A stretch of 64,000 bases of DNA, from NCBI RefSeq assembly GCF_001186155.3, contig NZ_CP016540.2:868001-932000 (forward strand), given 5' to 3'. This document shows, piece by piece, positions 1 through 64,000 of this stretch (its first letter is position 1; the number at the start of each line of letters is the position of its first letter). Below the pieces are notes generated by a model, which was not told the origin of the DNA, searched no databases, and saw nothing but the letters and a program-made list of their open reading frames with translations. The stretch comes from Planococcus versutus (lineage in GTDB: Bacteria; Bacillota; Bacilli; Bacillales_A; Planococcaceae). A program made the translations under genes and the position numbers.

Positions 1-2
1 TC

Positions 3-143
3 GATTCGTTTTTTGGAACACATGAAATGTCGGAGTTAACCCAGGCTTATGAACGTATGATTTATGGTGATGATGCTGAATCCATTGACTGGCAAGAGTT
101 AAAGGAAAGTTGGGAAAACTTAATCAATAGGACAAGCGGTTGA
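3..143 (+). CDS. C-terminal end of a transglutaminase/DUF4129-type protein (partial)
   Basis: An open frame enters from the left edge and ends at a TGA at 141-143, giving 46 residues rich in acidic and aromatic residues, including YERMIYGDD. A short soluble tail with a YExxxYG pattern is common at the end of transglutaminase-like membrane proteins carrying a C-terminal DUF4129. In B. subtilis the gene before guaA (yebA) belongs to that family. The assignment rests mainly on position before guaA; the fragment is too short for a firm call. Bases 144-189 look like leader or promoter sequence of guaA. Confidence 0.5.
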   Translation, partial: DSFFGTHEMSELTQAYERMIYGDDAESIDWQELKESWENLINRTSG

Positions 144-189
144 TTTTACGGCTTGTAAAATGTACAATTGATTAAATTATAAATTACAG

Positions 190-266
190 TTGCCCTCATA
201 TATGTCCGGTAATATGGATCGGATGTCTCTACCAAGTCCCCGGAAATGACTTGACTATGAAGGTGG
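190..266 (+). promoter_or_regulatory. Guanine-class purine riboswitch of guaA
   Basis: The conserved purine aptamer core is visible: CTCATATA on the 5' side, TCTCTACCAAG, the P3 arm and TTGACTATGA on the 3' side. The J3/1 segment reads GACTAT, with C where adenine riboswitches have U, so guanine or hypoxanthine is the expected ligand. It lies ahead of a terminator and guaA, so ligand binding should reduce transcription of GMP synthase. Confidence 0.93.
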
Positions 267-316
267 ATGAGGCATGTCTTTTTTGATGTGTGTATTCGCC
301 TTTTGATGTAGAGCAG

Positions 317-348
317 AAGAACGCGAGGTCTAGTTTTCGCGTTCTTTT
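317..348 (+). terminator. Riboswitch-controlled terminator before guaA
   Basis: A perfect 10-bp stem (AAGAACGCGA at 317-326 pairing with 337-346) closes a 10-nt loop and is followed by a T-rich run. It lies between the guanine aptamer and guaA, so it is the expected expression platform. Confidence 0.9.
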
Positions 349-387
349 ATTATTTGTGGCCTGAATCGAATAGAAGAGGTGAAGGTT

Positions 388-1941
388 TTGCCAGTTAGTC
401 CAATGTTAAAAGAACAGAAAAAAATCGTCGTTTTGGATTTTGGAAGTCAATACAATCAGTTGATCACGCGCCGCATTCGTGAAATTGGTGTCTACAGTGA
501 GCTTCATCCGCACACGATTACTGCTGAAGAAATCAAAGAAATGAACGCGACAGGGATTATTTTCTCGGGCGGTCCAAACTCTGTTTACGATGAAAACGCA
601 TTTTCAATCGATGATGCTATTTTTGAAATGGGCTTACCGATTTTAGGAATTTGCTATGGCATGCAATTAATGGCATTGCATTTAAAAGGAAAAGTAGAAA
701 AAGCTCAAAATCGTGAGTATGGCAAAGCGGAATTAAAGCTAACAAAAGACAGCAAAATCTTTAAAGATCTTCCGGAAGAACAAATTGTTTGGATGAGCCA
801 TGGTGACTTAGTAACAGCTGCACCTCCAGGATTTGATGTAATCGGAACAAGCGCAAGCTGTCCGATTGCTTCAATGGCAGATGAAAGTCGAGGATTTTAC
901 GGCGTTCAATTCCATCCGGAAGTACGTCACTCAATTTATGGCAATGATGTATTGCGCAAATTTGTTTACGATGTTTGCGGAATGGAAGATGATTGGTCAA
1001 TGGAAAACTACATTGAATTGGAAATCGAAAAAATCCGTGAAGAAGTTGGCGACAAAAAAGTACTTTGCGCACTTAGTGGCGGAGTAGATTCTTCAGTTGT
1101 TGCGGTATTGATTCATAAAGCGATTGGCGATCAATTAACGTGTATGTTTGTGGATCACGGCCTTCTTCGTAAAGGAGAAGCAGAAAGTGTAATGAAAACT
1201 TTTGCTGATGAATTCAACATGAATGTTATTAAAATTGATGCACGTGACCGTTTCATGAAGAAACTTGAAGGTGTCACAGATCCTGAGAAAAAACGCAAAA
1301 TTATCGGCAACGAATTTATTTACGTATTCGATGATGAAGCTTCGAAATTAGAAGGTATGGACTTTCTTGCACAAGGAACGCTTTACACAGACATTATCGA
1401 AAGCGGCACAACAACTGCACAAACGATTAAATCTCACCATAACGTAGGTGGATTACCCGATGACATGCAGTTTAAACTGATCGAACCGTTAAATACATTA
1501 TTCAAAGACGAAGTACGCGTTCTTGGAACTGAACTTGGCATGCCTGAAGAAATTGTATGGCGTCAGCCGTTCCCAGGTCCGGGTCTTGGTATCCGCATTA
1601 TGGGAGCCGTAACAGAAGAAAAATTAGAAATTGTCCGTGAATCTGATTGGATTTTACGTGATGAAATCAAAAAAGCAGGCCTTGATCGTGATATTTGGCA
1701 ATACTTTACGGTACTGCCGGATCTTCGCAGCGTAGGAGTTATGGGCGATGCTCGTACTTACGATTACGCGATTGGGATTCGTGCTGTAACGTCGATTGAC
1801 GGTATGACCTCTGACTGGGCTCGTATTCCGTGGGACGTCCTGGAAAAGATAAGCGTTCGCCTAGTCAACGAAGTCGATCATATTAACCGAGTGTTGTATG
1901 ACATTACGAGCAAGCCACCAGCAACGATTGAGTGGGAATAA
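388..1941 (+). CDS. guaA: GMP synthase (glutamine-hydrolysing)
   Basis: GuaA converts XMP to GMP using glutamine and ATP. The N-terminal class I amidotransferase domain shows the nucleophile motif GICYGMQLM near residue 89 and VQFHPE further on. The ATP-pyrophosphatase domain has the P-loop SGGVDSS near residue 230, and the C-terminus reads KPPATIEWE as in B. subtilis GuaA. The TTG at 388 is preferred because AGAGGTG lies 6 nt upstream; an in-frame GTG at 379 falls inside that Shine-Dalgarno, and ATG 403 has no ribosome site close to it. The product is about 517 residues, close to the usual 513. Expression is controlled by the upstream guanine riboswitch, and a strong terminator follows. Confidence 0.97.
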
Positions 1942-1946
1942 TTGTG

Positions 1947-1981
1947 AAGTGCCGACTAATTTAGTTGGCACTTTCCTTTTT
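1947..1981 (+). terminator. Terminator of guaA
   Basis: AAGTGCC at 1947-1953 pairs with GGCACTT at 1968-1974, and the stem continues through ACTAA/TTAGT. A T-rich tract follows. Confidence 0.9.
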
Positions 1982-2006
1982 TACGAACTTTTTTTAGTTT
2001 TTCATC

Positions 2007-2055
2007 ATAAATGTTCGTGTTTGGTATTGTTAAATCACTTTATCCATGATATATT
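2007..2055 (+). promoter_or_regulatory. pbuG promoter with a PurR-box-like site
   Basis: TTGTTA (2027-2032), a 17-nt spacer and TATATT (2050-2055) form a good sigma-A promoter. Just upstream, 2009-2022 reads on the minus strand as AAACACGAACATTT, which fits the Bacillus PurR box around its CGAAC core. Only one convincing box was found, so PurR control is an inference. Confidence 0.6.
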
Positions 2056-2082
2056 ACGAATGAAATTAAATAAGCTTGTCGT

Positions 2083-2149
2083 ATAAAATCGGGAATAGGG
2101 CCCGAAAGTTTCTACCGAGTTACCGTAAATAACTCGACTACGATTTTAA
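2083..2149 (+). promoter_or_regulatory. Guanine-class purine riboswitch of pbuG
   Basis: P1 is formed by ATAAAATCG (2083-2091) and CGATTTTAA (2141-2149). Inside are GTTTCTACCGAG, ACCGTAAAT and CTCGACTACG, the standard purine aptamer. The specificity base in GACTA is C, predicting guanine or hypoxanthine binding. Confidence 0.95.
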
Positions 2150-2201
2150 TCCACTCACTTTTGAGTAGAGTACCTTTCAGTTGAAGTGAAGGGATAAATC
2201 G

Positions 2202-2236
2202 AACGCATACGGCGAAATTGCTGTATGCGTTTTTCT
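2202..2236 (+). terminator. Riboswitch-controlled terminator before pbuG
   Basis: AACGCATAC at 2202-2210 pairs with GTATGCGTT at 2223-2231, extended by GC pairs near the loop, then TTTTCTTTT. Its position between aptamer and gene marks it as the switchable terminator. Confidence 0.9.
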
Positions 2237-2275
2237 TTTGTAGAAATTATACGCAGGCAAGTCGGAGGAATCAGC

Positions 2276-3613
2276 ATGAAAAAATATTTTCAATTTGAAG
2301 AATTAGGAACGAATTACCGTAGAGAAATCATTGGCGGTTTAACAACGTTTTTAGCAATGGCATATATTCTTGTCGTTAACCCGTTAACTTTAACTTTAGA
2401 GTCAGTACCAGACCTACCCGATTCGATGCGTATGGATTATGGCGCTGTCTTTATGGCAACAGCATTAGCTGCAGCGATCGGATGTTTAGTGATGGGGATA
2501 TTGGCGAAGTATCCAATCGCTTTAGCTCCAGGTATGGGCTTGAATGCATTCTTCGCGTACACAGTAATTTTAACTTACGGAATTCCTTGGCAAACAGCAT
2601 TAACAGGTGTTTTATTTTCAGGTCTTATATTTATTTTGCTGACTTTAACGGGTCTTCGTGAAACAATCATTAATGCCATTCCGGCAGAATTAAAATACGC
2701 TGTTGGAGCGGGGATTGGTCTTTACATTACGTTTATCGGATTGCAAAACGCTGAAATTATTGTTGATAATCCAGCAACTTTGGTTGGATTAGGCGACCTT
2801 TCAAACAGTTCAGCATTACTTGCCATTTTTGGGTTAGTTGTTACGGTAATCTTTATGGTTCGAGGGATTCAAGGCGGAATCTTTTTCGGGATTTTAATCG
2901 CTGCGGTAGTTGGCATGATATTTGGTGTCGTCAACTTGCCGAGTGCAGTAATTGATTTGAGCCTTCCGAGCATGGCTCCGACTTTTGGCGTAGCGCTTGA
3001 ACCCATTTTCAATGATTTTGGTTCATTAATGAATATTCAATTTCTAGTTGTTGTATTAACATTCTTGTTCGTTGATTTCTTTGATACTGCTGGGACATTG
3101 GTGGCTGTAGCAAACCAAGCCGGCTTGATGAAAGACAATAAACTACCGAGAGCAAGCAAAGCCTTATTAGCAGATTCAATTGCGACAGTTAGTGGAGCAA
3201 TTTTCGGAACGTCAACGACGACTTCTTATATTGAATCTACTTCAGGAGTTGCAGCAGGAGCGCGTTCTGGTTTTGCGGCAGTTGTTACAGGAATATTGTT
3301 CCTTCTGTCAATATTCTTTTATCCAGTTCTTGAAGTAATAACAAGTGCAGTAACTGCGCCTGCTTTAATTATTGTAGGAGTCTTAATGGTTTCAGCATTA
3401 GGAAAAATTGATTGGTCTAGATTTGAAATTGCAGTACCGGCTTTCTTAACAATGATTACGATGCCACTTGGCTACAGCATTGCAACGGGAATTGCGATTG
3501 GTTTTATCTTCTATCCAATTACGATGCTTGTAGCAGGAAAAGGCAAACAGATTCATCCGATTATGTATGGGTTGTTTGTTATCTTTATACTGTACTTTAT
3601 TTTCTTAGTTTGA
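2276..3613 (+). CDS. pbuG: Hypoxanthine/guanine permease, NCS2 family
   Basis: A 445-residue polytopic membrane protein of the AzgA-type NCS2 family, expected to import hypoxanthine and guanine by proton symport. Family signatures visible are ELGTNYRREIIGGLTTFLAM at the N-terminus, APGMGLNAFFAYT near residue 83, and FFDTAGTLVAVANQAGL followed by GTSTTTSYIESTSG in the second half. ATG 2276 is chosen because GTCGGAGGAATCAGC precedes it; the frame also opens further upstream, but inside the terminator stem. The order guaA-pbuG is the same in B. subtilis. The guanine riboswitch upstream agrees with the proposed substrate. Confidence 0.93.
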   Translation: MKKYFQFEELGTNYRREIIGGLTTFLAMAYILVVNPLTLTLESVPDLPDSMRMDYGAVFMATALAAAIGCLVMGILAKYPIALAPGMGLNAFFAYTVILTYGIPWQTALTGVLFSGLIFILLTLTGLRETIINAIPAELKYAVGAGIGLYITFIGLQNAEIIVDNPATLVGLGDLSNSSALLAIFGLVVTVIFMVRGIQGGIFFGILIAAVVGMIFGVVNLPSAVIDLSLPSMAPTFGVALEPIFNDFGSLMNIQFLVVVLTFLFVDFFDTAGTLVAVANQAGLMKDNKLPRASKALLADSIATVSGAIFGTSTTTSYIESTSGVAAGARSGFAAVVTGILFLLSIFFYPVLEVITSAVTAPALIIVGVLMVSALGKIDWSRFEIAVPAFLTMITMPLGYSIATGIAIGFIFYPITMLVAGKGKQIHPIMYGLFVIFILYFIFLV

Positions 3614-3618
3614 GCTTG

Positions 3619-3651
3619 AAAGTCCGCCAAGTTAGTTTGGCGGACTTTTTC
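3619..3651 (+). terminator. Terminator of pbuG
   Basis: An 11-bp perfect stem (AAGTCCGCCAA at 3620-3630 with 3637-3647) is followed by a T run. Confidence 0.93.
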
Positions 3652-3885
3652 TTTGTTACATCTTAAAAATTTACATATTCTTATGTAATTTATAGAAGAA
3701 ATTTAATTAACTTATAAAAGAGTGGGGAACTTAAATCCTTTGGTGAGTTGTAAGGAGAGAAGGAAAATAGGAGCATGACTTTGTTATTGAAAAATTTCAA
3801 GAGCTGACCAAGAAAGGGAAGCTTATTAATTTAAGGAGAACTATTCAATGTAAAGAGTAAAGTTCCTTTCAAATTTGTAACACGT
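3652..3885. other. Non-coding stretch upstream of the rrn promoters
   Basis: AT-rich sequence without an open frame supported by a ribosome site. It may hold UP-element-like A/T tracts for the rRNA promoters, but nothing specific is resolved. Confidence 0.4.
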
Positions 3886-3891
3886 TTGTAA

Positions 3892-3919
3892 TTAGAATTA
3901 TCAGTTTTTATGTTATAAT
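3892..3919 (+). promoter_or_regulatory. Possible first rrn promoter (P1)
   Basis: TATAAT at 3914-3919 is a consensus -10. A weak -35 candidate TTAGAA (3892-3897) lies 16 nt upstream. Tandem promoters are usual before Bacillus rrn operons. Confidence 0.5.
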
Positions 3920-3948
3920 AACAATGTTAAAGAAAATGTATTTAAGTG

Positions 3949-3977
3949 TTGACTCTTTAATTTAAGCGTGTTATATT
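3949..3977 (+). promoter_or_regulatory. Main rrn promoter (P2)
   Basis: TTGACT (3949-3954), exactly 17 nt, then TATATT (3972-3977). This near-consensus sigma-A promoter lies about 185 nt before the mature 16S 5' end. Confidence 0.85.
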
Positions 3978-4027
3978 AATTGAGTCGCCAATGAGTGCGG
4001 CAAACAAACACAATTACTTGAACCTTG

Positions 4028-4051
4028 AAAACTGAACAGCAAAACGTCAAC
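4028..4051 (+). other. 5' half of the 16S processing stem
   Basis: The leader segment starting AAAACTGAACAGC is the reverse complement, apart from one bulged base, of 5756-5778 in the 16S-23S spacer. Pairing of these segments across the 16S precursor would form the helix normally cut by RNase III. Confidence 0.8.
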
Positions 4052-4162
4052 AAATCGCAACGGTCGCGCAAAACGGCCCGCGCAAAAACTTACTGATCAG
4101 CGTTATGCAGATCAAGCCATCTTCGGATGGTGCCAGCAACAACTAGAGCAGTCAAATGTTCT

Positions 4163-5720
<1,558 letters not shown>

Positions 5721-5755
5721 ATAAATTCGGAACCGGACGCCCTAGGCGCTCCGGG

Positions 5756-5778
5756 GTTGACGTTTTGCGTTCAGTTTT
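5756..5778 (+). other. 3' half of the 16S processing stem in the spacer
   Basis: GTTGACGTTTTGCGTTCAGT and the following TTT are complementary to 4028-4051 upstream of 16S. The spacer contains no tRNA gene. Confidence 0.8.
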
Positions 5779-5824
5779 GAAGGTTCATCTTCAGGCGGCA
5801 ACGCCTTTTTTTGTGACTTTCAGA

Positions 5825-5871
5825 CTTGTTCTTTGAAAACTGGATAAAACGACATTGAAACAAATGAAACA
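5825..5871 (+). other. 23S leader: boxA-like antitermination element and processing stem
   Basis: TGTTCTTTGAAAACT (5827-5841) resembles the Bacillus rrn boxA. The stretch through 5871 is largely complementary to 8876-8919 downstream of 23S, giving the 23S processing helix. Confidence 0.75.
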
Positions 5872-5923
5872 TGGATTCAAAGTACGCGTGGCACTTGATG
5901 CCACAACTTTTTAATTAACCAGT

Positions 5924-8853
<2,930 letters not shown>

Positions 8854-8875
8854 ACAAACTGTACGCGAATCATGC

Positions 8876-8919
8876 ACGATTTGTTTCATCTGTCGTTTAT
8901 CCAGTTTTGAGTGAACAAG
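8876..8919 (+). other. 3' half of the 23S processing stem
   Basis: The reverse complement of this segment matches 5825-5871 with few mismatches, including the shared AAAACTGGATAAA core. Confidence 0.75.
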
Positions 8920-8935
8920 CACTCAATTAAAATAG

Positions 8936-9050
8936 TCCAGTGATGATGGCAAAGAGGCCACACCCGTTCCCATCTCGAACACGGCAGTTAAGCTCTTTTG
9001 CGCTGATGGTAGTTGGGGTTTCCCCCTGTGAGAGTAAGACGTCGCTGGTC
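8936..9050 (+). rRNA. rrf: 5S ribosomal RNA
   Basis: The sequence contains CCACACCCGTTCCCATCTCG, the GAACACGG loop and the end helix CCAGTGATG/CGTCGCTGG. The length is about 115 nt. Confidence 0.95.
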
Positions 9051-9064
9051 TAGTGTAGTACGAA

Positions 9065-9098
9065 AAGTCGTTACCGATTCCGGTAACGGCTTTTTTTA
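9065..9098 (+). terminator. rrn operon terminator
   Basis: A 12-bp stem (AAGTCGTTACCG at 9065-9076 with 9081-9092, one G-T pair) with an ATTC loop is followed by a run of T. Confidence 0.93.
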
Positions 9099-9414
9099 TT
9101 TGCACCTAACGAAATTGTGGAAGTGCCGTTTATGTTTGAGTGAATTTCAAGAAATCTTCAGAGACTTCTCGTATCATGAACCGACAAATAACAAGGTGAA
9201 GAAACCAAGATGCATTTTGGATCGCCATCTCTATTATGGCGTCTTATTGATTTTAAAGTGGACACTGGCTTTACGATTTGGGCTTTACTAAAGCTACAAA
9301 TAAACTTGGGAAAAGAATTCCTTATGTATCAAGGACTATCAGTCTTTTCTCTCTTGCTTTCTATCCCTATTTCCCCTAGTATAAAAATTAATTCCCATTA
9401 GTCATTAAAAGATA
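9099..9414. other. Unassigned stretch between rrn and yebE
   Basis: Short frames exist here (for example from 9210) but none has a ribosome site or a recognisable product. In B. subtilis this interval between pbuG and yebE holds the small genes yebC and yebD, for which no equivalent is seen. Confidence 0.4.
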
Positions 9415-9426
9415 GAGGTGTAGAGA

Positions 9427-9969
9427 TTGGATGTAAACCCATGGATTATGGTGCTAATCATTTTTTCAATCAATATTGTATATGTAACGTTTTTTACAAT
9501 ACGAATGATTATGACCTTAAAAGGCTATCGTTATTTAGCTGCCGGTGTCAGCATGATCGAAGTCGTTATTTATATAGTAGGACTTGGCTTGGTACTGGAT
9601 AATCTTGATCAGCTTCAAAATCTGATTGCGTATGCGTTAGGTTACGGTTCGGGTGTTATTATCGGCTCCAAAATTGAAGAGAAAATGGCGCTAGGCTATA
9701 TTACAGTCAATGTCATTACAAGTGAGGCTGGGGAATACCTTCCAAAGATGCTCCGTGAAAAAGGGTATGGTGTCACGGATTGGAATGCGAATGGACGAGA
9801 TGGTGGACGACAATCCATGCAAATTTTAACGCCGCGTAAAATGGAGTTAAAATTGTATAAAGCTATTCAAGAAATCGATCCTAAAGCATTTATTATTGCC
9901 TATGAAGCAAAAACAATTCATGGGGGATTCTGGGTGAAAACAGTAAAGAAAGGAAATTTATATAAATGA
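9427..9969 (+). CDS. yebE: DUF2179 / UPF0316 membrane protein (YebE type)
   Basis: A 180-residue protein with three hydrophobic helices in the first 80 residues and a cytoplasmic DUF2179 domain ([20 protein letters not shown] to [16 protein letters not shown]). The molecular function of the family is unknown. TTG 9427 is used as the start because GAGGTG ends 6 nt before it; the ATG just downstream is out of frame. It is followed by yebG with an ATGA overlap, as in B. subtilis, where this pair also precedes purE. Confidence 0.85.
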
Positions 9970-10154
9970 GTAAAAGTACAATCTGGTTTGAAGTGGAAGA
10001 ACATGAATCTATTTCAGAATGTCTTGAAAGAATGAAGGCAGAAGGCTATGCTGCAGTCGGTCGAAAAGAAGAGCCTTTGTTTCAAGAGATTGGTGGTCAA
10101 CCTGTTCCTATTAGGCAAATCGTTAAATTCAAAGGAGTTAAACTCAAAGAATAA
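9966..10154 (+). CDS. yebG: NETI-motif small protein (YebG type)
   Basis: A 62-residue soluble protein containing [16 protein letters not shown], which matches the NETI motif family, then a basic C-terminus ([10 protein letters not shown]). Function unknown. The start overlaps the yebE stop by 4 nt (ATGA), indicating translational coupling. Conserved position directly before purE. Confidence 0.85.
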
Positions 10155-10167
10155 CAGTATATTTCTT

Positions 10168-10215
10168 TTAAATCCGAACGATTGAAAAAATGGATAATAC
10201 ATCGTTCGACTTTAT
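10168..10215 (+). promoter_or_regulatory. PurR operator: two inverted PurBoxes
   Basis: AAATCCGAACGATT (around 10170-10183) and, on the minus strand, AAAGTCGAACGATG (around 10200-10213) form an inverted pair with CGAAC cores at 10175-10179 and 10204-10208. This is the arrangement bound by Bacillus PurR, and it lies immediately upstream of the pur promoter. Confidence 0.85.
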
Positions 10216-10217
10216 CA

Positions 10218-10246
10218 TTGACGTAGTTTCTTCAACTTGTTATGAT
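10218..10246 (+). promoter_or_regulatory. pur operon promoter
   Basis: TTGACG, a 17-nt spacer and TATGAT form a strong sigma-A promoter directly after the PurR operator and about 10 nt before the purine aptamer. Confidence 0.88.
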
Positions 10247-10255
10247 AAGTGAGGA

Positions 10256-10328
10256 TACCCCATATATGCAGAAGAATTGGCTTCTGCGTCTCTACCAAGA
10301 CACCGTAAATGTCTGGACTATGCGGGAA
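10256..10328 (+). promoter_or_regulatory. Guanine-class purine riboswitch of the pur operon
   Basis: The aptamer core CCCCATATATGCAG, GTCTCTACCAAGACACCGTA and GTCTGGACTATGCGGG is present. C in GGACTATG predicts guanine or hypoxanthine specificity. It lies in the long purE leader. Confidence 0.95.
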
Positions 10329-10399
10329 AGCAACTTATTGGGTCGTAAAGCGAAGGATGTGCGTACATGCCATCATTTAAAATTCGTATCATTTACAGT

Positions 10400-10456
10400 C
10401 CTTAAGTAAACTGCTTTTCACGTAATGTGAGCAGTTTATTTAAGGGCTTTTTATTT
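10400..10456 (+). terminator. Riboswitch-controlled terminator before purE
   Basis: CCTTAA-G-TAAACTGCT pairs with AGCAGTTTA-T-TTAAGG across a loop of about 14 nt, then a T-rich run. The stem ends about 30 nt before purE. Confidence 0.9.
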
Positions 10457-10477
10457 TTTAAAAGGAGAGTGCAATCG

Positions 10478-10966
10478 ATGAATCCGCGAATTGGCGTCAT
10501 TATGGGAAGTACGAGTGATTGGGAAACAATGAAGCATGCGTGTGACATATTGGATGAACTGGGGTTGAGTTACGAGAAGAAAGTGGTTTCAGCACACCGG
10601 ACACCGGATTTAATGTTCCGCTACGCTGAACAAGCGCGTGAACGCGGGTTGCACGTGATTATTGCAGGAGCTGGTGGTGCTGCTCATTTGCCAGGCATGG
10701 TAGCAGCCAAAACAACTTTACCGGTCATTGGTGTACCTGTTCAATCAAAAGCGTTAAACGGTTTAGATTCCTTGTTATCAATCGTTCAAATGCCTGGGGG
10801 AGTACCGGTTGCGACTGTAGCTATCGGCAAAGCAGGTGCAGTCAATGCGGGCTTGTTGGCAGCTCAAATACTCGGAACGGTTGATGAGCGTGCGGCACAG
10901 GCTTTACAAGATAGAAGAAATCGTACAGCTGATGCGGTGCTAGAGAGTTCGGAGGATTTGGTATGA
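10478..10966 (+). CDS. purE: N5-carboxyaminoimidazole ribonucleotide mutase
   Basis: PurE moves the carboxylate of N5-CAIR to give CAIR in IMP synthesis. The 162-residue protein shows the class I PurE signatures [22 protein letters not shown] and [16 protein letters not shown] 10478 follows AAAGGAGAGTG at proper spacing. It is the first gene of the operon, and its end overlaps purK by 4 nt, which supplies the N5-CAIR substrate. Confidence 0.97.
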
Positions 10967-12087
10967 CAAAAACCATTTTACCTGGACAAACGATTGGCAT
11001 TATCGGCGGAGGTCAATTGGGACGCATGATGGCACTTGCGGCAAAAGAAGCGGGTTTCAAAATCGCAGTTCTCGATCCGGCTATGGACTCACCTACCGGT
11101 CAAGTGGCAGACATCCAAATCGTTGGACCGTTTAATGATCAACATGCGTTAGAAGAATTGGCTGAAGCAAGCGACGTCATCACTTATGAATTTGAAAATA
11201 TAGATGTTGAAGGATTATCGAACCTAGCAAAAATCGCTTATGTGCCGCAAGGTTCTGAATTGATTCGTGTGACACAAAATCGAATTTTTGAAAAACAAGC
11301 GATTTCTGAAGCTAGTGTCGTCGTGACAGATTATATTACCGCTTCTTCTTTTGAAGAGTTAAAAGAAAAAAGTCATCAATTGTCATTTCCTTTCGTTGTG
11401 AAAACAGCGCGCGGGGGATACGACGGCAAAGGGCAACAAACTGTTTCTTCTATGGAAGAACTTTCTTTAGTAGAAGAATTGTTCGCGAACGGCGACTGTG
11501 TGGCGGAAGCTTTTGTAGAATTTACGAAAGAGATTTCAGTCATTATCCAACGCAACGTACATGGCGAAACAGCTATTTTACCGATTGGTGAAAATATTCA
11601 CAAAGATCATATTTTGCATGAAACCATAGTTCCGGCAAGAATCGATAAAAAGACAAGCGATGAAGCGAAAAGAGCTGCTGAGAAAATTGCCGCTCATCTT
11701 GAAATGGTTGGTACATTAGCGGTTGAAATGTTTGTGTTAGAAAATGGCAGCATCCTCGTCAATGAATTGGCGCCACGTCCCCATAATTCGGGTCATTATT
11801 CGATTGAAGCGACAAACATATCTCAATTTCATCAACACATCCGAGCGATTTGTGGATGGCCATTGAGACAGCCAATCCTTTGGTCTCAAGCCGTAATGGT
11901 CAACGTGCTAGGCGAGCATATCGCGCCACTGGCTTCAAAAATAGCACAATTTCCAAATTGGTCGATTCATTTGTACGGAAAAGACGAAGCAAAGCAGAAA
12001 CGGAAGATGGGACATGTTACGATATTAACGGAAGACTTAGAGGCAACTTTAAGTGAAATTGATGCATCTGGCATTTGGTCAGAATAA
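10963..12087 (+). CDS. purK: N5-carboxyaminoimidazole ribonucleotide synthase
   Basis: An ATP-grasp enzyme of 374 residues making N5-CAIR from AIR, bicarbonate and ATP. It begins with [20 protein letters not shown] (nucleotide-binding N domain) and carries [10 protein letters not shown] and [20 protein letters not shown] (ATP-grasp metal and substrate sites). It overlaps purE (ATGA) and is followed by purB after 16 nt. Confidence 0.97.
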
Positions 12088-12103
12088 TTGGAGGAACTAA
12101 TTT

Positions 12104-13399
12104 ATGATCGCACGTTACACAAGACCCGAAATGGGCGCAATTTGGACAGAAGAAAACAAATACAATGCATGGCTAGAAGTTGAAATTTTAGCATGTGAAG
12201 CTTGGGCAGAAATCGGAGATATTCCGAAAGAAGATGTAGCCGAAATTCGTAAAAACGCTTCTTTTTCAGTAGACCGTATTTTAGAAATTGAAGAAGAAAC
12301 GCGTCATGATGTAGTGGCATTTACACGAGCAGTATCTGAAACGCTGGGCGAAGAACGCAAATGGGTTCATTACGGCTTAACTTCAACAGACGTTGTTGAT
12401 ACCGCATTGTCTTACTTGTTAAAACAAGCAAACGTCATTATCCGTAAAGACTTAACAAACTTTATCGATATTCTTGCGAATAAAGCAAAAGAACATAAAA
12501 TGACGGTCATGATGGGCCGTACACATGGTGTGCATGCAGAACCAACAACTTTCGGTTTGAAACTTGCATTATGGCACGAAGAAATGAAACGTAATTTAGA
12601 ACGTTTCGAAGCGGCAGCAGCTTCAATTGAAACAGGCAAAATGTCTGGTGCAGTTGGAACTTATGCTAATATTGATCCATTTGTTGAATCATATGTTTGC
12701 AAAGAGTTAGGTCTTGCAGCATCACCTATTTCTACACAAACATTGCAACGCGATCGTCACGCACAGTATTTAAGTGTACTCGCATTGATTGGTTCATCTG
12801 TTGAGAAATTTGCGACAGAAATTCGCGGATTGCAAAAATCGGAAACACGCGAAGTAGAAGAGTTTTTCGCAAAAGGTCAAAAAGGTTCTTCTGCAATGCC
12901 ACATAAACGTAACCCAATTGGTTCTGAAAACATGACAGGCCTTGCGCGTTTAATCCGTGGCTACATGTTAACAGCTTACGAAAACGTTTCTTTATGGCAC
13001 GAACGCGACATTTCGCATTCATCAGCAGAACGTGTGATTTTACCAGATGCAACGATTGCGCTTAACTACATGTTAAATCGTTTCGGTAATATCGTGAAAA
13101 ACTTAACAGTGTTCCCAGAGAACATGAAACGCAATATGGATTCAACACTGGGCTTGATTTATTCACAGCGTGTGTTGTTGGCATTGATCGATAAAGGGAT
13201 GGCTCGCGAGGCAGCTTACGATACCGTTCAGCCGTGTGCGATGGAAGCTTGGGAAAACCAAACGCATTTCCGCAAAATTGTGGAAGCAAATGACACGATT
13301 ACAGCTAAGCTATCTAAAGAAGAATTGGATGATTGCTTTGATTACAATCACCACTTGCAACAAGTAGACATGATTTTCAACCGACTTGGATTAAACTAA
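12104..13399 (+). CDS. purB: Adenylosuccinate lyase
   Basis: The enzyme acts twice in purine synthesis, releasing fumarate from SAICAR and from adenylosuccinate. The 431 residues equal the B. subtilis length. The fumarase/aspartase superfamily signature [11 protein letters not shown] is near residue 262, and [14 protein letters not shown] near residue 138 includes the catalytic-region histidine. GGAGGAACTAATTT precedes the ATG. Confidence 0.98.
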
Positions 13400-13415
13400 A
13401 CGGGGGCTTCTGAAA

Positions 13416-14132
13416 ATGGAAAAAGGTCAGCTATTGTACGAAGGAAAAGCAAAACGCTTGTATGCAACAGACGAAAAAGAATTATTGTGGGTGGAATATA
13501 AAGATTCAGCTACGGCTTTCAACGGTGAGAAAAAAGAAGAAATTACCGGGAAAGGCATTTTGAACAATAAAATCACGTCACTGATTTTCACAAAATTGCA
13601 GGAAGCAGGCATTGCGTCTCATTTCGTTAAGCAATTGTCTGATCACGAACAATTGGTGCAAAGTGTAAGCATCATTCCATTGGAAGTAGTGGTCCGGAAC
13701 ATCACAGCGGGCAGCATGGCCAAACGCCTTGGCATTGAAGAAGGCGTGGCCATTAGCCGTCCGGTTGTGGAGTTCTATTTAAAAGATGATGAATTAGGCG
13801 ACCCCTTAATAACAGATGAACATGTTGATATGCTAAAGCTGGCAACTGCAGAGGAAGTGGCAGTGCTCAAGCAAAAGGCACGCGAAATTAATGGAGTATT
13901 AATTGGCTTTTTTACAGAAATTGGCGTAGATCTTGTTGATTTTAAAATTGAATTTGGCCGTGATAAAAATGGTCGAATTTTATTGGCTGATGAAATTTCG
14001 CCGGACACTTGCCGGCTTTGGGATATGGAGACAAAACAAAAGCTTGATAAAGACGTATTCCGCCGTAATCTTGGGAATTTGACAGAAGCGTACGAACTCA
14101 TTTTAACTCGTCTAGGAGGACAACACTCATGA
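13416..14132 (+). CDS. purC: Phosphoribosylaminoimidazole-succinocarboxamide (SAICAR) synthase
   Basis: A 238-residue enzyme joining CAIR and aspartate with ATP. It shows LLYEGKAKRLYATD at the N-terminus, VVRNITAGSMAKRLG mid-protein and DEISPDTCRLWD near the C-terminus, all family signatures. GGGGGC is just upstream of ATG 13416. The stop overlaps purS by 4 nt. Confidence 0.98.
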   Translation: MEKGQLLYEGKAKRLYATDEKELLWVEYKDSATAFNGEKKEEITGKGILNNKITSLIFTKLQEAGIASHFVKQLSDHEQLVQSVSIIPLEVVVRNITAGSMAKRLGIEEGVAISRPVVEFYLKDDELGDPLITDEHVDMLKLATAEEVAVLKQKAREINGVLIGFFTEIGVDLVDFKIEFGRDKNGRILLADEISPDTCRLWDMETKQKLDKDVFRRNLGNLTEAYELILTRLGGQHS

Positions 14133-14383
14133 AAAAAGTAAAAGTATACGTAACATTACGTGAAAGTGTATTGGACCCACAAGGTTCTGCAGTTATGGGC
14201 TCTCTTCATAAAATGGGCTATGGTGAAGTGGCAGACGTACGAATTGGCAAATACCTAGAATTGGTTATTGGAGACAGTGAACGCGATGTAGATTCTTTAG
14301 TAAACGAATTGTGTCATCGACTTTTAGCTAACACGGTAATTGAAGATTACCGTTATGAAATTGAGGAGGTTGTCTCACAATGA
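14129..14383 (+). CDS. purS: FGAM synthase subunit PurS
   Basis: An 84-residue small subunit that joins PurL and PurQ in the three-part FGAM synthase of Gram-positives. Visible features are [20 protein letters not shown] at the N-terminus and DYRYEIEEV at the C-terminus. It overlaps both purC and purQ by 4 nt, consistent with stoichiometric, coupled translation. Confidence 0.97.
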
Positions 14384-15063
14384 AATTCGCAGTAATTGTT
14401 TTCCCAGGTTCAAATTGTGATTTGGATATGTACCACGCGGTCAAAGATGAACTAGGTGAAGAAGCAGAATACGTTTGGCATGACTCAAAAGATTTGAGTA
14501 GCTATGACGGAATTTTACTACCAGGCGGATTTTCATACGGCGATTACTTGCGTTGCGGCGCAATCGCTCAATTTTCTGGAGTTATGGACGAAGTAAGAAA
14601 AGCAGCTGAAGCAGGCAAGCCGGTTCTTGGAATCTGTAACGGCTTCCAAATTTTAACCGAAGCGGGTCTTTTGCCAGGCGTTCTTTTGCGGAATAAGAAC
14701 TTGAAGTTCATGTGCCGTACTGTTGGATTAAAAGTAGAAAACAACAATACCTTGTTCACAAATGAATACGAACAAGGCGAAGAAATCCAGATTCCAATTG
14801 CTCACGGAGAAGGTAATTATTATTGCGATGATGCGACATACAATCACCTTAAAGAAAACAATCAAATCGTCTTTACGTATGCAGATGATTTTAACGGCAG
14901 TCGAAACAACATTGCAGGAATTATTAACGAACGCGGAAACGTGCTCGGCATGATGCCGCATCCTGAACGTGCAGTGTCCGAGTTAATCGGCGGCAAAGAT
15001 GGATTAGCTTTATTTAGATCAATCGTTAAACAGTGGAGGGAATCACATGTCAGTCATGCTTGA
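14380..15063 (+). CDS. purQ: FGAM synthase glutaminase subunit PurQ
   Basis: A class I glutamine amidotransferase of 227 residues that supplies ammonia to PurL. The nucleophile is in [17 protein letters not shown] near residue 86, and the catalytic His-Glu pair is in MMPHPERA near residue 194. It overlaps purS (ATGA) and purL by 17 nt. Confidence 0.98.
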
Positions 15064-17272
15064 ACCAAATGCTGCTCAAATAAAAGAACAAAAAGTATAT
15101 CAACAAATGGGCTTATCGGACGCGGAATTTGAAATGGTTGAAAAGATTTTAGGAAGATTGCCAAACTATACGGAAACAGGTTTGTTTTCAGTCATGTGGT
15201 CTGAGCATTGTTCATATAAAAACTCGAAACCCGTTCTTGCGAAATTCCCGACTAAAGGCGAACGTGTTCTTCAAGGACCTGGTGAAGGTGCCGGGATTGT
15301 CGACATCGGTGACGGTCAAGCAGTCGTCTTCAAAATGGAATCGCATAACCACCCGTCAGCAATTGAACCTTATCAAGGAGCGGCTACTGGAGTTGGCGGC
15401 ATTATTCGTGACGTCTTTTCAATGGGCGCACGTCCAATTGCTTTACTAAACTCATTACGTTTTGGTGAATTAACAACACCTCGCGTGAAATACTTGTTTG
15501 AAGAAGTTGTTGCGGGAATTGCAGGATACGGAAACTGTATCGGAATTCCAACAGTGGGCGGAGAAATTCAATTTGATGAATGTTACGATGGCAATCCATT
15601 AGTTAACGCGATGTGTGTCGGATTGATCAATCACGAAGACATTCAAAAAGGAATTGCAAAAGGTACAGGTAATCCGGTAATGTACGTCGGCGCTAAAACA
15701 GGACGCGACGGCATTCACGGAGCCACTTTTGCTTCTGAAGAATTAACGGATGGCTCTGATAAAAACCGTCCTGCAGTACAAGTGGGTGACCCGTTTATGG
15801 AGAAACTGTTACTTGAAGCTTGTTTAGAACTAATCAAGTCAGATGCGTTAATCGGGATTCAAGATATGGGTGCTGCTGGACTAGCTTCTTCTTCAGCGGA
15901 AATGGCCTCTAAAGCAGGTTCAGGAATCGAAATGGACTTGGATCACATTCCACAACGTGAAACAGGGATGACAGCATACGAAATGATGCTTTCTGAATCA
16001 CAAGAACGGATGTTAATCGTCGTTAAAGCTGGTCGTGAGCCTGAAATCGTTGAGTTGTTCGAGAAATACGGGTTAGATGCCGTGACAGTTGGTACAGTAA
16101 CAGACGATTCGACATTACGTTTAAAACATAAAGGTGAAATTGTTGCAGAAGTTCCAGTTGACGCACTTGCAGAAGACGCACCGGTTTATCATAAGCCTTC
16201 AGCTGTTCCAACATACTTTACAGAGTTCCAACAAATGAACAATGTAGAGCCGAAAGTAACGGATTTCAATGAAACTTTAACGGCTTTATTAAAACAACCA
16301 ACAATCGCATCTAAAGAATGGGTTTATGATCAATACGATCACCAAGTGCGTACAAGCACAGTAGTAAGTCCAGGATCAGACGCTGCAGTTGTCCGTGTTC
16401 GCGGAACAAACAAAGGCTTAGCCATGACGACAGACTGTAACTCACGCTATATTTACTTAGATCCAGAAGTGGGCGGTAAAATTGCGGTAGCGGAAGCAGC
16501 ACGTAATGTTGTCGTATCAGGTGCGAAACCACTTGCTATCACGGATTGCTTAAACTTCGGTAACCCTGAAAAACCAGAAATCTTCTGGCAGTTAGAAAAA
16601 GCAGCAGACGGCATGTCTGAAGCATGTACGATTTTAGATTCTCCAGTTATCGGCGGAAACGTCTCGTTATACAATGAAACAAACGGTACGGCTATTTATC
16701 CAACACCAACAATCGGTATGGTCGGACTTATTGAAGACCTTGCACATGTAACAACGCAAGACGTTAAAACACAAGGTGACTTTGTTTATTTGATTGGGGA
16801 AAGCTTTACAGAATTTGGCGGCAGTGAATTGCAGAAGATGGTCGAAGGACGTATTTTTGGTAAAGCACCAGTGATCGATTTAACAGTTGAAGCACAGCGC
16901 CAACAAGAAATTTTATCAGCGATTCAGCAAGGGCTGGTTGCATCCGCGCATGACGTTGCTGAAGGTGGTGTGGCTGTTGCATTAGCTGAAAAAACCTTTG
17001 GTAACGGATTAGGCATGGAAATTACCTTGTCTGGTACACCAACAACCGCTTTGTTCAGCGAATCACAATCACGTTTTGTTTTGACGGTTAGCCCAGAAAA
17101 TGCAGCACAATTCGAGAAAGTCGTAACAGATGCTAAGAAAGTCGGCCAAGTCACGGGAGACAAATTTGTAATCAACGGTGAAGACGGTACGACTTGGATC
17201 GACGAATCCGTCGCAACGCTTCGCTCAGCTTGGAAAGGAGCTATCCCATGCTTGCTGAAATCAGAAGTTTAA
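15047..17272 (+). CDS. purL: FGAM synthase synthetase subunit PurL
   Basis: A 741-residue small-type PurL that converts FGAR to FGAM with ATP and ammonia from PurQ. It shows [13 protein letters not shown] near residue 50, [20 protein letters not shown], and [18 protein letters not shown]. The first ATG (15047) follows GTGGAGGGAATCAC; a second ATG at 15056 is possible. Both its 5' and 3' ends overlap neighbouring pur genes. Confidence 0.98.
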
Positions 17273-18669
17273 ATGAAGAATGTGGTGTCTTTGGAATATG
17301 GGGACATCCGAATGCGACGCAATTGACGTATTACGGATTGCACGCTTTGCAACATCGTGGTCAAGAAGGTGCTGGAATTGTTTCAACTGATGGAGAAGCT
17401 CTTCTCCCATTAAAAGGTGAAGGCATGGTCAGTGAAGTGTTCACGCCCGAAAAAATAGAGAAGATAGCAGGACATGCTGCAATTGGTCATGTTCGCTATG
17501 CAACAGCAGGAGGCAGCGGCATTGAAAACGTCCAGCCTCTGCTCTTTAACTCAACTACCGGTAGTTTGGCGATTTCACATAACGGTAATTTAGTCAATGC
17601 CACGCAGTTAAAAGGACACCTAGAACGTCAAGGCAGTATTTTCCAAACAACTTCAGATACAGAAGTGTTGGCACATTTAATTAAACGAAGCGGCTATGCG
17701 ACGTTTGAAGAAAAAGCGAAAAACGCTTTGTCTTTACTAAAAGGCGCTTTTGCTTGTGTGATTTTGACAGAAGAAGCGATGTATATTGCCTTAGATCCAA
17801 ATGGCTTGCGCCCGTTGTCTCTTGGTAAATTGGGGGATGCGTGGGTAACGGCTTCTGAAACGTGTGCGTTTGATATTGTGGGAGCAGAATTTGTTCGCTC
17901 GGTTGAACCAGGTGAATTTTTAATCATTACAAAAGATGGCATGCGTGCAGAACGTTTTGCTTATCCAGCAGAACGATCGATTTGTACGATGGAATATGTG
18001 TACTTTTCTCGTCCAGACTCGGACATCGATGGCATTAACGTTCACGCAGCAAGAAAACGTCTAGGCGTGCAATTAGCAAAAGAAGTACAAATTGAAGCAG
18101 ACGTGGTTACAGGTGTTCCGGATTCGAGTATTTCAGCGGCCATTGGCTATTCAGAACAAAGCGGGATTCCGTATGAGCTCGGCATGATCAAAAACCGTTA
18201 TGTCGGACGTACCTTTATCCAACCTTCACAAGATTTGCGTGAACAAGGCGTGAAGATGAAACTTTCGCCAGTGCGTCAAGTTGTGAAAGGCAAACGTGTG
18301 ATTATGGTCGATGATTCGATTGTTCGTGGCACAACGTCACGACGCATTGTCAACTTGCTAAAAGAAGCAGGTGCGACAGAAGTTCATGTGGTGATTAGTT
18401 CACCGCCAATCAAAAATCCATGCTTTTATGGAATTGACATTAGCACAGCAGGCGAATTGATCGCTGCTAACAATACAATAGAAGAAATGCGTGAAATTAT
18501 TGGTGCAGATTCACTAACATTCTTGTCGGTTGACGGCATGGTTCAAAATATTGGACGTACAGATCCTGGATCAAAATGTGGACATTGTTTAGCTTGCTTT
18601 ACAGGTGAGTATCCGACCAATATTTATCCCGATACCGTATTACCGCACGAAAAAGAAAAAGTGAAATAA
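17248..18669 (+). CDS. purF: Amidophosphoribosyltransferase
   Basis: PurF makes phosphoribosylamine from PRPP and glutamine, the first committed step of the pathway. ATG 17248, behind GGAAAGGAG, gives 473 residues beginning [14 protein letters not shown]12, so an 11-residue propeptide must be removed to expose the N-terminal cysteine, as in B. subtilis. The PRPP loop [16 protein letters not shown] and cysteines in [10 protein letters not shown] that help bind the [4Fe-4S] cluster are present. The start lies 25 nt inside purL; an in-frame opening further upstream adds unrelated sequence before the propeptide. Confidence 0.97.
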
Positions 18670-18681
18670 GGGGGAACCGGT

Positions 18682-19743
18682 GTGTCAAAAGCATATGAAA
18701 AAGCAGGCGTTAATATCGAAGCTGGCTATGAAGCAGTAAACCGCATGAAATCGCATGTAGAACGGACAGCGCGTAAAGGAATGCTCGGTGCGTTTGGTGG
18801 ATTTGGTGGCATGTTCGATTTGTCTGAGTTGAATTTGAAAGAACCGGTTCTTGTATCTGGAACAGATGGCGTTGGGACAAAGCTAAAGCTTGCGTTCATG
18901 GCAGACCGTCACGATACCATCGGCATTGATTGTGTAGCGATGTGTGTCAATGACATTGTTGCCCAAGGTGCAGAACCTTTGTTCTTCTTAGATTATATTG
19001 CAGTAGGTAAAGCAATTCCTGAAAAAATTGAACAAATCGTTAAAGGCGTGGCAGATGGTTGTGTGCAATCAGGTGCTGCACTTATTGGCGGAGAAACAGC
19101 TGAAATGCCCGGACTTTATGAAGAAGATGAATACGATATCGCTGGGTTTGCGGTCGGAGCTGCGGAGAAATCCAAAATCGTCACAGGCGAAAAAATTGCA
19201 GCTGGAAACGTGTTAATCGGACTTACTTCTAGCGGTATTCATTCAAACGGTTATTCACTTGTGCGTCAAATCGTCTTTGAACAAAATCAATTTACACTTG
19301 ATCAACAAGTTGATGGGTATGAAACGCTTGGACCAATTGGTGAAGCGTTGTTAACTCCAACAAAAATTTACGCAAAAGCAGTAGCTGCGATCGGCAATAA
19401 AATTGAAATTCACGGTATGGCACATGTCACAGGTGGCGGATTTATCGAGAATATTCCACGGATGATGCCAGAAGGATTAGGCGCGGAAATTTCGATCGGT
19501 AGCTGGCCGGTACTGAATATTTTCAAAATGCTAAAAGAAAAAGGCGAATTGGCGGACCGTGACTTGTATTCTGTTTTCAACATGGGGATTGGTTTTGTTG
19601 TAGCAGTAGCCCCTGAAGATGTTGAAAAAGTGTTGGAAATCGCTTTAGCGAATGGCGAAAAAGCTTATCAAATTGGCCGCGTTTCAAGCACTGAAGGCGT
19701 TCAATTCCAAGGTCAACAGGACGGCACATTGGATGAAAACTAA
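18682..19743 (+). CDS. purM: Phosphoribosylformylglycinamidine cyclo-ligase (AIR synthase)
   Basis: A 353-residue enzyme that closes the imidazole ring of FGAM to give AIR. Signatures include [46 protein letters not shown] and [14 protein letters not shown]. The start is GTG 18682 behind AAGGGGGAACC. Its 3' end overlaps purN by 11 nt. Confidence 0.97.
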
Positions 19744-20305
19744 AACAAAAATCGCTGTTTTTGCATCTGGCAATGGCTCTAATTTTCAAGCCATTGCTGA
19801 TGCGATTATGACTGATAAACTAGAAGCAGAAATTATGCTTGTTGTAACCGACAAGCCACATGCATATGTAGTAGAACGGGCAAAAAAAGCAGGTATGGCA
19901 TCTTTTTCTTTCATTCCGTCTGAGTATGACTCCAAGCAACATTACGAAGAAATGGTAAAAGAAAAACTGCAAGCACTTGAAGTAGAATGGGTGGTTCTTG
20001 CAGGCTATATGCGCTTGATTGGCCCAGTTTTGCTTGAAGCATATGAAAACCGCATTGTGAATATCCATCCTTCTGTTCTACCAGCGTTTCCAGGTAAAGA
20101 CGCGATTGGTCAAACACTCGCCGCAGGAGCAGAACAAGCAGGCGTAACAGTGCATTACGTTGACGCTGGCATGGATACAGGTAGCATTATTGCACAACAA
20201 TCGTTTCCAGTACTAGGTCGTGGTCGTGAAGAAGTTGAGCAACAGATCCATCAGATTGAACATGAATTATATCCTGCAACATTGCAGCAATTATTCGGCC
20301 GCTAA
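19733..20305 (+). CDS. purN: Phosphoribosylglycinamide formyltransferase
   Basis: A 190-residue transferase moving the formyl group from 10-formyl-THF to GAR. Key elements are [20 protein letters not shown], the catalytic [15 protein letters not shown] (Asn-His) and [17 protein letters not shown]. The ATG at 19733 starts inside purM; a weak ribosome site (AGGACGG) lies upstream, so coupling to purM translation is likely. Confidence 0.96.
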
Positions 20306-20337
20306 ACTGTCGGTCTTAATCTTTAGGAGGACTATTT

Positions 20338-21873
20338 GTGAAAAAAAGAGCATTACTCAGCGTATCGGATAAATCAGGGATTTTGGAATTTGCACAGGAA
20401 TTGGAAAAAATAGGTTATGAACTGTTATCGACAGGCGGCACTAAAAAATTTCTTGAAGAAAACGGCGTTGCGATTACAGCCGTAGACGAAGTTACGAAAT
20501 TTCCAGAAATTTTAGGTGGACGTGTAAAAACATTGCATCCGCTTGTACACGGTGGACTATTAGCTAAACATGATGATGCAGAACATCAAAGTCAAATGGC
20601 TGAAAACGGTATTTCGCCAATTGATATTGTCTGCGTAAACTTATATCCGTTCCGTGAAACTATTGCAAAACCAGGCGTAACAGTCGATGATGCGATTGAA
20701 AACATCGATATTGGCGGTCCAACCATGTTGCGTTCTGCAGCAAAAAATCATGCATACGTTACGGTCATTGTAGATGCGGCTGATTACGCTGGAGTATTGA
20801 ATGAATTACAAAACAAACAGTCGACAACCTCTGAAACGAGACGACGTTTAGCAGCGAAAGTTTTCCGTCATACTGCGGCTTACGATTCATACATCTCTAA
20901 TTATTTGACTGACTTGACTGGTGAAGAGTATCCGGATCAATTGACGCTGACTTATGAATTATCTCAAACACTTCGTTACGGTGAAAATCCTCATCAAAAA
21001 GCTGCCTTTTATCGTAGTCCACTTGGATCAAGTTTCTCAATTGCTAATGCACATCAAGTGCATGGGAAAGAATTGTCTTACAATAATATTCAAGATGCCA
21101 ATGCTGCTCTTCAAATGATTAAAGAATTTAAAATGTCTGCAGCCGTTGCCGTCAAACACATGAATCCATGTGGTGTTGGAACAGGAGAAACAATTGCAGA
21201 TGCATTTAGTAAAGCGTATGAAGCAGATTCAACTTCGATTTTCGGTGGAATTGTTGCTTTGAACCGAGAAGTTGACGCTGATACAGCCAAACAATTAGCG
21301 ACGATTTTCTTGGAAATTATTATTGCACCATCATTTTCTGATGAAGCAATTGAAATGCTGACACAAAAGAAAAATATACGTCTATTAACAATTCCATTCG
21401 ATAGTAAAATTAACGACAAATGGAACACGGTGACAGTTGAAGGTGGATTGTTAATCCAACAGCCTGATGTATTCGGTTATGACGATGCAGACATTCAAGT
21501 AGCAACTGAACGCCAGCCAACAGCTGAAGAGCTTGAAGCATTAAAACTTGGTTGGAACGTTGTCAAACATGTTAAATCCAATGCCATTGTTGTGTGTAAC
21601 TCGGAAATGACATTAGGAATTGGTGCAGGTCAAATGAACCGTGTTGGATCTGCTAAAATTGCGTTAGAACAAGCAGGTGATGCGGCACAAGGCGCTATTA
21701 TGGCTTCAGATGCATTTTTCCCAATGAACGATACGGTAGAAGCTGCTGCAAAAGCAGGCATAAAAGCAATCATTCAGCCAGGTGGTTCAAAGAAAGACCA
21801 AGAGTCAATCGATAAAGCAAACGAATACGGCATTGCGATGGTCTTTACTGGCATTCGTCATTTTAAACATTAA
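20338..21873 (+). CDS. purH: Bifunctional AICAR formyltransferase / IMP cyclohydrolase
   Basis: PurH performs the last two steps to IMP. The 511-residue protein has an N-terminal cyclohydrolase domain ([33 protein letters not shown]) and a C-terminal transformylase domain with the catalytic Lys-His in [13 protein letters not shown] near residue 268. It starts at GTG 20338 after TTAGGAGGACTATTT. Confidence 0.98.
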
Positions 21874-21887
21874 TCGAGGTGAGCAAC

Positions 21888-23138
21888 ATGAAGGTACTGG
21901 TCATTGGAAGAGGCGGACGAGAACATGCCATTGTTCGTCAATTCGCGAAATCTTCGTCTGTTACACAAGTTTTTGCAGCACCTGGTAATGATGGAATGCG
22001 TGAAGGTGCTGAACTAGCGTCAATTGATGAAATGGATTTTGAAGGTCTTACAGAGTTTGCAAAAGAGCAGCAAGTCGATTTTAGCTTTGTGGGGCCTGAA
22101 CAACCTTTATCAGCAGGAATTGTCGACTTTTTTGAAGCCAAAGGACTACGCATCTTTGGTCCGTCCAAAGCGGCAGCACAAATCGAAGGCAGCAAAGCTT
22201 TTGCAAAAGAATTGATGAAAAAATACACGATCCCGACAGCAAGTTATGAAACCTTTACTGACACTGCTCCAGCGATTGCTTTTATTAAGCAACACGGAGC
22301 ACCTATCGTCATTAAAGCAGACGGTTTAGCGGCTGGTAAAGGTGTTGTAGTGGCAGTGACCGAAGGGGAAGCGATTGCTGCTGTCAACGATATGCTAGAA
22401 GGACAGAAGTTCGGAGAGTCGGGTTCTAAAGTCGTCATTGAAGAATTTTTGGATGGAGAAGAATTTTCTTTCATGTCCTTTGTTCACAGTGGTCAGATTT
22501 ATCCAATGGTTATTTCACAAGATCATAAACGTGCTTACGACGGGGATCGTGGACCGAATACGGGCGGTATGGGCGCTTATTCACCAGTACCACAAATATC
22601 GCAAGCGATTATTGATCAAACGTTTGTTGAAATTGTCGAACCCGCAGTTAGAGCAATGGCATTAGAAGACACACCATTTAATGGCATTCTTTATACCGGT
22701 GTCATTTTAACGAAAAAAGGTCCAAAAGTAATTGAGTTTAATGCGCGTTTTGGCGACCCTGAAACACAAGTTGTTTTGCCACGCATGAAATCAGATTTCG
22801 GACTTTTCATGAATTCTATTTTAAAGGGACAACAGGCTGAACTCAAGTGGGACGAGCAAGCTGTATTGGGTGTCATTATTGCAGCAAATCATTATCCAGA
22901 GACCGTTGAAAAAGGTGCGTTGTTGCCTGATTTAACTAAACTTGTAGGTGTTGAAGTAACGCATGCAGGTACAAAAAAAGTAGCTGACAACTATGTCGGA
23001 AATGGTGGACGTGTGCTACTCGTTTCAGCAAGCGGTTCTTCTATCAAAGCCGCTCAGGAAAGAGTTTATGACCAGTTAAACAGCTTAGAATGGACTGGTT
23101 TCTTTTACCGCACCGACATTGGATGGCGTGCAAAATAA
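21888..23138 (+). CDS. purD: Phosphoribosylamine-glycine ligase (GAR synthetase)
   Basis: An ATP-grasp ligase of 416 residues joining phosphoribosylamine and glycine. It has MKVLVIGRGGREHAIVRQ at the N-terminus, the ATP-grasp motif KADGLAAGKGVVVA, DGDRGPNTGGMGAYSP and EFNARFGDPETQ. ATG 21888 is preferred over the in-frame GTG at 21879 because GAGGTG sits 6 nt before it. It is the last pur gene. Confidence 0.97.
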   Translation: MKVLVIGRGGREHAIVRQFAKSSSVTQVFAAPGNDGMREGAELASIDEMDFEGLTEFAKEQQVDFSFVGPEQPLSAGIVDFFEAKGLRIFGPSKAAAQIEGSKAFAKELMKKYTIPTASYETFTDTAPAIAFIKQHGAPIVIKADGLAAGKGVVVAVTEGEAIAAVNDMLEGQKFGESGSKVVIEEFLDGEEFSFMSFVHSGQIYPMVISQDHKRAYDGDRGPNTGGMGAYSPVPQISQAIIDQTFVEIVEPAVRAMALEDTPFNGILYTGVILTKKGPKVIEFNARFGDPETQVVLPRMKSDFGLFMNSILKGQQAELKWDEQAVLGVIIAANHYPETVEKGALLPDLTKLVGVEVTHAGTKKVADNYVGNGGRVLLVSASGSSIKAAQERVYDQLNSLEWTGFFYRTDIGWRAK

Positions 23139-23153
23139 CTTTATCTTACTTTA

Positions 23154-23199
23154 ACGGCCAGTCTAATTTCTGTTTTTATAAAAAGGATTCACTGGCCGT
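23154..23199 (+). repeat. Long hairpin after purD without a T-run
   Basis: ACGGCCAGT (23154-23162) pairs with ACTGGCCGT (23191-23199), and the interior can extend through TTTTTA/TAAAAA. No uridine tract follows, so this is not a classic intrinsic terminator, but it is the only strong structure at the 3' end of the pur operon. Confidence 0.55.
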
Positions 23200-23245
23200 A
23201 AACGTTCGATTATATCGTCTACTAGTCAAAAGAAAAAATGCCAAA

Positions 23246-23274
23246 TTGAAGTTTTTTTCTAAATATGTTATACT
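23246..23274 (+). promoter_or_regulatory. Promoter of the GNAT gene
   Basis: TTGAAG, 17 nt, TATACT. The leader to the GNAT start is about 180 nt long. Confidence 0.7.
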
Positions 23275-23458
23275 ATTTGATGACACAAATTCGATAAGGA
23301 AATGTGTTATTTTTGTTTTTGTCTATCCTATGGACAAAAGAGCAAAAAATGAGGATGTTAAACAGCCCACCGTTACCTCTATTGTAAACTCCAGAATGTA
23401 AACCCATAACGACCTCAGAAACAAAAAACGAGCAACATAAATCGAAAGGGGATTAATT

Positions 23459-24052
23459 ATGAATTGGTATGAAAAGCTAAATCAGTATTTTCCAATTGAA
23501 GAAATGAAGTCGAAAGAACACATGGATACCTTATTAAAAGAAAAAGGAAGCGTTTATTACAAAGATGAGGGTCCTTATCACGTATTAATGTATGCGGAGT
23601 TCCCGCACTTCACCTTTGTTGATTATTTGTTTGTATCGAAAGAGTCACGTGGCATGGGTCTTGGCAGAAAGACTTTGCAAATGTTAAAAGATAAAAACAA
23701 GCCGATTATTCTTGAAGTGGAACCGGTGGACTACGAAGATACAGATACAGAAAAACGCTTACGCTTTTATGCACGCGAAGGATTTGAACATGCATCTTCA
23801 ATTGGTTACAGTCGTCGTTCACTTGCAACAGGCGAAGAAAATTCAATGGAAATTCTTTACTGGACACCAAGCGGTGAAACAGAAGAACAAATTTTTGAAG
23901 GCATGAAGAAAATGTATGAAGATATTCACACGTATAAAGATGAACACTTTTATGGAGAATCGTATGATTCGGTAACGGACGTACTAACTTTCCAAGAAGA
24001 AGAAAAGAAAGACGTGTTAAAACCATTTAGCGACCCGGTCAATAACGACTGA
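23459..24052 (+). CDS. GNAT family N-acetyltransferase
   Basis: A 197-residue protein with an acetyl-CoA-binding GNAT core: FVDYLFVSKESRGMGLGRKTL carries the Q/RxxGxG/A-type loop, followed by a strand and helix (PIILEVEPVD, RLRFYAREGFEHA). The acidic C-terminus (QEEEKKDVLKPF) is outside the fold. The substrate cannot be told from sequence. It has its own promoter and terminator and lies between the pur operon and the yerA cluster. Confidence 0.8.
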   Translation: MNWYEKLNQYFPIEEMKSKEHMDTLLKEKGSVYYKDEGPYHVLMYAEFPHFTFVDYLFVSKESRGMGLGRKTLQMLKDKNKPIILEVEPVDYEDTDTEKRLRFYAREGFEHASSIGYSRRSLATGEENSMEILYWTPSGETEEQIFEGMKKMYEDIHTYKDEHFYGESYDSVTDVLTFQEEEKKDVLKPFSDPVNND

Positions 24053-24060
24053 TAGTTCGA

Positions 24061-24087
24061 ACCCACGCGGAAGGCGTGGGTTTTTTG
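24061..24087 (+). terminator. Terminator of the GNAT gene
   Basis: ACCCACGC pairs with GCGTGGGT across five bases and is followed by TTTTT. Confidence 0.92.
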
Positions 24088-24149
24088 TGTCTAAACGGAT
24101 TGGAATGTTCTTATTTTGCAGTGAACTCCTATGTTCAGATGCATAATTA

Positions 24150-24158
24150 TGCTACGAT
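24150..24158 (+). promoter_or_regulatory. Possible extended -10 promoter of yerA
   Basis: TGC-TACGAT forms an extended -10; no convincing -35 was found. It lies 38 nt before the yerA start. Confidence 0.4.
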
Positions 24159-24195
24159 ATTAAGTATCGAACCAGTAGAAAGTAGGTGCCGGCAA

Positions 24196-25926
24196 ATGGT
24201 CAAACCGTTATGGAAAAATAAAGAGATTCGAAATCAATTAAAAATCGTAACAAAAGAAATTGCGCCGGATCTCGTTTTAACAAATACAACATATCTTCAT
24301 GGGATTTTTAAAAAATGGGTCACAGGGAATATATGGATAGCAAATGATCGAATTGTATATGCAGGAAAAGACATGCCAAAAATTGAGGCTGCTACCGAAA
24401 TAGCAGATATGACAGGGAAATTTGTAGTTCCGGGATATATTGAGCCCCATGTTCATCCCACTCAATTATACAATCCGCAAAGCTTTGCGGATTATGCAGC
24501 TCAAGGTGGGACGACAATGTTTTTATCTGACAACTTAACGTTTTTTTTATCACTCGAAAATAAGAAAGCGTTTTCATTGTTGGACGAATTAGCAAAACTA
24601 CCGTTTAGCTTTTATTGGTGGACTCGTTTTGATTCGCAGACAGAATTGAATAATGAAGATCAATTGTTTACTTCAACTTCAGTTGGTGAATGGCTAGACC
24701 GTCAAGATGTCTTGCTTGGAGGCGAACTCACAGGCTGGCCGAAGTTGATGGCGGGTGATGATCAAATGCTTTATTGGATTCAAAAAGCCAAAATGGGTTT
24801 GAAAAAAATTGAAGGTCATTTTCCAGGAGCATCGGAAAAAACGCTGGCTCGTATGAGATTACTTGGAGCGGATGGTGACCATGAAGCAATGACAGTGGAT
24901 GAAGTGGAAATGCGCTTGCTTCACGGTTATGGTGTGACACTTCGTCACTCATCAATTCGCCCAGATCTTCCAATGTTATTAAAAGGCATAGTTGAACGTG
25001 AGTTGAATGTCTTTGATAAGCTGATGATGACAACAGATGGTTCAACACCCGCGTTTCATTCTGATGGTGTGATGGATTGGTGTATTCAAATGGCGATTGA
25101 TGCGGGTGTACCGGCGATTGATGCATACATGATGGCTTCTTATAATGTTGCTCGCTATTATAATGTAACGAGTTTGCACGGCTTAATCGCGACAGGACGC
25201 TATGCAAATTTAAATATTTTGGACGCTGTTGAAAATCCAGTACCTTCTGGTGTTATTTCAAAAGGGACTTGGCTGAAAAAAGACGGCAAGAAAGTCCGTT
25301 CGTTGCCGAATGTGGATTGGTCTGTTATGCCGGGACTGGATATCGACTATGAACTGACAGAAGATGATTTTCAATTTTCGATGCCTTTTGGAATTGAAAT
25401 GATTAATGATGTTATTACCAAACCATATACAGTCAGTGTTGATACCCATGATGCTAATTTGTCGAAATCACATGATGAAAGCTTTTTAATACTGATTGAC
25501 AAAAAAGGTGAATGGCGTGTAAATACGATAATTAAAGGGTTTGCATCTGGACTTGATGGATTTGCGTCTTCTTATACGAGTACTGGCGACATTATTTTGA
25601 TCGGGAAAAATCGTGGAGATATGAAACGCGCATTCAATGAGATAAAGCGATTGAAAGGTGGAATCGTTGTTGTTCAGAACGATGAAATTTTGCATTCACT
25701 GCCACTTCCTTATGGCGGCGTAATGTCAGATTTGCCGATGGAGCAGTTGATTGAACAAGAACAAGTATTAAAAACAGCATTAGCAGAGCGTGGTTATAAA
25801 CATGGAGATGCTGTGTACACATTATTGTTTTTACAAGCAACTCACTTGCCATATGTTCGTGTTACACAAAAAGGTATATACGATGTAATGAATAAAAAAA
25901 TACTGTTTCCCGCGTTTATGAGGTAG
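24196..25926 (+). CDS. yerA: Adenine deaminase-like amidohydrolase (YerA type)
   Basis: A 576-residue metal-dependent amidohydrolase of the Ade family. It begins with a beta-sandwich segment (PDLVLTNTTYLHG), then GYIEPHVHPTQLYNP, whose HxH binds the metal, GGTTMFLSDNL, and the late MTTDGSTPAFHSDGVMD aspartate motif. B. subtilis yerA occupies the same position, before yerB. True adenine deaminase activity is uncertain for this branch. ATG 24196 follows AGTAGGTG; the frame opens earlier, but inside the previous gene's terminator. Confidence 0.85.
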   Translation: MVKPLWKNKEIRNQLKIVTKEIAPDLVLTNTTYLHGIFKKWVTGNIWIANDRIVYAGKDMPKIEAATEIADMTGKFVVPGYIEPHVHPTQLYNPQSFADYAAQGGTTMFLSDNLTFFLSLENKKAFSLLDELAKLPFSFYWWTRFDSQTELNNEDQLFTSTSVGEWLDRQDVLLGGELTGWPKLMAGDDQMLYWIQKAKMGLKKIEGHFPGASEKTLARMRLLGADGDHEAMTVDEVEMRLLHGYGVTLRHSSIRPDLPMLLKGIVERELNVFDKLMMTTDGSTPAFHSDGVMDWCIQMAIDAGVPAIDAYMMASYNVARYYNVTSLHGLIATGRYANLNILDAVENPVPSGVISKGTWLKKDGKKVRSLPNVDWSVMPGLDIDYELTEDDFQFSMPFGIEMINDVITKPYTVSVDTHDANLSKSHDESFLILIDKKGEWRVNTIIKGFASGLDGFASSYTSTGDIILIGKNRGDMKRAFNEIKRLKGGIVVVQNDEILHSLPLPYGGVMSDLPMEQLIEQEQVLKTALAERGYKHGDAVYTLLFLQATHLPYVRVTQKGIYDVMNKKILFPAFMR

Positions 25927-25930
25927 CGAT

Positions 25931-26947
25931 ATGAAAAAAATATGGATAACTTTACTTGTACTCTTAGTACTGGCGATATTTACTGTTGGATTTTGGGCGA
26001 TCATGCAAGATGATTCTATCAATTTATCAACAAAAGAACCGCTGACGGTAGCACCGTTTACAGGGGAACAAAACAATTCAACAGCAAGTCGTAGACCAAT
26101 CATGGCGGTTATTAATAATCATCCCGATGCGCGTCCTCAAACAGGACTAGTTGAAGCAGACATTGTTTTTGAAATGATTGCAGAATATGACATTACACGT
26201 TTTGTCGCACTTTATCAAAGTGAATATCCAGAAAAAATTGGACCGATTCGTAGTGCAAGAGAATATTTTGTAGAAATTGCTGAAGCTTATGATGCTTTCT
26301 TTATCGCACATGGCTATAGCCCAGACGCACGTAAAATGCTGGATGCTGGAATAATTGATCACGTTAATGGCATTCAGCACGATGGCACTTTATTTCAGCG
26401 GTCTTCAGACAGAGTTGCGCCGCATAATTCCTACATCACGATGGAGAATATCAAGAAAGCCATGGACACCACGCAAACTTTCACAGGATACCGAGGACAA
26501 TCACCTTATTATTTCTATGACTCATCAGAAAGTGCTAAACTTGATGAACAGGCTCTTTCGATAAAAGTAACATACGGGACAAACGAGCTATTTGTTAATG
26601 ACTATACATATGATAGCGAAACACAGCTATACAGTCGTTCGTCTGGTGGTGTACCAACCATCGATAAAGAAACCCTGGAACCAATAAATGTCTCAAATGT
26701 ATTAGTTTTTGAAGCCCAACACGAGACAATCGATTCTAAAGGGCGACAGTCTATTGATTTATCGAGTGGCGGAGCGGCGTTGTTGTTCCAAGCGGGCGGT
26801 GTTCGGGAAATAGAATGGAATCAGGTTGATGGAATATTGGTACCGATTGCAGACGGAGAAATAGTGAAGTTAAATCCCGGTAAAACCTGGATTCATATTG
26901 TTCCAACTGTTCCGGGAATCGAACAAGCTGTTAGCTATACGCCGTGA
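25931..26947 (+). CDS. yerB: DUF3048 secreted or membrane-anchored protein (YerB type)
   Basis: A 338-residue protein with an N-terminal hydrophobic segment (residues 3-25) and no lipobox cysteine, so it is probably an anchored or exported protein, whereas several relatives are lipoproteins. The DUF3048 domain is seen as RRPIMAVINNHPDARPQTGL, EKIGPIRSAREYFVEIA and VAPHNSYI. Function unknown. It follows yerA after 4 nt, in the same order as B. subtilis. Confidence 0.85.
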   Translation: MKKIWITLLVLLVLAIFTVGFWAIMQDDSINLSTKEPLTVAPFTGEQNNSTASRRPIMAVINNHPDARPQTGLVEADIVFEMIAEYDITRFVALYQSEYPEKIGPIRSAREYFVEIAEAYDAFFIAHGYSPDARKMLDAGIIDHVNGIQHDGTLFQRSSDRVAPHNSYITMENIKKAMDTTQTFTGYRGQSPYYFYDSSESAKLDEQALSIKVTYGTNELFVNDYTYDSETQLYSRSSGGVPTIDKETLEPINVSNVLVFEAQHETIDSKGRQSIDLSSGGAALLFQAGGVREIEWNQVDGILVPIADGEIVKLNPGKTWIHIVPTVPGIEQAVSYTP

Positions 26948-26979
26948 CAATAGTAGTAATGAAAGGATGATGAAGCTTG

Positions 26980-27300
26980 ATGCAAGTTGATAAAATTAGA
27001 GGCCATCAAACAGATCAGTTGATTAAAGCTGTTTTAGCCTTAAAAGATAAAGAAGAAGCTTATCGTTTCTTCGACGATTTATGTACGATTAGTGAAATTC
27101 AATCGATGTCTCAGCGATTAGAAGTTGCGCATATGCTTCGTATGAAAAAAACATATGAAAAAATAAAGAATGAAACAGGAGCAAGCACAGCTACCATTTC
27201 TCGTGTTCGCCGTTGTTTGAACTACGGCAATGAAGGCTATGATGAAATGTTAGAACGTCTGTATCCTGAAGAAAAACCTTTCGAACTTCCAAAAGACTGA
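26980..27300 (+). CDS. yerC: TrpR-like DNA-binding protein (YerC/YecD family)
   Basis: A 106-residue helical protein of the Trp-repressor superfamily. The helix-turn-helix reads VAHMLRMKKTYEKIKNETG then ASTATISRVRRCLNYG, nearly the B. subtilis YerC sequence. Target genes are not known from this window. ATG 26980 is favoured by comparison with YerC (MQ-DK start); TTG 26977 is immediately upstream in frame. GAAAGGA lies before it. Confidence 0.88.
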   Translation: MQVDKIRGHQTDQLIKAVLALKDKEEAYRFFDDLCTISEIQSMSQRLEVAHMLRMKKTYEKIKNETGASTATISRVRRCLNYGNEGYDEMLERLYPEEKPFELPKD

Positions 27301-27328
27301 ACAGAGAGCCGACTCTGTTCGGTTTTTT
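27299..27328 (+). terminator. Terminator of the yerABC unit
   Basis: GAACAGAG pairs with CTCTGTTC (27313-27320) across six bases, then GGTTTTTTT. The stem begins at the yerC stop codon. Confidence 0.9.
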
Positions 27329-27375
27329 TGTTATACTATCTAAATGATAACTGAGATAAAGTTGGGTGAAATGAA

Positions 27376-28068
27376 ATGGATTTTAAAACGTGGCAACATG
27401 TCTTTAAGTTAGATCCGGCAAAACAGATAACAGATGAACATTTGGACCGAATTTGTAAATCCAGGACGGATGCCATCTTGATTGGTGGCAGTGATCATGT
27501 CACACTCGAGAATATCCTTCACTTGACTGAACGTCTGCACCAATATACGCTACCAGTCGTTTTAGAAGTGTCGATAATCGATTCCGTAATACCTGGATTT
27601 GATTATTACTTTATCCCGACGGTATTAAATAGTGACAATCCGCAGTGGATTAAAGGGCTTCATCATGAAGCCATTCGTGAATACGGAGAAATTTTGGATT
27701 GGGACGAATTGGTACCAGAAGGCTACTGCATTTTAAACGCCGAGTGTAAAGCTGCAAAATTAACCCAGGCACAAACAAATTTAACGACAGAAGATGTAAT
27801 AGCTTATGCACGTTTAGCGGAACATTTCTTTCGTCTGCCTATTTTTTATTTAGAATACAGTGGTATGTTTGGGGATATGGAGCTTGTTAAAAAAGTGAAA
27901 AATGTACTCACAGAAACTCGATTGTTTTATGGAGGCGGTATTGATTCAGCCACAACAGCAAAAAAGGCAGCGGCTATCGCTGATACTGTAGTTGTTGGCA
28001 ATGTTATTTATGAAAATATTGAAAAAGCGATTGAAACCGTACAGGCAGTTGCGGAAACGGCTGATTAA
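27376..28068 (+). CDS. pcrB: Heptaprenylglyceryl phosphate synthase
   Basis: PcrB transfers a heptaprenyl group to glycerol-1-phosphate, making an archaeal-type ether lipid precursor in Bacillales. The 230-residue TIM-barrel protein shows [51 protein letters not shown] and [11 protein letters not shown], all characteristic of the family. It lies 40 nt before pcrA, the usual arrangement. Confidence 0.95.
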
Positions 28069-28108
28069 TCGTTATACTAATAAGAACGAATGTTCGAGGT
28101 GGTGCACA

Positions 28109-30321
28109 ATGGAATTAATAACGAAAAATCTATTAAACGGAATGAACCCGGAACAAACAGAAGCGGTCAAAACAACTGAAGGCCCTCTATTAATTATGGC
28201 GGGTGCAGGATCTGGTAAAACGCGTGTGTTAACACACCGTATTGCTTATTTGGTGTTGGAAAAACAAGTTTACCCATCGAATATTTTAGCTATTACTTTT
28301 ACCAATAAAGCTGCGCGTGAAATGCGTAACCGGATTGACGGATTACTAGGACACGGAACAGGTCAGCGGATGTGGGCGTCGACGTTTCACTCAATGTGTG
28401 TGCGTATTTTAAGACGTGATATTGACAAACTGGGCATGTCGAAAAGTTTCTCGATTTTAGATACCACTGACCAATTAACCGTCATTAAAAATGTGTTGAA
28501 ACAACAAAATCTAGATCCGAAAAAATACGAACCACGAACGATGTTAAATGCCATTTCATCAGCGAAAAACGAATGCATTGATGCATCCCAATTTGCCGCA
28601 GATATGAATCCATTTAATCCGTACGAAAAAACCGTATCGGATGTTTACACAGCATACGAAAAACGTCTAAAGAAAAACCAGTCACTTGATTTTGATGATT
28701 TAATTATGACGACGTTGAATTTATTTAATACTGTTCCTGAAGTATTAGAGTATTACCAAAATAAATTCCATTATATTCATGTCGACGAATACCAAGATAC
28801 AAACAATGCACAATATCAATTAGTACAGAAATTGGCGAGTAAATACAAAAATATTTGTGTCGTAGGGGATTCAGATCAGTCGATTTATCGTTGGCGTGGA
28901 GCAGATATTACCAATATTCTATCATTTGAAAAGGATTACCCGAATGCAAAAGTTATTATGCTTGAGCAAAATTATCGTTCGACAAAGCGCATTTTGCAAG
29001 CAGCCAATGACGTTATTCAAAAAAACACTAGTCGTTATCCGAAAGAATTGCGTACTGAAAACGACGAAGGTACAGCAATTACCTTGCATAAAGCAGGAGA
29101 TGAGCGCCAAGAAGCACAATTTGTCGTTCAAACCATTCAAAAGCTAATGGATGAAGAAAACTACAAAACTTCTGATTTTGCGATTCTTTACCGGACAAAT
29201 GCACAGTCACGAATTATGGAAGAAATGTTCGTCAAATCGAATATGTCTTACACCATCGTCGGTGGTACGAAGTTCTATGACCGCAAAGAAATCAAAGATT
29301 TGTTAGCGTACTTGCGTTTGATCGCAAATAACGATGATGATTTGTCTCTTGCGCGTGTTATTAACGAACCAAAACGTGGCATTGGCGCTACTTCTTTTGA
29401 GAAAATGGCGCGTTTTGCGATAGAACAAGACCGCACCATCATGGACGCGTTACAAGAAGCAGACTTTATGGGCTGACTCCTAAAACAGCTCAGACGGCTT
29501 TAGAGTTCCGCAATATGATGGCTAGCTTTACACAAATGCAAGAGTATTTATCCGTAACGGAACTAGTAGAAGAAGTACTGAAAAAATCGGGTTATCGCCA
29601 AATGCTGCAAAACGATAAAACCATTGAAGGAGAAAGTCGTCTTGAAAACTTGGATGAATTTTTATCGGTAACAAAAGCTTTTGAAAAGCAAAGTGATGAC
29701 AAATCATTAGTCGCTTTCTTGACAGACTTGGCACTGATTTCAGATATCGACTCGTTAGACGATGAAGAAGATGCAGATGGTCCGATTATTTTAATGACCA
29801 TGCATGCAGCAAAAGGTTTGGAATTTCCTGTCGTCTTTATTATTGGACTAGAAGAAAATGTTTTTCCTCATTCGCGTTCAAATAATGATGACGAAGAATT
29901 AGAAGAAGAGCGAAGACTTGCCTATGTCGGAATTACGCGTGCTGAACAGCGTTTGTATTTGACACATGCCTCTTCTCGTACATTGTACGGAAAAAGTAAT
30001 TTCAATATGCCTTCTCGCTTTATTTCTGAGATTTCTGAGGATTTGATTGAACAAACAAGAGCCCATCACCGGGCAGGTGCGGCAACAAGTTATAAACAAA
30101 TCCCGAAACGCGCAGCGGTTACTCGTCCTGGGTATAGTCAGTCGGGTGGAGAAAAGCTAGGATGGCAAACGGGTGATAAAGCAACACATAAAAAATGGGG
30201 TACTGGCACAGTTGTTAGCGTCAAAGGCGAAGGGGAGCAAATCGAACTTGATATTGCATTTCCAAGCCCTATCGGCATTAAACGGCTATTGGCTAAATTT
30301 GCGCCGATTGAAAAAGTATAA
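28109..30321 (+). pseudogene. pcrA: ATP-dependent DNA helicase PcrA, reading frame broken by one base
   Basis: A UvrD/Rep-type superfamily 1A 3'-5' helicase for plasmid replication, repair and removal of blocks to replication. ATG 28109 follows GAGGTGGTG. The first part runs from MAGAGSGKT (Walker A) through DEYQDTN and [16 protein letters not shown] to EADFMG, then meets TGA at 29474-29476. The -1 frame picks up at CTG 29473 and continues [14 protein letters not shown] through [30 protein letters not shown] and the C-terminal [15 protein letters not shown]. Joined, the length is about 737 residues, as expected for PcrA. One missing base near 29470-29474 explains everything. Because PcrA is normally essential, a sequencing error is the leading explanation, but a true mutation is possible. 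Confidence 0.9.
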
Positions 30322-30336
30322 TCGGGAGGAAACTAG

Positions 30337-32343
<2,007 letters not shown>

Positions 32344-32355
32344 GGAGATTTTAAC

Positions 32356-33486
32356 ATGAAACGCATATGGTGGATTCCAATCAGCTTGCTGCTGTTGTCG
32401 GGGTGTGTTCCTTCCAATACAGATGAAGAAACAGAAGTGATTAACGATAAAGAAGAAGTAGAAACGGCGATCATTCCAAGTATGCAATTGGATGATCAGT
32501 TTTACCGTACACTTTTGCCATATAAAGAAAGCGCCACTAGAGGAAAAATCGTGAATCGCTTAAACTCTCGCTACGATATTACTGAAACAGAAAATGGGTT
32601 GTTGCGTTTGTCGCAAAAACAATTTTCTCCTGACGATTATTATTTTCAAGAAGGGCAAAAAATTACGGATGAAGATGTCACAGCCTGGTTGCAGCGTGTT
32701 AGTAAAGACAATCCATTAGGCTTAAATCTTGCAGATAACCGATCAAAAAAACAGAAAAAGGCAGGAGACCGGCCACCTGCAGAATTATTAGCACATGTGG
32801 TGGAGCAAAACTATTTAGTGAAAACAGCTGAAGATAAAATTCGTCTTGGTGGTATTTCAGTAGGTCTTGCGTTAAATTCTTCGTACTACGGTTCGGAAAA
32901 CGGAAGTTCTTATGAAGAAGAAATTCCACAAGCGCAAATTGAAAAAGAAGGCAAGCGGATGGCCAATGAAATAGTAAAGCGGTTGCGCGAAAAAGAAGGC
33001 TTAGCGGATGTACCTATTGTTATCGGACTTTTTAAACAAAATGCGGGAAATGCAATGGTACCTGGAACTTATTTTTCATCTGGTGCAGCTCCAGCTGGTG
33101 AAGAAAAAATTGCTGGTTGGAATCCTGTCAACGAAACTTTTGTCTTGTTTCCGACTTCTGGTGGAGATGATAACTACCGAGATATCGATACAGCTTTCCG
33201 CAATTTTAAGCAAGATGTCGAAGTATATTTTTCTAATTTTACCAGCGTGATCGGGACTGGATTTTATAAAGAAAATCAATTAAAAGAATTAAAAATCGAA
33301 GTCCCGATTCAATTTTATGGAGCAGCTGAACTGATTGGCTTTACGCAATATGTAACGGGTCTGGTAATGGAACATTTCCCAGAAGATATTGTAATCGAAG
33401 TTAGTGTTACGTCAACAAATGGTCCTGAAGCATTGATTTTGAAAAAAGTAGACGAAACAGAACCGTTTGTTCACATTTATGAATAA
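32356..33486 (+). CDS. camS: CamS-type sex pheromone lipoprotein (YerH)
   Basis: A 376-residue exported lipoprotein. The signal peptide MKRIWWIPISLLLLSGC ends in a lipobox with Cys17. The mature part contains the CamS domain (FYRTLLPYKESATRGKIV; DNPLGLN; VPIVIGLFKQ; GFTQYVTGLV). In staphylococci the CamS signal peptide is a source of short hydrophobic pheromone-like peptides; whether this one is processed is unknown. It is the last gene of pcrB-pcrA-ligA-camS, as in B. subtilis. Confidence 0.9.
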   Translation: MKRIWWIPISLLLLSGCVPSNTDEETEVINDKEEVETAIIPSMQLDDQFYRTLLPYKESATRGKIVNRLNSRYDITETENGLLRLSQKQFSPDDYYFQEGQKITDEDVTAWLQRVSKDNPLGLNLADNRSKKQKKAGDRPPAELLAHVVEQNYLVKTAEDKIRLGGISVGLALNSSYYGSENGSSYEEEIPQAQIEKEGKRMANEIVKRLREKEGLADVPIVIGLFKQNAGNAMVPGTYFSSGAAPAGEEKIAGWNPVNETFVLFPTSGGDDNYRDIDTAFRNFKQDVEVYFSNFTSVIGTGFYKENQLKELKIEVPIQFYGAAELIGFTQYVTGLVMEHFPEDIVIEVSVTSTNGPEALILKKVDETEPFVHIYE

Positions 33487-33500
33487 ACAGTAGTGAAATT

Positions 33501-33537
33501 AGGGATAGCCCTGCGGCTGTTCCTATTCATTTTTTCA
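33501..33537 (+). terminator. Probable terminator of camS
   Basis: AGGGATAGCC (33501-33510) pairs with GGCTGTTCCT (33515-33524), with two G-T pairs and a CTGC loop, then ATTCATTTTTTC. Confidence 0.7.
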
Positions 33538-33588
33538 GAAAAATGGTATGATATAGCGTATGTTTACCGAATTCGGAGGTGTAGAAAA

Positions 33589-33879
33589 ATGGCGAAAATG
33601 ACTAAAGAAGAAGTAATTGAAGTTGCTCATTTGGCGAGACTCGCAATTACTGATGAAGAAGCAGAACATTTTGCAGATCAATTAGAAGCAATCACCAACG
33701 CAATGGACTTGCTAAGCGAATTAGATACAGAAAATGTAGAGCCAACAACGCATGTTTTGCAAATGGTCAACGTATTGCGTGAAGATAAATCCATTCCTGG
33801 ATTAGATCGTGACTTGGTTATGAAAAATGTAAAAGAACATGAAGGCGGACAAGTAAAAGTCCCAACAATTTTAGAATAG
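33589..33879 (+). CDS. gatC: Glutamyl-tRNA(Gln) amidotransferase subunit C
   Basis: A 96-residue subunit that stabilises the GatCAB complex, which amidates Glu-tRNA(Gln). It matches GatC in [21 protein letters not shown] and [11 protein letters not shown]...LREDK. ATG 33589 follows TTCGGAGGTG; a TATGAT -10-like hexamer at 33547 suggests a promoter in front. gatA follows after 19 nt. Confidence 0.96.
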
Positions 33880-33898
33880 TTGAAAGGAGGAACTAAAG

Positions 33899-35368
33899 AT
33901 GTCATTGGTAGAAAAAACAGCTGCACAATTGCAAGAAATGATACATACAAAAGAAATAACGATTGCTGAAATGACTGAAAAAGCATTTGACCGAATCGAA
34001 GCGCTTGAACCAAAAGTGGATGCGTTTCTTGCGTTAAACAAAGAACGCGCAACACAGCTTGCAAAAGAAATGGACAGCGTACCTTTTGCTGAACGTGGAC
34101 CTTTATTTGGTTTGCCGATCGGAGTAAAAGACAATATTGTTACAGAAGGTCTTGTGACAACGGCTTCTAGCCGTATTTTAGAAGGGTTTAATCCAATCTA
34201 CGATGCAACAGTGGTAGACAAATTGAGAGCTGCTGGAATGGTAACCGTCGGTAAATTGAACATGGATGAATTTGCAATGGGTTCTTCTAACGAAAACTCG
34301 TATTACAAAAAAACGAAAAATCCATGGAATCTAGAAACCGTTCCAGGCGGATCTTCAGGTGGGTCTGCTGCTGCAGTTGCATCAGGACAAGTGCCTTTCT
34401 CTTTAGGTTCAGATACGGGTGGGTCGATTCGTCAACCAGCTGCTTTTTGTGGTGTGGTCGGAATGAAACCTACATACGGACGTGTTTCTCGTTTTGGATT
34501 GATCGCTTATGCTTCATCGTTAGATCAAATTGGTCCAATTACAAGAACTGTAAAAGACAATGCCTTGCTGTTAAATGCGATTTCAGGATATGACGACAAA
34601 GATTCAACTTCTGCTAAGGTTGAAGTGCCGGATTTCACTGCTGCATTGACAGGTGACATTGCAGGATTACGCATTGGTGTTCCAAAAGAGTATTTTGCTG
34701 AAGGTGTGAGCGAAGCAGCAAAACAAGCGGTTCTTGCTGCATTGAAAGTATTGGAAGAACGAGGCGCAATTTGTGAAGAAATTTCACTCTCTCATTCAAA
34801 ATATGCGTTGGCAACGTATTATATTTTAGCTTCATCTGAAGCATCGTCTAACCTTTCGCGTTTTGACGGTATTCGTTACGGTTATCGTACTGAAAAAGCA
34901 GGAAGTCTTCTTGAATTTTACATGAATACACGTTCTGAAGGATTTGGCGATGAAGTAAAACGCCGCATTATGCTTGGAACGTACGCACTGAGCTCAGGCT
35001 ATTACGATGCTTACTACAAAAAAGCACAAAAAGTTCGCACCTTGATTAAAAAAGATTTTGACGATGCCTTTGAAAAATACGATGTCATCATTGGCCCAAC
35101 AACACCGACACCGGCATTTAAAATTGGTGAAATCATTGATGATCCACTAACCATGTATGCAAATGATATTTTAACAATTCCAGTAAACTTAGCAGGCGTA
35201 CCAGCTATTTCAATTCCTTGTGGATTTGACAATGGACTACCACTAGGTTTGCAAATTATCGGGAAACATTTTGACGAAGAAACGGTTTATCGTGTTGCGG
35301 ATGTATATGAACAAGCAACCGATTTTCATAAAAAAACTCCTAAAACTTGGGAGGGAGCAGCACAATGA
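33899..35368 (+). CDS. gatA: Glutamyl-tRNA(Gln) amidotransferase subunit A
   Basis: The amidase subunit that releases ammonia from glutamine for GatB. The 489-residue protein carries the Ser-cisSer-Lys triad of the amidase signature family: Lys in [11 protein letters not shown] near 79, cis-Ser in [16 protein letters not shown] near 154, and the nucleophile in [15 protein letters not shown] near 178. AAAGGAGG precedes the ATG. It ends in an ATGA overlap with gatB. Confidence 0.98.
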
Positions 35369-36795
35369 ATTTTGAAACAATTATCGGACTTGAAGTCCAC
35401 GTAGAACTTAAAACAGAATCTAAAATGTTTTCTCCAGCACCGGCTCACTTTGGTGCAGAACCAAATACCAATACAAACGTCATTGACCTTGGATATCCGG
35501 GTGTTTTACCAGTAGTGAATAAAACAGCAGTGGACTGGGCAATGAGAGCGGCACTTGCGTTAAATTGTGAAATTACGCGCCACACAAAATTCGACCGTAA
35601 AAACTATTTCTATCCAGACAATCCGAAAGCTTACCAAATTTCACAATTTGATCAGCCGATCGGTGAGCACGGCTGGATTGAAATCGAAGTCAAAGGCGAG
35701 AAAAAACGCATTGGCATTACGCGTCTTCATATGGAAGAAGATGCAGGAAAACTAACGCATACCGACAAAGGTTATTCATTAGTCGATTATAACCGTCAAG
35801 GAACGCCGTTAATTGAAATCGTTTCAGAGCCTGATATTCGTACGGCGGATGAAGCATACGCCTACCTTGAAAAAATCAAAGCAATTATTCAATATACAGG
35901 CGTCTCCGATGTGCGTATGGAAGAAGGATCATTGCGTTGCGACGCGAACATTTCACTTCGTCCGTTTGGTCAAGAACAATTTGGTACAAAAACCGAATTG
36001 AAAAACTTGAACTCGTTCAACTTTGTTCGCAAAGGAATTGAACACGAGCAAGTTCGTCAAGAACAAGTGTTATTGTCCGGTGGGATCATCGAGCAAGAAA
36101 CACGTCGTTACGACGAATCCACAGGGAAAACCTTGTTGATGCGCGTAAAAGAAGGATCGGACGATTATCGTTACTTCCCAGAACCTGATCTTGTTGATAT
36201 CGTCATTGATGATGCTTGGTTAGAACGCGTGCGTTCAGAAATTCCAGAATTGCCAGATGCTAGAAAAGCACGCTACGTTTCAGAACTTGGTATGTCTTCT
36301 TACGATGCTATGGTTCTGACACTAGCAAAACCTATTTCGGATTTCTTTGAAGCGACAGTAACTGCTGGTGCCGATGCGAAACTTTCATCTAACTGGTTGA
36401 TGGGTGAAGTATCAGCTTACTTGAACGCTGAGCAAAAAGAACTTGAAGGTACGGAATTAACACCAGAAGGTTTGGCTGGTATGATCAAATTGATTTCAGA
36501 TGGTACGATTTCGTCTAAAATCGCCAAGAAAGTTTTTAAAGAATTGATTGAAAAAGGCGGCGACGCGAACGATATCGTCAAAGCGAAAGGACTTGTTCAG
36601 ATCTCTGACCAAAACACATTGCGTGAATTTGTTACAGCAGCTCTTGACAACAATCCGCAATCGATTGAAGACTTTAAAAACGGTAAAGACCGTGCAATCG
36701 GTTTTCTTGTCGGGCAAATTATGAAACAAACAAAAGGGCAAGCAAACCCACCATTGCTTAATAAAATTCTTCTTGAAGAAATTGCAAAAAGATAA
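35365..36795 (+). CDS. gatB: Glutamyl-tRNA(Gln) amidotransferase subunit B
   Basis: The kinase and tRNA-binding subunit that activates Glu-tRNA(Gln) and transfers ammonia. The 476-residue length equals B. subtilis GatB. N-terminal [41 protein letters not shown] and [11 protein letters not shown] are visible; the C-terminal YqeY-like tail ends in [13 protein letters not shown]. The ATG overlaps the gatA stop, preferred over an in-frame upstream GTG-type opening inside gatA. Confidence 0.98.
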
Positions 36796-36813
36796 ATATA
36801 GTTTTAGCGGAAG

Positions 36814-36848
36814 AAAAGGATGGTCTGTCATAGGCTATTCTTTTTTTT
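36814..36848 (+). terminator. Terminator of gatCAB
   Basis: AAAAGGATGGTC (36814-36825) pairs along its length, with several G-T pairs, with GGCTATTCTTTT (36833-36844), then more T. Confidence 0.75.
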
Positions 36849-37070
36849 GAGTCGTTTTAAAAAAGAGTAGTGGGTAAGTTTACAATCCGCGTAGAGCATA
36901 GCTTGTAGTAAGCTAATCAAAGAACACATGTCTACTACTTCATGTAAGCTGAGCACACAATGGTAAACCTTAAATTTTAGATATGCTTTCTAAGTAGGAA
37001 CCCAGTTTGGAGTCGAGTCGTCATTAAAGCTATGCAATTCATTATATATAGACGTTTGTTCATCTAAACC
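36849..37070. other. Non-coding stretch after gatB
   Basis: No frame with a ribosome site and no recognisable RNA. Composition is AT-rich and close to that of the neighbouring intergenic regions. Confidence 0.4.
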
Positions 37071-37099
37071 TTGAAGACTTTGCTACATAACAGTAAACT
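37071..37099 (+). promoter_or_regulatory. Probable promoter of the thioredoxin-like gene
   Basis: TTGAAG, 17 nt, TAAACT. The resulting leader of about 115 nt contains small hairpins (CTCCT/AGGAG around 37165-37185) and no T-run. Confidence 0.5.
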
Positions 37100-37222
37100 G
37101 TTAGTAAAGACAAGTTAGTCTTAATGAGATGTGTTGTTAGTTTAACTGAGGTTAAGTAAACCTCCTGTTCGAAAATAGGAGATAGACTTAATAGCAAAGT
37201 AGGAAAAGGGAGACGTGATGGT

Positions 37223-37783
37223 ATGATGACAGAGCAGCAGTATTTCGAGACGGGTATTACTTTGGAGAGCTATATGGCTCAAATGGAGTCCAACCAGCAA
37301 AAGTCTTACAGCATCTACGAAAAATTTGCCCTTCCAGAAGATCCAGAATTTATGACTTTACTTAAAACTAAAAAGCCGCATATCTTAGCAATCACTGAAG
37401 ATTGGTGTGGAGATGCCATGATGAACAATGCGATTTTGCGAAAAATTACGGATGCAGCTCACTTAGAAGTTCATTGCGTATACCGTGATGAAAATTTGGA
37501 GTTGATGGATCAATACTTAACAGATGGTGGGCGATCAATTCCTAAATACATTTTTCTTTCTGAAGAGGGAGTCGTTTTAGGCAGCTGGGGCCCTAGAGCA
37601 TTTAAGGTACAAGAGTTTGTTGATGAAAAAAAATCAGTGCTTCCTGAAAAAGATGATTCGCACTATGAGCATCATTTGAAAACCGTAATCGGTGAAATTT
37701 CAGATGGCTTTGTCTATAATGATGAATTTTGGGGAATTGTCTATATGGATTTGCGCAAGGCTTTGAAAGAGGCGTTAAAATAA
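37223..37783 (+). CDS. Thioredoxin-like protein with a one-cysteine WCGDA site
   Basis: A 186-residue soluble protein with a thioredoxin fold. The active-site position reads ITEDWCGDAMMN, so the second cysteine of the usual CxxC is replaced by alanine. The cis-proline region SIPKYIFLSEEG is present. A dithiol oxidoreductase role is therefore unlikely; monothiol chemistry or a binding role is possible. Related proteins are common in Bacillales as thioredoxin family proteins without known function. ATG 37223 (or 37226) follows AAAGGGAG. It precedes dgkB but a separate promoter lies between them. Confidence 0.75.
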   Translation: MMTEQQYFETGITLESYMAQMESNQQKSYSIYEKFALPEDPEFMTLLKTKKPHILAITEDWCGDAMMNNAILRKITDAAHLEVHCVYRDENLELMDQYLTDGGRSIPKYIFLSEEGVVLGSWGPRAFKVQEFVDEKKSVLPEKDDSHYEHHLKTVIGEISDGFVYNDEFWGIVYMDLRKALKEALK

Positions 37784-37792
37784 AAGTATAAT
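37763..37792 (+). promoter_or_regulatory. Possible dgkB promoter
   Basis: TTGAAA, 18 nt, TATAAT. The -35 lies inside the end of the thioredoxin-like gene. A second TATAAT occurs at 37808. Confidence 0.45.
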
Positions 37793-37869
37793 CAGTAATT
37801 GATTTTGTATAATTTAGTTTAACCTATTTTTTGTTCGTCTTTATAGAAAGTCCGGAAAGGCTGAATCTC

Positions 37870-38784
37870 ATGAAACGTGCACGTATTATTTATAACCCTA
37901 CTTCCGGTCGCGAATTGTTTCGCAAACATTTACCGGAAGTTTTAGAAAGAATGGAAAAAGCAGGCTATGAGACATCTTGCCATGCAACTACATGTGAAGG
38001 TGATGCCATTCAAGCCGCAAGAACAGCTGTAGAACGTGATTTTGATTTGGTTATTGCTGTTGGTGGCGATGGCACATTAAATGAAGTTGTTTCAGGAATT
38101 GCCAAGTTTCAAAAGCGTCCGAAAGTTGGACTTATTCCCATGGGAACCACGAATGATTTTGCTCGAGCTGTTCAAATTCCACGCGATGTTACGAAAGCTG
38201 TAGACATTATTCTTAAAGGAGAATCGATTCCTGTAGATATTGGTTTGATGAATGATGATCGTTATTTTATCAATATTGCAGGTGGAGGTAGGCTTACAGA
38301 ACTGACTTATGAAGTTCCGAGCAAATTGAAAACAGTTCTTGGGCAAATGGCTTATTATCTAAAAGGCATTGAAATGTTGCCATCGATTCGATCTTCGCGT
38401 GTCCGGATTGAATACGATGGTCACGTTTTTGATGACAGCGCAATGATGTTTCTAATCGGTTTGACCAACTCTGTTGGTGGATTTGAAAAATTAGCACCAG
38501 ATGCTAGTATTAATGACGGGAAATTTACGTTACTGATTTTAAAAGAGCTTAATATGGCGGAGTTTATTCGCGTAGCTTCTTTAGCTTTACGCGGAGACCA
38601 TTTATCAGATCCACACGTGATTTATGCAAAAGCAAGTAAAATTAAAGTCACAACAGAAGAGCGTGTGTTACTGAATTTAGATGGTGAATATGGGGGCTTA
38701 TTGCCAGCTACTTTTGAAAACTTAGCACGTCATATTGAAATATTTGTGCCAATTGATGTATTGTATGAACAAGATCACAAATAA
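37870..38784 (+). CDS. dgkB: Diacylglycerol kinase (lipid recycling)
   Basis: DgkB phosphorylates diacylglycerol released during lipoteichoic acid synthesis, returning it to phospholipid. The 304-residue protein opens MKRARIIYNPTSGRELF and has the catalytic loop AVGGDGTLNEVVSG, GTTNDFARAVQIP and IAGGGRLTELTY, very close to B. subtilis DgkB. ATG 37870 follows GGAAAGG; the frame extends upstream but the extra residues are not family-like. The gene follows gatB closely, as in B. subtilis. Confidence 0.96.
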   Translation: MKRARIIYNPTSGRELFRKHLPEVLERMEKAGYETSCHATTCEGDAIQAARTAVERDFDLVIAVGGDGTLNEVVSGIAKFQKRPKVGLIPMGTTNDFARAVQIPRDVTKAVDIILKGESIPVDIGLMNDDRYFINIAGGGRLTELTYEVPSKLKTVLGQMAYYLKGIEMLPSIRSSRVRIEYDGHVFDDSAMMFLIGLTNSVGGFEKLAPDASINDGKFTLLILKELNMAEFIRVASLALRGDHLSDPHVIYAKASKIKVTTEERVLLNLDGEYGGLLPATFENLARHIEIFVPIDVLYEQDHK

Positions 38785-38828
38785 AAAGCTGGAACAACAG
38801 AAGAAATTCTGTTGTTCCAGCTTTTTAT
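38783..38828. terminator. Bidirectional terminator between dgkB and the Nudix gene
   Basis: AAAAGCTGGAACAACAGAA pairs perfectly with TTCTGTTGTTCCAGCTTTT around a GAAA-type loop, with A-rich and T-rich flanks on both sides. It serves convergent transcripts. Confidence 0.95.
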
Positions 38829-38843
38829 TATCCTGCTATTTGC

Positions 38844-39272
38844 TTAAAGCAACTCAATTGCTTTATCTTGTTCTGCAGCAAGTTCAGGTAAGTGTTTGAT
38901 AGGTTCCCATCGAAACAACAACGTCATACCATTGTCGCGGCCGTGACTTTTGATGGTATGTTCAAACTGTTCAATGGACTCACCGGTATACTCAAATTGA
39001 AAAATATTGCGTTCATATGCTTTGTTCTTGTTTTCAGGGTAGTATGTGTACTTATGAATTTTTCCAACAAATTCAAGAACTTCACGTGGTATTCCAGTTT
39101 CTTCTTTAACTTCTCTGTACAAGGCATCAATTAACAATTCGCCGTCTTCGATCGTACCTCCAGGCACTTGTAGACCAGCTTCAGGCTCTCCTTGATACTC
39201 AAATACGAGCAATTCCCGATTTTCGTCATTGCCTCTAGTGATATATGCAAACACTTTCCGTTTTGTTCTCAT
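38844..39272 (-). CDS. Nudix hydrolase
   Basis: A 142-residue protein with a complete Nudix box: GGTIEDGELLIDALYREVKE followed by ETGI fits Gx5Ex7REUxEExGU. It probably hydrolyses a nucleoside diphosphate derivative; the substrate cannot be told. The minus-strand start follows GGGTGAGACACC. A TTGAAA-N17-TATTCT promoter lies upstream. It is convergent with dgkB. Confidence 0.88.
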   Translation of the reverse strand: MRTKRKVFAYITRGNDENRELLVFEYQGEPEAGLQVPGGTIEDGELLIDALYREVKEETGIPREVLEFVGKIHKYTYYPENKNKAYERNIFQFEYTGESIEQFEHTIKSHGRDNGMTLLFRWEPIKHLPELAAEQDKAIELL

Positions 39273-39303
39273 GGTGTCTCACCCTTTTTATGTTAGTCTT
39301 TAT

Positions 39304-39332
39304 AGAATACTAGAAATTGAGAGAAATTTCAA
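39304..39332 (-). promoter_or_regulatory. Promoter of the Nudix gene
   Basis: Read on the minus strand: TTGAAA, 17 nt, TATTCT. Confidence 0.65.
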
Positions 39333-39475
39333 TTTTTTTAGCTCTTTTTTTGTCACATCTTATTCAAAGATGGCTTTAAAAGCAAGGCGAAATGGGGCTC
39401 TTGAGAAGCGGGTTTGTTGTACAATGAGACTAAGAGAACAGTTTGTTTAATGTTTGAAAAAAGGAGACGAGTAGA

Positions 39476-40822
39476 TTGGACTTCCAAGATCCGGCTTTTC
39501 TAAGTCGTATTCTCACGCTTATGACTTTATCATTCCACATTCTTTACGCCACAATAGGTGTAGGTGTCCCACTCATGATTATGATCGCTCAGTGGGTAGG
39601 TATCAGAAAAAAAGACGAGCATTATATTTTGATGGCTCGCCGTTGGGCAAGAGGATTTGTAATAACCGTAGCAGTAGGTGTAGTAACCGGGACAGCCATT
39701 GGTTTACAGTTGTCGTTATTATGGCCTAATTTTATGCAATTAGCAGGAAACGTTATTGCATTGCCATTGTTTATGGAAGTATTTGCTTTTTTCTTTGAAG
39801 CAATCTTTTTAGGGATTTATCTCTACACGTGGGATCGTTTTGAAGATCAGCGCAAGCATTTTCTCATACTTATTCCCGTTGCATTAGGCGCAGCTGCTTC
39901 ATCTGTTTTTATTACCATCGTCAATGCCTTCATGAATCAACCGCAAGGCTTTGAAATATTGAATGGTGAAATGGTCAACGTCAGTCCGTTGTTAGCCATG
40001 TTTAGTCCAGCAGTACCCACAAAAGTAGCGCATGTTATGGCCACCGCATTTATGACTAGTGCATTTGTGTTGGCTTCTATTGCAGCACTCCGCATACTTC
40101 GTGGCTCTACTCATATTTACCATAAAAAAGCGCTGTTTTTGACTATGAAATTAGGATTGGTTTTTGCTATTGCCACTGCTTTAATCGGTGACTTTTCCGG
40201 TAAATACTTAGCAGAGTATCAGCCTGAAAAACTAGCGGCTGCAGAATGGCATTTTGAAACAGAAGAAAATGCAGGTCTGATCTTGTTCGGCGTATTGGAT
40301 GGAGAAGAAGCAAAATACGCTATTAAGATTCCGTATGCGCTGAGTATCTTAGCGCACAGCAATCCGTTTACGGAAGTGATTGGACTTAACGAATTTCCAG
40401 AAGACGAAATTCCACCGCTATGGATTCATTATCTTTTTGATACGATGGTGATGATCGGTATGTGGCTAGCATTTTTCTCTTTTGTTTATGTTGTGGCAAC
40501 GTGGCGCAATTGGAAGTTTATTCGCACAAAATGGTTCCAATGGTTAATAGTAGCCGGTGGACCTTTGGCGTTAGTCGCTATTGAAGCAGGATGGTGGTTT
40601 ACAGAAGTAGGACGTCAGCCTTGGGTTCTTAGAGGGTACATGAAAATTGATGAAGCCGCGACTACGAGTGGTCATGTTGATTTAATGATTATTTTGTTTG
40701 CAGGCTTGTATATTATTCTAGGAATTGGTACGGCAGTTGTTTTAACTAGAATGTACAAACGCAATCCCGTTGAAAAAGAATTAGCAGAACGGGAAACTGG
40801 CAAAGGCGGTGAAAAGGAATGA
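39476..40822 (+). CDS. cydA: Cytochrome bd-type quinol oxidase subunit I
   Basis: The haem-bearing subunit of a bd oxidase that reduces oxygen with quinol. It has 448 residues and many membrane helices. His21 in LSFHILYATIG and a second histidine in KVAHVMATAF fit haem ligands. The quinol loop is short, as in the Geobacillus/YthA group rather than E. coli. The start is TTG 39476 behind AAGGAGACGAG. It overlaps cydB (ATGA), and cydS follows. The acidic tail ends GKGGEKE. Confidence 0.92.
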   Translation: MDFQDPAFLSRILTLMTLSFHILYATIGVGVPLMIMIAQWVGIRKKDEHYILMARRWARGFVITVAVGVVTGTAIGLQLSLLWPNFMQLAGNVIALPLFMEVFAFFFEAIFLGIYLYTWDRFEDQRKHFLILIPVALGAAASSVFITIVNAFMNQPQGFEILNGEMVNVSPLLAMFSPAVPTKVAHVMATAFMTSAFVLASIAALRILRGSTHIYHKKALFLTMKLGLVFAIATALIGDFSGKYLAEYQPEKLAAAEWHFETEENAGLILFGVLDGEEAKYAIKIPYALSILAHSNPFTEVIGLNEFPEDEIPPLWIHYLFDTMVMIGMWLAFFSFVYVVATWRNWKFIRTKWFQWLIVAGGPLALVAIEAGWWFTEVGRQPWVLRGYMKIDEAATTSGHVDLMIILFAGLYIILGIGTAVVLTRMYKRNPVEKELAERETGKGGEKE

Positions 40823-41847
40823 CTTTAGAAATTATTGGGATTTCTGTTTTATGGTTGTTTCTGTTTCTGTATGTTATTGTGGCATCGATTGATTTCGGTG
40901 CAGGTTTCTTCAATGCTTATAGTTCTTTTGTCGGTAAGCAACACATCTTAACAGGTATTATCCAACGTTACTTATCTCCCGTTTGGGAAGTAACGAACGT
41001 ATTTTTTGTATTCTTCTTTGTCGGGATTATTGGGTTTTTCCCGCAAACTGCTTTTTATTACGGCACAACTTTATTAGTACCAGCGAGCATCGCCTTGATT
41101 TTGTTAGCGATTCGCGGTTCTTATTATGCATTTGCAACGTACGGAGCTAAAATCAATCACCGAGGTTATATATATATGTATGGCTTGTCGGGGTTGTTAT
41201 TACCAGCTGCATTGTCGCCAGTATTAGCAATGTCTGAAGGTGGTTTTATCCAACTGGACAACGGGCAACCTTACCTTGATTACTGGGCATTATTTACGAG
41301 TCCGTTAATGTGGAGTATTGTCGTTTTGAGTTTGACAGCTGTGCTTTATATTTCAGCTGTATTCTTGACTTGGTATTCTTCAAAAGCTGGTGATGCTAAG
41401 GCTACTGATTTGATGCGCAAATACGCACTCATCTGGGCAGCCCCTGCTATGATTACAGCAACAGGTATTATTTACGAACTTCGCAGTCACAATCCTGAGC
41501 ATTATGCTCGTATTCTTGACTTGTGGTGGGTATTTGCTGTTTCGTTCTTATTGTTTGCTGGAACCGTTTACCTTATCTATAAAAAGCGTCATTACGGATG
41601 GGCTTTTATTTTGTTGATCGGTCAGTTTTTCACAGCGTTTTTCGCGTACGGGGCTTCTCATTATCCATATTTACTGTATCCGTATTTGACGATTTACGAT
41701 AGTTTTACCAATGAAGCTATGGCGATTGCATTAATTATTGCCTTTATCGCAGGTCTTTTCTTGCTATTGCCATCGCTTTACTTATTGTTCCGTTTGTTCT
41801 TATTTGATAAAGATTATGTCGAAGGTAAATCGGATTACCACGCATAA
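40819..41847 (+). CDS. cydB: Cytochrome bd-type quinol oxidase subunit II
   Basis: A 342-residue polytopic membrane protein. The first helix segment LFLYVIVASIDFGAGFFNAY has the typical DFGxG pattern of CydB; further matches are VTNVFFVFFFVGIIGFFP and LWWVFAVSFLLFAGTVYLIY. The length equals the Geobacillus subunit. It overlaps cydA by 4 nt. Confidence 0.93.
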   Translation: MTLEIIGISVLWLFLFLYVIVASIDFGAGFFNAYSSFVGKQHILTGIIQRYLSPVWEVTNVFFVFFFVGIIGFFPQTAFYYGTTLLVPASIALILLAIRGSYYAFATYGAKINHRGYIYMYGLSGLLLPAALSPVLAMSEGGFIQLDNGQPYLDYWALFTSPLMWSIVVLSLTAVLYISAVFLTWYSSKAGDAKATDLMRKYALIWAAPAMITATGIIYELRSHNPEHYARILDLWWVFAVSFLLFAGTVYLIYKKRHYGWAFILLIGQFFTAFFAYGASHYPYLLYPYLTIYDSFTNEAMAIALIIAFIAGLFLLLPSLYLLFRLFLFDKDYVEGKSDYHA

Positions 41848-41861
41848 AGGAGGCACTAATC

Positions 41862-41972
41862 ATGCAGGATTTCATGATATTTTATGCACCTTTTCTGGTG
41901 TTGATTGGATCTATTGTTTTCGGTTTCTGGTTTTCATTGAAAGATGGTCCGGTTACAAAAGATCGAGATTAA
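41862..41972 (+). CDS. cydS: Cytochrome bd oxidase small subunit CydS
   Basis: A 36-residue single-helix membrane protein 14 nt after cydB, with a perfect AAAGGAGG ribosome site. It begins MQDFMIFYAPFLVL, continues with a hydrophobic helix ending FWFSLKDGP, and has a charged tail KDRD. This closely follows the Geobacillus CydS pattern (MQTFLIMYAP...FWVGLKD), the third subunit that occupies the place of CydX in the known structure. It is short enough to be missed by automated gene calling. Confidence 0.88.
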   Translation: MQDFMIFYAPFLVLIGSIVFGFWFSLKDGPVTKDRD

Positions 41973-41975
41973 TGC

Positions 41976-42006
41976 GCGCGCAGGCTTTTGCCTGCCGCGT
42001 TTTTTT
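41976..42006 (+). terminator. Terminator of cydABS
   Basis: GCGCGCAGGC pairs with GCCTG-C-CGCGT across TTTT, with one bulged C, then TTTTTT. Confidence 0.88.
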
Positions 42007-42016
42007 GTTGTATGAT
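41988..42016 (+). promoter_or_regulatory. Probable rlmCD promoter overlapping the cyd terminator
   Basis: TTGCCT, 17 nt, TATGAT. The -35 hexamer lies inside the terminator stem, so the two elements share sequence. Confidence 0.55.
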
Positions 42017-42043
42017 AGGTAAATGTGAAATGGAGTGAGCGTT

Positions 42044-43405
42044 TTGAAACCAGTAAATAAAAATGATCAAATTACGGTTTATGTAGAAGATTTAACGCAC
42101 GACGGAGCAGGCGTAGCAAAAGTAGATGGCTACCCGTTATTTGTGCCAGGTGCGTTGCCTGGAGAAGATGTCGTGATTCACGTAGTAAAAACCTTGAAGT
42201 CGTATGGCTTTGCAAAGCTTATTGAAATAAAGCAAGCTTCACCTTTTCGCGTTACAGCTCCGTGTCCCGTGTTTGATACATGTGGAGGTTGCCAGATTCA
42301 GCATCTATCTTACGAAGGACAACTGACCTTTAAACAAAAACTGGTGCGCGATGCAATTACACGTATTGGTAAATTGCCAGATGTGCCGGTACACCCTGTT
42401 AAAGGTATGAAAGATCCATGGGGTTACCGCAATAAATCCCAAATTCCTTTTGGTACACAAAACGGCAAAGTAGTTGCTGGGTTTTATCAACCGCGGTCGC
42501 ACGATATTGCGGATACGGATACATGTTTAATTCAAACGCCAGAAGCAGATGCTATTATGGTCGCATTAAAAAAGAATTTGATAGAATTGGGCATTGAACC
42601 TTATGAAGAAGAAACACATCGTGGCATGCTACGTCACGTAGTTGTTCGAAAAGCTCGAGCTACTGGAGAAATCATGGTCGTTTTGGTTACGAAAAAAAGG
42701 AAATTTACTCAAGCCAAACAAGCAAGTGAGTTGATTCAAAAAACGGTGCCAGAAGTCACTTCAATTGTGCAGAACATTAATAGTGAAAAAACCAATGTTA
42801 TTTTTGGTGAAGAAACCTTGACGCTTTGGGGCAAAGATGTAATAGAAGATCGAATTGGAGATGTTCGTTTTGAAATTTCTGCTCGTTCTTTTTACCAAAT
42901 CAATCCCGAACAAACAGAGGTGCTTTATGGGCAAGCGCTGGAATATGCACAATTAACAAGAGAAGAAACCGTAATCGATGCTTATTGTGGTATTGGAACG
43001 ATTTCGTTGTTTCTTGCACAACAAGCCAAATTTGTTATGGGTGTTGAAATTGTGCCACAAGCAATTCAAGATGCTAAACGCAACGCTGAACTAAACAACT
43101 TAACAAATACTTTGTTTGAAGCAGGACCTGCCGAACAAGTGATTCCGCGGTGGTATAAAGAAGGAAAGATTGCGGATGTTTTAGTGGTAGACCCTCCGCG
43201 TAAAGGCTGCGATGAGCAATTGTTGCACACCATACTAAAGCAACGTCCGACACGCATTGTTTATGTATCGTGCAATCCAGCCACACTTGCGCGTGATTTA
43301 CGTATATTAGAAGATGGTGGTTACCGCACAAAAGAAGTGCAACCTGTTGATATGTTCCCGCAAACAACACACGTGGAGTGCGTGGCGTGGCTAGAGTTAA
43401 AATAG
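42044..43405 (+). CDS. rlmCD: 23S rRNA (uracil-5)-methyltransferase, RlmCD/TrmA family
   Basis: A 453-residue SAM-dependent enzyme expected to make m5U in 23S rRNA. An N-terminal TRAM domain ([20 protein letters not shown]) precedes iron-sulphur cysteines in [11 protein letters not shown]. The SAM site is [14 protein letters not shown], and the catalytic cysteine lies in [17 protein letters not shown] 42044 is chosen because GGAGTG lies 6 nt before it; GTG 42035 is inside that site. Its place near dgkB matches B. subtilis yefA, which encodes RlmCD, but a related paralogue cannot be excluded. Confidence 0.9.
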
Positions 43406-43459
43406 TTTAGTTGCCATAATTTTTAGAGATTTAGTTAAATAAGAAATGTGTTTTATATG

Positions 43460-43490
43460 CCCTCGACTGAAAGGTTCGGGGGATTTTTTT
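43460..43490 (+). terminator. Terminator of rlmCD
   Basis: CCCTCGA (43460-43466) pairs with TCGGGGG (43476-43482), with one G-T pair, then ATTTTTTT. The sequence from here to 43720 has only frames without ribosome sites. Confidence 0.75.
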
Positions 43491-43737
43491 GTCTCTTTTT
43501 CAAAAAAAAAACCTTAAAACGTCTACTAAAAGATTTTTCCATTACCGCTCTTCAAGTCTATTTTGCTCTGAAAACTGCGCAAGTAATGGTGGTGCTTGCC
43601 GGGGCTTCAAGTTTTACTAAAGGAAAATTGGATCAGTTGTCGAAGTAACATTATATAGACTGTTATTCGCATAGCAATAGAATGAAAATAATTTCCAAAA
43701 GTGTAGAATGATAAGTAATGAAAGGGAGGTGAAGACG

Positions 43738-44910
43738 ATGCATTCCAACAAAATACCAGAAGGAATTTCATTGCCAGCATTGCTGTTGGATCTGCCTGCT
43801 TTTGAAGAGAACTGTAGACAAATTGCACGTGATGGGAATGGGAAAAAGATAAGGATAGCGACAAAATCTATTCGTTCTGTAGAGGTTATTAAAAGAATTT
43901 TAGCTTCCAACTCTGTGTTCCAAGGGGTCATGTGCTACTGTCCGGAGGAAGCTATTTTTCTTGCGGAAAAAGGATTGGATGATATTTTAATCGCATATCC
44001 TTGTTGGGACAAAAAGGCATTAACTACTATTTCTATGCTGAATTCTAAGGGGAAACATATTATTTGCATGGTAGATGCAGCAGAGCATGTTGACCTTCTC
44101 CACCATATTGCTGAGGAAACAAAAGGGAAATTCTACCTTTGTATTGATGTTGACATGAGCACAACTTTTTTGAAATTGCATTTTGGTGTAAGAAGATCTC
44201 CTCTTAAAGATTCCGCAGCAGTGGTCAAGCTTGCTAGGAAAATTAAGCCATCACAGTACATAGAGCTAATTGGCATAATGGGCTATGAGGCCCAAATAGC
44301 AGGAGTTGGAGATAAGGTCCCAGCTCAAAAGATGAAAAACAGAGTCATAGATATTTTGAAAAAGAAATCGATTAAGAAAATAGAAGAGCGACGAAATCAA
44401 GTTGTTCATGCACTCCGACAAGAGGGGGTTGCGTTGTCGCTAGTGAATGGAGGGGGTACAGGAAGTCTTCAATCAACGACTAGAGAAGATGCAGTTACAG
44501 AGGTTACAGTAGGATCTGGGTTTTATTCACCAAAGCTATTTGATTATTACAAGGGCTTTTTATATAAACCGGCATTATTTTATGCGTTACCTGTTGTTCG
44601 AAAGCCTGCTCCTCATATATACACGTGTCTCGGTGGGGGATATGTCTCATCGGGTCCACCGGGAAAGGATAAAATACCGCAGCCAGTGTTTCCAGTAGGT
44701 GGGAAGTTGCTTGATTCAGAAGGAGCAGGTGAGGTTCAAACGCCAGTTCATTATGAAAATGAAACATTGGAAATTGGAGACGCCATTATTTTTCGTGCTG
44801 CAAAAGCAGCAGAAGTTTGCGAGCGCTTTCAAGAAATTGTCTGTATATCAGACCAGCAAATAGTCGGCCGGTATCAAACATATCGAGGAGAAGGAGTATG
44901 TTTTGTATGA
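43738..44910 (+). CDS. Amino-acid deaminase/aldolase with alanine-racemase-type PLP fold
   Basis: A 390-residue protein of the D-threonine aldolase / D-serine dehydratase-like group. The PLP lysine is most likely Lys43 in KKIRIATKSIRS at the end of the first barrel strand; DVDMSTTFLKLHFGVRRSPL and the glycine-rich VNGGGTGSL (phosphate site) follow. The C-terminal part includes TVGSGFYSP and the glycine-rich LGGGYVSSGPPG. Substrate unknown; D-amino-acid deamination or retro-aldol cleavage is inferred from the family. ATG 43738 follows AAAGGGAGGTG. It overlaps the downstream lactone oxidase gene, so the two products probably work together. Confidence 0.78.
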   Translation: MHSNKIPEGISLPALLLDLPAFEENCRQIARDGNGKKIRIATKSIRSVEVIKRILASNSVFQGVMCYCPEEAIFLAEKGLDDILIAYPCWDKKALTTISMLNSKGKHIICMVDAAEHVDLLHHIAEETKGKFYLCIDVDMSTTFLKLHFGVRRSPLKDSAAVVKLARKIKPSQYIELIGIMGYEAQIAGVGDKVPAQKMKNRVIDILKKKSIKKIEERRNQVVHALRQEGVALSLVNGGGTGSLQSTTREDAVTEVTVGSGFYSPKLFDYYKGFLYKPALFYALPVVRKPAPHIYTCLGGGYVSSGPPGKDKIPQPVFPVGGKLLDSEGAGEVQTPVHYENETLEIGDAIIFRAAKAAEVCERFQEIVCISDQQIVGRYQTYRGEGVCFV

Positions 44911-46238
44911 TGAAGGTGGACAAAGGAAAGACATGGAAAAATTGGGCGCATACAAGTGAAAGTACTCCCGAAAACACATTCTATCCAACCTCAATTGAAG
45001 ACGTTTGCAAGCTTGTAAAAGAAGCTTCAAAACAACAGAAAAAAATAAAAGTAGTTGGTGCAGGACATTCATTTACAAGCTTAGTCCAGACAAGTGAGTG
45101 GCTTGTTTCTCTAGATCAATTCAGCGGAATCGAAACCATCAATGAAGAAGCGTGTTACGCTACTGTGCTTGGCGGGACCCGGTTGTTTCAAATTGGTGAA
45201 GCATTAGGTAAGCGTGGGTATGCACAAGAGAATTTAGGGGATGTGAATGTACAAAGCATTGCCGGTGCTATTTCCACAGGTACCCATGGCACCGGGATAG
45301 CATTTGGAAACATTTCAACTCAAGTATTAGAAGTTGTTCTTGTAACTGGAACGGGTGAAATCTTAACAATTTCAGAAAATAATAACCCTGCCTATTTTAA
45401 GGCATGTCTTGTTTCACTCGGGAGTCTTGGAATTATCGTAAAAGTTACCATAAAAATTATTCCCTCCCCGGTCTATGAATACAAAAGTCAAAAAATCGCA
45501 TATTCCCAATTATCACAGCAACTCGAACAACTCATAAAGTCAAATCGCCATTTTGAATTTTATTTATTCCCTTACTCAGACGTCGTACAAGTGAAGACTA
45601 TGAATGCCGTTGAACAAAAAGCACAGAGAATGGAGTTGCATCATTTTAAAAATCTGGTAATGGAAAATTATCTGTTTTTTGTCATCTCAGAAACGTGTAG
45701 AATACTTCCAAAGAGTAGTCGTTTTTTTAGCAAAATTTCTGCAAAAGGTGTGAGCACCACGATTAAAAGGGCGAACAGTTATCAATTATTTGCAACACCG
45801 AGATTAGTTCGATTTAGAGAGATGGAATACTGCATACCACTAGAAAACTTAAAACCTGCTTTGGAGAAAATACGAGAGTGTATTGTGACGAAAAAACATA
45901 AGGTTCATTTTCCTATCGAGTGTAGGACTGTGAAGGCAGATGATATTTGGATTAGCCCTTCCTATCAGAGAGATTCTGCCTATATTGCTTTCCATATGTA
46001 CAAAGGGATGCCTTATGAGGAATACTTTCATGATATGGAATCAATTATGCAGCAATTTGACGGCAGACCCCATTGGGCGAAAATGCATACTCGAACTACG
46101 GAAGATCTGTTAACTCTTTATCCCAAGCTATCGGATTTCCTTGCGGTTAGAGAAGAGCTCGATCCTGAAGGAATCTTTATGAATGATTATTTGAATACAT
46201 TATTTAATGGGGAAAGAGCTAGTCGCCCGCCACGTTAA
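44907..46238 (+). CDS. FAD-linked sugar-lactone oxidase (D-arabinono-1,4-lactone oxidase family)
   Basis: A 443-residue flavoprotein of the VAO/PCMH group. The FAD-binding domain begins at WKNWAHTSESTPE and contains VVGAGHSFTSL, where His54 is the usual site of covalent flavin attachment in this family; GAISTGTHGTG follows. The C-terminal half fits the ALO domain (HFPIECRTVKADDIWISPSY; FDGRPHWAKMH; LDPEGIFMNDYL, near the usual family ending). The start at 44907 overlaps the previous stop (ATGA); ATG 44898 is also possible. L-gulono-, D-arabinono-lactone or an alditol are possible substrates. Confidence 0.82.
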   Translation: MMKVDKGKTWKNWAHTSESTPENTFYPTSIEDVCKLVKEASKQQKKIKVVGAGHSFTSLVQTSEWLVSLDQFSGIETINEEACYATVLGGTRLFQIGEALGKRGYAQENLGDVNVQSIAGAISTGTHGTGIAFGNISTQVLEVVLVTGTGEILTISENNNPAYFKACLVSLGSLGIIVKVTIKIIPSPVYEYKSQKIAYSQLSQQLEQLIKSNRHFEFYLFPYSDVVQVKTMNAVEQKAQRMELHHFKNLVMENYLFFVISETCRILPKSSRFFSKISAKGVSTTIKRANSYQLFATPRLVRFREMEYCIPLENLKPALEKIRECIVTKKHKVHFPIECRTVKADDIWISPSYQRDSAYIAFHMYKGMPYEEYFHDMESIMQQFDGRPHWAKMHTRTTEDLLTLYPKLSDFLAVREELDPEGIFMNDYLNTLFNGERASRPPR

Positions 46239-46735
46239 GTTGTTAGCACGGGGAGTGTTTGAATCGCTCAAACGATTATGAAGATCATGTTGAAAGAGAT
46301 GATCTAAACATGTATAACCGCTAGTGTTAAGATGAGTAATTTAGGAAAACGTGGTACTTGAAAATGTTTCAAAGAGAGAATAACAAAATGATTAAGAGAA
46401 AAGATGAAATAATTTTGACAGGAGTTCGAGGAAATAACATAACCTGTAACGATCTAGCGATAGGCAAAGAACCAATTTCCATTTTTACAGAGTGTCAGGA
46501 TCAAGAAAAGCACGGTGGTCTTTGCCACGTTAGCAACAGAAGGTAGAAAACAAACGACGTTAACTATCCTCTTTATATTCGTTACTTAATGCCACGATTA
46601 GAGCGAGTGAATGGGTAATTGAAATAGGTACAGCTGGAAGCAAAAAAAATGGATAGAGTGGATAAGCCCCTTTTTAGTTTTAGGTTTTAAAAGAATAGAA
46701 CCTAGGGTAAAGACAATGGAATACTTCTGAAGGAG
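46239..46735. other. Weakly coding or decayed stretch after the lactone oxidase
   Basis: The only frame of note is 46358-46546 (62 codons, rich in Lys/Asn) without a good ribosome site or a recognisable family. No terminator was found after the oxidase gene. The sequence may be a remnant; no function is proposed. Confidence 0.35.
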
Positions 46736-46747
46736 CGAACGAAGAAC

Positions 46748-46906
46748 ATGGAACAAATACCAGAGTCGAAATTTACAAATAAACGTGAAGGCATCATTCA
46801 AGGTTTAGTGGAAAAAAATATTTTTAAGATTAATGGTAGACAATTATATGAAACTTCCCTTTATGAATTGATGAAAACGTATACCGAAACAAATCAAGTC
46901 GGATGA
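46748..46906 (+). CDS. FbpA-like Fur-regulated basic protein family
   Basis: A 52-residue protein with CTGAAGGAGCGA as ribosome site 13 nt upstream of the ATG. The central part REGIIQGLVEKNIFKINGRQ and then LYETSLYELMKTY matches the small Fbp family of Bacillales (LIxKLxxxGxxKxxGxQLYELTLxELxxxY). B. subtilis FbpA assists the small RNA FsrA during iron sparing. No convincing Fur box was found here, and the protein is less basic than typical members, so the role is tentative. Confidence 0.6.
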   Translation: MEQIPESKFTNKREGIIQGLVEKNIFKINGRQLYETSLYELMKTYTETNQVG

Positions 46907-46920
46907 TTCCGGCTTTTTTT
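46896..46920 (+). terminator. Terminator of the FbpA-like gene
   Basis: AAGTCGG pairs with CCGGCTT and is followed by a T run; the stem overlaps the stop codon. Confidence 0.8.
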
Positions 46921-46950
46921 ATGAATAATTTTAAATATAGGAGAACAGGC

Positions 46951-47025
46951 ATGTATGACGAAAAACCGATCACTCGGAATAGACTTCAGCCATTTCTCAT
47001 AAATGCAAAAAAGGACAGCCCCTAA
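46951..47025 (+). CDS. Possible 24-residue peptide
   Basis: ATG 46951 is preceded by ATAGGAGAACAGGC, a good ribosome site. The frame (MYDEKPITRNRLQPFLINAK then KDSP) ends inside the left arm of the terminator at 47007-47061. It may be a genuine peptide or chance; no family is recognised. Confidence 0.25.
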   Translation: MYDEKPITRNRLQPFLINAKKDSP

Positions 47026-47061
47026 AGTCATGAAAAATGACTTTTAGGGCTGCCCTTTTTT
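47007..47061. terminator. Bidirectional terminator before the TetR stop
   Basis: A 25-nt arm AAAAAAGGACAGCCCCTAAA... pairs with its complement at 47037-47061 with one mismatch around a GAAAA loop. A-rich on the left and T-rich on the right, it ends the minus-strand tetR transcript and any transcript from the left. Confidence 0.93.
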
Positions 47062-47920
47062 ATTTCATAATAGCTACATGCTTCCATAATTGTTCAACTA
47101 GTACGGATAATTCAGATTCAATAATTTTATCATTTGCTAACGTAGTCAGGACACTTTCAATCAATGGTTTTCTTGGACGATCTGCGACGATTTCTGTTGA
47201 TAAAAAATAAACCAGTTGCTGTGTGCTTGGATAACGCTTTAGCTTTTCGGTATAAGCTTCAAACAAAGAAGAGAGCTTTTCGATACTGACAGCTTCAGCT
47301 GATGTTGGAGAAGGCAATTTTACATTCTTGAGAAAGCTATCTTTTGATGCGATTTGAAGAGTAACACTTGCTTGTAGACGACGAATGACAAAAGCAGACA
47401 GCTTTTCAGCAGGCAATTCTTCTGAAGAAGAAAGACGCCACAAATGAATCAATTGCTGCACATACCCATGAATAAAAGCGGCATTTTCTAACGCGTAAGG
47501 TGCAGCTTCTTTGCCGAAAACATCAATAATTCGTGAAGAAATCCATTCCATTTCCAATGTGTATTGTTTAACAGAAAAGGCTTTAAGGTCAGGATCTTGT
47601 GAATAAAAAATGCTTTCGTAAAGAGCAAAAAGATTTTTTTCGAGATTGAGTTTAATACGTATATACAATTGTTCAGCCAAAACCTCCGGATCATTCGTCA
47701 GCATGCCAAGTGCTGCTGCCAATCGCTGTTGACGAATTTCACTGCCGATCGATTCCATAATGGCCATAAGACACTCTGACTTAGAGCCGAAATAATTGTA
47801 AAAAGTTCCTTTTGATACTCCAGCTTCATCGAGTATATCTTGAATAGAAGAAGGGTTATAGCCTTTATTAATAAAAAGCATATAAGCCGCATTTAATATT
47901 TGTTGTTTTTTAGGATTCAT
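47060..47920 (-). CDS. TetR family transcriptional regulator
   Basis: A 286-residue regulator. The N-terminal HTH reads NKGYNPSSIQDILDEAGVSK then GTFYNYFGSK, a clear TetR signature; the long C-terminal ligand domain is unassigned. ATG at 47918-47920 follows AAAGGTGAGG; an in-frame GTG lies 9 nt upstream, inside that ribosome site. It is divergent from a DHA2 efflux gene 169 nt away and probably represses it and itself. Confidence 0.9.
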   Translation of the reverse strand: MNPKKQQILNAAYMLFINKGYNPSSIQDILDEAGVSKGTFYNYFGSKSECLMAIMESIGSEIRQQRLAAALGMLTNDPEVLAEQLYIRIKLNLEKNLFALYESIFYSQDPDLKAFSVKQYTLEMEWISSRIIDVFGKEAAPYALENAAFIHGYVQQLIHLWRLSSSEELPAEKLSAFVIRRLQASVTLQIASKDSFLKNVKLPSPTSAEAVSIEKLSSLFEAYTEKLKRYPSTQQLVYFLSTEIVADRPRKPLIESVLTTLANDKIIESELSVLVEQLWKHVAIMK

Positions 47921-47952
47921 ATACCTCACCTTTATACTGTTAGTCTATTTCT

Positions 47953-47981
47953 ATAATAAGCTTAAAATGCTTACAAATCAA
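47953..47981 (-). promoter_or_regulatory. tetR promoter
   Basis: Read on the minus strand: TTGATT, 17 nt, TATTAT. Confidence 0.65.
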
Positions 47982-48008
47982 TGTTTTGATATTTTTTAAA
48001 CGTAAGGC

Positions 48009-48037
48009 TTGAAAAAAGTATACAACCGGTATAGAAT
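48009..48037 (+). promoter_or_regulatory. MFS promoter with possible TetR operator
   Basis: TTGAAA, 17 nt, TAGAAT. The spacer contains GTATACAACCGGTATA, an imperfect inverted repeat that could be the operator; the assignment is inferred from position. Confidence 0.6.
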
Positions 48038-48088
48038 AGCTAAATGAAGAAATAGAAAAAGTGTAGCGTATATGGAGGAAACAAGAAT

Positions 48089-49558
48089 ATGACAGAACAG
48101 AAAAAAACGCCTTATGGCATTATAGCCATTTTATTCACCGGAGCATTCGTAGCCATTTTTAACCAGACCTTATTAAACATTGCATTGCCTGAAATAATGA
48201 TTGATTTAAATATTGAAGCGTCAACAGCACAATGGCTCGTAACCGGCTATATGTTGATAAATGGAATTTTGATTCCTGCGAGTGCGTATTTTATCCAACG
48301 CTATTCCAACCGCTCGATATTTATTGTAGCGATGTCTTTGTTTGCACTCGGAACCCTATTGGCGGCTATAGCGCCGGCATTTAGTGTTTTGTTAATTGGA
48401 AGAATGGTTCAAGCTTCTGGTGCAGCTTTGATGATGCCATTATTAATGAACGTCATGCTCGCTGCATTTCCTGTTGAAAAACGAGGATCTGCAATGGGTG
48501 TATTTGGTTTAGTAATGGTCGTTGCGCCGGCAATTGGTCCAACACTTTCGGGGTTTATCGTTGAGCATTATTCATGGCGTGTCCTTTTTTGGATCGTGTT
48601 ACCTGTAGCATTGGTCCCATTATTGCTAGGTATTTTTAAATTGAAAAACTTAACATTCCAAGATCGAAAAATTTCACTTGATAAAGCTTCACTTGCACTT
48701 TCAAGTTTAGGGTTCGGAGGAGTGCTATACGGGTTTAGTTCGGCTGGGACATTAGGCTGGAATAGTCTTACAGTGATAGTAACAATCACTGTCGGAATTG
48801 TATCATTAATTATTTTTGGTTTGCGTCAATTGAAATTGGATGAACCCCTATTGGAAATTCGGATTTATAAATACCCAATGTTCGCTTTGTCTTCTGCTAT
48901 TTCAATCGCGTTATCAATGTCTATGTTCTCGGCAATGATTTTAATGCCGATTTACATTCAGACCATTAAAGGGATTTCGCCAATTGATTCGGGATTGCTT
49001 ATGTTACCAGGAGCTTTAATCATGGGCTTCATGTCGCCTGTGACAGGTCGTTTATTTGATCGATTTGGTGCAAAAGTATTAGCAATACCTGGACTTTCAC
49101 TTGTTGTTATCACGACTTATATGTTCAGCCAATTAAGCTTGGATTCCAGTTACGTCAACATCATGTTGATTTACACGGTGCGGATGCTCGGAATTTCAAT
49201 GGTTATGATGCCTGTCATGACAAATGGGTTAAACACTTTGCCTATTAAAGCTTATCCACACGGAACCGCAATCAATAATACGTTGCAACAAGTAGCAGGT
49301 GCTGTAGGATCCGCGTTCTTGATAACTATCATGAACACGCGAACTTCTTCTGCTGCAAAAACATTAGCAGCAAACGGAACCACACCAGAAGATATTCAAC
49401 ACTTGGCGATGCTTGACGGCATTAACTTTGCATTTTTCGTTTCTACGTTTATTGCGCTCGTGTCGTTAATTTTGGCGTTCTTTATTAAGAAACCAGTAAG
49501 ACCGGTGACGGAAGCTGAAAAAGAAATTGTTTATAGACGAACAGAAGTCACCGAATAA
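48089..49558 (+). CDS. DHA2-family (14-helix) multidrug efflux MFS transporter
   Basis: A 489-residue membrane protein of the EmrB/QacA/LmrB type. Signatures are FNQTLLNIALPEIMIDL (motif D1), ASTAQWLVTGYMLINGILIP, GRMVQASGAALMMPLLMN and the motif C-like GLVMVVAPAIGPTLSGFI in helix 5, typical of antiporters. It likely exports drugs or toxic compounds by proton exchange. GGAGGAAACAAGA is the ribosome site. The divergent tetR gene supports drug-inducible control. Confidence 0.9.
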   Translation: MTEQKKTPYGIIAILFTGAFVAIFNQTLLNIALPEIMIDLNIEASTAQWLVTGYMLINGILIPASAYFIQRYSNRSIFIVAMSLFALGTLLAAIAPAFSVLLIGRMVQASGAALMMPLLMNVMLAAFPVEKRGSAMGVFGLVMVVAPAIGPTLSGFIVEHYSWRVLFWIVLPVALVPLLLGIFKLKNLTFQDRKISLDKASLALSSLGFGGVLYGFSSAGTLGWNSLTVIVTITVGIVSLIIFGLRQLKLDEPLLEIRIYKYPMFALSSAISIALSMSMFSAMILMPIYIQTIKGISPIDSGLLMLPGALIMGFMSPVTGRLFDRFGAKVLAIPGLSLVVITTYMFSQLSLDSSYVNIMLIYTVRMLGISMVMMPVMTNGLNTLPIKAYPHGTAINNTLQQVAGAVGSAFLITIMNTRTSSAAKTLAANGTTPEDIQHLAMLDGINFAFFVSTFIALVSLILAFFIKKPVRPVTEAEKEIVYRRTEVTE

Positions 49559-49564
49559 TAGAAT

Positions 49565-49595
49565 GGCCAGTCTGAATTTCAGGCTGGTTTTTTTA
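49565..49595 (+). terminator. Terminator of the MFS gene
   Basis: CCAGTCTGAA pairs with TTCAGGCTGG (one G-T pair), followed by TTTTTTT. Confidence 0.88.
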
Positions 49596-49733
49596 TGCGA
49601 AAAACGACTCTATTCGGTAGTGTTTTTTTCTGTTTCAAGCCTACGGAATACTGATAAATTTCGAGTTTTAAAAAAGACGGTGAAACCGCAAATATGGTAC
49701 ACTAAAAACATTGAAAAGAAGGTGGAATCGCAA

Positions 49734-50894
49734 ATGACTTTTATAAATGAACTAAGTCCGGTATGGAAAGAAAAATGGGAAAAGGCAGGATTTGAAACGG
49801 CTATGCCGATCCAAGATCAAATGATTCCTGAAATGTTGGCAGGTAATGATATCGTTGCCGAATCTCCTACAGGTTCTGGTAAGACTTTGGCATATGTTTT
49901 ACCGATACTTGAGCGAGTGAACCCAGAAAAACCGGCAATTCAAGCCATGATTGTTGCTCCTTCGCAAGAACTATCGATGCAAATCGTTAATGTTCTGCGT
50001 GATTGGACAGAAGGAACAGACGTAACCGTTACACAATTGATTGGTGGAGCAAACATGCAGCGTCAATTAGAAAAGCTTAAGAAAAAACCTACAATCGTAG
50101 TAGGTACACCAGGACGCTTAAATGAATTAGTCAAAACGAAAAAGCTGAAAATGCATGAAGTCCGTATATTAGTATTGGATGAAGGAGATCAGCTCATGGC
50201 ACGTGAGCACCGCAACATTATGAAAGACTTGATTGAAAAAACACAGCATGATCGTCAATTGGTTCTTGTATCCGCAACCATTACAGAAGAAATCGAACTC
50301 GTTGCAGAACGTTTAATGCAACATCCGACACGTCTTCAAGTAACTGCAAAAGATTTGCCGATGTTTGGCAAAGTGACGCATTCGTTCATTAAAGTGGATG
50401 AGCGCGATAAAACGGAACTTTTGCGTAGCATTTCGCATATTCCAGGCATGAAAGCTTTAGCGTTTGTTAATAACTTAGATCAATTGCTTATGAAAGAAAA
50501 TAAGTTAAAGTTCCGTGATGCTAAAATTGTGACATTGCACTCTGAAATGAAAAAAGATGAGCGTAAAAAAGCACTTGATGCTTTTCGTAAAGGCGAAGTA
50601 GCTGTTTTGATCGCGACAGAAGTGGCAGCACGTGGATTAGACATTGATTTAGTGACGCATGTTGTTCATGTAGATGTTCCGCAAACGATTGAGCAATATT
50701 TGCATCGTTCAGGAAGAACAGGAAGAGCTGGAGCAGATGGTGAAGTATTAACCTTACTAGCGTATGCAGACGAACGGCATTACAAAAAATTCACAAAAGA
50801 ATTGCCTTCTAAGCCTGTTCAAAAAATCGTCCACGGTGGAAAGCTGATTGAAGGATCTAGCAAAACCATTGCGGCAAAGGGGAATAAACGATGA
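49734..50894 (+). CDS. yfmL: DEAD-box RNA helicase (YfmL-like)
   Basis: A 386-residue short helicase with little beyond the two RecA domains. Motif Q region MPIQDQMIP, motif I SPTGSGKT, Ib TPGRL, motif II DEGD instead of DEAD, motif III SAT and motif VI HRSGRTGRAG are seen. Size and short C-terminus resemble B. subtilis YfmL, which helps 50S ribosome assembly; the RNA target here is inferred. ATG 49734 follows AAGGTGGAATCGCAA. It overlaps the next gene by 4 nt. Confidence 0.85.
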   Translation: MTFINELSPVWKEKWEKAGFETAMPIQDQMIPEMLAGNDIVAESPTGSGKTLAYVLPILERVNPEKPAIQAMIVAPSQELSMQIVNVLRDWTEGTDVTVTQLIGGANMQRQLEKLKKKPTIVVGTPGRLNELVKTKKLKMHEVRILVLDEGDQLMAREHRNIMKDLIEKTQHDRQLVLVSATITEEIELVAERLMQHPTRLQVTAKDLPMFGKVTHSFIKVDERDKTELLRSISHIPGMKALAFVNNLDQLLMKENKLKFRDAKIVTLHSEMKKDERKKALDAFRKGEVAVLIATEVAARGLDIDLVTHVVHVDVPQTIEQYLHRSGRTGRAGADGEVLTLLAYADERHYKKFTKELPSKPVQKIVHGGKLIEGSSKTIAAKGNKR

Positions 50895-52120
50895 ACTTTC
50901 AAGAAAAGCTGGAGCAATATGCTGAACTAACGGTTTATGTGGGATTAAATGTTCAAAAAGGACAGGTTGTTGTTATTAATACAACAACCGATACACTAGA
51001 ATTTACACGACTTGTTGTAAAAAAAGCGTACGAGGCTGGAGCCAAACGTGTTCAAGTTAATTACGAAGATCCGGTACTAACACGGACTCATTTTGAGTTA
51101 GCACCAGAAGATGCTTTTGAAGAGTTTCCTGAATGGTCTGTGGTTCAGCGTGATGAAGTGATCAACACAGGCGGGAGTTTCCTTTGGATTGATGCAGAAG
51201 ATCCAGACTTGTTAACAGGCATTCCAGCAAAGCGGTTAGCTAATTGGCAAAAAACGGCTGGGAAAGCATTAGTGCGTTATCGTCAGGCAGTTGGATCTGA
51301 TAAAGTAGCTTGGTCGATTGTAGCGATTCCTTCACCAAAGTGGGCACAAAAAGTATTTCCAGATTTACCAGCTGAGCAACAAATGGCATCTTTATGGCAA
51401 GCTATTTTCAAAACGGTACGTATTGGTGAAGGAAATGCTGTAGAAGCATGGAACAACCACATTGCGTTATTAGAACGACGTGCGACTCAATTAAACGACA
51501 AACGTTATGTGAAATTGCAATACAGCTCACCTGGAACAGAGCTAACGATTGAACTTCCAAACAAGCATATTTGGATGACAGGTGCGTCAAAAACACCTCA
51601 AGGCAATGCGTTTATCGCGAACATGCCAACGGAAGAAGTTTATACAGTTCCTTTAAAGCATGGAGTAGATGGCACAGTTCGGAATACTAAGCCTCTAGTT
51701 TATCAAGGCAATGTCATTGATGGCTTTACGCTGACTTTTGCAAAAGGCAAAATTGTTGACGCGATAGCGGAAACGGGACAAGAACTTCTTAATGAACTGA
51801 TTACAGCAGATGAAGGAGCAACTTTTCTAGGTGAAGTGGCATTAGTGCCTCATCACTCTCCGATTTCTGATTCCAATATTTTATTTTACAATACGCTGTT
51901 TGACGAAAATGCGTCAAATCATTTAGCTATAGGTGATTCGTATCCAACTTGTTACGAAGGAGCACGCGATTTGGAACACAATCAATTAACGGCGCTTGGC
52001 TTGAATACATCTCTAGTTCATGAAGATTTTATGATTGGCAGTGAACACATGGATATTGACGGCATTACAGCTGATGGTTCAAAAGAGCCCATCTTCCGCA
52101 AAGGGAATTGGGCATTCTAA
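50891..52120 (+). CDS. ampS: M29 family aminopeptidase (AmpS type)
   Basis: A 409-residue cytoplasmic metallopeptidase. It begins NFQEKLEQYAELTVYVGLNV and shows FIANMPTEEVYTVP, GEVALVPHHSPISDSNILFY, FDENASNHLAIGDSYPTC and VHEDFMIGSEHMDIDG, with the glutamate and histidine metal ligands of the family. It starts at the helicase stop (ATGA). A second, similar copy lies on the minus strand at 62343-63575. Confidence 0.92.
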   Translation: MNFQEKLEQYAELTVYVGLNVQKGQVVVINTTTDTLEFTRLVVKKAYEAGAKRVQVNYEDPVLTRTHFELAPEDAFEEFPEWSVVQRDEVINTGGSFLWIDAEDPDLLTGIPAKRLANWQKTAGKALVRYRQAVGSDKVAWSIVAIPSPKWAQKVFPDLPAEQQMASLWQAIFKTVRIGEGNAVEAWNNHIALLERRATQLNDKRYVKLQYSSPGTELTIELPNKHIWMTGASKTPQGNAFIANMPTEEVYTVPLKHGVDGTVRNTKPLVYQGNVIDGFTLTFAKGKIVDAIAETGQELLNELITADEGATFLGEVALVPHHSPISDSNILFYNTLFDENASNHLAIGDSYPTCYEGARDLEHNQLTALGLNTSLVHEDFMIGSEHMDIDGITADGSKEPIFRKGNWAF

Positions 52121-52132
52121 GAGGTGATAAAA

Positions 52133-53047
52133 ATGAAGAAGATTTGGATTGCGGCACTGACTGGGTTTTTGCTGTTTAGTGGTTCAATGGCTGCTCAAGC
52201 TTCAGTGAGGATTCCGGCAGCTTACGTAGCCATTGGTGATTCACTAGCAGCGGGTCAAACACCTAAACGCCAAATAGATACAGGATATGCTGATTTAATT
52301 GCTCAAGAACTGATGCGTAATCAACCTGTTGCGTTTTACTCAAAAAACTTGGCGTTTCCAGGTTTCACTACCGAAGACGTTTTAGAGAGTATTCAAAGTG
52401 ATGAAGCCAAAGAAGTATTGGCGTCAGCCAATATAATCACTATCTCGGCAGGGGCGAATGACTTACTGCGTCTCGTTCAAAATGATCCGAAACAAGGCTC
52501 GCTGACGTTTCAACAACGTCAAGTAGACTTTGCTCTCAATAAAGCACGAGAAAATATGGATTTGATTTTGGCTAAACTTAAAGAAAACTCACCAGATGCT
52601 ACCGTTTATGTAATCGGTTATTATTTTGCTTATCCACACGTTCGTGATAACCAAAAAACAGGGACTGCTAAACAGTTAGATCTTTTGAATAAAATTCTTA
52701 AACAGTCAGCTGAAAAAGTAGGCGCTGTTTTTGTATCGGTAGATCAATCGTTTGGCACGGATGCTGTAGACAAAGTTCCCAATCCAGCAGATGTCCATCC
52801 CAACTTAAATGGGTATCAAGCAATGGCAAATGCATTTTTTAGTGAATATCAAGATGCGTGGACGATACAGGATAATGAATTGCCATCGCTAAATCCATTG
52901 TCTTTTGAAGAAATTATAGCAGCACAAGATCAAGAAGACCCAAAAAAACCAGAAGATGACAAGAAAGCTGAAGAAACAGCAGCTCGATCTTCTGATCAAA
53001 GCTTAAACGGTTATTTAGCATTGAGACAAGCCATCCCTATTAGCTGA
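52133..53047 (+). CDS. Secreted SGNH/GDSL hydrolase
   Basis: A 304-residue exported protein. The signal peptide (MKKIWIAALTGFLLFSGSMA) has a likely cut after AQA. SGNH blocks are visible: AIGDSLAAGQ with the catalytic serine, GFTTEDVL, ITISAGANDLL and DVHPNLNGY with Asp-x-x-His. The last 50 residues are charged and Lys/Glu rich, with no anchor. It probably acts as an esterase or lipase-like enzyme on wall or lipid substrates. GAGGTGATAAAA precedes ATG 52133. Confidence 0.85.
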   Translation: MKKIWIAALTGFLLFSGSMAAQASVRIPAAYVAIGDSLAAGQTPKRQIDTGYADLIAQELMRNQPVAFYSKNLAFPGFTTEDVLESIQSDEAKEVLASANIITISAGANDLLRLVQNDPKQGSLTFQQRQVDFALNKARENMDLILAKLKENSPDATVYVIGYYFAYPHVRDNQKTGTAKQLDLLNKILKQSAEKVGAVFVSVDQSFGTDAVDKVPNPADVHPNLNGYQAMANAFFSEYQDAWTIQDNELPSLNPLSFEEIIAAQDQEDPKKPEDDKKAEETAARSSDQSLNGYLALRQAIPIS

Positions 53048-53066
53048 TGGAAATTTTCACAACAAA

Positions 53067-53104
53067 GAAACGTTCGAGCATCATTGATGCTCGAACGTTT
53101 TTAT
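53067..53104. terminator. Bidirectional terminator
   Basis: AAACGTTCGAGCATCA and TGATGCTCGAACGTTT form a near-perfect palindrome (53068-53100) with A-rich and T-rich ends. It separates the SGNH gene from the converging 48-residue gene. Confidence 0.93.
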
Positions 53105-53105
53105 T

Positions 53106-53252
53106 TTAGCGCTTTTTTCCACGTGTCGTGGATTGTTGAGAAGGTGTTTGTTGATTCTTATCTTGTTTTCTATTTTTTAATACTTTGCGAATAATTGGGT
53201 ACGCGATAGGTCCATATTTTATAGCAGATTTTAATATTCTTCCAATTTTCAT
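53106..53252 (-). CDS. Small basic protein of 48 residues
   Basis: The minus-strand start follows AATGGAGAGATTTGA. The peptide begins MKIGRILKSAIKYGPIAYPI and continues IRKVLKNRKQDKNQ, then a polar, Gln/Ser/Thr-rich tail ending RGKKR. The first half is amphipathic and cationic. An extended -10 (TGG-TATACT on the minus strand) sits about 45 nt upstream, and the terminator palindrome lies right after the stop. No family is recognised, but codon usage, ribosome site and compact layout support a real gene. Confidence 0.7.
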   Translation of the reverse strand: MKIGRILKSAIKYGPIAYPIIRKVLKNRKQDKNQQTPSQQSTTRGKKR

Positions 53253-53295
53253 TCAAATCTCTCCATTCTTATGTTTGTTGCTCTTTAGTTTCCCA

Positions 53296-53304
53296 AGTAT
53301 ACCA
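53296..53304 (-). promoter_or_regulatory. Extended -10 promoter of the small basic protein gene
   Basis: On the minus strand TGG-TATACT; no clear -35. Confidence 0.5.
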
Positions 53305-53314
53305 GAATCCAAAC

Positions 53315-54391
53315 TTATTCTGTAGATTGTGCGTGAGCAAGCAAGATGTTTTTGTATGCGTGAACACTTGAAATCAATACATACTCAGCGTTACCATGCC
53401 AATCTTCTCCGCTTGGTCCAAATTCGATTGCACCTTCGCCACCTGTTACGGCTGCGTAATAACGTGTATCGGCAGCACCATGTTGGCCAAACAAAATCGC
53501 TTTTTCATCAGTTATTGTTAAAATCGCTTTTTGTAAGCTTTGAATATATGGGTTTTCTTTTGTTGTGGTCAGTGCAGGTGTAGATCCTGACGCTTTGTAT
53601 TCCATATCGATGTCTAAATTTTTCGCTAGATCAACCAGCTGACGAACAATTTCTTCTTTGTCTTGTCCTGGCATAAAACGGATATCATACGACATTTCGC
53701 AAATTTCTGGAACGACGTTATAGCGATCTCCTGCTTTAATAATCGGTAAGTTTACAGAAGGTTGGTCGTAGTATTCCGTAGATTCTTTTCGGAAAGGCAA
53801 GTTGGTGATTGCTTGATGAAATGTCATCGCAGACTCTATCGCATTGATGCCTTCCCAAGGTCGACTGCCGTGAGCGGGTTGTCCTTTAAATGTCATATCC
53901 ATTCGTAAAATACCTTTAGATTGCAAGCCAACTTTTAATCCCGTAGGCTCTCCGCAAATAACGAAATCACCGTGGAATCCTTGTTCGACTAGCCATTTTG
54001 AAGTGTTGCGTCCACCAATTTCTTCATCCGTTACAATATGTAATTGTACGTTACGAGTTAGTTTAGCACTGTTGAGCTTAACAAATGCTTGCATCATTGC
54101 TGCGACGCCTGCTTTCATATCAGCAGATCCTCGACCGTAAAGGCGTCCTTGTTGTTCAAAAGGAACAAACTGCTCTTCATGTCCTGGAACGACATCGACA
54201 TGACCATTCCAAATAATCGTCTCGGTTCCTTGCCCTTTAACTGCTGTCAGCATTAAATACCCTTTGTTGTCGTGAACAGTGACATTTTCTCCTTTTTCTG
54301 TTAACCAATTGGCGCAATAGCGAAGCGCTTTATTGGCTCCTTCTTTTGTGTCACTTTGTATTTTGATTAGTTCTTTTAACAATTCAATCAT
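53315..54391 (-). CDS. M20 family metallopeptidase (ArgE/DapE type)
   Basis: A 358-residue zinc peptidase or deacylase. Metal and catalytic motifs are WNGHVDVVPG (His, then the Asp), GRGSADMKAG, VTDEEIGG (catalytic and bridging glutamates), and ICGEPT. A dimerisation insertion begins GQPAHGSRPWEGINAI. The exact substrate (acetylornithine, succinyl-diaminopimelate or dipeptides) is not resolved. The start codon has no ribosome site at normal distance; see the hairpin at 54398-54421. Confidence 0.9.
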   Translation of the reverse strand: MIELLKELIKIQSDTKEGANKALRYCANWLTEKGENVTVHDNKGYLMLTAVKGQGTETIIWNGHVDVVPGHEEQFVPFEQQGRLYGRGSADMKAGVAAMMQAFVKLNSAKLTRNVQLHIVTDEEIGGRNTSKWLVEQGFHGDFVICGEPTGLKVGLQSKGILRMDMTFKGQPAHGSRPWEGINAIESAMTFHQAITNLPFRKESTEYYDQPSVNLPIIKAGDRYNVVPEICEMSYDIRFMPGQDKEEIVRQLVDLAKNLDIDMEYKASGSTPALTTTKENPYIQSLQKAILTITDEKAILFGQHGAADTRYYAAVTGGEGAIEFGPSGEDWHGNAEYVLISSVHAYKNILLAHAQSTE

Positions 54392-54397
54392 GTCCGT

Positions 54398-54433
54398 GGC
54401 AAGCCTTGAGTTCTGCTTGCCTTCACCACCTTT
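54398..54433 (-). promoter_or_regulatory. Hairpin between ribosome site and start of the M20 gene
   Basis: On the minus strand the order is AAAGGTGG (54426-54433), hairpin GGCAAGC/GCTTGCC (54398-54421), then ATG at 54391. The gap between ribosome site and ATG is 34 nt, but only 10 nt if the hairpin folds, which is close to normal spacing. Folding could therefore bring the ribosome site into range. Confidence 0.55.
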
Positions 54434-54486
54434 CGACTGTCGTAGCTATTCTTTTCTTTACCCTATGAGTGTATCTTAAAACAGTC

Positions 54487-54515
54487 TTGCAATAAAGAAG
54501 AGGCTTGTGTACAAT
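54487..54515 (+). promoter_or_regulatory. thiT promoter
   Basis: TTGCAA, 17 nt, TACAAT. Confidence 0.85.
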
Positions 54516-54542
54516 ACAAGAGAAAGTCAAATAATTGTATAC

Positions 54543-54625
54543 ACCACAAGGGGAGCTTTAGCTGAGAGTGAACATTCGTTCTTACCCTTTGAACCTGTAA
54601 GTTAGTACTTGCGCAGGGATGTGGA
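54543..54625 (+). promoter_or_regulatory. TPP riboswitch (THI element)
   Basis: The conserved segments GGGGAGC...GCTGAGAGTGAAC, ACCCTTTGAACCTG and GTACTTGCGCAGGGATGTGG are present, with P1 closed by CCACA and TGTGG. It is followed by a terminator and thiT, so thiamine pyrophosphate should turn expression off. Confidence 0.97.
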
Positions 54626-54642
54626 TAGAAACCGGCCCCTAC

Positions 54643-54677
54643 AACGATGCCAGGCTCTGTCCTGATGTCGTTTTTTA
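54643..54677 (+). terminator. TPP riboswitch terminator
   Basis: AACGATGCCAGG pairs with CCTGATGTCGTT (one mismatch, two G-T pairs) across CTCTGT, then TTTT. Confidence 0.85.
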
Positions 54678-54732
54678 TATGGTTTTATTCACGGCCCTTC
54701 TGGTGATGTGCACTACACATAAGGAGGAAGTC

Positions 54733-55308
54733 ATGAGAAACAAGAAAGTATTACTAATGACAGAAATTGCGATTTTTGCGGCTCTTGGATTTGTTTTGGA
54801 TTTTATCTCATTCCGCATGCCTCAAGGTGGATCGGTTAGTTTTGTCATGATCCCAATTGTGTTAATTGCTTTTAGAAGAGGAGTTGGAGCAGGAGTTTTG
54901 ACTGGGTTATTGGTTGGCTTGCTGCAAATTGTCTCTGGCTTTATCTCAGTGACACCTTTATCTTTCGGTTTTGTCATTTTACAGGTGCTCTTAGATTACT
55001 TATTGGCATACGGAGTGGTGGGATTAGCTGGTATTATGCGTGCAAAATATATAGAACATGCACAAGCTAAGCATACTGGAAAGATGCTTCTGACGATTGT
55101 GGCAGGTGTGCTGATTGCATCTGTCTTGCGCTATTTTGTCCATGTAGTAACGGGGATTTTGTTTTTTGGTATGTTTGCTGATGGAAATGTAGTCATTTAT
55201 TCAATTATTTACAATGCTACTTACATGATACCGGTATTTCTGCTAGCTGCTTTTGTGTGCTCTGCGCTTTTTGCGGCAGCACCTAAACTAGTAGATGCCA
55301 AAGCTTAA
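54733..55308 (+). CDS. thiT: Thiamine transporter ThiT (ECF S-component)
   Basis: A 191-residue membrane protein with about six helices. It begins LLMTEIAIFAALGFVLDFIS and includes FVMIPIVLIAFRRGVGAGVLTG, LRYFVHVVTGILFFG and IIYNATYMIPVFLL, typical of ThiT (YuaJ). It binds thiamine for the ECF transporter, whose other parts are not in this window. ATG 54733 follows TAAGGAGGAAGTC; the frame opens earlier within the leader. TPP riboswitch control supports the assignment. Confidence 0.95.
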   Translation: MRNKKVLLMTEIAIFAALGFVLDFISFRMPQGGSVSFVMIPIVLIAFRRGVGAGVLTGLLVGLLQIVSGFISVTPLSFGFVILQVLLDYLLAYGVVGLAGIMRAKYIEHAQAKHTGKMLLTIVAGVLIASVLRYFVHVVTGILFFGMFADGNVVIYSIIYNATYMIPVFLLAAFVCSALFAAAPKLVDAKA

Positions 55309-55318
55309 AGTTGATGGA

Positions 55319-55366
55319 AAAACTGTAGACAACTCGAATTGCTCGAGTTTGTCCACAGTTTTTTTA
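55319..55366 (+). terminator. Terminator of thiT
   Basis: AAAACTGT-A-GACAACTCGA pairs with TCGAGTTTGTC-C-ACAGTTTT around a short loop, with T on the right side. Confidence 0.9.
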
Positions 55367-55409
55367 AGTTGGTTAAAGAAACAACTCAGAAGCCTCTAAT
55401 TTAATTTTA

Positions 55410-55418
55410 TGGTATAAT
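55410..55418 (+). promoter_or_regulatory. Extended -10 promoter of mapB
   Basis: TGG-TATAAT, 34 nt before the ATG; the -35 is weak. Confidence 0.65.
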
Positions 55419-55452
55419 TCTTGAATAGAAAAGCTTGAAAGAAGGGTATTTA

Positions 55453-56202
55453 ATGATAGCAACTACTGAAAAAGAAATTGAAATGTTAAAAAAAGCTGGA
55501 CAAATGGTAGCTGAAATTCGTGAAGCGATGAAAGCTGCCACAAAAGTTGGCGTGACGACGAAAGAAATCGACGAGTTGGGCGGCAAATTATTTGAAGAGC
55601 TTGGTGGCGTTTCTGGACCAAAAGCAGAATATGATTTTCCAGGATATACATGCATCAGCGTTAATGAAGAAGTTGCTCATGGCATTCCAGGGAGTCGCTT
55701 AATAAAAGACGGAGATATTGTGAACATCGATGTTTCAGGGTCTTATAAAGGCTATTTTTCTGATACGGGCATTTCGTTTGTAGTAGGAGAAGGTCACACA
55801 GAAAAAGAAAAAATTTGTGAAGCTGCCGCTTCTGCATTTGATCGTGCGATGACAAAGGTCAAAGCCGGTGCAAAACTCAATCAAATTGGTAAAGCAGTAG
55901 AACGCGAAGCAAAAGAACAAGGGCTGTTTGTTATCAAAAATTTGACGGGGCACGGCATTGGGAAATCGCTTCATGAAGCGCCGCAGCACATCTTAAATTA
56001 TTACGATGCATGGGAAACAACTATTCTTAAAGAAGGTATGGTGTTAGCCGTAGAACCCTTTATCTCTCAAAAATCTGAACACATTATCGAATCTGGTGAT
56101 GGCTGGACATTTATCACACCAGATCAATCAGTAGTCGCGCAAATCGAACACACTGTGCTTGTAACAAAAGGAGAACCAATTCTTTTGACAAAACTAAATT
56201 AA
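55453..56202 (+). CDS. mapB: Methionine aminopeptidase, type I (MapB/YflG-like)
   Basis: A 249-residue peptidase removing the N-terminal methionine of new proteins. Metal ligands lie in DIVNIDVSGSYKGYFSDTGI (two Asp), TGHGIGKSLHE (His), AVEPFI (Glu) and AQIEHT (Glu). The length and the motif YDFPGYTCISVNEEVAHGIP match B. subtilis YflG (MapB). ATG 55453 follows GAAAGAAGG; an upstream in-frame TTG would add six unlikely residues. Confidence 0.92.
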   Translation: MIATTEKEIEMLKKAGQMVAEIREAMKAATKVGVTTKEIDELGGKLFEELGGVSGPKAEYDFPGYTCISVNEEVAHGIPGSRLIKDGDIVNIDVSGSYKGYFSDTGISFVVGEGHTEKEKICEAAASAFDRAMTKVKAGAKLNQIGKAVEREAKEQGLFVIKNLTGHGIGKSLHEAPQHILNYYDAWETTILKEGMVLAVEPFISQKSEHIIESGDGWTFITPDQSVVAQIEHTVLVTKGEPILLTKLN

Positions 56203-56268
56203 TAACAACTATGATGACGTCATTAAATAGGTTCGGGTAAAATTCTTGAACTTTTATAGTCAAATTTT

Positions 56269-56315
56269 AAAAAACTGCGAACACACTCGATTTTACGAGA
56301 GTGTTCGCAGTTTTT
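56269..56315. terminator. Bidirectional terminator between mapB and tspO-like gene
   Basis: AAAACTGCGAACACACTCG pairs with CGAGAGTGTTCGCAGTTTT with one mismatch. The right end touches the stop codon of the minus-strand gene. Confidence 0.92.
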
Positions 56316-57042
56316 AAATAGCTGTTATTCTTTTTTTAATTAATAATATCCCCGTCAAGATCACACCACTTAAAAACAAAGAAGCTGTTGTGACTAGCAT
56401 TTCGCTTGTTCCGTATTTAACAGCAATTCCGATAAATGCCCAAATAAAGACAAATGCAAATGGAATATCCATGTGATGAAACCGAATATGCAAAGCAAGT
56501 GCAGTCGCAACAGTCAACATAATTACGGTCCACAACTGATCGCTCAGTCCCCAGCCGCTCCAATTGTGATAGGTTAACACAAATGAAATATTAGCAATTG
56601 TCGCTACGCTAATCCATCCCATATTAAGTGAAATGGGTAAGCGTTCGGTAAAGGATCTTTCAGAATTTTGATATTGCAAATAAAGAGCAATCAATGCGGC
56701 TAAATAGCCAAGCATCGCGAGTATTGACCATGCAAAAAATTCATAATGCCATAGTAGTAGCCAAGTAATATTAAAAATACTACTTAACACAAAGTACCAA
56801 GCAATTTTAAATGAAGGAGTTTGCCCTTTTCTCAAGCGCACCCAAAAAGCAATAATCCAAACAGCCAATGCAAGATAGATGATAGACCAAATTGAAAATG
56901 TATAACCGGCTGGTGTAAATAAGACAGATAACCGATTGGACACTTCACCTGTGGTTTGACCATTTATTGGCAAAGTCGTTGCCAAAGTATTTATGACAAT
57001 CACCGCGATAAAGGCGATTGTCATAAGTAAAATACGAATCAT
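56314..57042 (-). CDS. TspO/MBR-like tryptophan-rich membrane protein
   Basis: A 242-residue protein with about seven hydrophobic helices and many tryptophans. LFTPAGYTFSIWSIIYLALA resembles the TspO core (PPGWVFGIVWTILY), followed by the WLLLWHYEFFAWS and ISFVLTYHNWSGWG segments. The longer form is common in Bacillales. Porphyrin or small-lipid binding is known for TspO, but the function of this branch is not established. ATG at 57042 follows GGGAGGGGATTACGC; frames extending upstream are not family-like. Confidence 0.75.
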   Translation of the reverse strand: MIRILLMTIAFIAVIVINTLATTLPINGQTTGEVSNRLSVLFTPAGYTFSIWSIIYLALAVWIIAFWVRLRKGQTPSFKIAWYFVLSSIFNITWLLLWHYEFFAWSILAMLGYLAALIALYLQYQNSERSFTERLPISLNMGWISVATIANISFVLTYHNWSGWGLSDQLWTVIMLTVATALALHIRFHHMDIPFAFVFIWAFIGIAVKYGTSEMLVTTASLFLSGVILTGILLIKKRITAI

Positions 57043-57163
57043 GCGTAATCCCCTCCCTTTCATTAGTATACCTGTACCAGTTTCAATCAACAAATACCGG
57101 TTTCTAAATACCACTCAAAAATGTCGATAAGGTGAATTGGTTTAGCATAAAAAGGAATTTTAT

Positions 57164-57191
57164 TTCGAAGTCTGAATAAAAATGATATACT
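57164..57191 (+). promoter_or_regulatory. Promoter of the oligoendopeptidase gene
   Basis: TTCGAA, 16 nt, TATACT. Confidence 0.55.
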
Positions 57192-57235
57192 AAAGAAGTG
57201 TTTTTAGAAAATTTAGTTTACCAGGAGGAGAAATC

Positions 57236-59035
57236 ATGACAGTTCACTATCCAGAAGTGTGGGACTTAGATTCGCTATTTCCAGGAGGCAGCGACTCTAG
57301 GAAATTACGTGTACATATGAATGAGTCTGTAACAAAGCTAGAAACGTTTGAAGAGCATGTCCAAAAATTTGAAGTACCAACTTCAAAAGAAGATGCGTCT
57401 AAAGTCTTTGAATTACTTGAAGAAATGAATCACATGATGCGTCACTTGAGTCAGTCGGGTGCATTTATCGGCTGTTTAATGGCACAAAATACACAAGATA
57501 AAAAGGCGGGTATTTTGGAAAGTGAAGCGGCTTCGTTATCAGCTCGTTTTCAAAACTCTTTTCAAAAAATCCAACAAGATTTATCAAAGACTGACGATAC
57601 AGTTTGGGAAGAGCTACTAACCAAAGACCTTTTGCATAAATTCACATTTATTTTAAATGAATGGCGAGAGGAAGCAAAAATGCTGCTTTCTGAAAAAGAG
57701 GAAAGTTTGATTACAGCGTTAAGCATTGATGGTTATCATGGCTGGAGTCAACTATACGATATGCTAGTTGGAGAAATTAGCGTGACTGTGACCGTAGAAG
57801 GTGAGAAGAAAACTTTATCCGTTGGACAAGCAAACAATTTAAGTTCGCATAAAGATGCTACAGTTCGCAAAGAATCCTATGAGAAGTTAGAAGAGGCTTG
57901 GACAGAAAAAGAAGAATTTTTTGCAAAAACCTTGAATTCCATTGGTGGATTCCGTCTGGAAACGTACAAAAAACGTGGGTGGGGAAATCCGCTCCAAGAG
58001 CCTTTGCACATAAATCGCATGAAACAAGAAACGCTAGATGCGATGTGGGGAGCTATCAGTAAAAACAAACAACCGTTTGTTGATTATTTAAATCAAAAAG
58101 CGCAATTACTTGGCAAAGATGGACTCGATTGGTATGACGTCGATGCACCGGTAACAGAAAGTACGCAACAGTTTACGTATCAAGAAGGAGCCGAATTTAT
58201 TTTGGAACAATTCGGTAAATTTGGTCCGGAACTAGCGCAATTTTCTAAACATGCATTTGAAAATGGATGGATTGAAGCAGAAGATCGCCCGAACAAAAGA
58301 CCGGGTGGATTTTGCACAGGGCTGCCATTAAGTGAAGAATCTCGTATTTTCATGACGTATAGCGGATCTATGTCCAATGTTGCGACATTAGCACATGAAC
58401 TAGGTCATGCCTTTCACTCATACGCCTTGCGTCCAGTCCATTCGTTAAACCGATCATATGCAATGAACGTTGCAGAAACGGCTTCAACATTTGCCGAAAT
58501 GATTGTTGCAGATGCTGCAGTAAAAAATGCACAGTCTAAAGATGAGAAAATCGCTTTACTAGAAGATAAAGTGCAGCGCAGCGTAGCGTTCTTTATGAAT
58601 ATTCACTCACGTTTTCTTTTTGAAACACGATTTTATGAAGAACGAAAAAACGGTGTTGTTCCGGTAGCAAGATTAAATGAATTGATGGAAGAAGCACAAA
58701 ATGAAGGATTTGCAGGTGGATTAGCTTCCACGCATCCTCATTTCTGGGCATCTAAGCTTCATTTTTATATTACGTACGTGCCTTTCTATAATTTCCCGTA
58801 CACATTTGGATACTTATTCTCGTTGAGTGTTTATGCAAAAGCGTTAGAAGAAGGCAGTAGCTTTGAAGAAAAATACATGGCGTTGCTTCGTGATACAGCC
58901 ATTATGTCTGCAGAAGACTTGGCAATGAAGCATTTGGGTGAAGATATTACACAGCAAGCATTCTGGGAAAAAGGAATTGCCTTGTGTGTCCAAGACGCCG
59001 AAGAATTTATATCACTGACATCTGAAGAGGCTTAA
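57236..59035 (+). CDS. pepF: M3 family oligoendopeptidase (PepF clade)
   Basis: A 599-residue cytoplasmic zinc peptidase that cuts short peptides. The zinc motif HELGH lies in ATLAHELGHAFHSYAL near residue 386, with the third ligand glutamate in NVAETASTFAEM. The PepF/M3B N-terminal helical domain begins YPEVWDLDSLFPGGSDS. AGGAGGAGAAATC precedes the ATG. It is followed by rimJ-like GNAT after 1 nt. Confidence 0.93.
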   Translation: MTVHYPEVWDLDSLFPGGSDSRKLRVHMNESVTKLETFEEHVQKFEVPTSKEDASKVFELLEEMNHMMRHLSQSGAFIGCLMAQNTQDKKAGILESEAASLSARFQNSFQKIQQDLSKTDDTVWEELLTKDLLHKFTFILNEWREEAKMLLSEKEESLITALSIDGYHGWSQLYDMLVGEISVTVTVEGEKKTLSVGQANNLSSHKDATVRKESYEKLEEAWTEKEEFFAKTLNSIGGFRLETYKKRGWGNPLQEPLHINRMKQETLDAMWGAISKNKQPFVDYLNQKAQLLGKDGLDWYDVDAPVTESTQQFTYQEGAEFILEQFGKFGPELAQFSKHAFENGWIEAEDRPNKRPGGFCTGLPLSEESRIFMTYSGSMSNVATLAHELGHAFHSYALRPVHSLNRSYAMNVAETASTFAEMIVADAAVKNAQSKDEKIALLEDKVQRSVAFFMNIHSRFLFETRFYEERKNGVVPVARLNELMEEAQNEGFAGGLASTHPHFWASKLHFYITYVPFYNFPYTFGYLFSLSVYAKALEEGSSFEEKYMALLRDTAIMSAEDLAMKHLGEDITQQAFWEKGIALCVQDAEEFISLTSEEA

Positions 59036-59036
59036 C

Positions 59037-59585
59037 ATGAATTTGCTTTTTGAAGGACAGACTTGTTACTTACGTAGTTTAGCGATTGAGGATGCAGAAG
59101 AAATGGTTCAATTGCTGGTACGAAACCGTGAGTATTGGTCTGTTTATGAACCAACTCATCGAGATAGCTATTTCACAGCAGCCGTTCAGCGAGAGAAAAT
59201 CCGTGAATCTATTTATCAAGCACGAGAAAATCGAGAGTACAGCGTGGGTATTTTTGAACACGAAACTAATAAGCTAGTTGGCCATATTTCTGTATATGGC
59301 ATAAAACGAATTCCTTTTTTAAGTGCTTTAATAGGCTATTCGATTGATGAAGCCTATATTGGTAAAGGAATTGCGACCGAAGCCGTGCAGCTGATGACGG
59401 TTTGCGTTTTTGAACAGCTCCGACTTCACCGTGTAGAAGCCTATGTGTCTCCTGAGAACGTTGGGTCTATCCGAGTGTTAGAGAAGACAGGATTTCGTCA
59501 AGAAGGCTTGCTGAAAGAGTTTCTTTATATTAATGGCGAATGGAAAGATCATTATTATTACGCTATGATTGAAGGAGAGTTTTGA
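59037..59585 (+). CDS. RimJ/RimL-type GNAT acetyltransferase
   Basis: A 182-residue acetyltransferase. It contains YLRSLAIEDAEEMVQLL, IGYSIDEAYIGKGIATEAVQ (acetyl-CoA loop) and LHRVEAYVSPENVGSIRVLE, then KTGFRQEG, the pattern of RimJ/RimL and related enzymes. A protein N-terminus or small amine may be the substrate. The start is 1 nt after the pepF stop, so it is translated from the same mRNA. Confidence 0.88.
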   Translation: MNLLFEGQTCYLRSLAIEDAEEMVQLLVRNREYWSVYEPTHRDSYFTAAVQREKIRESIYQARENREYSVGIFEHETNKLVGHISVYGIKRIPFLSALIGYSIDEAYIGKGIATEAVQLMTVCVFEQLRLHRVEAYVSPENVGSIRVLEKTGFRQEGLLKEFLYINGEWKDHYYYAMIEGEF

Positions 59586-59671
59586 AAAGGTAAGGCCACC
59601 TATAAAAAATGGTGGAAAGAGCTGCATCGCTGGTTTGAATCGTGAATAACAGGGAGGATGGTGCATCAAGG

Positions 59672-60154
59672 ATGAATAGAGCTAACTTATTTTCTTATCA
59701 TAAATGGGCGACATTGGCCTGCTTGGAACACGTCCAAGCCTTGGGAGAGAAATTATACAAGAAAAAAGGAGCCAATTCTTTTGCTTCGATTCAAGAAACG
59801 ATAGAACATGTCTTAGGCGTGGAAAAACTATGGTTGCTCCGAATGTCTAGCGTGAAAAATCCGACATTTGAACATTTTGACTTGGAAACAACAGAAAAAG
59901 CAATAGAAGCTTTTAGGTTGCTGCATGCTGAAATGGAATTGTTTTTTGCTTCGTTATCTAACGTACAGTGGTCAGAAGCACTCAACTATCAAAACATGCG
60001 CGGAGATGAATTTTCTACGACAAGAGAAGAAATGTTGTTTACCTTTGTTAATCATGCAAGCTATCATAGAGGGCAAGTGACTTCTTTGCTTCGGCAATTT
60101 GGTAAGCAAGGAATTGCACTCGATTATATTTACTTTCAAAAACAAAACCGCTGA
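59672..60154 (+). CDS. DinB-family four-helix protein
   Basis: A 160-residue protein of the DinB/YfiT-like metal-binding superfamily. Likely metal histidines are in ETIEHVLGVEKLW and in NHASYHRGQV, where HxxxH is seen. The family includes thiol-dependent enzymes, but the activity here is unknown. ATG 59672 is close to AAGG; a GTG at 59642 in frame is an alternative. It shares orientation with pepF and the GNAT gene. Confidence 0.82.
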   Translation: MNRANLFSYHKWATLACLEHVQALGEKLYKKKGANSFASIQETIEHVLGVEKLWLLRMSSVKNPTFEHFDLETTEKAIEAFRLLHAEMELFFASLSNVQWSEALNYQNMRGDEFSTTREEMLFTFVNHASYHRGQVTSLLRQFGKQGIALDYIYFQKQNR

Positions 60155-60173
60155 GAAGTTCTCAGCGGTTTTC
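60144..60173. terminator. Bidirectional terminator at the dinB-like/carbonic anhydrase junction
   Basis: AAAACCGCTGAGAA pairs with CTCAGCGGTTTT. The stem includes the stop of the plus-strand gene and the end of the minus-strand gene. Confidence 0.88.
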
Positions 60174-60728
60174 GTTGCCATTAATGACAACGTCTAGTTT
60201 ACCGGTAGTGGGATCAATCACTAATCCATGAACAGGAACAGAACTGTCGAGCAATGGATGGTGACGAACCATATTGACACTATGCGTAACGCTTTGTCTC
60301 ACATCATCAAAACCACGAAGCCATCCTTCAAGGTCAACTCCAGAGTACTCCATCATTTCAATTGTCTTCTCATCTATTCCGCGCGCTACCATTTTTTTCA
60401 ACATGTCACGGGGTTTAATCGCAGACATTCCGCAATCATGGTGTCCGATAATATAGATTTCATCAGCATTTAATTCGTATACAGCGACAATCAAGCTACG
60501 CATAATTCCACCAAACGGATGGTTTATAACAGCTCCAGCACTTTTGACAATTTTAACATCACCATTTTTAAAGTTCATTGCTTTTGGCAACATCTCAAAA
60601 AGCCGAGTATCCATACATGTTAAAATAACTACTTTCTTATCTGGGAACTTCGTGGTCATGTACTGTTCGTATCGCTTTTCTTTTACAAACTCTTCGTTGT
60701 ACTCTAAAATTTGATCTATTAAAGCCAT
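60162..60728 (-). CDS. ytiB: Beta-carbonic anhydrase
   Basis: A 188-residue enzyme that interconverts CO2 and bicarbonate. Zinc ligands are Cys38 with Asp40-Arg42 in TCMDTR, and His96 and Cys99 in IGHHDCGMS. Length and sequence are nearest the B. subtilis YtiB group. The minus-strand start follows GAGGAGGAAACAATA. A 13-bp inverted repeat sits upstream (60774-60810). Confidence 0.9.
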   Translation of the reverse strand: MALIDQILEYNEEFVKEKRYEQYMTTKFPDKKVVILTCMDTRLFEMLPKAMNFKNGDVKIVKSAGAVINHPFGGIMRSLIVAVYELNADEIYIIGHHDCGMSAIKPRDMLKKMVARGIDEKTIEMMEYSGVDLEGWLRGFDDVRQSVTHSVNMVRHHPLLDSSVPVHGLVIDPTTGKLDVVINGNENR

Positions 60729-60773
60729 TATTGTTTCCTCCTCATCGATTGGTGACTTTTTAAGTTTAATCCA

Positions 60774-60810
60774 AATATCTGAAAAATACGAACGGATTTT
60801 TTCAGATATT
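60774..60810. repeat. 13-bp perfect inverted repeat upstream of the carbonic anhydrase
   Basis: AATATCTGAAAAA (60774-60786) and its complement TTTTTCAGATATT (60798-60810) are separated by 11 nt. On the minus strand this lies 46 nt before the start codon. It could be a leader hairpin or an operator; there is no T-run after it in that direction. Confidence 0.75.
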
Positions 60811-60889
60811 AAAAAATTAGTAAAAAAGTCTTCTTTTCTTCTTCACTTTTAACAATAGCATGTTCCTTACAAAAAAAGACGATAACAAA

Positions 60890-60930
60890 AGGCTGAAAGT
60901 AAACCTATAGACGGTCTATCTTCAGCCTTC
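60890..60930 (-). terminator. Probable terminator of mreBH
   Basis: On the minus strand AAGGCTGAAGATAGA pairs imperfectly with the downstream AGGCTGAA complement (60890-60897), then CTTTTGTT. The stem is strong but the T tract is short. Confidence 0.6.
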
Positions 60931-60934
60931 ACTA

Positions 60935-61942
60935 TTAACGTGACATTTTTTCTAGTTGTTTAATCATCGTTAATGATAATCCCGTCCCAATAGCGACAGA
61001 TTCTAACGGTTGCGGAGCTATATGGATGGGTACGGAAATTTCCTTAGACAGCCATTCTTGCATTCCTTTTAACAACGCGCCGCCTCCTGAAATAACCAAG
61101 CCTTGGTCAACCATGTCACCTGACAGTTCAGCTGGACAATTTTCTAAAGTTGCACGAATGCATTCCAAAATAGCATACAGTGATTCTTTTAACGCTTCTT
61201 GAACTTCAAGTGAACTCAAATTGATGGTTTTAGGTAGACCCGTCATTATGTCACGACCCCGAATTTCCATATGCTCAGCTTCATGAGGAACTGGTGCATA
61301 TCCAATTTCCTTTTTGATGTTCTCCGCAGTACGATCGCCAATCAAAACATTATACTGCTTTCTAACAAAGTGAATGATTGCTTCATCCATACGATCTCCT
61401 GCCACTTTAACCGTATTTGAGGAAACAACACCACCAAAAGAAATAATACCAACTTCTGTAGTCCCGCCACCAATATCGACAATGACGCTCGCTACGGGTT
61501 CACTAATGGGCAAGCCCGCACCGATCGCGGCTGCAACAGTTTCTTCAATCAAATGAACCGTTTTTGCGCCACCATATTTTACGGCATCATGTATTTCACG
61601 GCGCTCTACGGCAGTCGCACCAGAAGGAGTACAAACCATGACGCTTGGTTTACGAAAAGCGCTTCCCAGTTCCTTTGCAGCGCGTTCCATAATGAGTTTA
61701 AGCAAACTTCTAGTTACATCAAAATCTGCGATAACACCGTCTCGTAAAGGTCGAATAACCAGAATAGAATCTGGCGCTTTACCAAGCATGGCTTTTGCTT
61801 CTGTGCCGATAGCTAAAACAGTCCGTGTTTTTGCATCTACAGCAACGACAGAAGGTTCATTTATAATAATCCCTTTTTCTTTTGTATAAACTAGTATATT
61901 TGCAGTACCTAAATCAATTCCAATAGCTGTTGCAGAAAACAT
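60935..61942 (-). CDS. mreBH: MreBH-type rod-shape-determining actin homologue
   Basis: A 335-residue bacterial actin that guides wall synthesis along the cell. Phosphate loops are [14 protein letters not shown] and [19 protein letters not shown]; the adenosine motif is [12 protein letters not shown]. Length, N-terminus ([13 protein letters not shown]) and the segment [14 protein letters not shown] fit MreBH better than MreB or Mbl. ATG at 61942 follows ATAGGAGGAATTTGGGC; TTG 61948 is in frame but inside the ribosome site spacing. It stands alone, without mreC or mreD. Confidence 0.88.
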
Positions 61943-62080
61943 GCCCAAATTCCTCCTATAAATAAAACAATAATTAGTAGAGATTTTACCATTGTTAAAG
62001 AATATGCGAAAGAGTCGAAGGAACTTAATGTAATGAAAAAATAAAGAGCTGATTTTGAAAATAGATAGCCATAAAAAGAT

Positions 62081-62113
62081 AAAAACCGACTCTACTAAAA
62101 GAGTCGGTTTTTA
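62081..62113. terminator. Bidirectional terminator
   Basis: AAAAACCGACTCT pairs with AGAGTCGGTTTTT around ACTAAA. It ends the minus-strand small gene immediately before mreBH. Confidence 0.92.
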
Positions 62114-62117
62114 TCGC

Positions 62118-62258
62118 TTAGTATTTTTTTTCGGGAATGGGATCTACATGCTCTGCGTCGTGTGAGTCAAGTCCTTTTCCAAGAAAGTGAAGAAGCACGA
62201 AGAAAAACAAGAAAATTACGACTACGAAACCAAGAACTACGGTAATGCCATAAACCAT
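62118..62258 (-). CDS. Small membrane protein of 46 residues
   Basis: The minus-strand ATG follows GAGAGGAGTTATCATT. The peptide has one long hydrophobic helix (residues 2-27, ITVVLGFVVVIFLFFFVLLH) and an acidic tail (SHDAEHVDPIPEKKY). The stop abuts the terminator at 62081-62113. No family is recognised. It may be read from the upstream aminopeptidase transcript or from a TATACT-containing region near 62300. Confidence 0.68.
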   Translation of the reverse strand: MVYGITVVLGFVVVIFLFFFVLLHFLGKGLDSHDAEHVDPIPEKKY

Positions 62259-62342
62259 AATGATAACTCCTCTCTACCTGTAATTATCAATATTAAGTAT
62301 ACATGATTTGGGAGGAAAAAATAAGTGTCGAATTATCGAGAC

Positions 62343-63575
62343 TTAAAATGCCCAGTTGCCACCACGGAAAATGGGTTCACGAGTGCCATCTGCTAATATG
62401 CCATCAATATCCATTTCAGGTGAGCCTACCATAAAGTCCACGTGTGTAATACTTTGATTTAAGCCATGATCAAGTAAATCTTCCGAAGACATTGATTTTC
62501 CGCCTTCGATACAAAACGCGTAAGCACTTCCAATAGCAAAATGGTTTGACGCATTTTCATCAAACAATGTATTGTAAAATAAAATATTTGAATCAGAAAT
62601 TGGTGATTGATGAGGGACCAATGCAACTTCGCCTAAGAAATGTGAGCCTTCATCTGTTGCAACAAGCTGTTTTAAAACATCTTCACCTTGAGCAGCTGTT
62701 ACGTCAACAATTTTTCCATTCTCAAATGTTACTTTGAAATCATCGATAATATTTCCACCATAGCTTAACGGTTTAGTACTTGATACATAACCGTTTACAC
62801 CTGTTTTATGTGGCACAGTAAAAACTTCTTCTGTTGGCATGTTCGCCATAAAAGCATCGCCTTTTTCGTTAAGTGATCCGGCTCCACACCAAAGATGACC
62901 TTTTGGTAGTGCTACTTCTAAGTCTGTTTTAGGCGATGTATAGTGAAGTTTTGCGTATTTTTTGTCATTCAAGTAATCTACTTTCGTATGAAGCAAACGA
63001 TCATGCTCTGCCCATGCTTGAATCGGCTGATCTAAATCTGCGCGAACCGCTTTGAAAATCGCATCCCAAAGTGTATCGACTTGTTGTTCTTTTGCTACGT
63101 CTGGAAAGACTTTAGCAGCCCACTTTTCAGAAGGTGCTGCGACAACAGTCCAACTGATTTTATCAGATTGAACATATTGACGGTATTTACTTAACGCTTG
63201 CCCTGTTGCTTTTTGTGAAGCAGCAATGCGTTTCGAATCAATTCCTGCGAGTAAATCAGGACTTTGTGACACGACACTAATAAATGCAGCACCTTGCTCT
63301 GCAAGTTGTTCACGTTCTTGAACTTTCCACGCGGGATACTGCGAGAACGAATCTTCAGGAGCAAGTTCAAAACGTAGACGTGAAATCGTGTCATCTGCCC
63401 AATCTACATGGACTTGTTGAGCCCCTGTTTCGTAAGCTTTTTTTGTAAGTAAACGAACAAAAGGTGCAGAATCAATAGCAGCAGCAATATAAAGTTGCTG
63501 ACCTGGTTGAATATTTACGCCCACTCTTATAGTCAGTTCAGCATAGCGAGCTAATTTTTCGTCAAAAGATGTCAA
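62343..63575 (-). CDS. M29 family aminopeptidase, second copy
   Basis: A 410-residue paralogue of the gene at 50891, sharing YAELT, TEEVFTVPHKTGVNGYVSST, GEVALVPHQSPISDSNILFY and FDENASNHFAIG and the motif HVDFMVGSPEMDIDG. TTG at 63573-63575 is chosen because AGAGGAGAG lies just upstream and the resulting start (MTSFDEKLARYAEL) lines up with the first copy; an ATG 18 nt upstream lies in front of this ribosome site. Cytoplasmic peptide trimming is the likely role. Confidence 0.9.
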   Translation of the reverse strand: MTSFDEKLARYAELTIRVGVNIQPGQQLYIAAAIDSAPFVRLLTKKAYETGAQQVHVDWADDTISRLRFELAPEDSFSQYPAWKVQEREQLAEQGAAFISVVSQSPDLLAGIDSKRIAASQKATGQALSKYRQYVQSDKISWTVVAAPSEKWAAKVFPDVAKEQQVDTLWDAIFKAVRADLDQPIQAWAEHDRLLHTKVDYLNDKKYAKLHYTSPKTDLEVALPKGHLWCGAGSLNEKGDAFMANMPTEEVFTVPHKTGVNGYVSSTKPLSYGGNIIDDFKVTFENGKIVDVTAAQGEDVLKQLVATDEGSHFLGEVALVPHQSPISDSNILFYNTLFDENASNHFAIGSAYAFCIEGGKSMSSEDLLDHGLNQSITHVDFMVGSPEMDIDGILADGTREPIFRGGNWAF

Positions 63576-63664
63576 ATAAATCTCTCCTCTCATCTTATTC
63601 TATAGTAGCAATTTTCATTCACTACCTGCAATCATTTATATCGAAATACGAAATAATCTTTTTC

Positions 63665-63693
63665 TTGCATTTTTCATTATAAAAGTTTATAAT
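63665..63693 (+). promoter_or_regulatory. Promoter of the HTH-PfkB gene
   Basis: TTGCAT, 17 nt, TATAAT, followed by the start codon at 63725. Confidence 0.85.
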
Positions 63694-63724
63694 TTAAACA
63701 AGTGTTTGAAATGGAGGTGTTACG

Positions 63725-64000
63725 ATGAATCCGAAAGAAGTCGAAGTGCTGGAACTGATTCGCCAGAATCCTTATTTGTCTCAGCAGGAAATGGCTGAAC
63801 GCTTAGACATGTCCAGACCTTCGCTTGCAAACTTTATCTCTAATTTAATGAAGCAAGGAAAAATTTTAGGTCGTGCTTATGTATTGCCAGAAGAAAAAAC
63901 AATTATATGTATCGGTGGAGCAAACGTTGACCGAAAGTTTCTTATGGAGCATACAGCACAAATGGGGACTTCGAATCCTGCCTCAGTTTCAGGGAGTGTA
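63725..64000 (+). CDS. PfkB-family sugar or nucleoside kinase with N-terminal winged helix (partial)
   Basis: The first 92 residues are present; the frame runs off the right edge. Residues 1-60 form a MarR/Lrp-like winged helix (YLSQQEMAERLDMSRPSLANF), then TIICIGGANVDRKFL is the N-terminal strand of a PfkB kinase. This HTH-kinase fusion is typical of the pseudouridine kinase (PsuK/YeiC) group, but related inosine or sugar kinases exist. GGAGGTGTTACG precedes the ATG. Confidence 0.82.
   Translation, partial: MNPKEVEVLELIRQNPYLSQQEMAERLDMSRPSLANFISNLMKQGKILGRAYVLPEEKTIICIGGANVDRKFLMEHTAQMGTSNPASVSGSV

Follow-up and report, generated by a model that had tools for sequence, protein, structure and literature searches.

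The frameshift that splits the helicase gene pcrA of Planococcus versutus L10.15T (genome G000) is very probably (at roughly 0.9, judged from sequence comparison) an assembly error, an under-call of a G/C homopolymer in the PacBio RS II / HGAP 2 consensus, and the break would then be a commonplace mistake in the database record, most likely not a real feature. The initial annotation had headed it as the disruption of an essential gene, which probably does not describe the biology of the organism. In the proposed sequence of events pcrA in the cell would be whole, the HGAP 2 consensus of PacBio RS II data would under-count bases in G/C homopolymers, and the same under-counting would presumably have produced the pcrA break. 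This reading is favoured because of the sequencing platform, because other one-base losses at G runs occur in the same assembly, and because long G/C runs are in short supply there. Of the three options offered at the outset, namely sequencing or assembly error, recent mutation and ribosomal slippage, these same points support the first, and slippage has lost ground.

The pcrA locus and its break

The window, that is the whole 64,000-nucleotide stretch analysed, is G000:C1:868001-932000 of the 3.33-Mb Planococcus genome, and the features needed here are as follows.

27376-28068, pcrB, upstream neighbour of pcrA
28109-29476, plus strand, N-terminal part of pcrA, closed by TGA 29474-29476; TIGR01073 positions 1-444; identity to congeners as below
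29470-29476, plus strand, apparent one-base loss site, G run 29470-29472 followed by CTGA; frame -1
29473-30321, plus strand, C-terminal part of pcrA in the -1 frame; TIGR01073 positions 448-725; dN/dS 0.016-0.022
30337-32343, NAD-dependent DNA ligase gene, downstream neighbour of pcrA

The codons at the break are ATG (29468-29470), GGC (29471-29473) and TGA (29474-29476), and the coordinates together with the ORF list bear out the earlier claim that the pcrA frame stops at that TGA; the listed ORF over the N half runs 27992-29476, and the pcrA start is taken as 28109. The remainder of PcrA does lie, as had been read from the letters alone, in the -1 frame from CTG 29473, which is open up to the stop ending at 30321. 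Family similarity in both halves was confirmed with the pcrA profile TIGR01073, of whose 725 positions 1-444 are matched by the N half (734.6 bits) and 448-725 by the C half (361.0 bits). Neither half alone reaches the profile cut-off of 911.2 bits, and the whole protein is not carried by one frame. The gene agrees with PcrA, which is essential in Bacillus subtilis, in the profile positions covered by its two halves and in its place between pcrB and the ligase gene; it differs in occupying two frames, not one, in the G000 assembly. A genome-wide search of G000 for a second pcrA copy found none and the gene is single, the next-best pcrA-like genes being a UvrD-like one of 715 aa (G000:C1:2786944-2788770) and another of 609 aa.

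Comparison with pcrA of relatives

The gene is the single-copy orthologue of congeneric pcrA, which was matched in 46 of 46 genus genomes and is an uninterrupted ORF of 740-807 aa in 43 of them, the exceptions being G000, G039 and G041, of which the latter two are broken at other places. At the protein level the N half is 97-98% identical to the 11 nearest congeners. When the window was aligned at the DNA level with the 29 congeneric copies for which loci were given (L014-L042, out of 45 other genomes), its pcrA was found to lack exactly one majority column, next to the G run 29470-29472, where all 29 other rows are ungapped. The comparison with relatives that had been called for thus upholds the suggestion of one base missing near 29470-29474.

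Estimates of dN/dS, rough since dS exceeds 1, are 0.010 (N half) and 0.016 (C half) for G000 vs G008, and 0.009 and 0.022, respectively, for G000 vs G006. Between G008 and G006 the two halves give 0.008 and 0.022, so that the values for G000 are much alike, and both halves are under strong purifying selection. Full constraint on pcrA has lasted until very recently, and the break is either recent or absent from the organism. No decay of pcrA as a gene is seen in these values (0.009-0.022 in both halves, rough with dS above 1).

The frame of pcrA also appears to be split, elsewhere along the gene, at G039:C1:915300-917565, G041:C221:30250-32531 and G224:C1:1190106-1192330. The G039 and G224 assemblies consist of a single contig, with completeness of 94% and 83% and raised contamination.

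Other one-base breaks in the genome

The first 1.16 Mb of the G000 chromosome (3.25 Mb) were surveyed against the first 1.20 Mb of G008, with 5,000 bases masked, and 693 of the 902 G008 ORFs of at least 150 aa were alignable (726 kb, mean identity 0.825). One-base losses inside G000 genes amounted in these 693 pairs to four, and all four touch a G run: pcrA itself and the first three genes below, which are listed with the one gain.

G000:C1:54832-58379, mfd, one base lost at a six-G run near residue 838 of 1184, the break being near G000:C1:57,340
G000:C1:535186-536723, BCCT transporter, one base lost at a G run
G000:C1:375835-376780, CorA-type transporter, one base lost at a G run
G000 836508-837552, unnamed ORF, one base gained, with no long run at the site

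Differences are in excess at third codon positions on both sides of the break in all four losses and in the ORF with the gain, and since differences gather there, both sides of these five breaks were coding. The CorA-type gene is the weakest of the four one-base-loss genes; ahead of its break the protein likeness of 0.59 falls below the DNA likeness of 0.69, and third positions hold 37 of 68 differences, so that it fails the one comparison and passes the other. A fifth one-base loss in G000 lies beside AAA; the ORF concerned is acetyltransferase-like, poorly conserved and not among the 693 pairs. Reckoned from all runs of at least three (10,537 G/C and 57,328 A/T), the chance of at least four of five losses falling at G/C runs is about 0.0025.

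Stretches of at least 90 bases out of frame occurred in 34 of the 693 pairs, of which five were kept for G000, two are breaks of G008, eight concern rRNA and 19 were set aside. The eight are ORFs that overlie the beginning of an rRNA gene. The 19 are breaks upstream of the true start, their pre-break part being less alike in protein than in DNA in every case, and six of them, when tested, had no third-position excess before the break. An apparent split of dnaX was discarded as well, with its break at residue 119, a dnaX match only from residue 158 and 4 of 15 pre-break differences at third positions, which is no excess. The split-gene screen also gave 42 and 43 rows with in-frame stops; the stop counted in G000 mfd is at residue 6, ahead of the first ATG.

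Splits also affect five genes of G008 itself, where one base is missing at each of two G runs and at an A run and several gains occur as well. Among the five are FAD-binding, class-V aminotransferase-like, thiolase and BCCT genes (G008:C1:951311-952673, 1020371-1021617, 1125876-1127047 and 373645-375156). Since G008 has G-run losses too, without any shortage of seven-G runs, such losses are not peculiar to the G000 assembly.

Homopolymer runs and the sequencing platform

Over 1.155 Mb of G000, six-base G/C runs number 45 and those of at least seven bases 0, compared with 57 and 11 over 1.192 Mb of G008 and 18 and 4 over 400 kb of G006, and the A/T run spectra of the three genomes agree. Counted over the whole genome, on both strands and with overlaps, GGGGGGG matches four times in G000 and 17, 22, 24, 25, 28, 29, 32 and 44 times in eight of the 11 nearest congeners, while exact six-base G/C runs number 77 in G000 vs 117-213 in congeners. 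The ratio of seven- to six-base runs is 4:77 in G000 vs 221:1190 in congeners (Fisher p 0.006, the overlapping matches not being independent), and the scarcity of G runs in G000 may in part be true composition. The same kind of loss is then present elsewhere in the assembly and long G/C runs are depleted in it, with the split genes of G008 as counter-evidence.

The genome was sequenced on the PacBio RS II with C4 chemistry in one SMRT cell and assembled with HGAP version 2 at 219-fold coverage (PMC5320481). Short-read polishing is not mentioned in the available part of that paper, from which the platform is judged to be RS II and HGAP without such polishing. In another RS II C4 genome assembled with HGAP and Quiver, five coding G/C runs were one base short according to the part of PMC5064100 at hand. 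The likeness lies in RS II C4 with HGAP and in one-base losses at coding G/C runs; the difference is that the pcrA run here is just three G. More generally, excerpts of two further papers give homopolymer-length errors as the most common residual errors of long-read-only assemblies (PMC8812927) and homopolymer indels as the main long-read errors, although A/T runs led in the nanopore data of the latter (PMC12007338).

Several points speak against assembly error. The pcrA loss does touch a G run, but one of only three bases, where under-calling should be rare given that 552 four-G runs stand in frame in the genes without frame-changing indels (638 kb, with 808 G/C and 11,640 A/T runs of four or more). 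Further, the fifth loss is beside AAA and the one-base gain is at no long run, G008 carries G-run losses too, and among the other broken genes is mfd, a known suppressor.

Alternative explanations

B. subtilis does not survive the inactivation of pcrA, and loss of mfd suppresses the lethality of PcrA depletion there, as the available part of PMC7385302 has it. A real and recent one-base deletion in pcrA, tolerated since mfd was also lost in a natural or laboratory-selected double mutant, is accordingly conceivable, and is considered decidedly improbable. In such a mutant the absence of PcrA would no longer be toxic, the transcription-repair coupling factor encoded by mfd being gone too. What speaks for it is that only in G000 has mfd been split through loss of one base, the other 45 of the 46 genus genomes matching end to end (five of these 45 matches with one stop codon counted inside). 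The genes recJ, recA and recO are each in one open frame in G000, which rejects suppression via any of these and would leave mfd as the suppressor. However, mfd is broken at a run of six G, a length that the in-frame genes reach in 12 of their G/C runs and never exceed, and if the lost base was a member of the mfd run, the original run was longer than any in-frame one and so the place most prone to under-calling. The BCCT and CorA-type transporters are broken alike, without a known tie to PcrA, and mfd matches end to end in G039, G041 and G224, the other three genomes found with frame-split pcrA. PcrA-depleted mfd mutants of B. subtilis, moreover, form minute colonies, again by the excerpt of PMC7385302. 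A real deletion could also be tolerated with no help from mfd, for instance with the UvrD-like helicase of 715 aa standing in, which is likewise held improbable. G000 does hold that gene and the one of 609 aa, and the frame-split genes of G008 suggest that some such splits may be real; yet a paralogue of about 715-aa size is present in 46 of 46 genus genomes while pcrA stays in one frame in 43, and strong constraint persists on both pcrA halves.

Programmed -1 ribosomal frameshifting at ATG-GGC-TGA, joining the two halves in translation, is least credible of all, its probability being close to nil. A -1 step on GGC would restore the sequence expected of the family, and the very next codon is a stop, but the slippery heptamer X-XXY-YYZ is absent (the site reads T-ATG-GGC). 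RNA folding of the downstream 100 nt is unremarkable among non-pseudoknot folds (z 0.31, with 120 of 200 shuffles folding at least as well), and the two-frame arrangement is conserved in none of the 29 aligned relatives. Programmed frameshifting at pcrA, which the initial annotation had kept as a far less likely option, is hence rejected for want of heptamer, stimulatory structure and conservation.

Implications and further observations

If under-calling in the consensus is indeed the cause, pcrA, mfd and probably two transporters are falsely recorded as lost in the genome of a type strain, by which pseudogene lists and essential-gene comparisons are misled. Were G000 a true double mutant, the pcrA-mfd suppression described for B. 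subtilis would be borne out in nature.

Elsewhere in the window, three purine riboswitches on the plus strand (176-277, 2059-2160 and 10240-10340) surround an rRNA operon at 4165-9050. A TPP riboswitch occupies 54539-54636.

At the family level 15 of 261 genomes, picked by eye from a table, were examined, so that more split copies may exist. Eleven of the 15 genomes carry inserts of about 0.5-5.4 kb within pcrA. These inserts are mostly near residue 250 (DEYQDT), which we take to be motif II, or near residues 616-631, presumably motif VI. The insert loci fetched are the following.

G234:C19:24200-25150 (L263), pcrA insert
G093:C1:4828300-4829200 (L264), pcrA insert
G159:C1:3446850-3449420 (L265), pcrA insert
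G133:C53:147350-150100 (L266), pcrA insert

All four score as group II introns and two carry a reverse transcriptase ORF (626 and 631 aa), and by these matches pcrA looks like a recurrent target of group II introns in the family.
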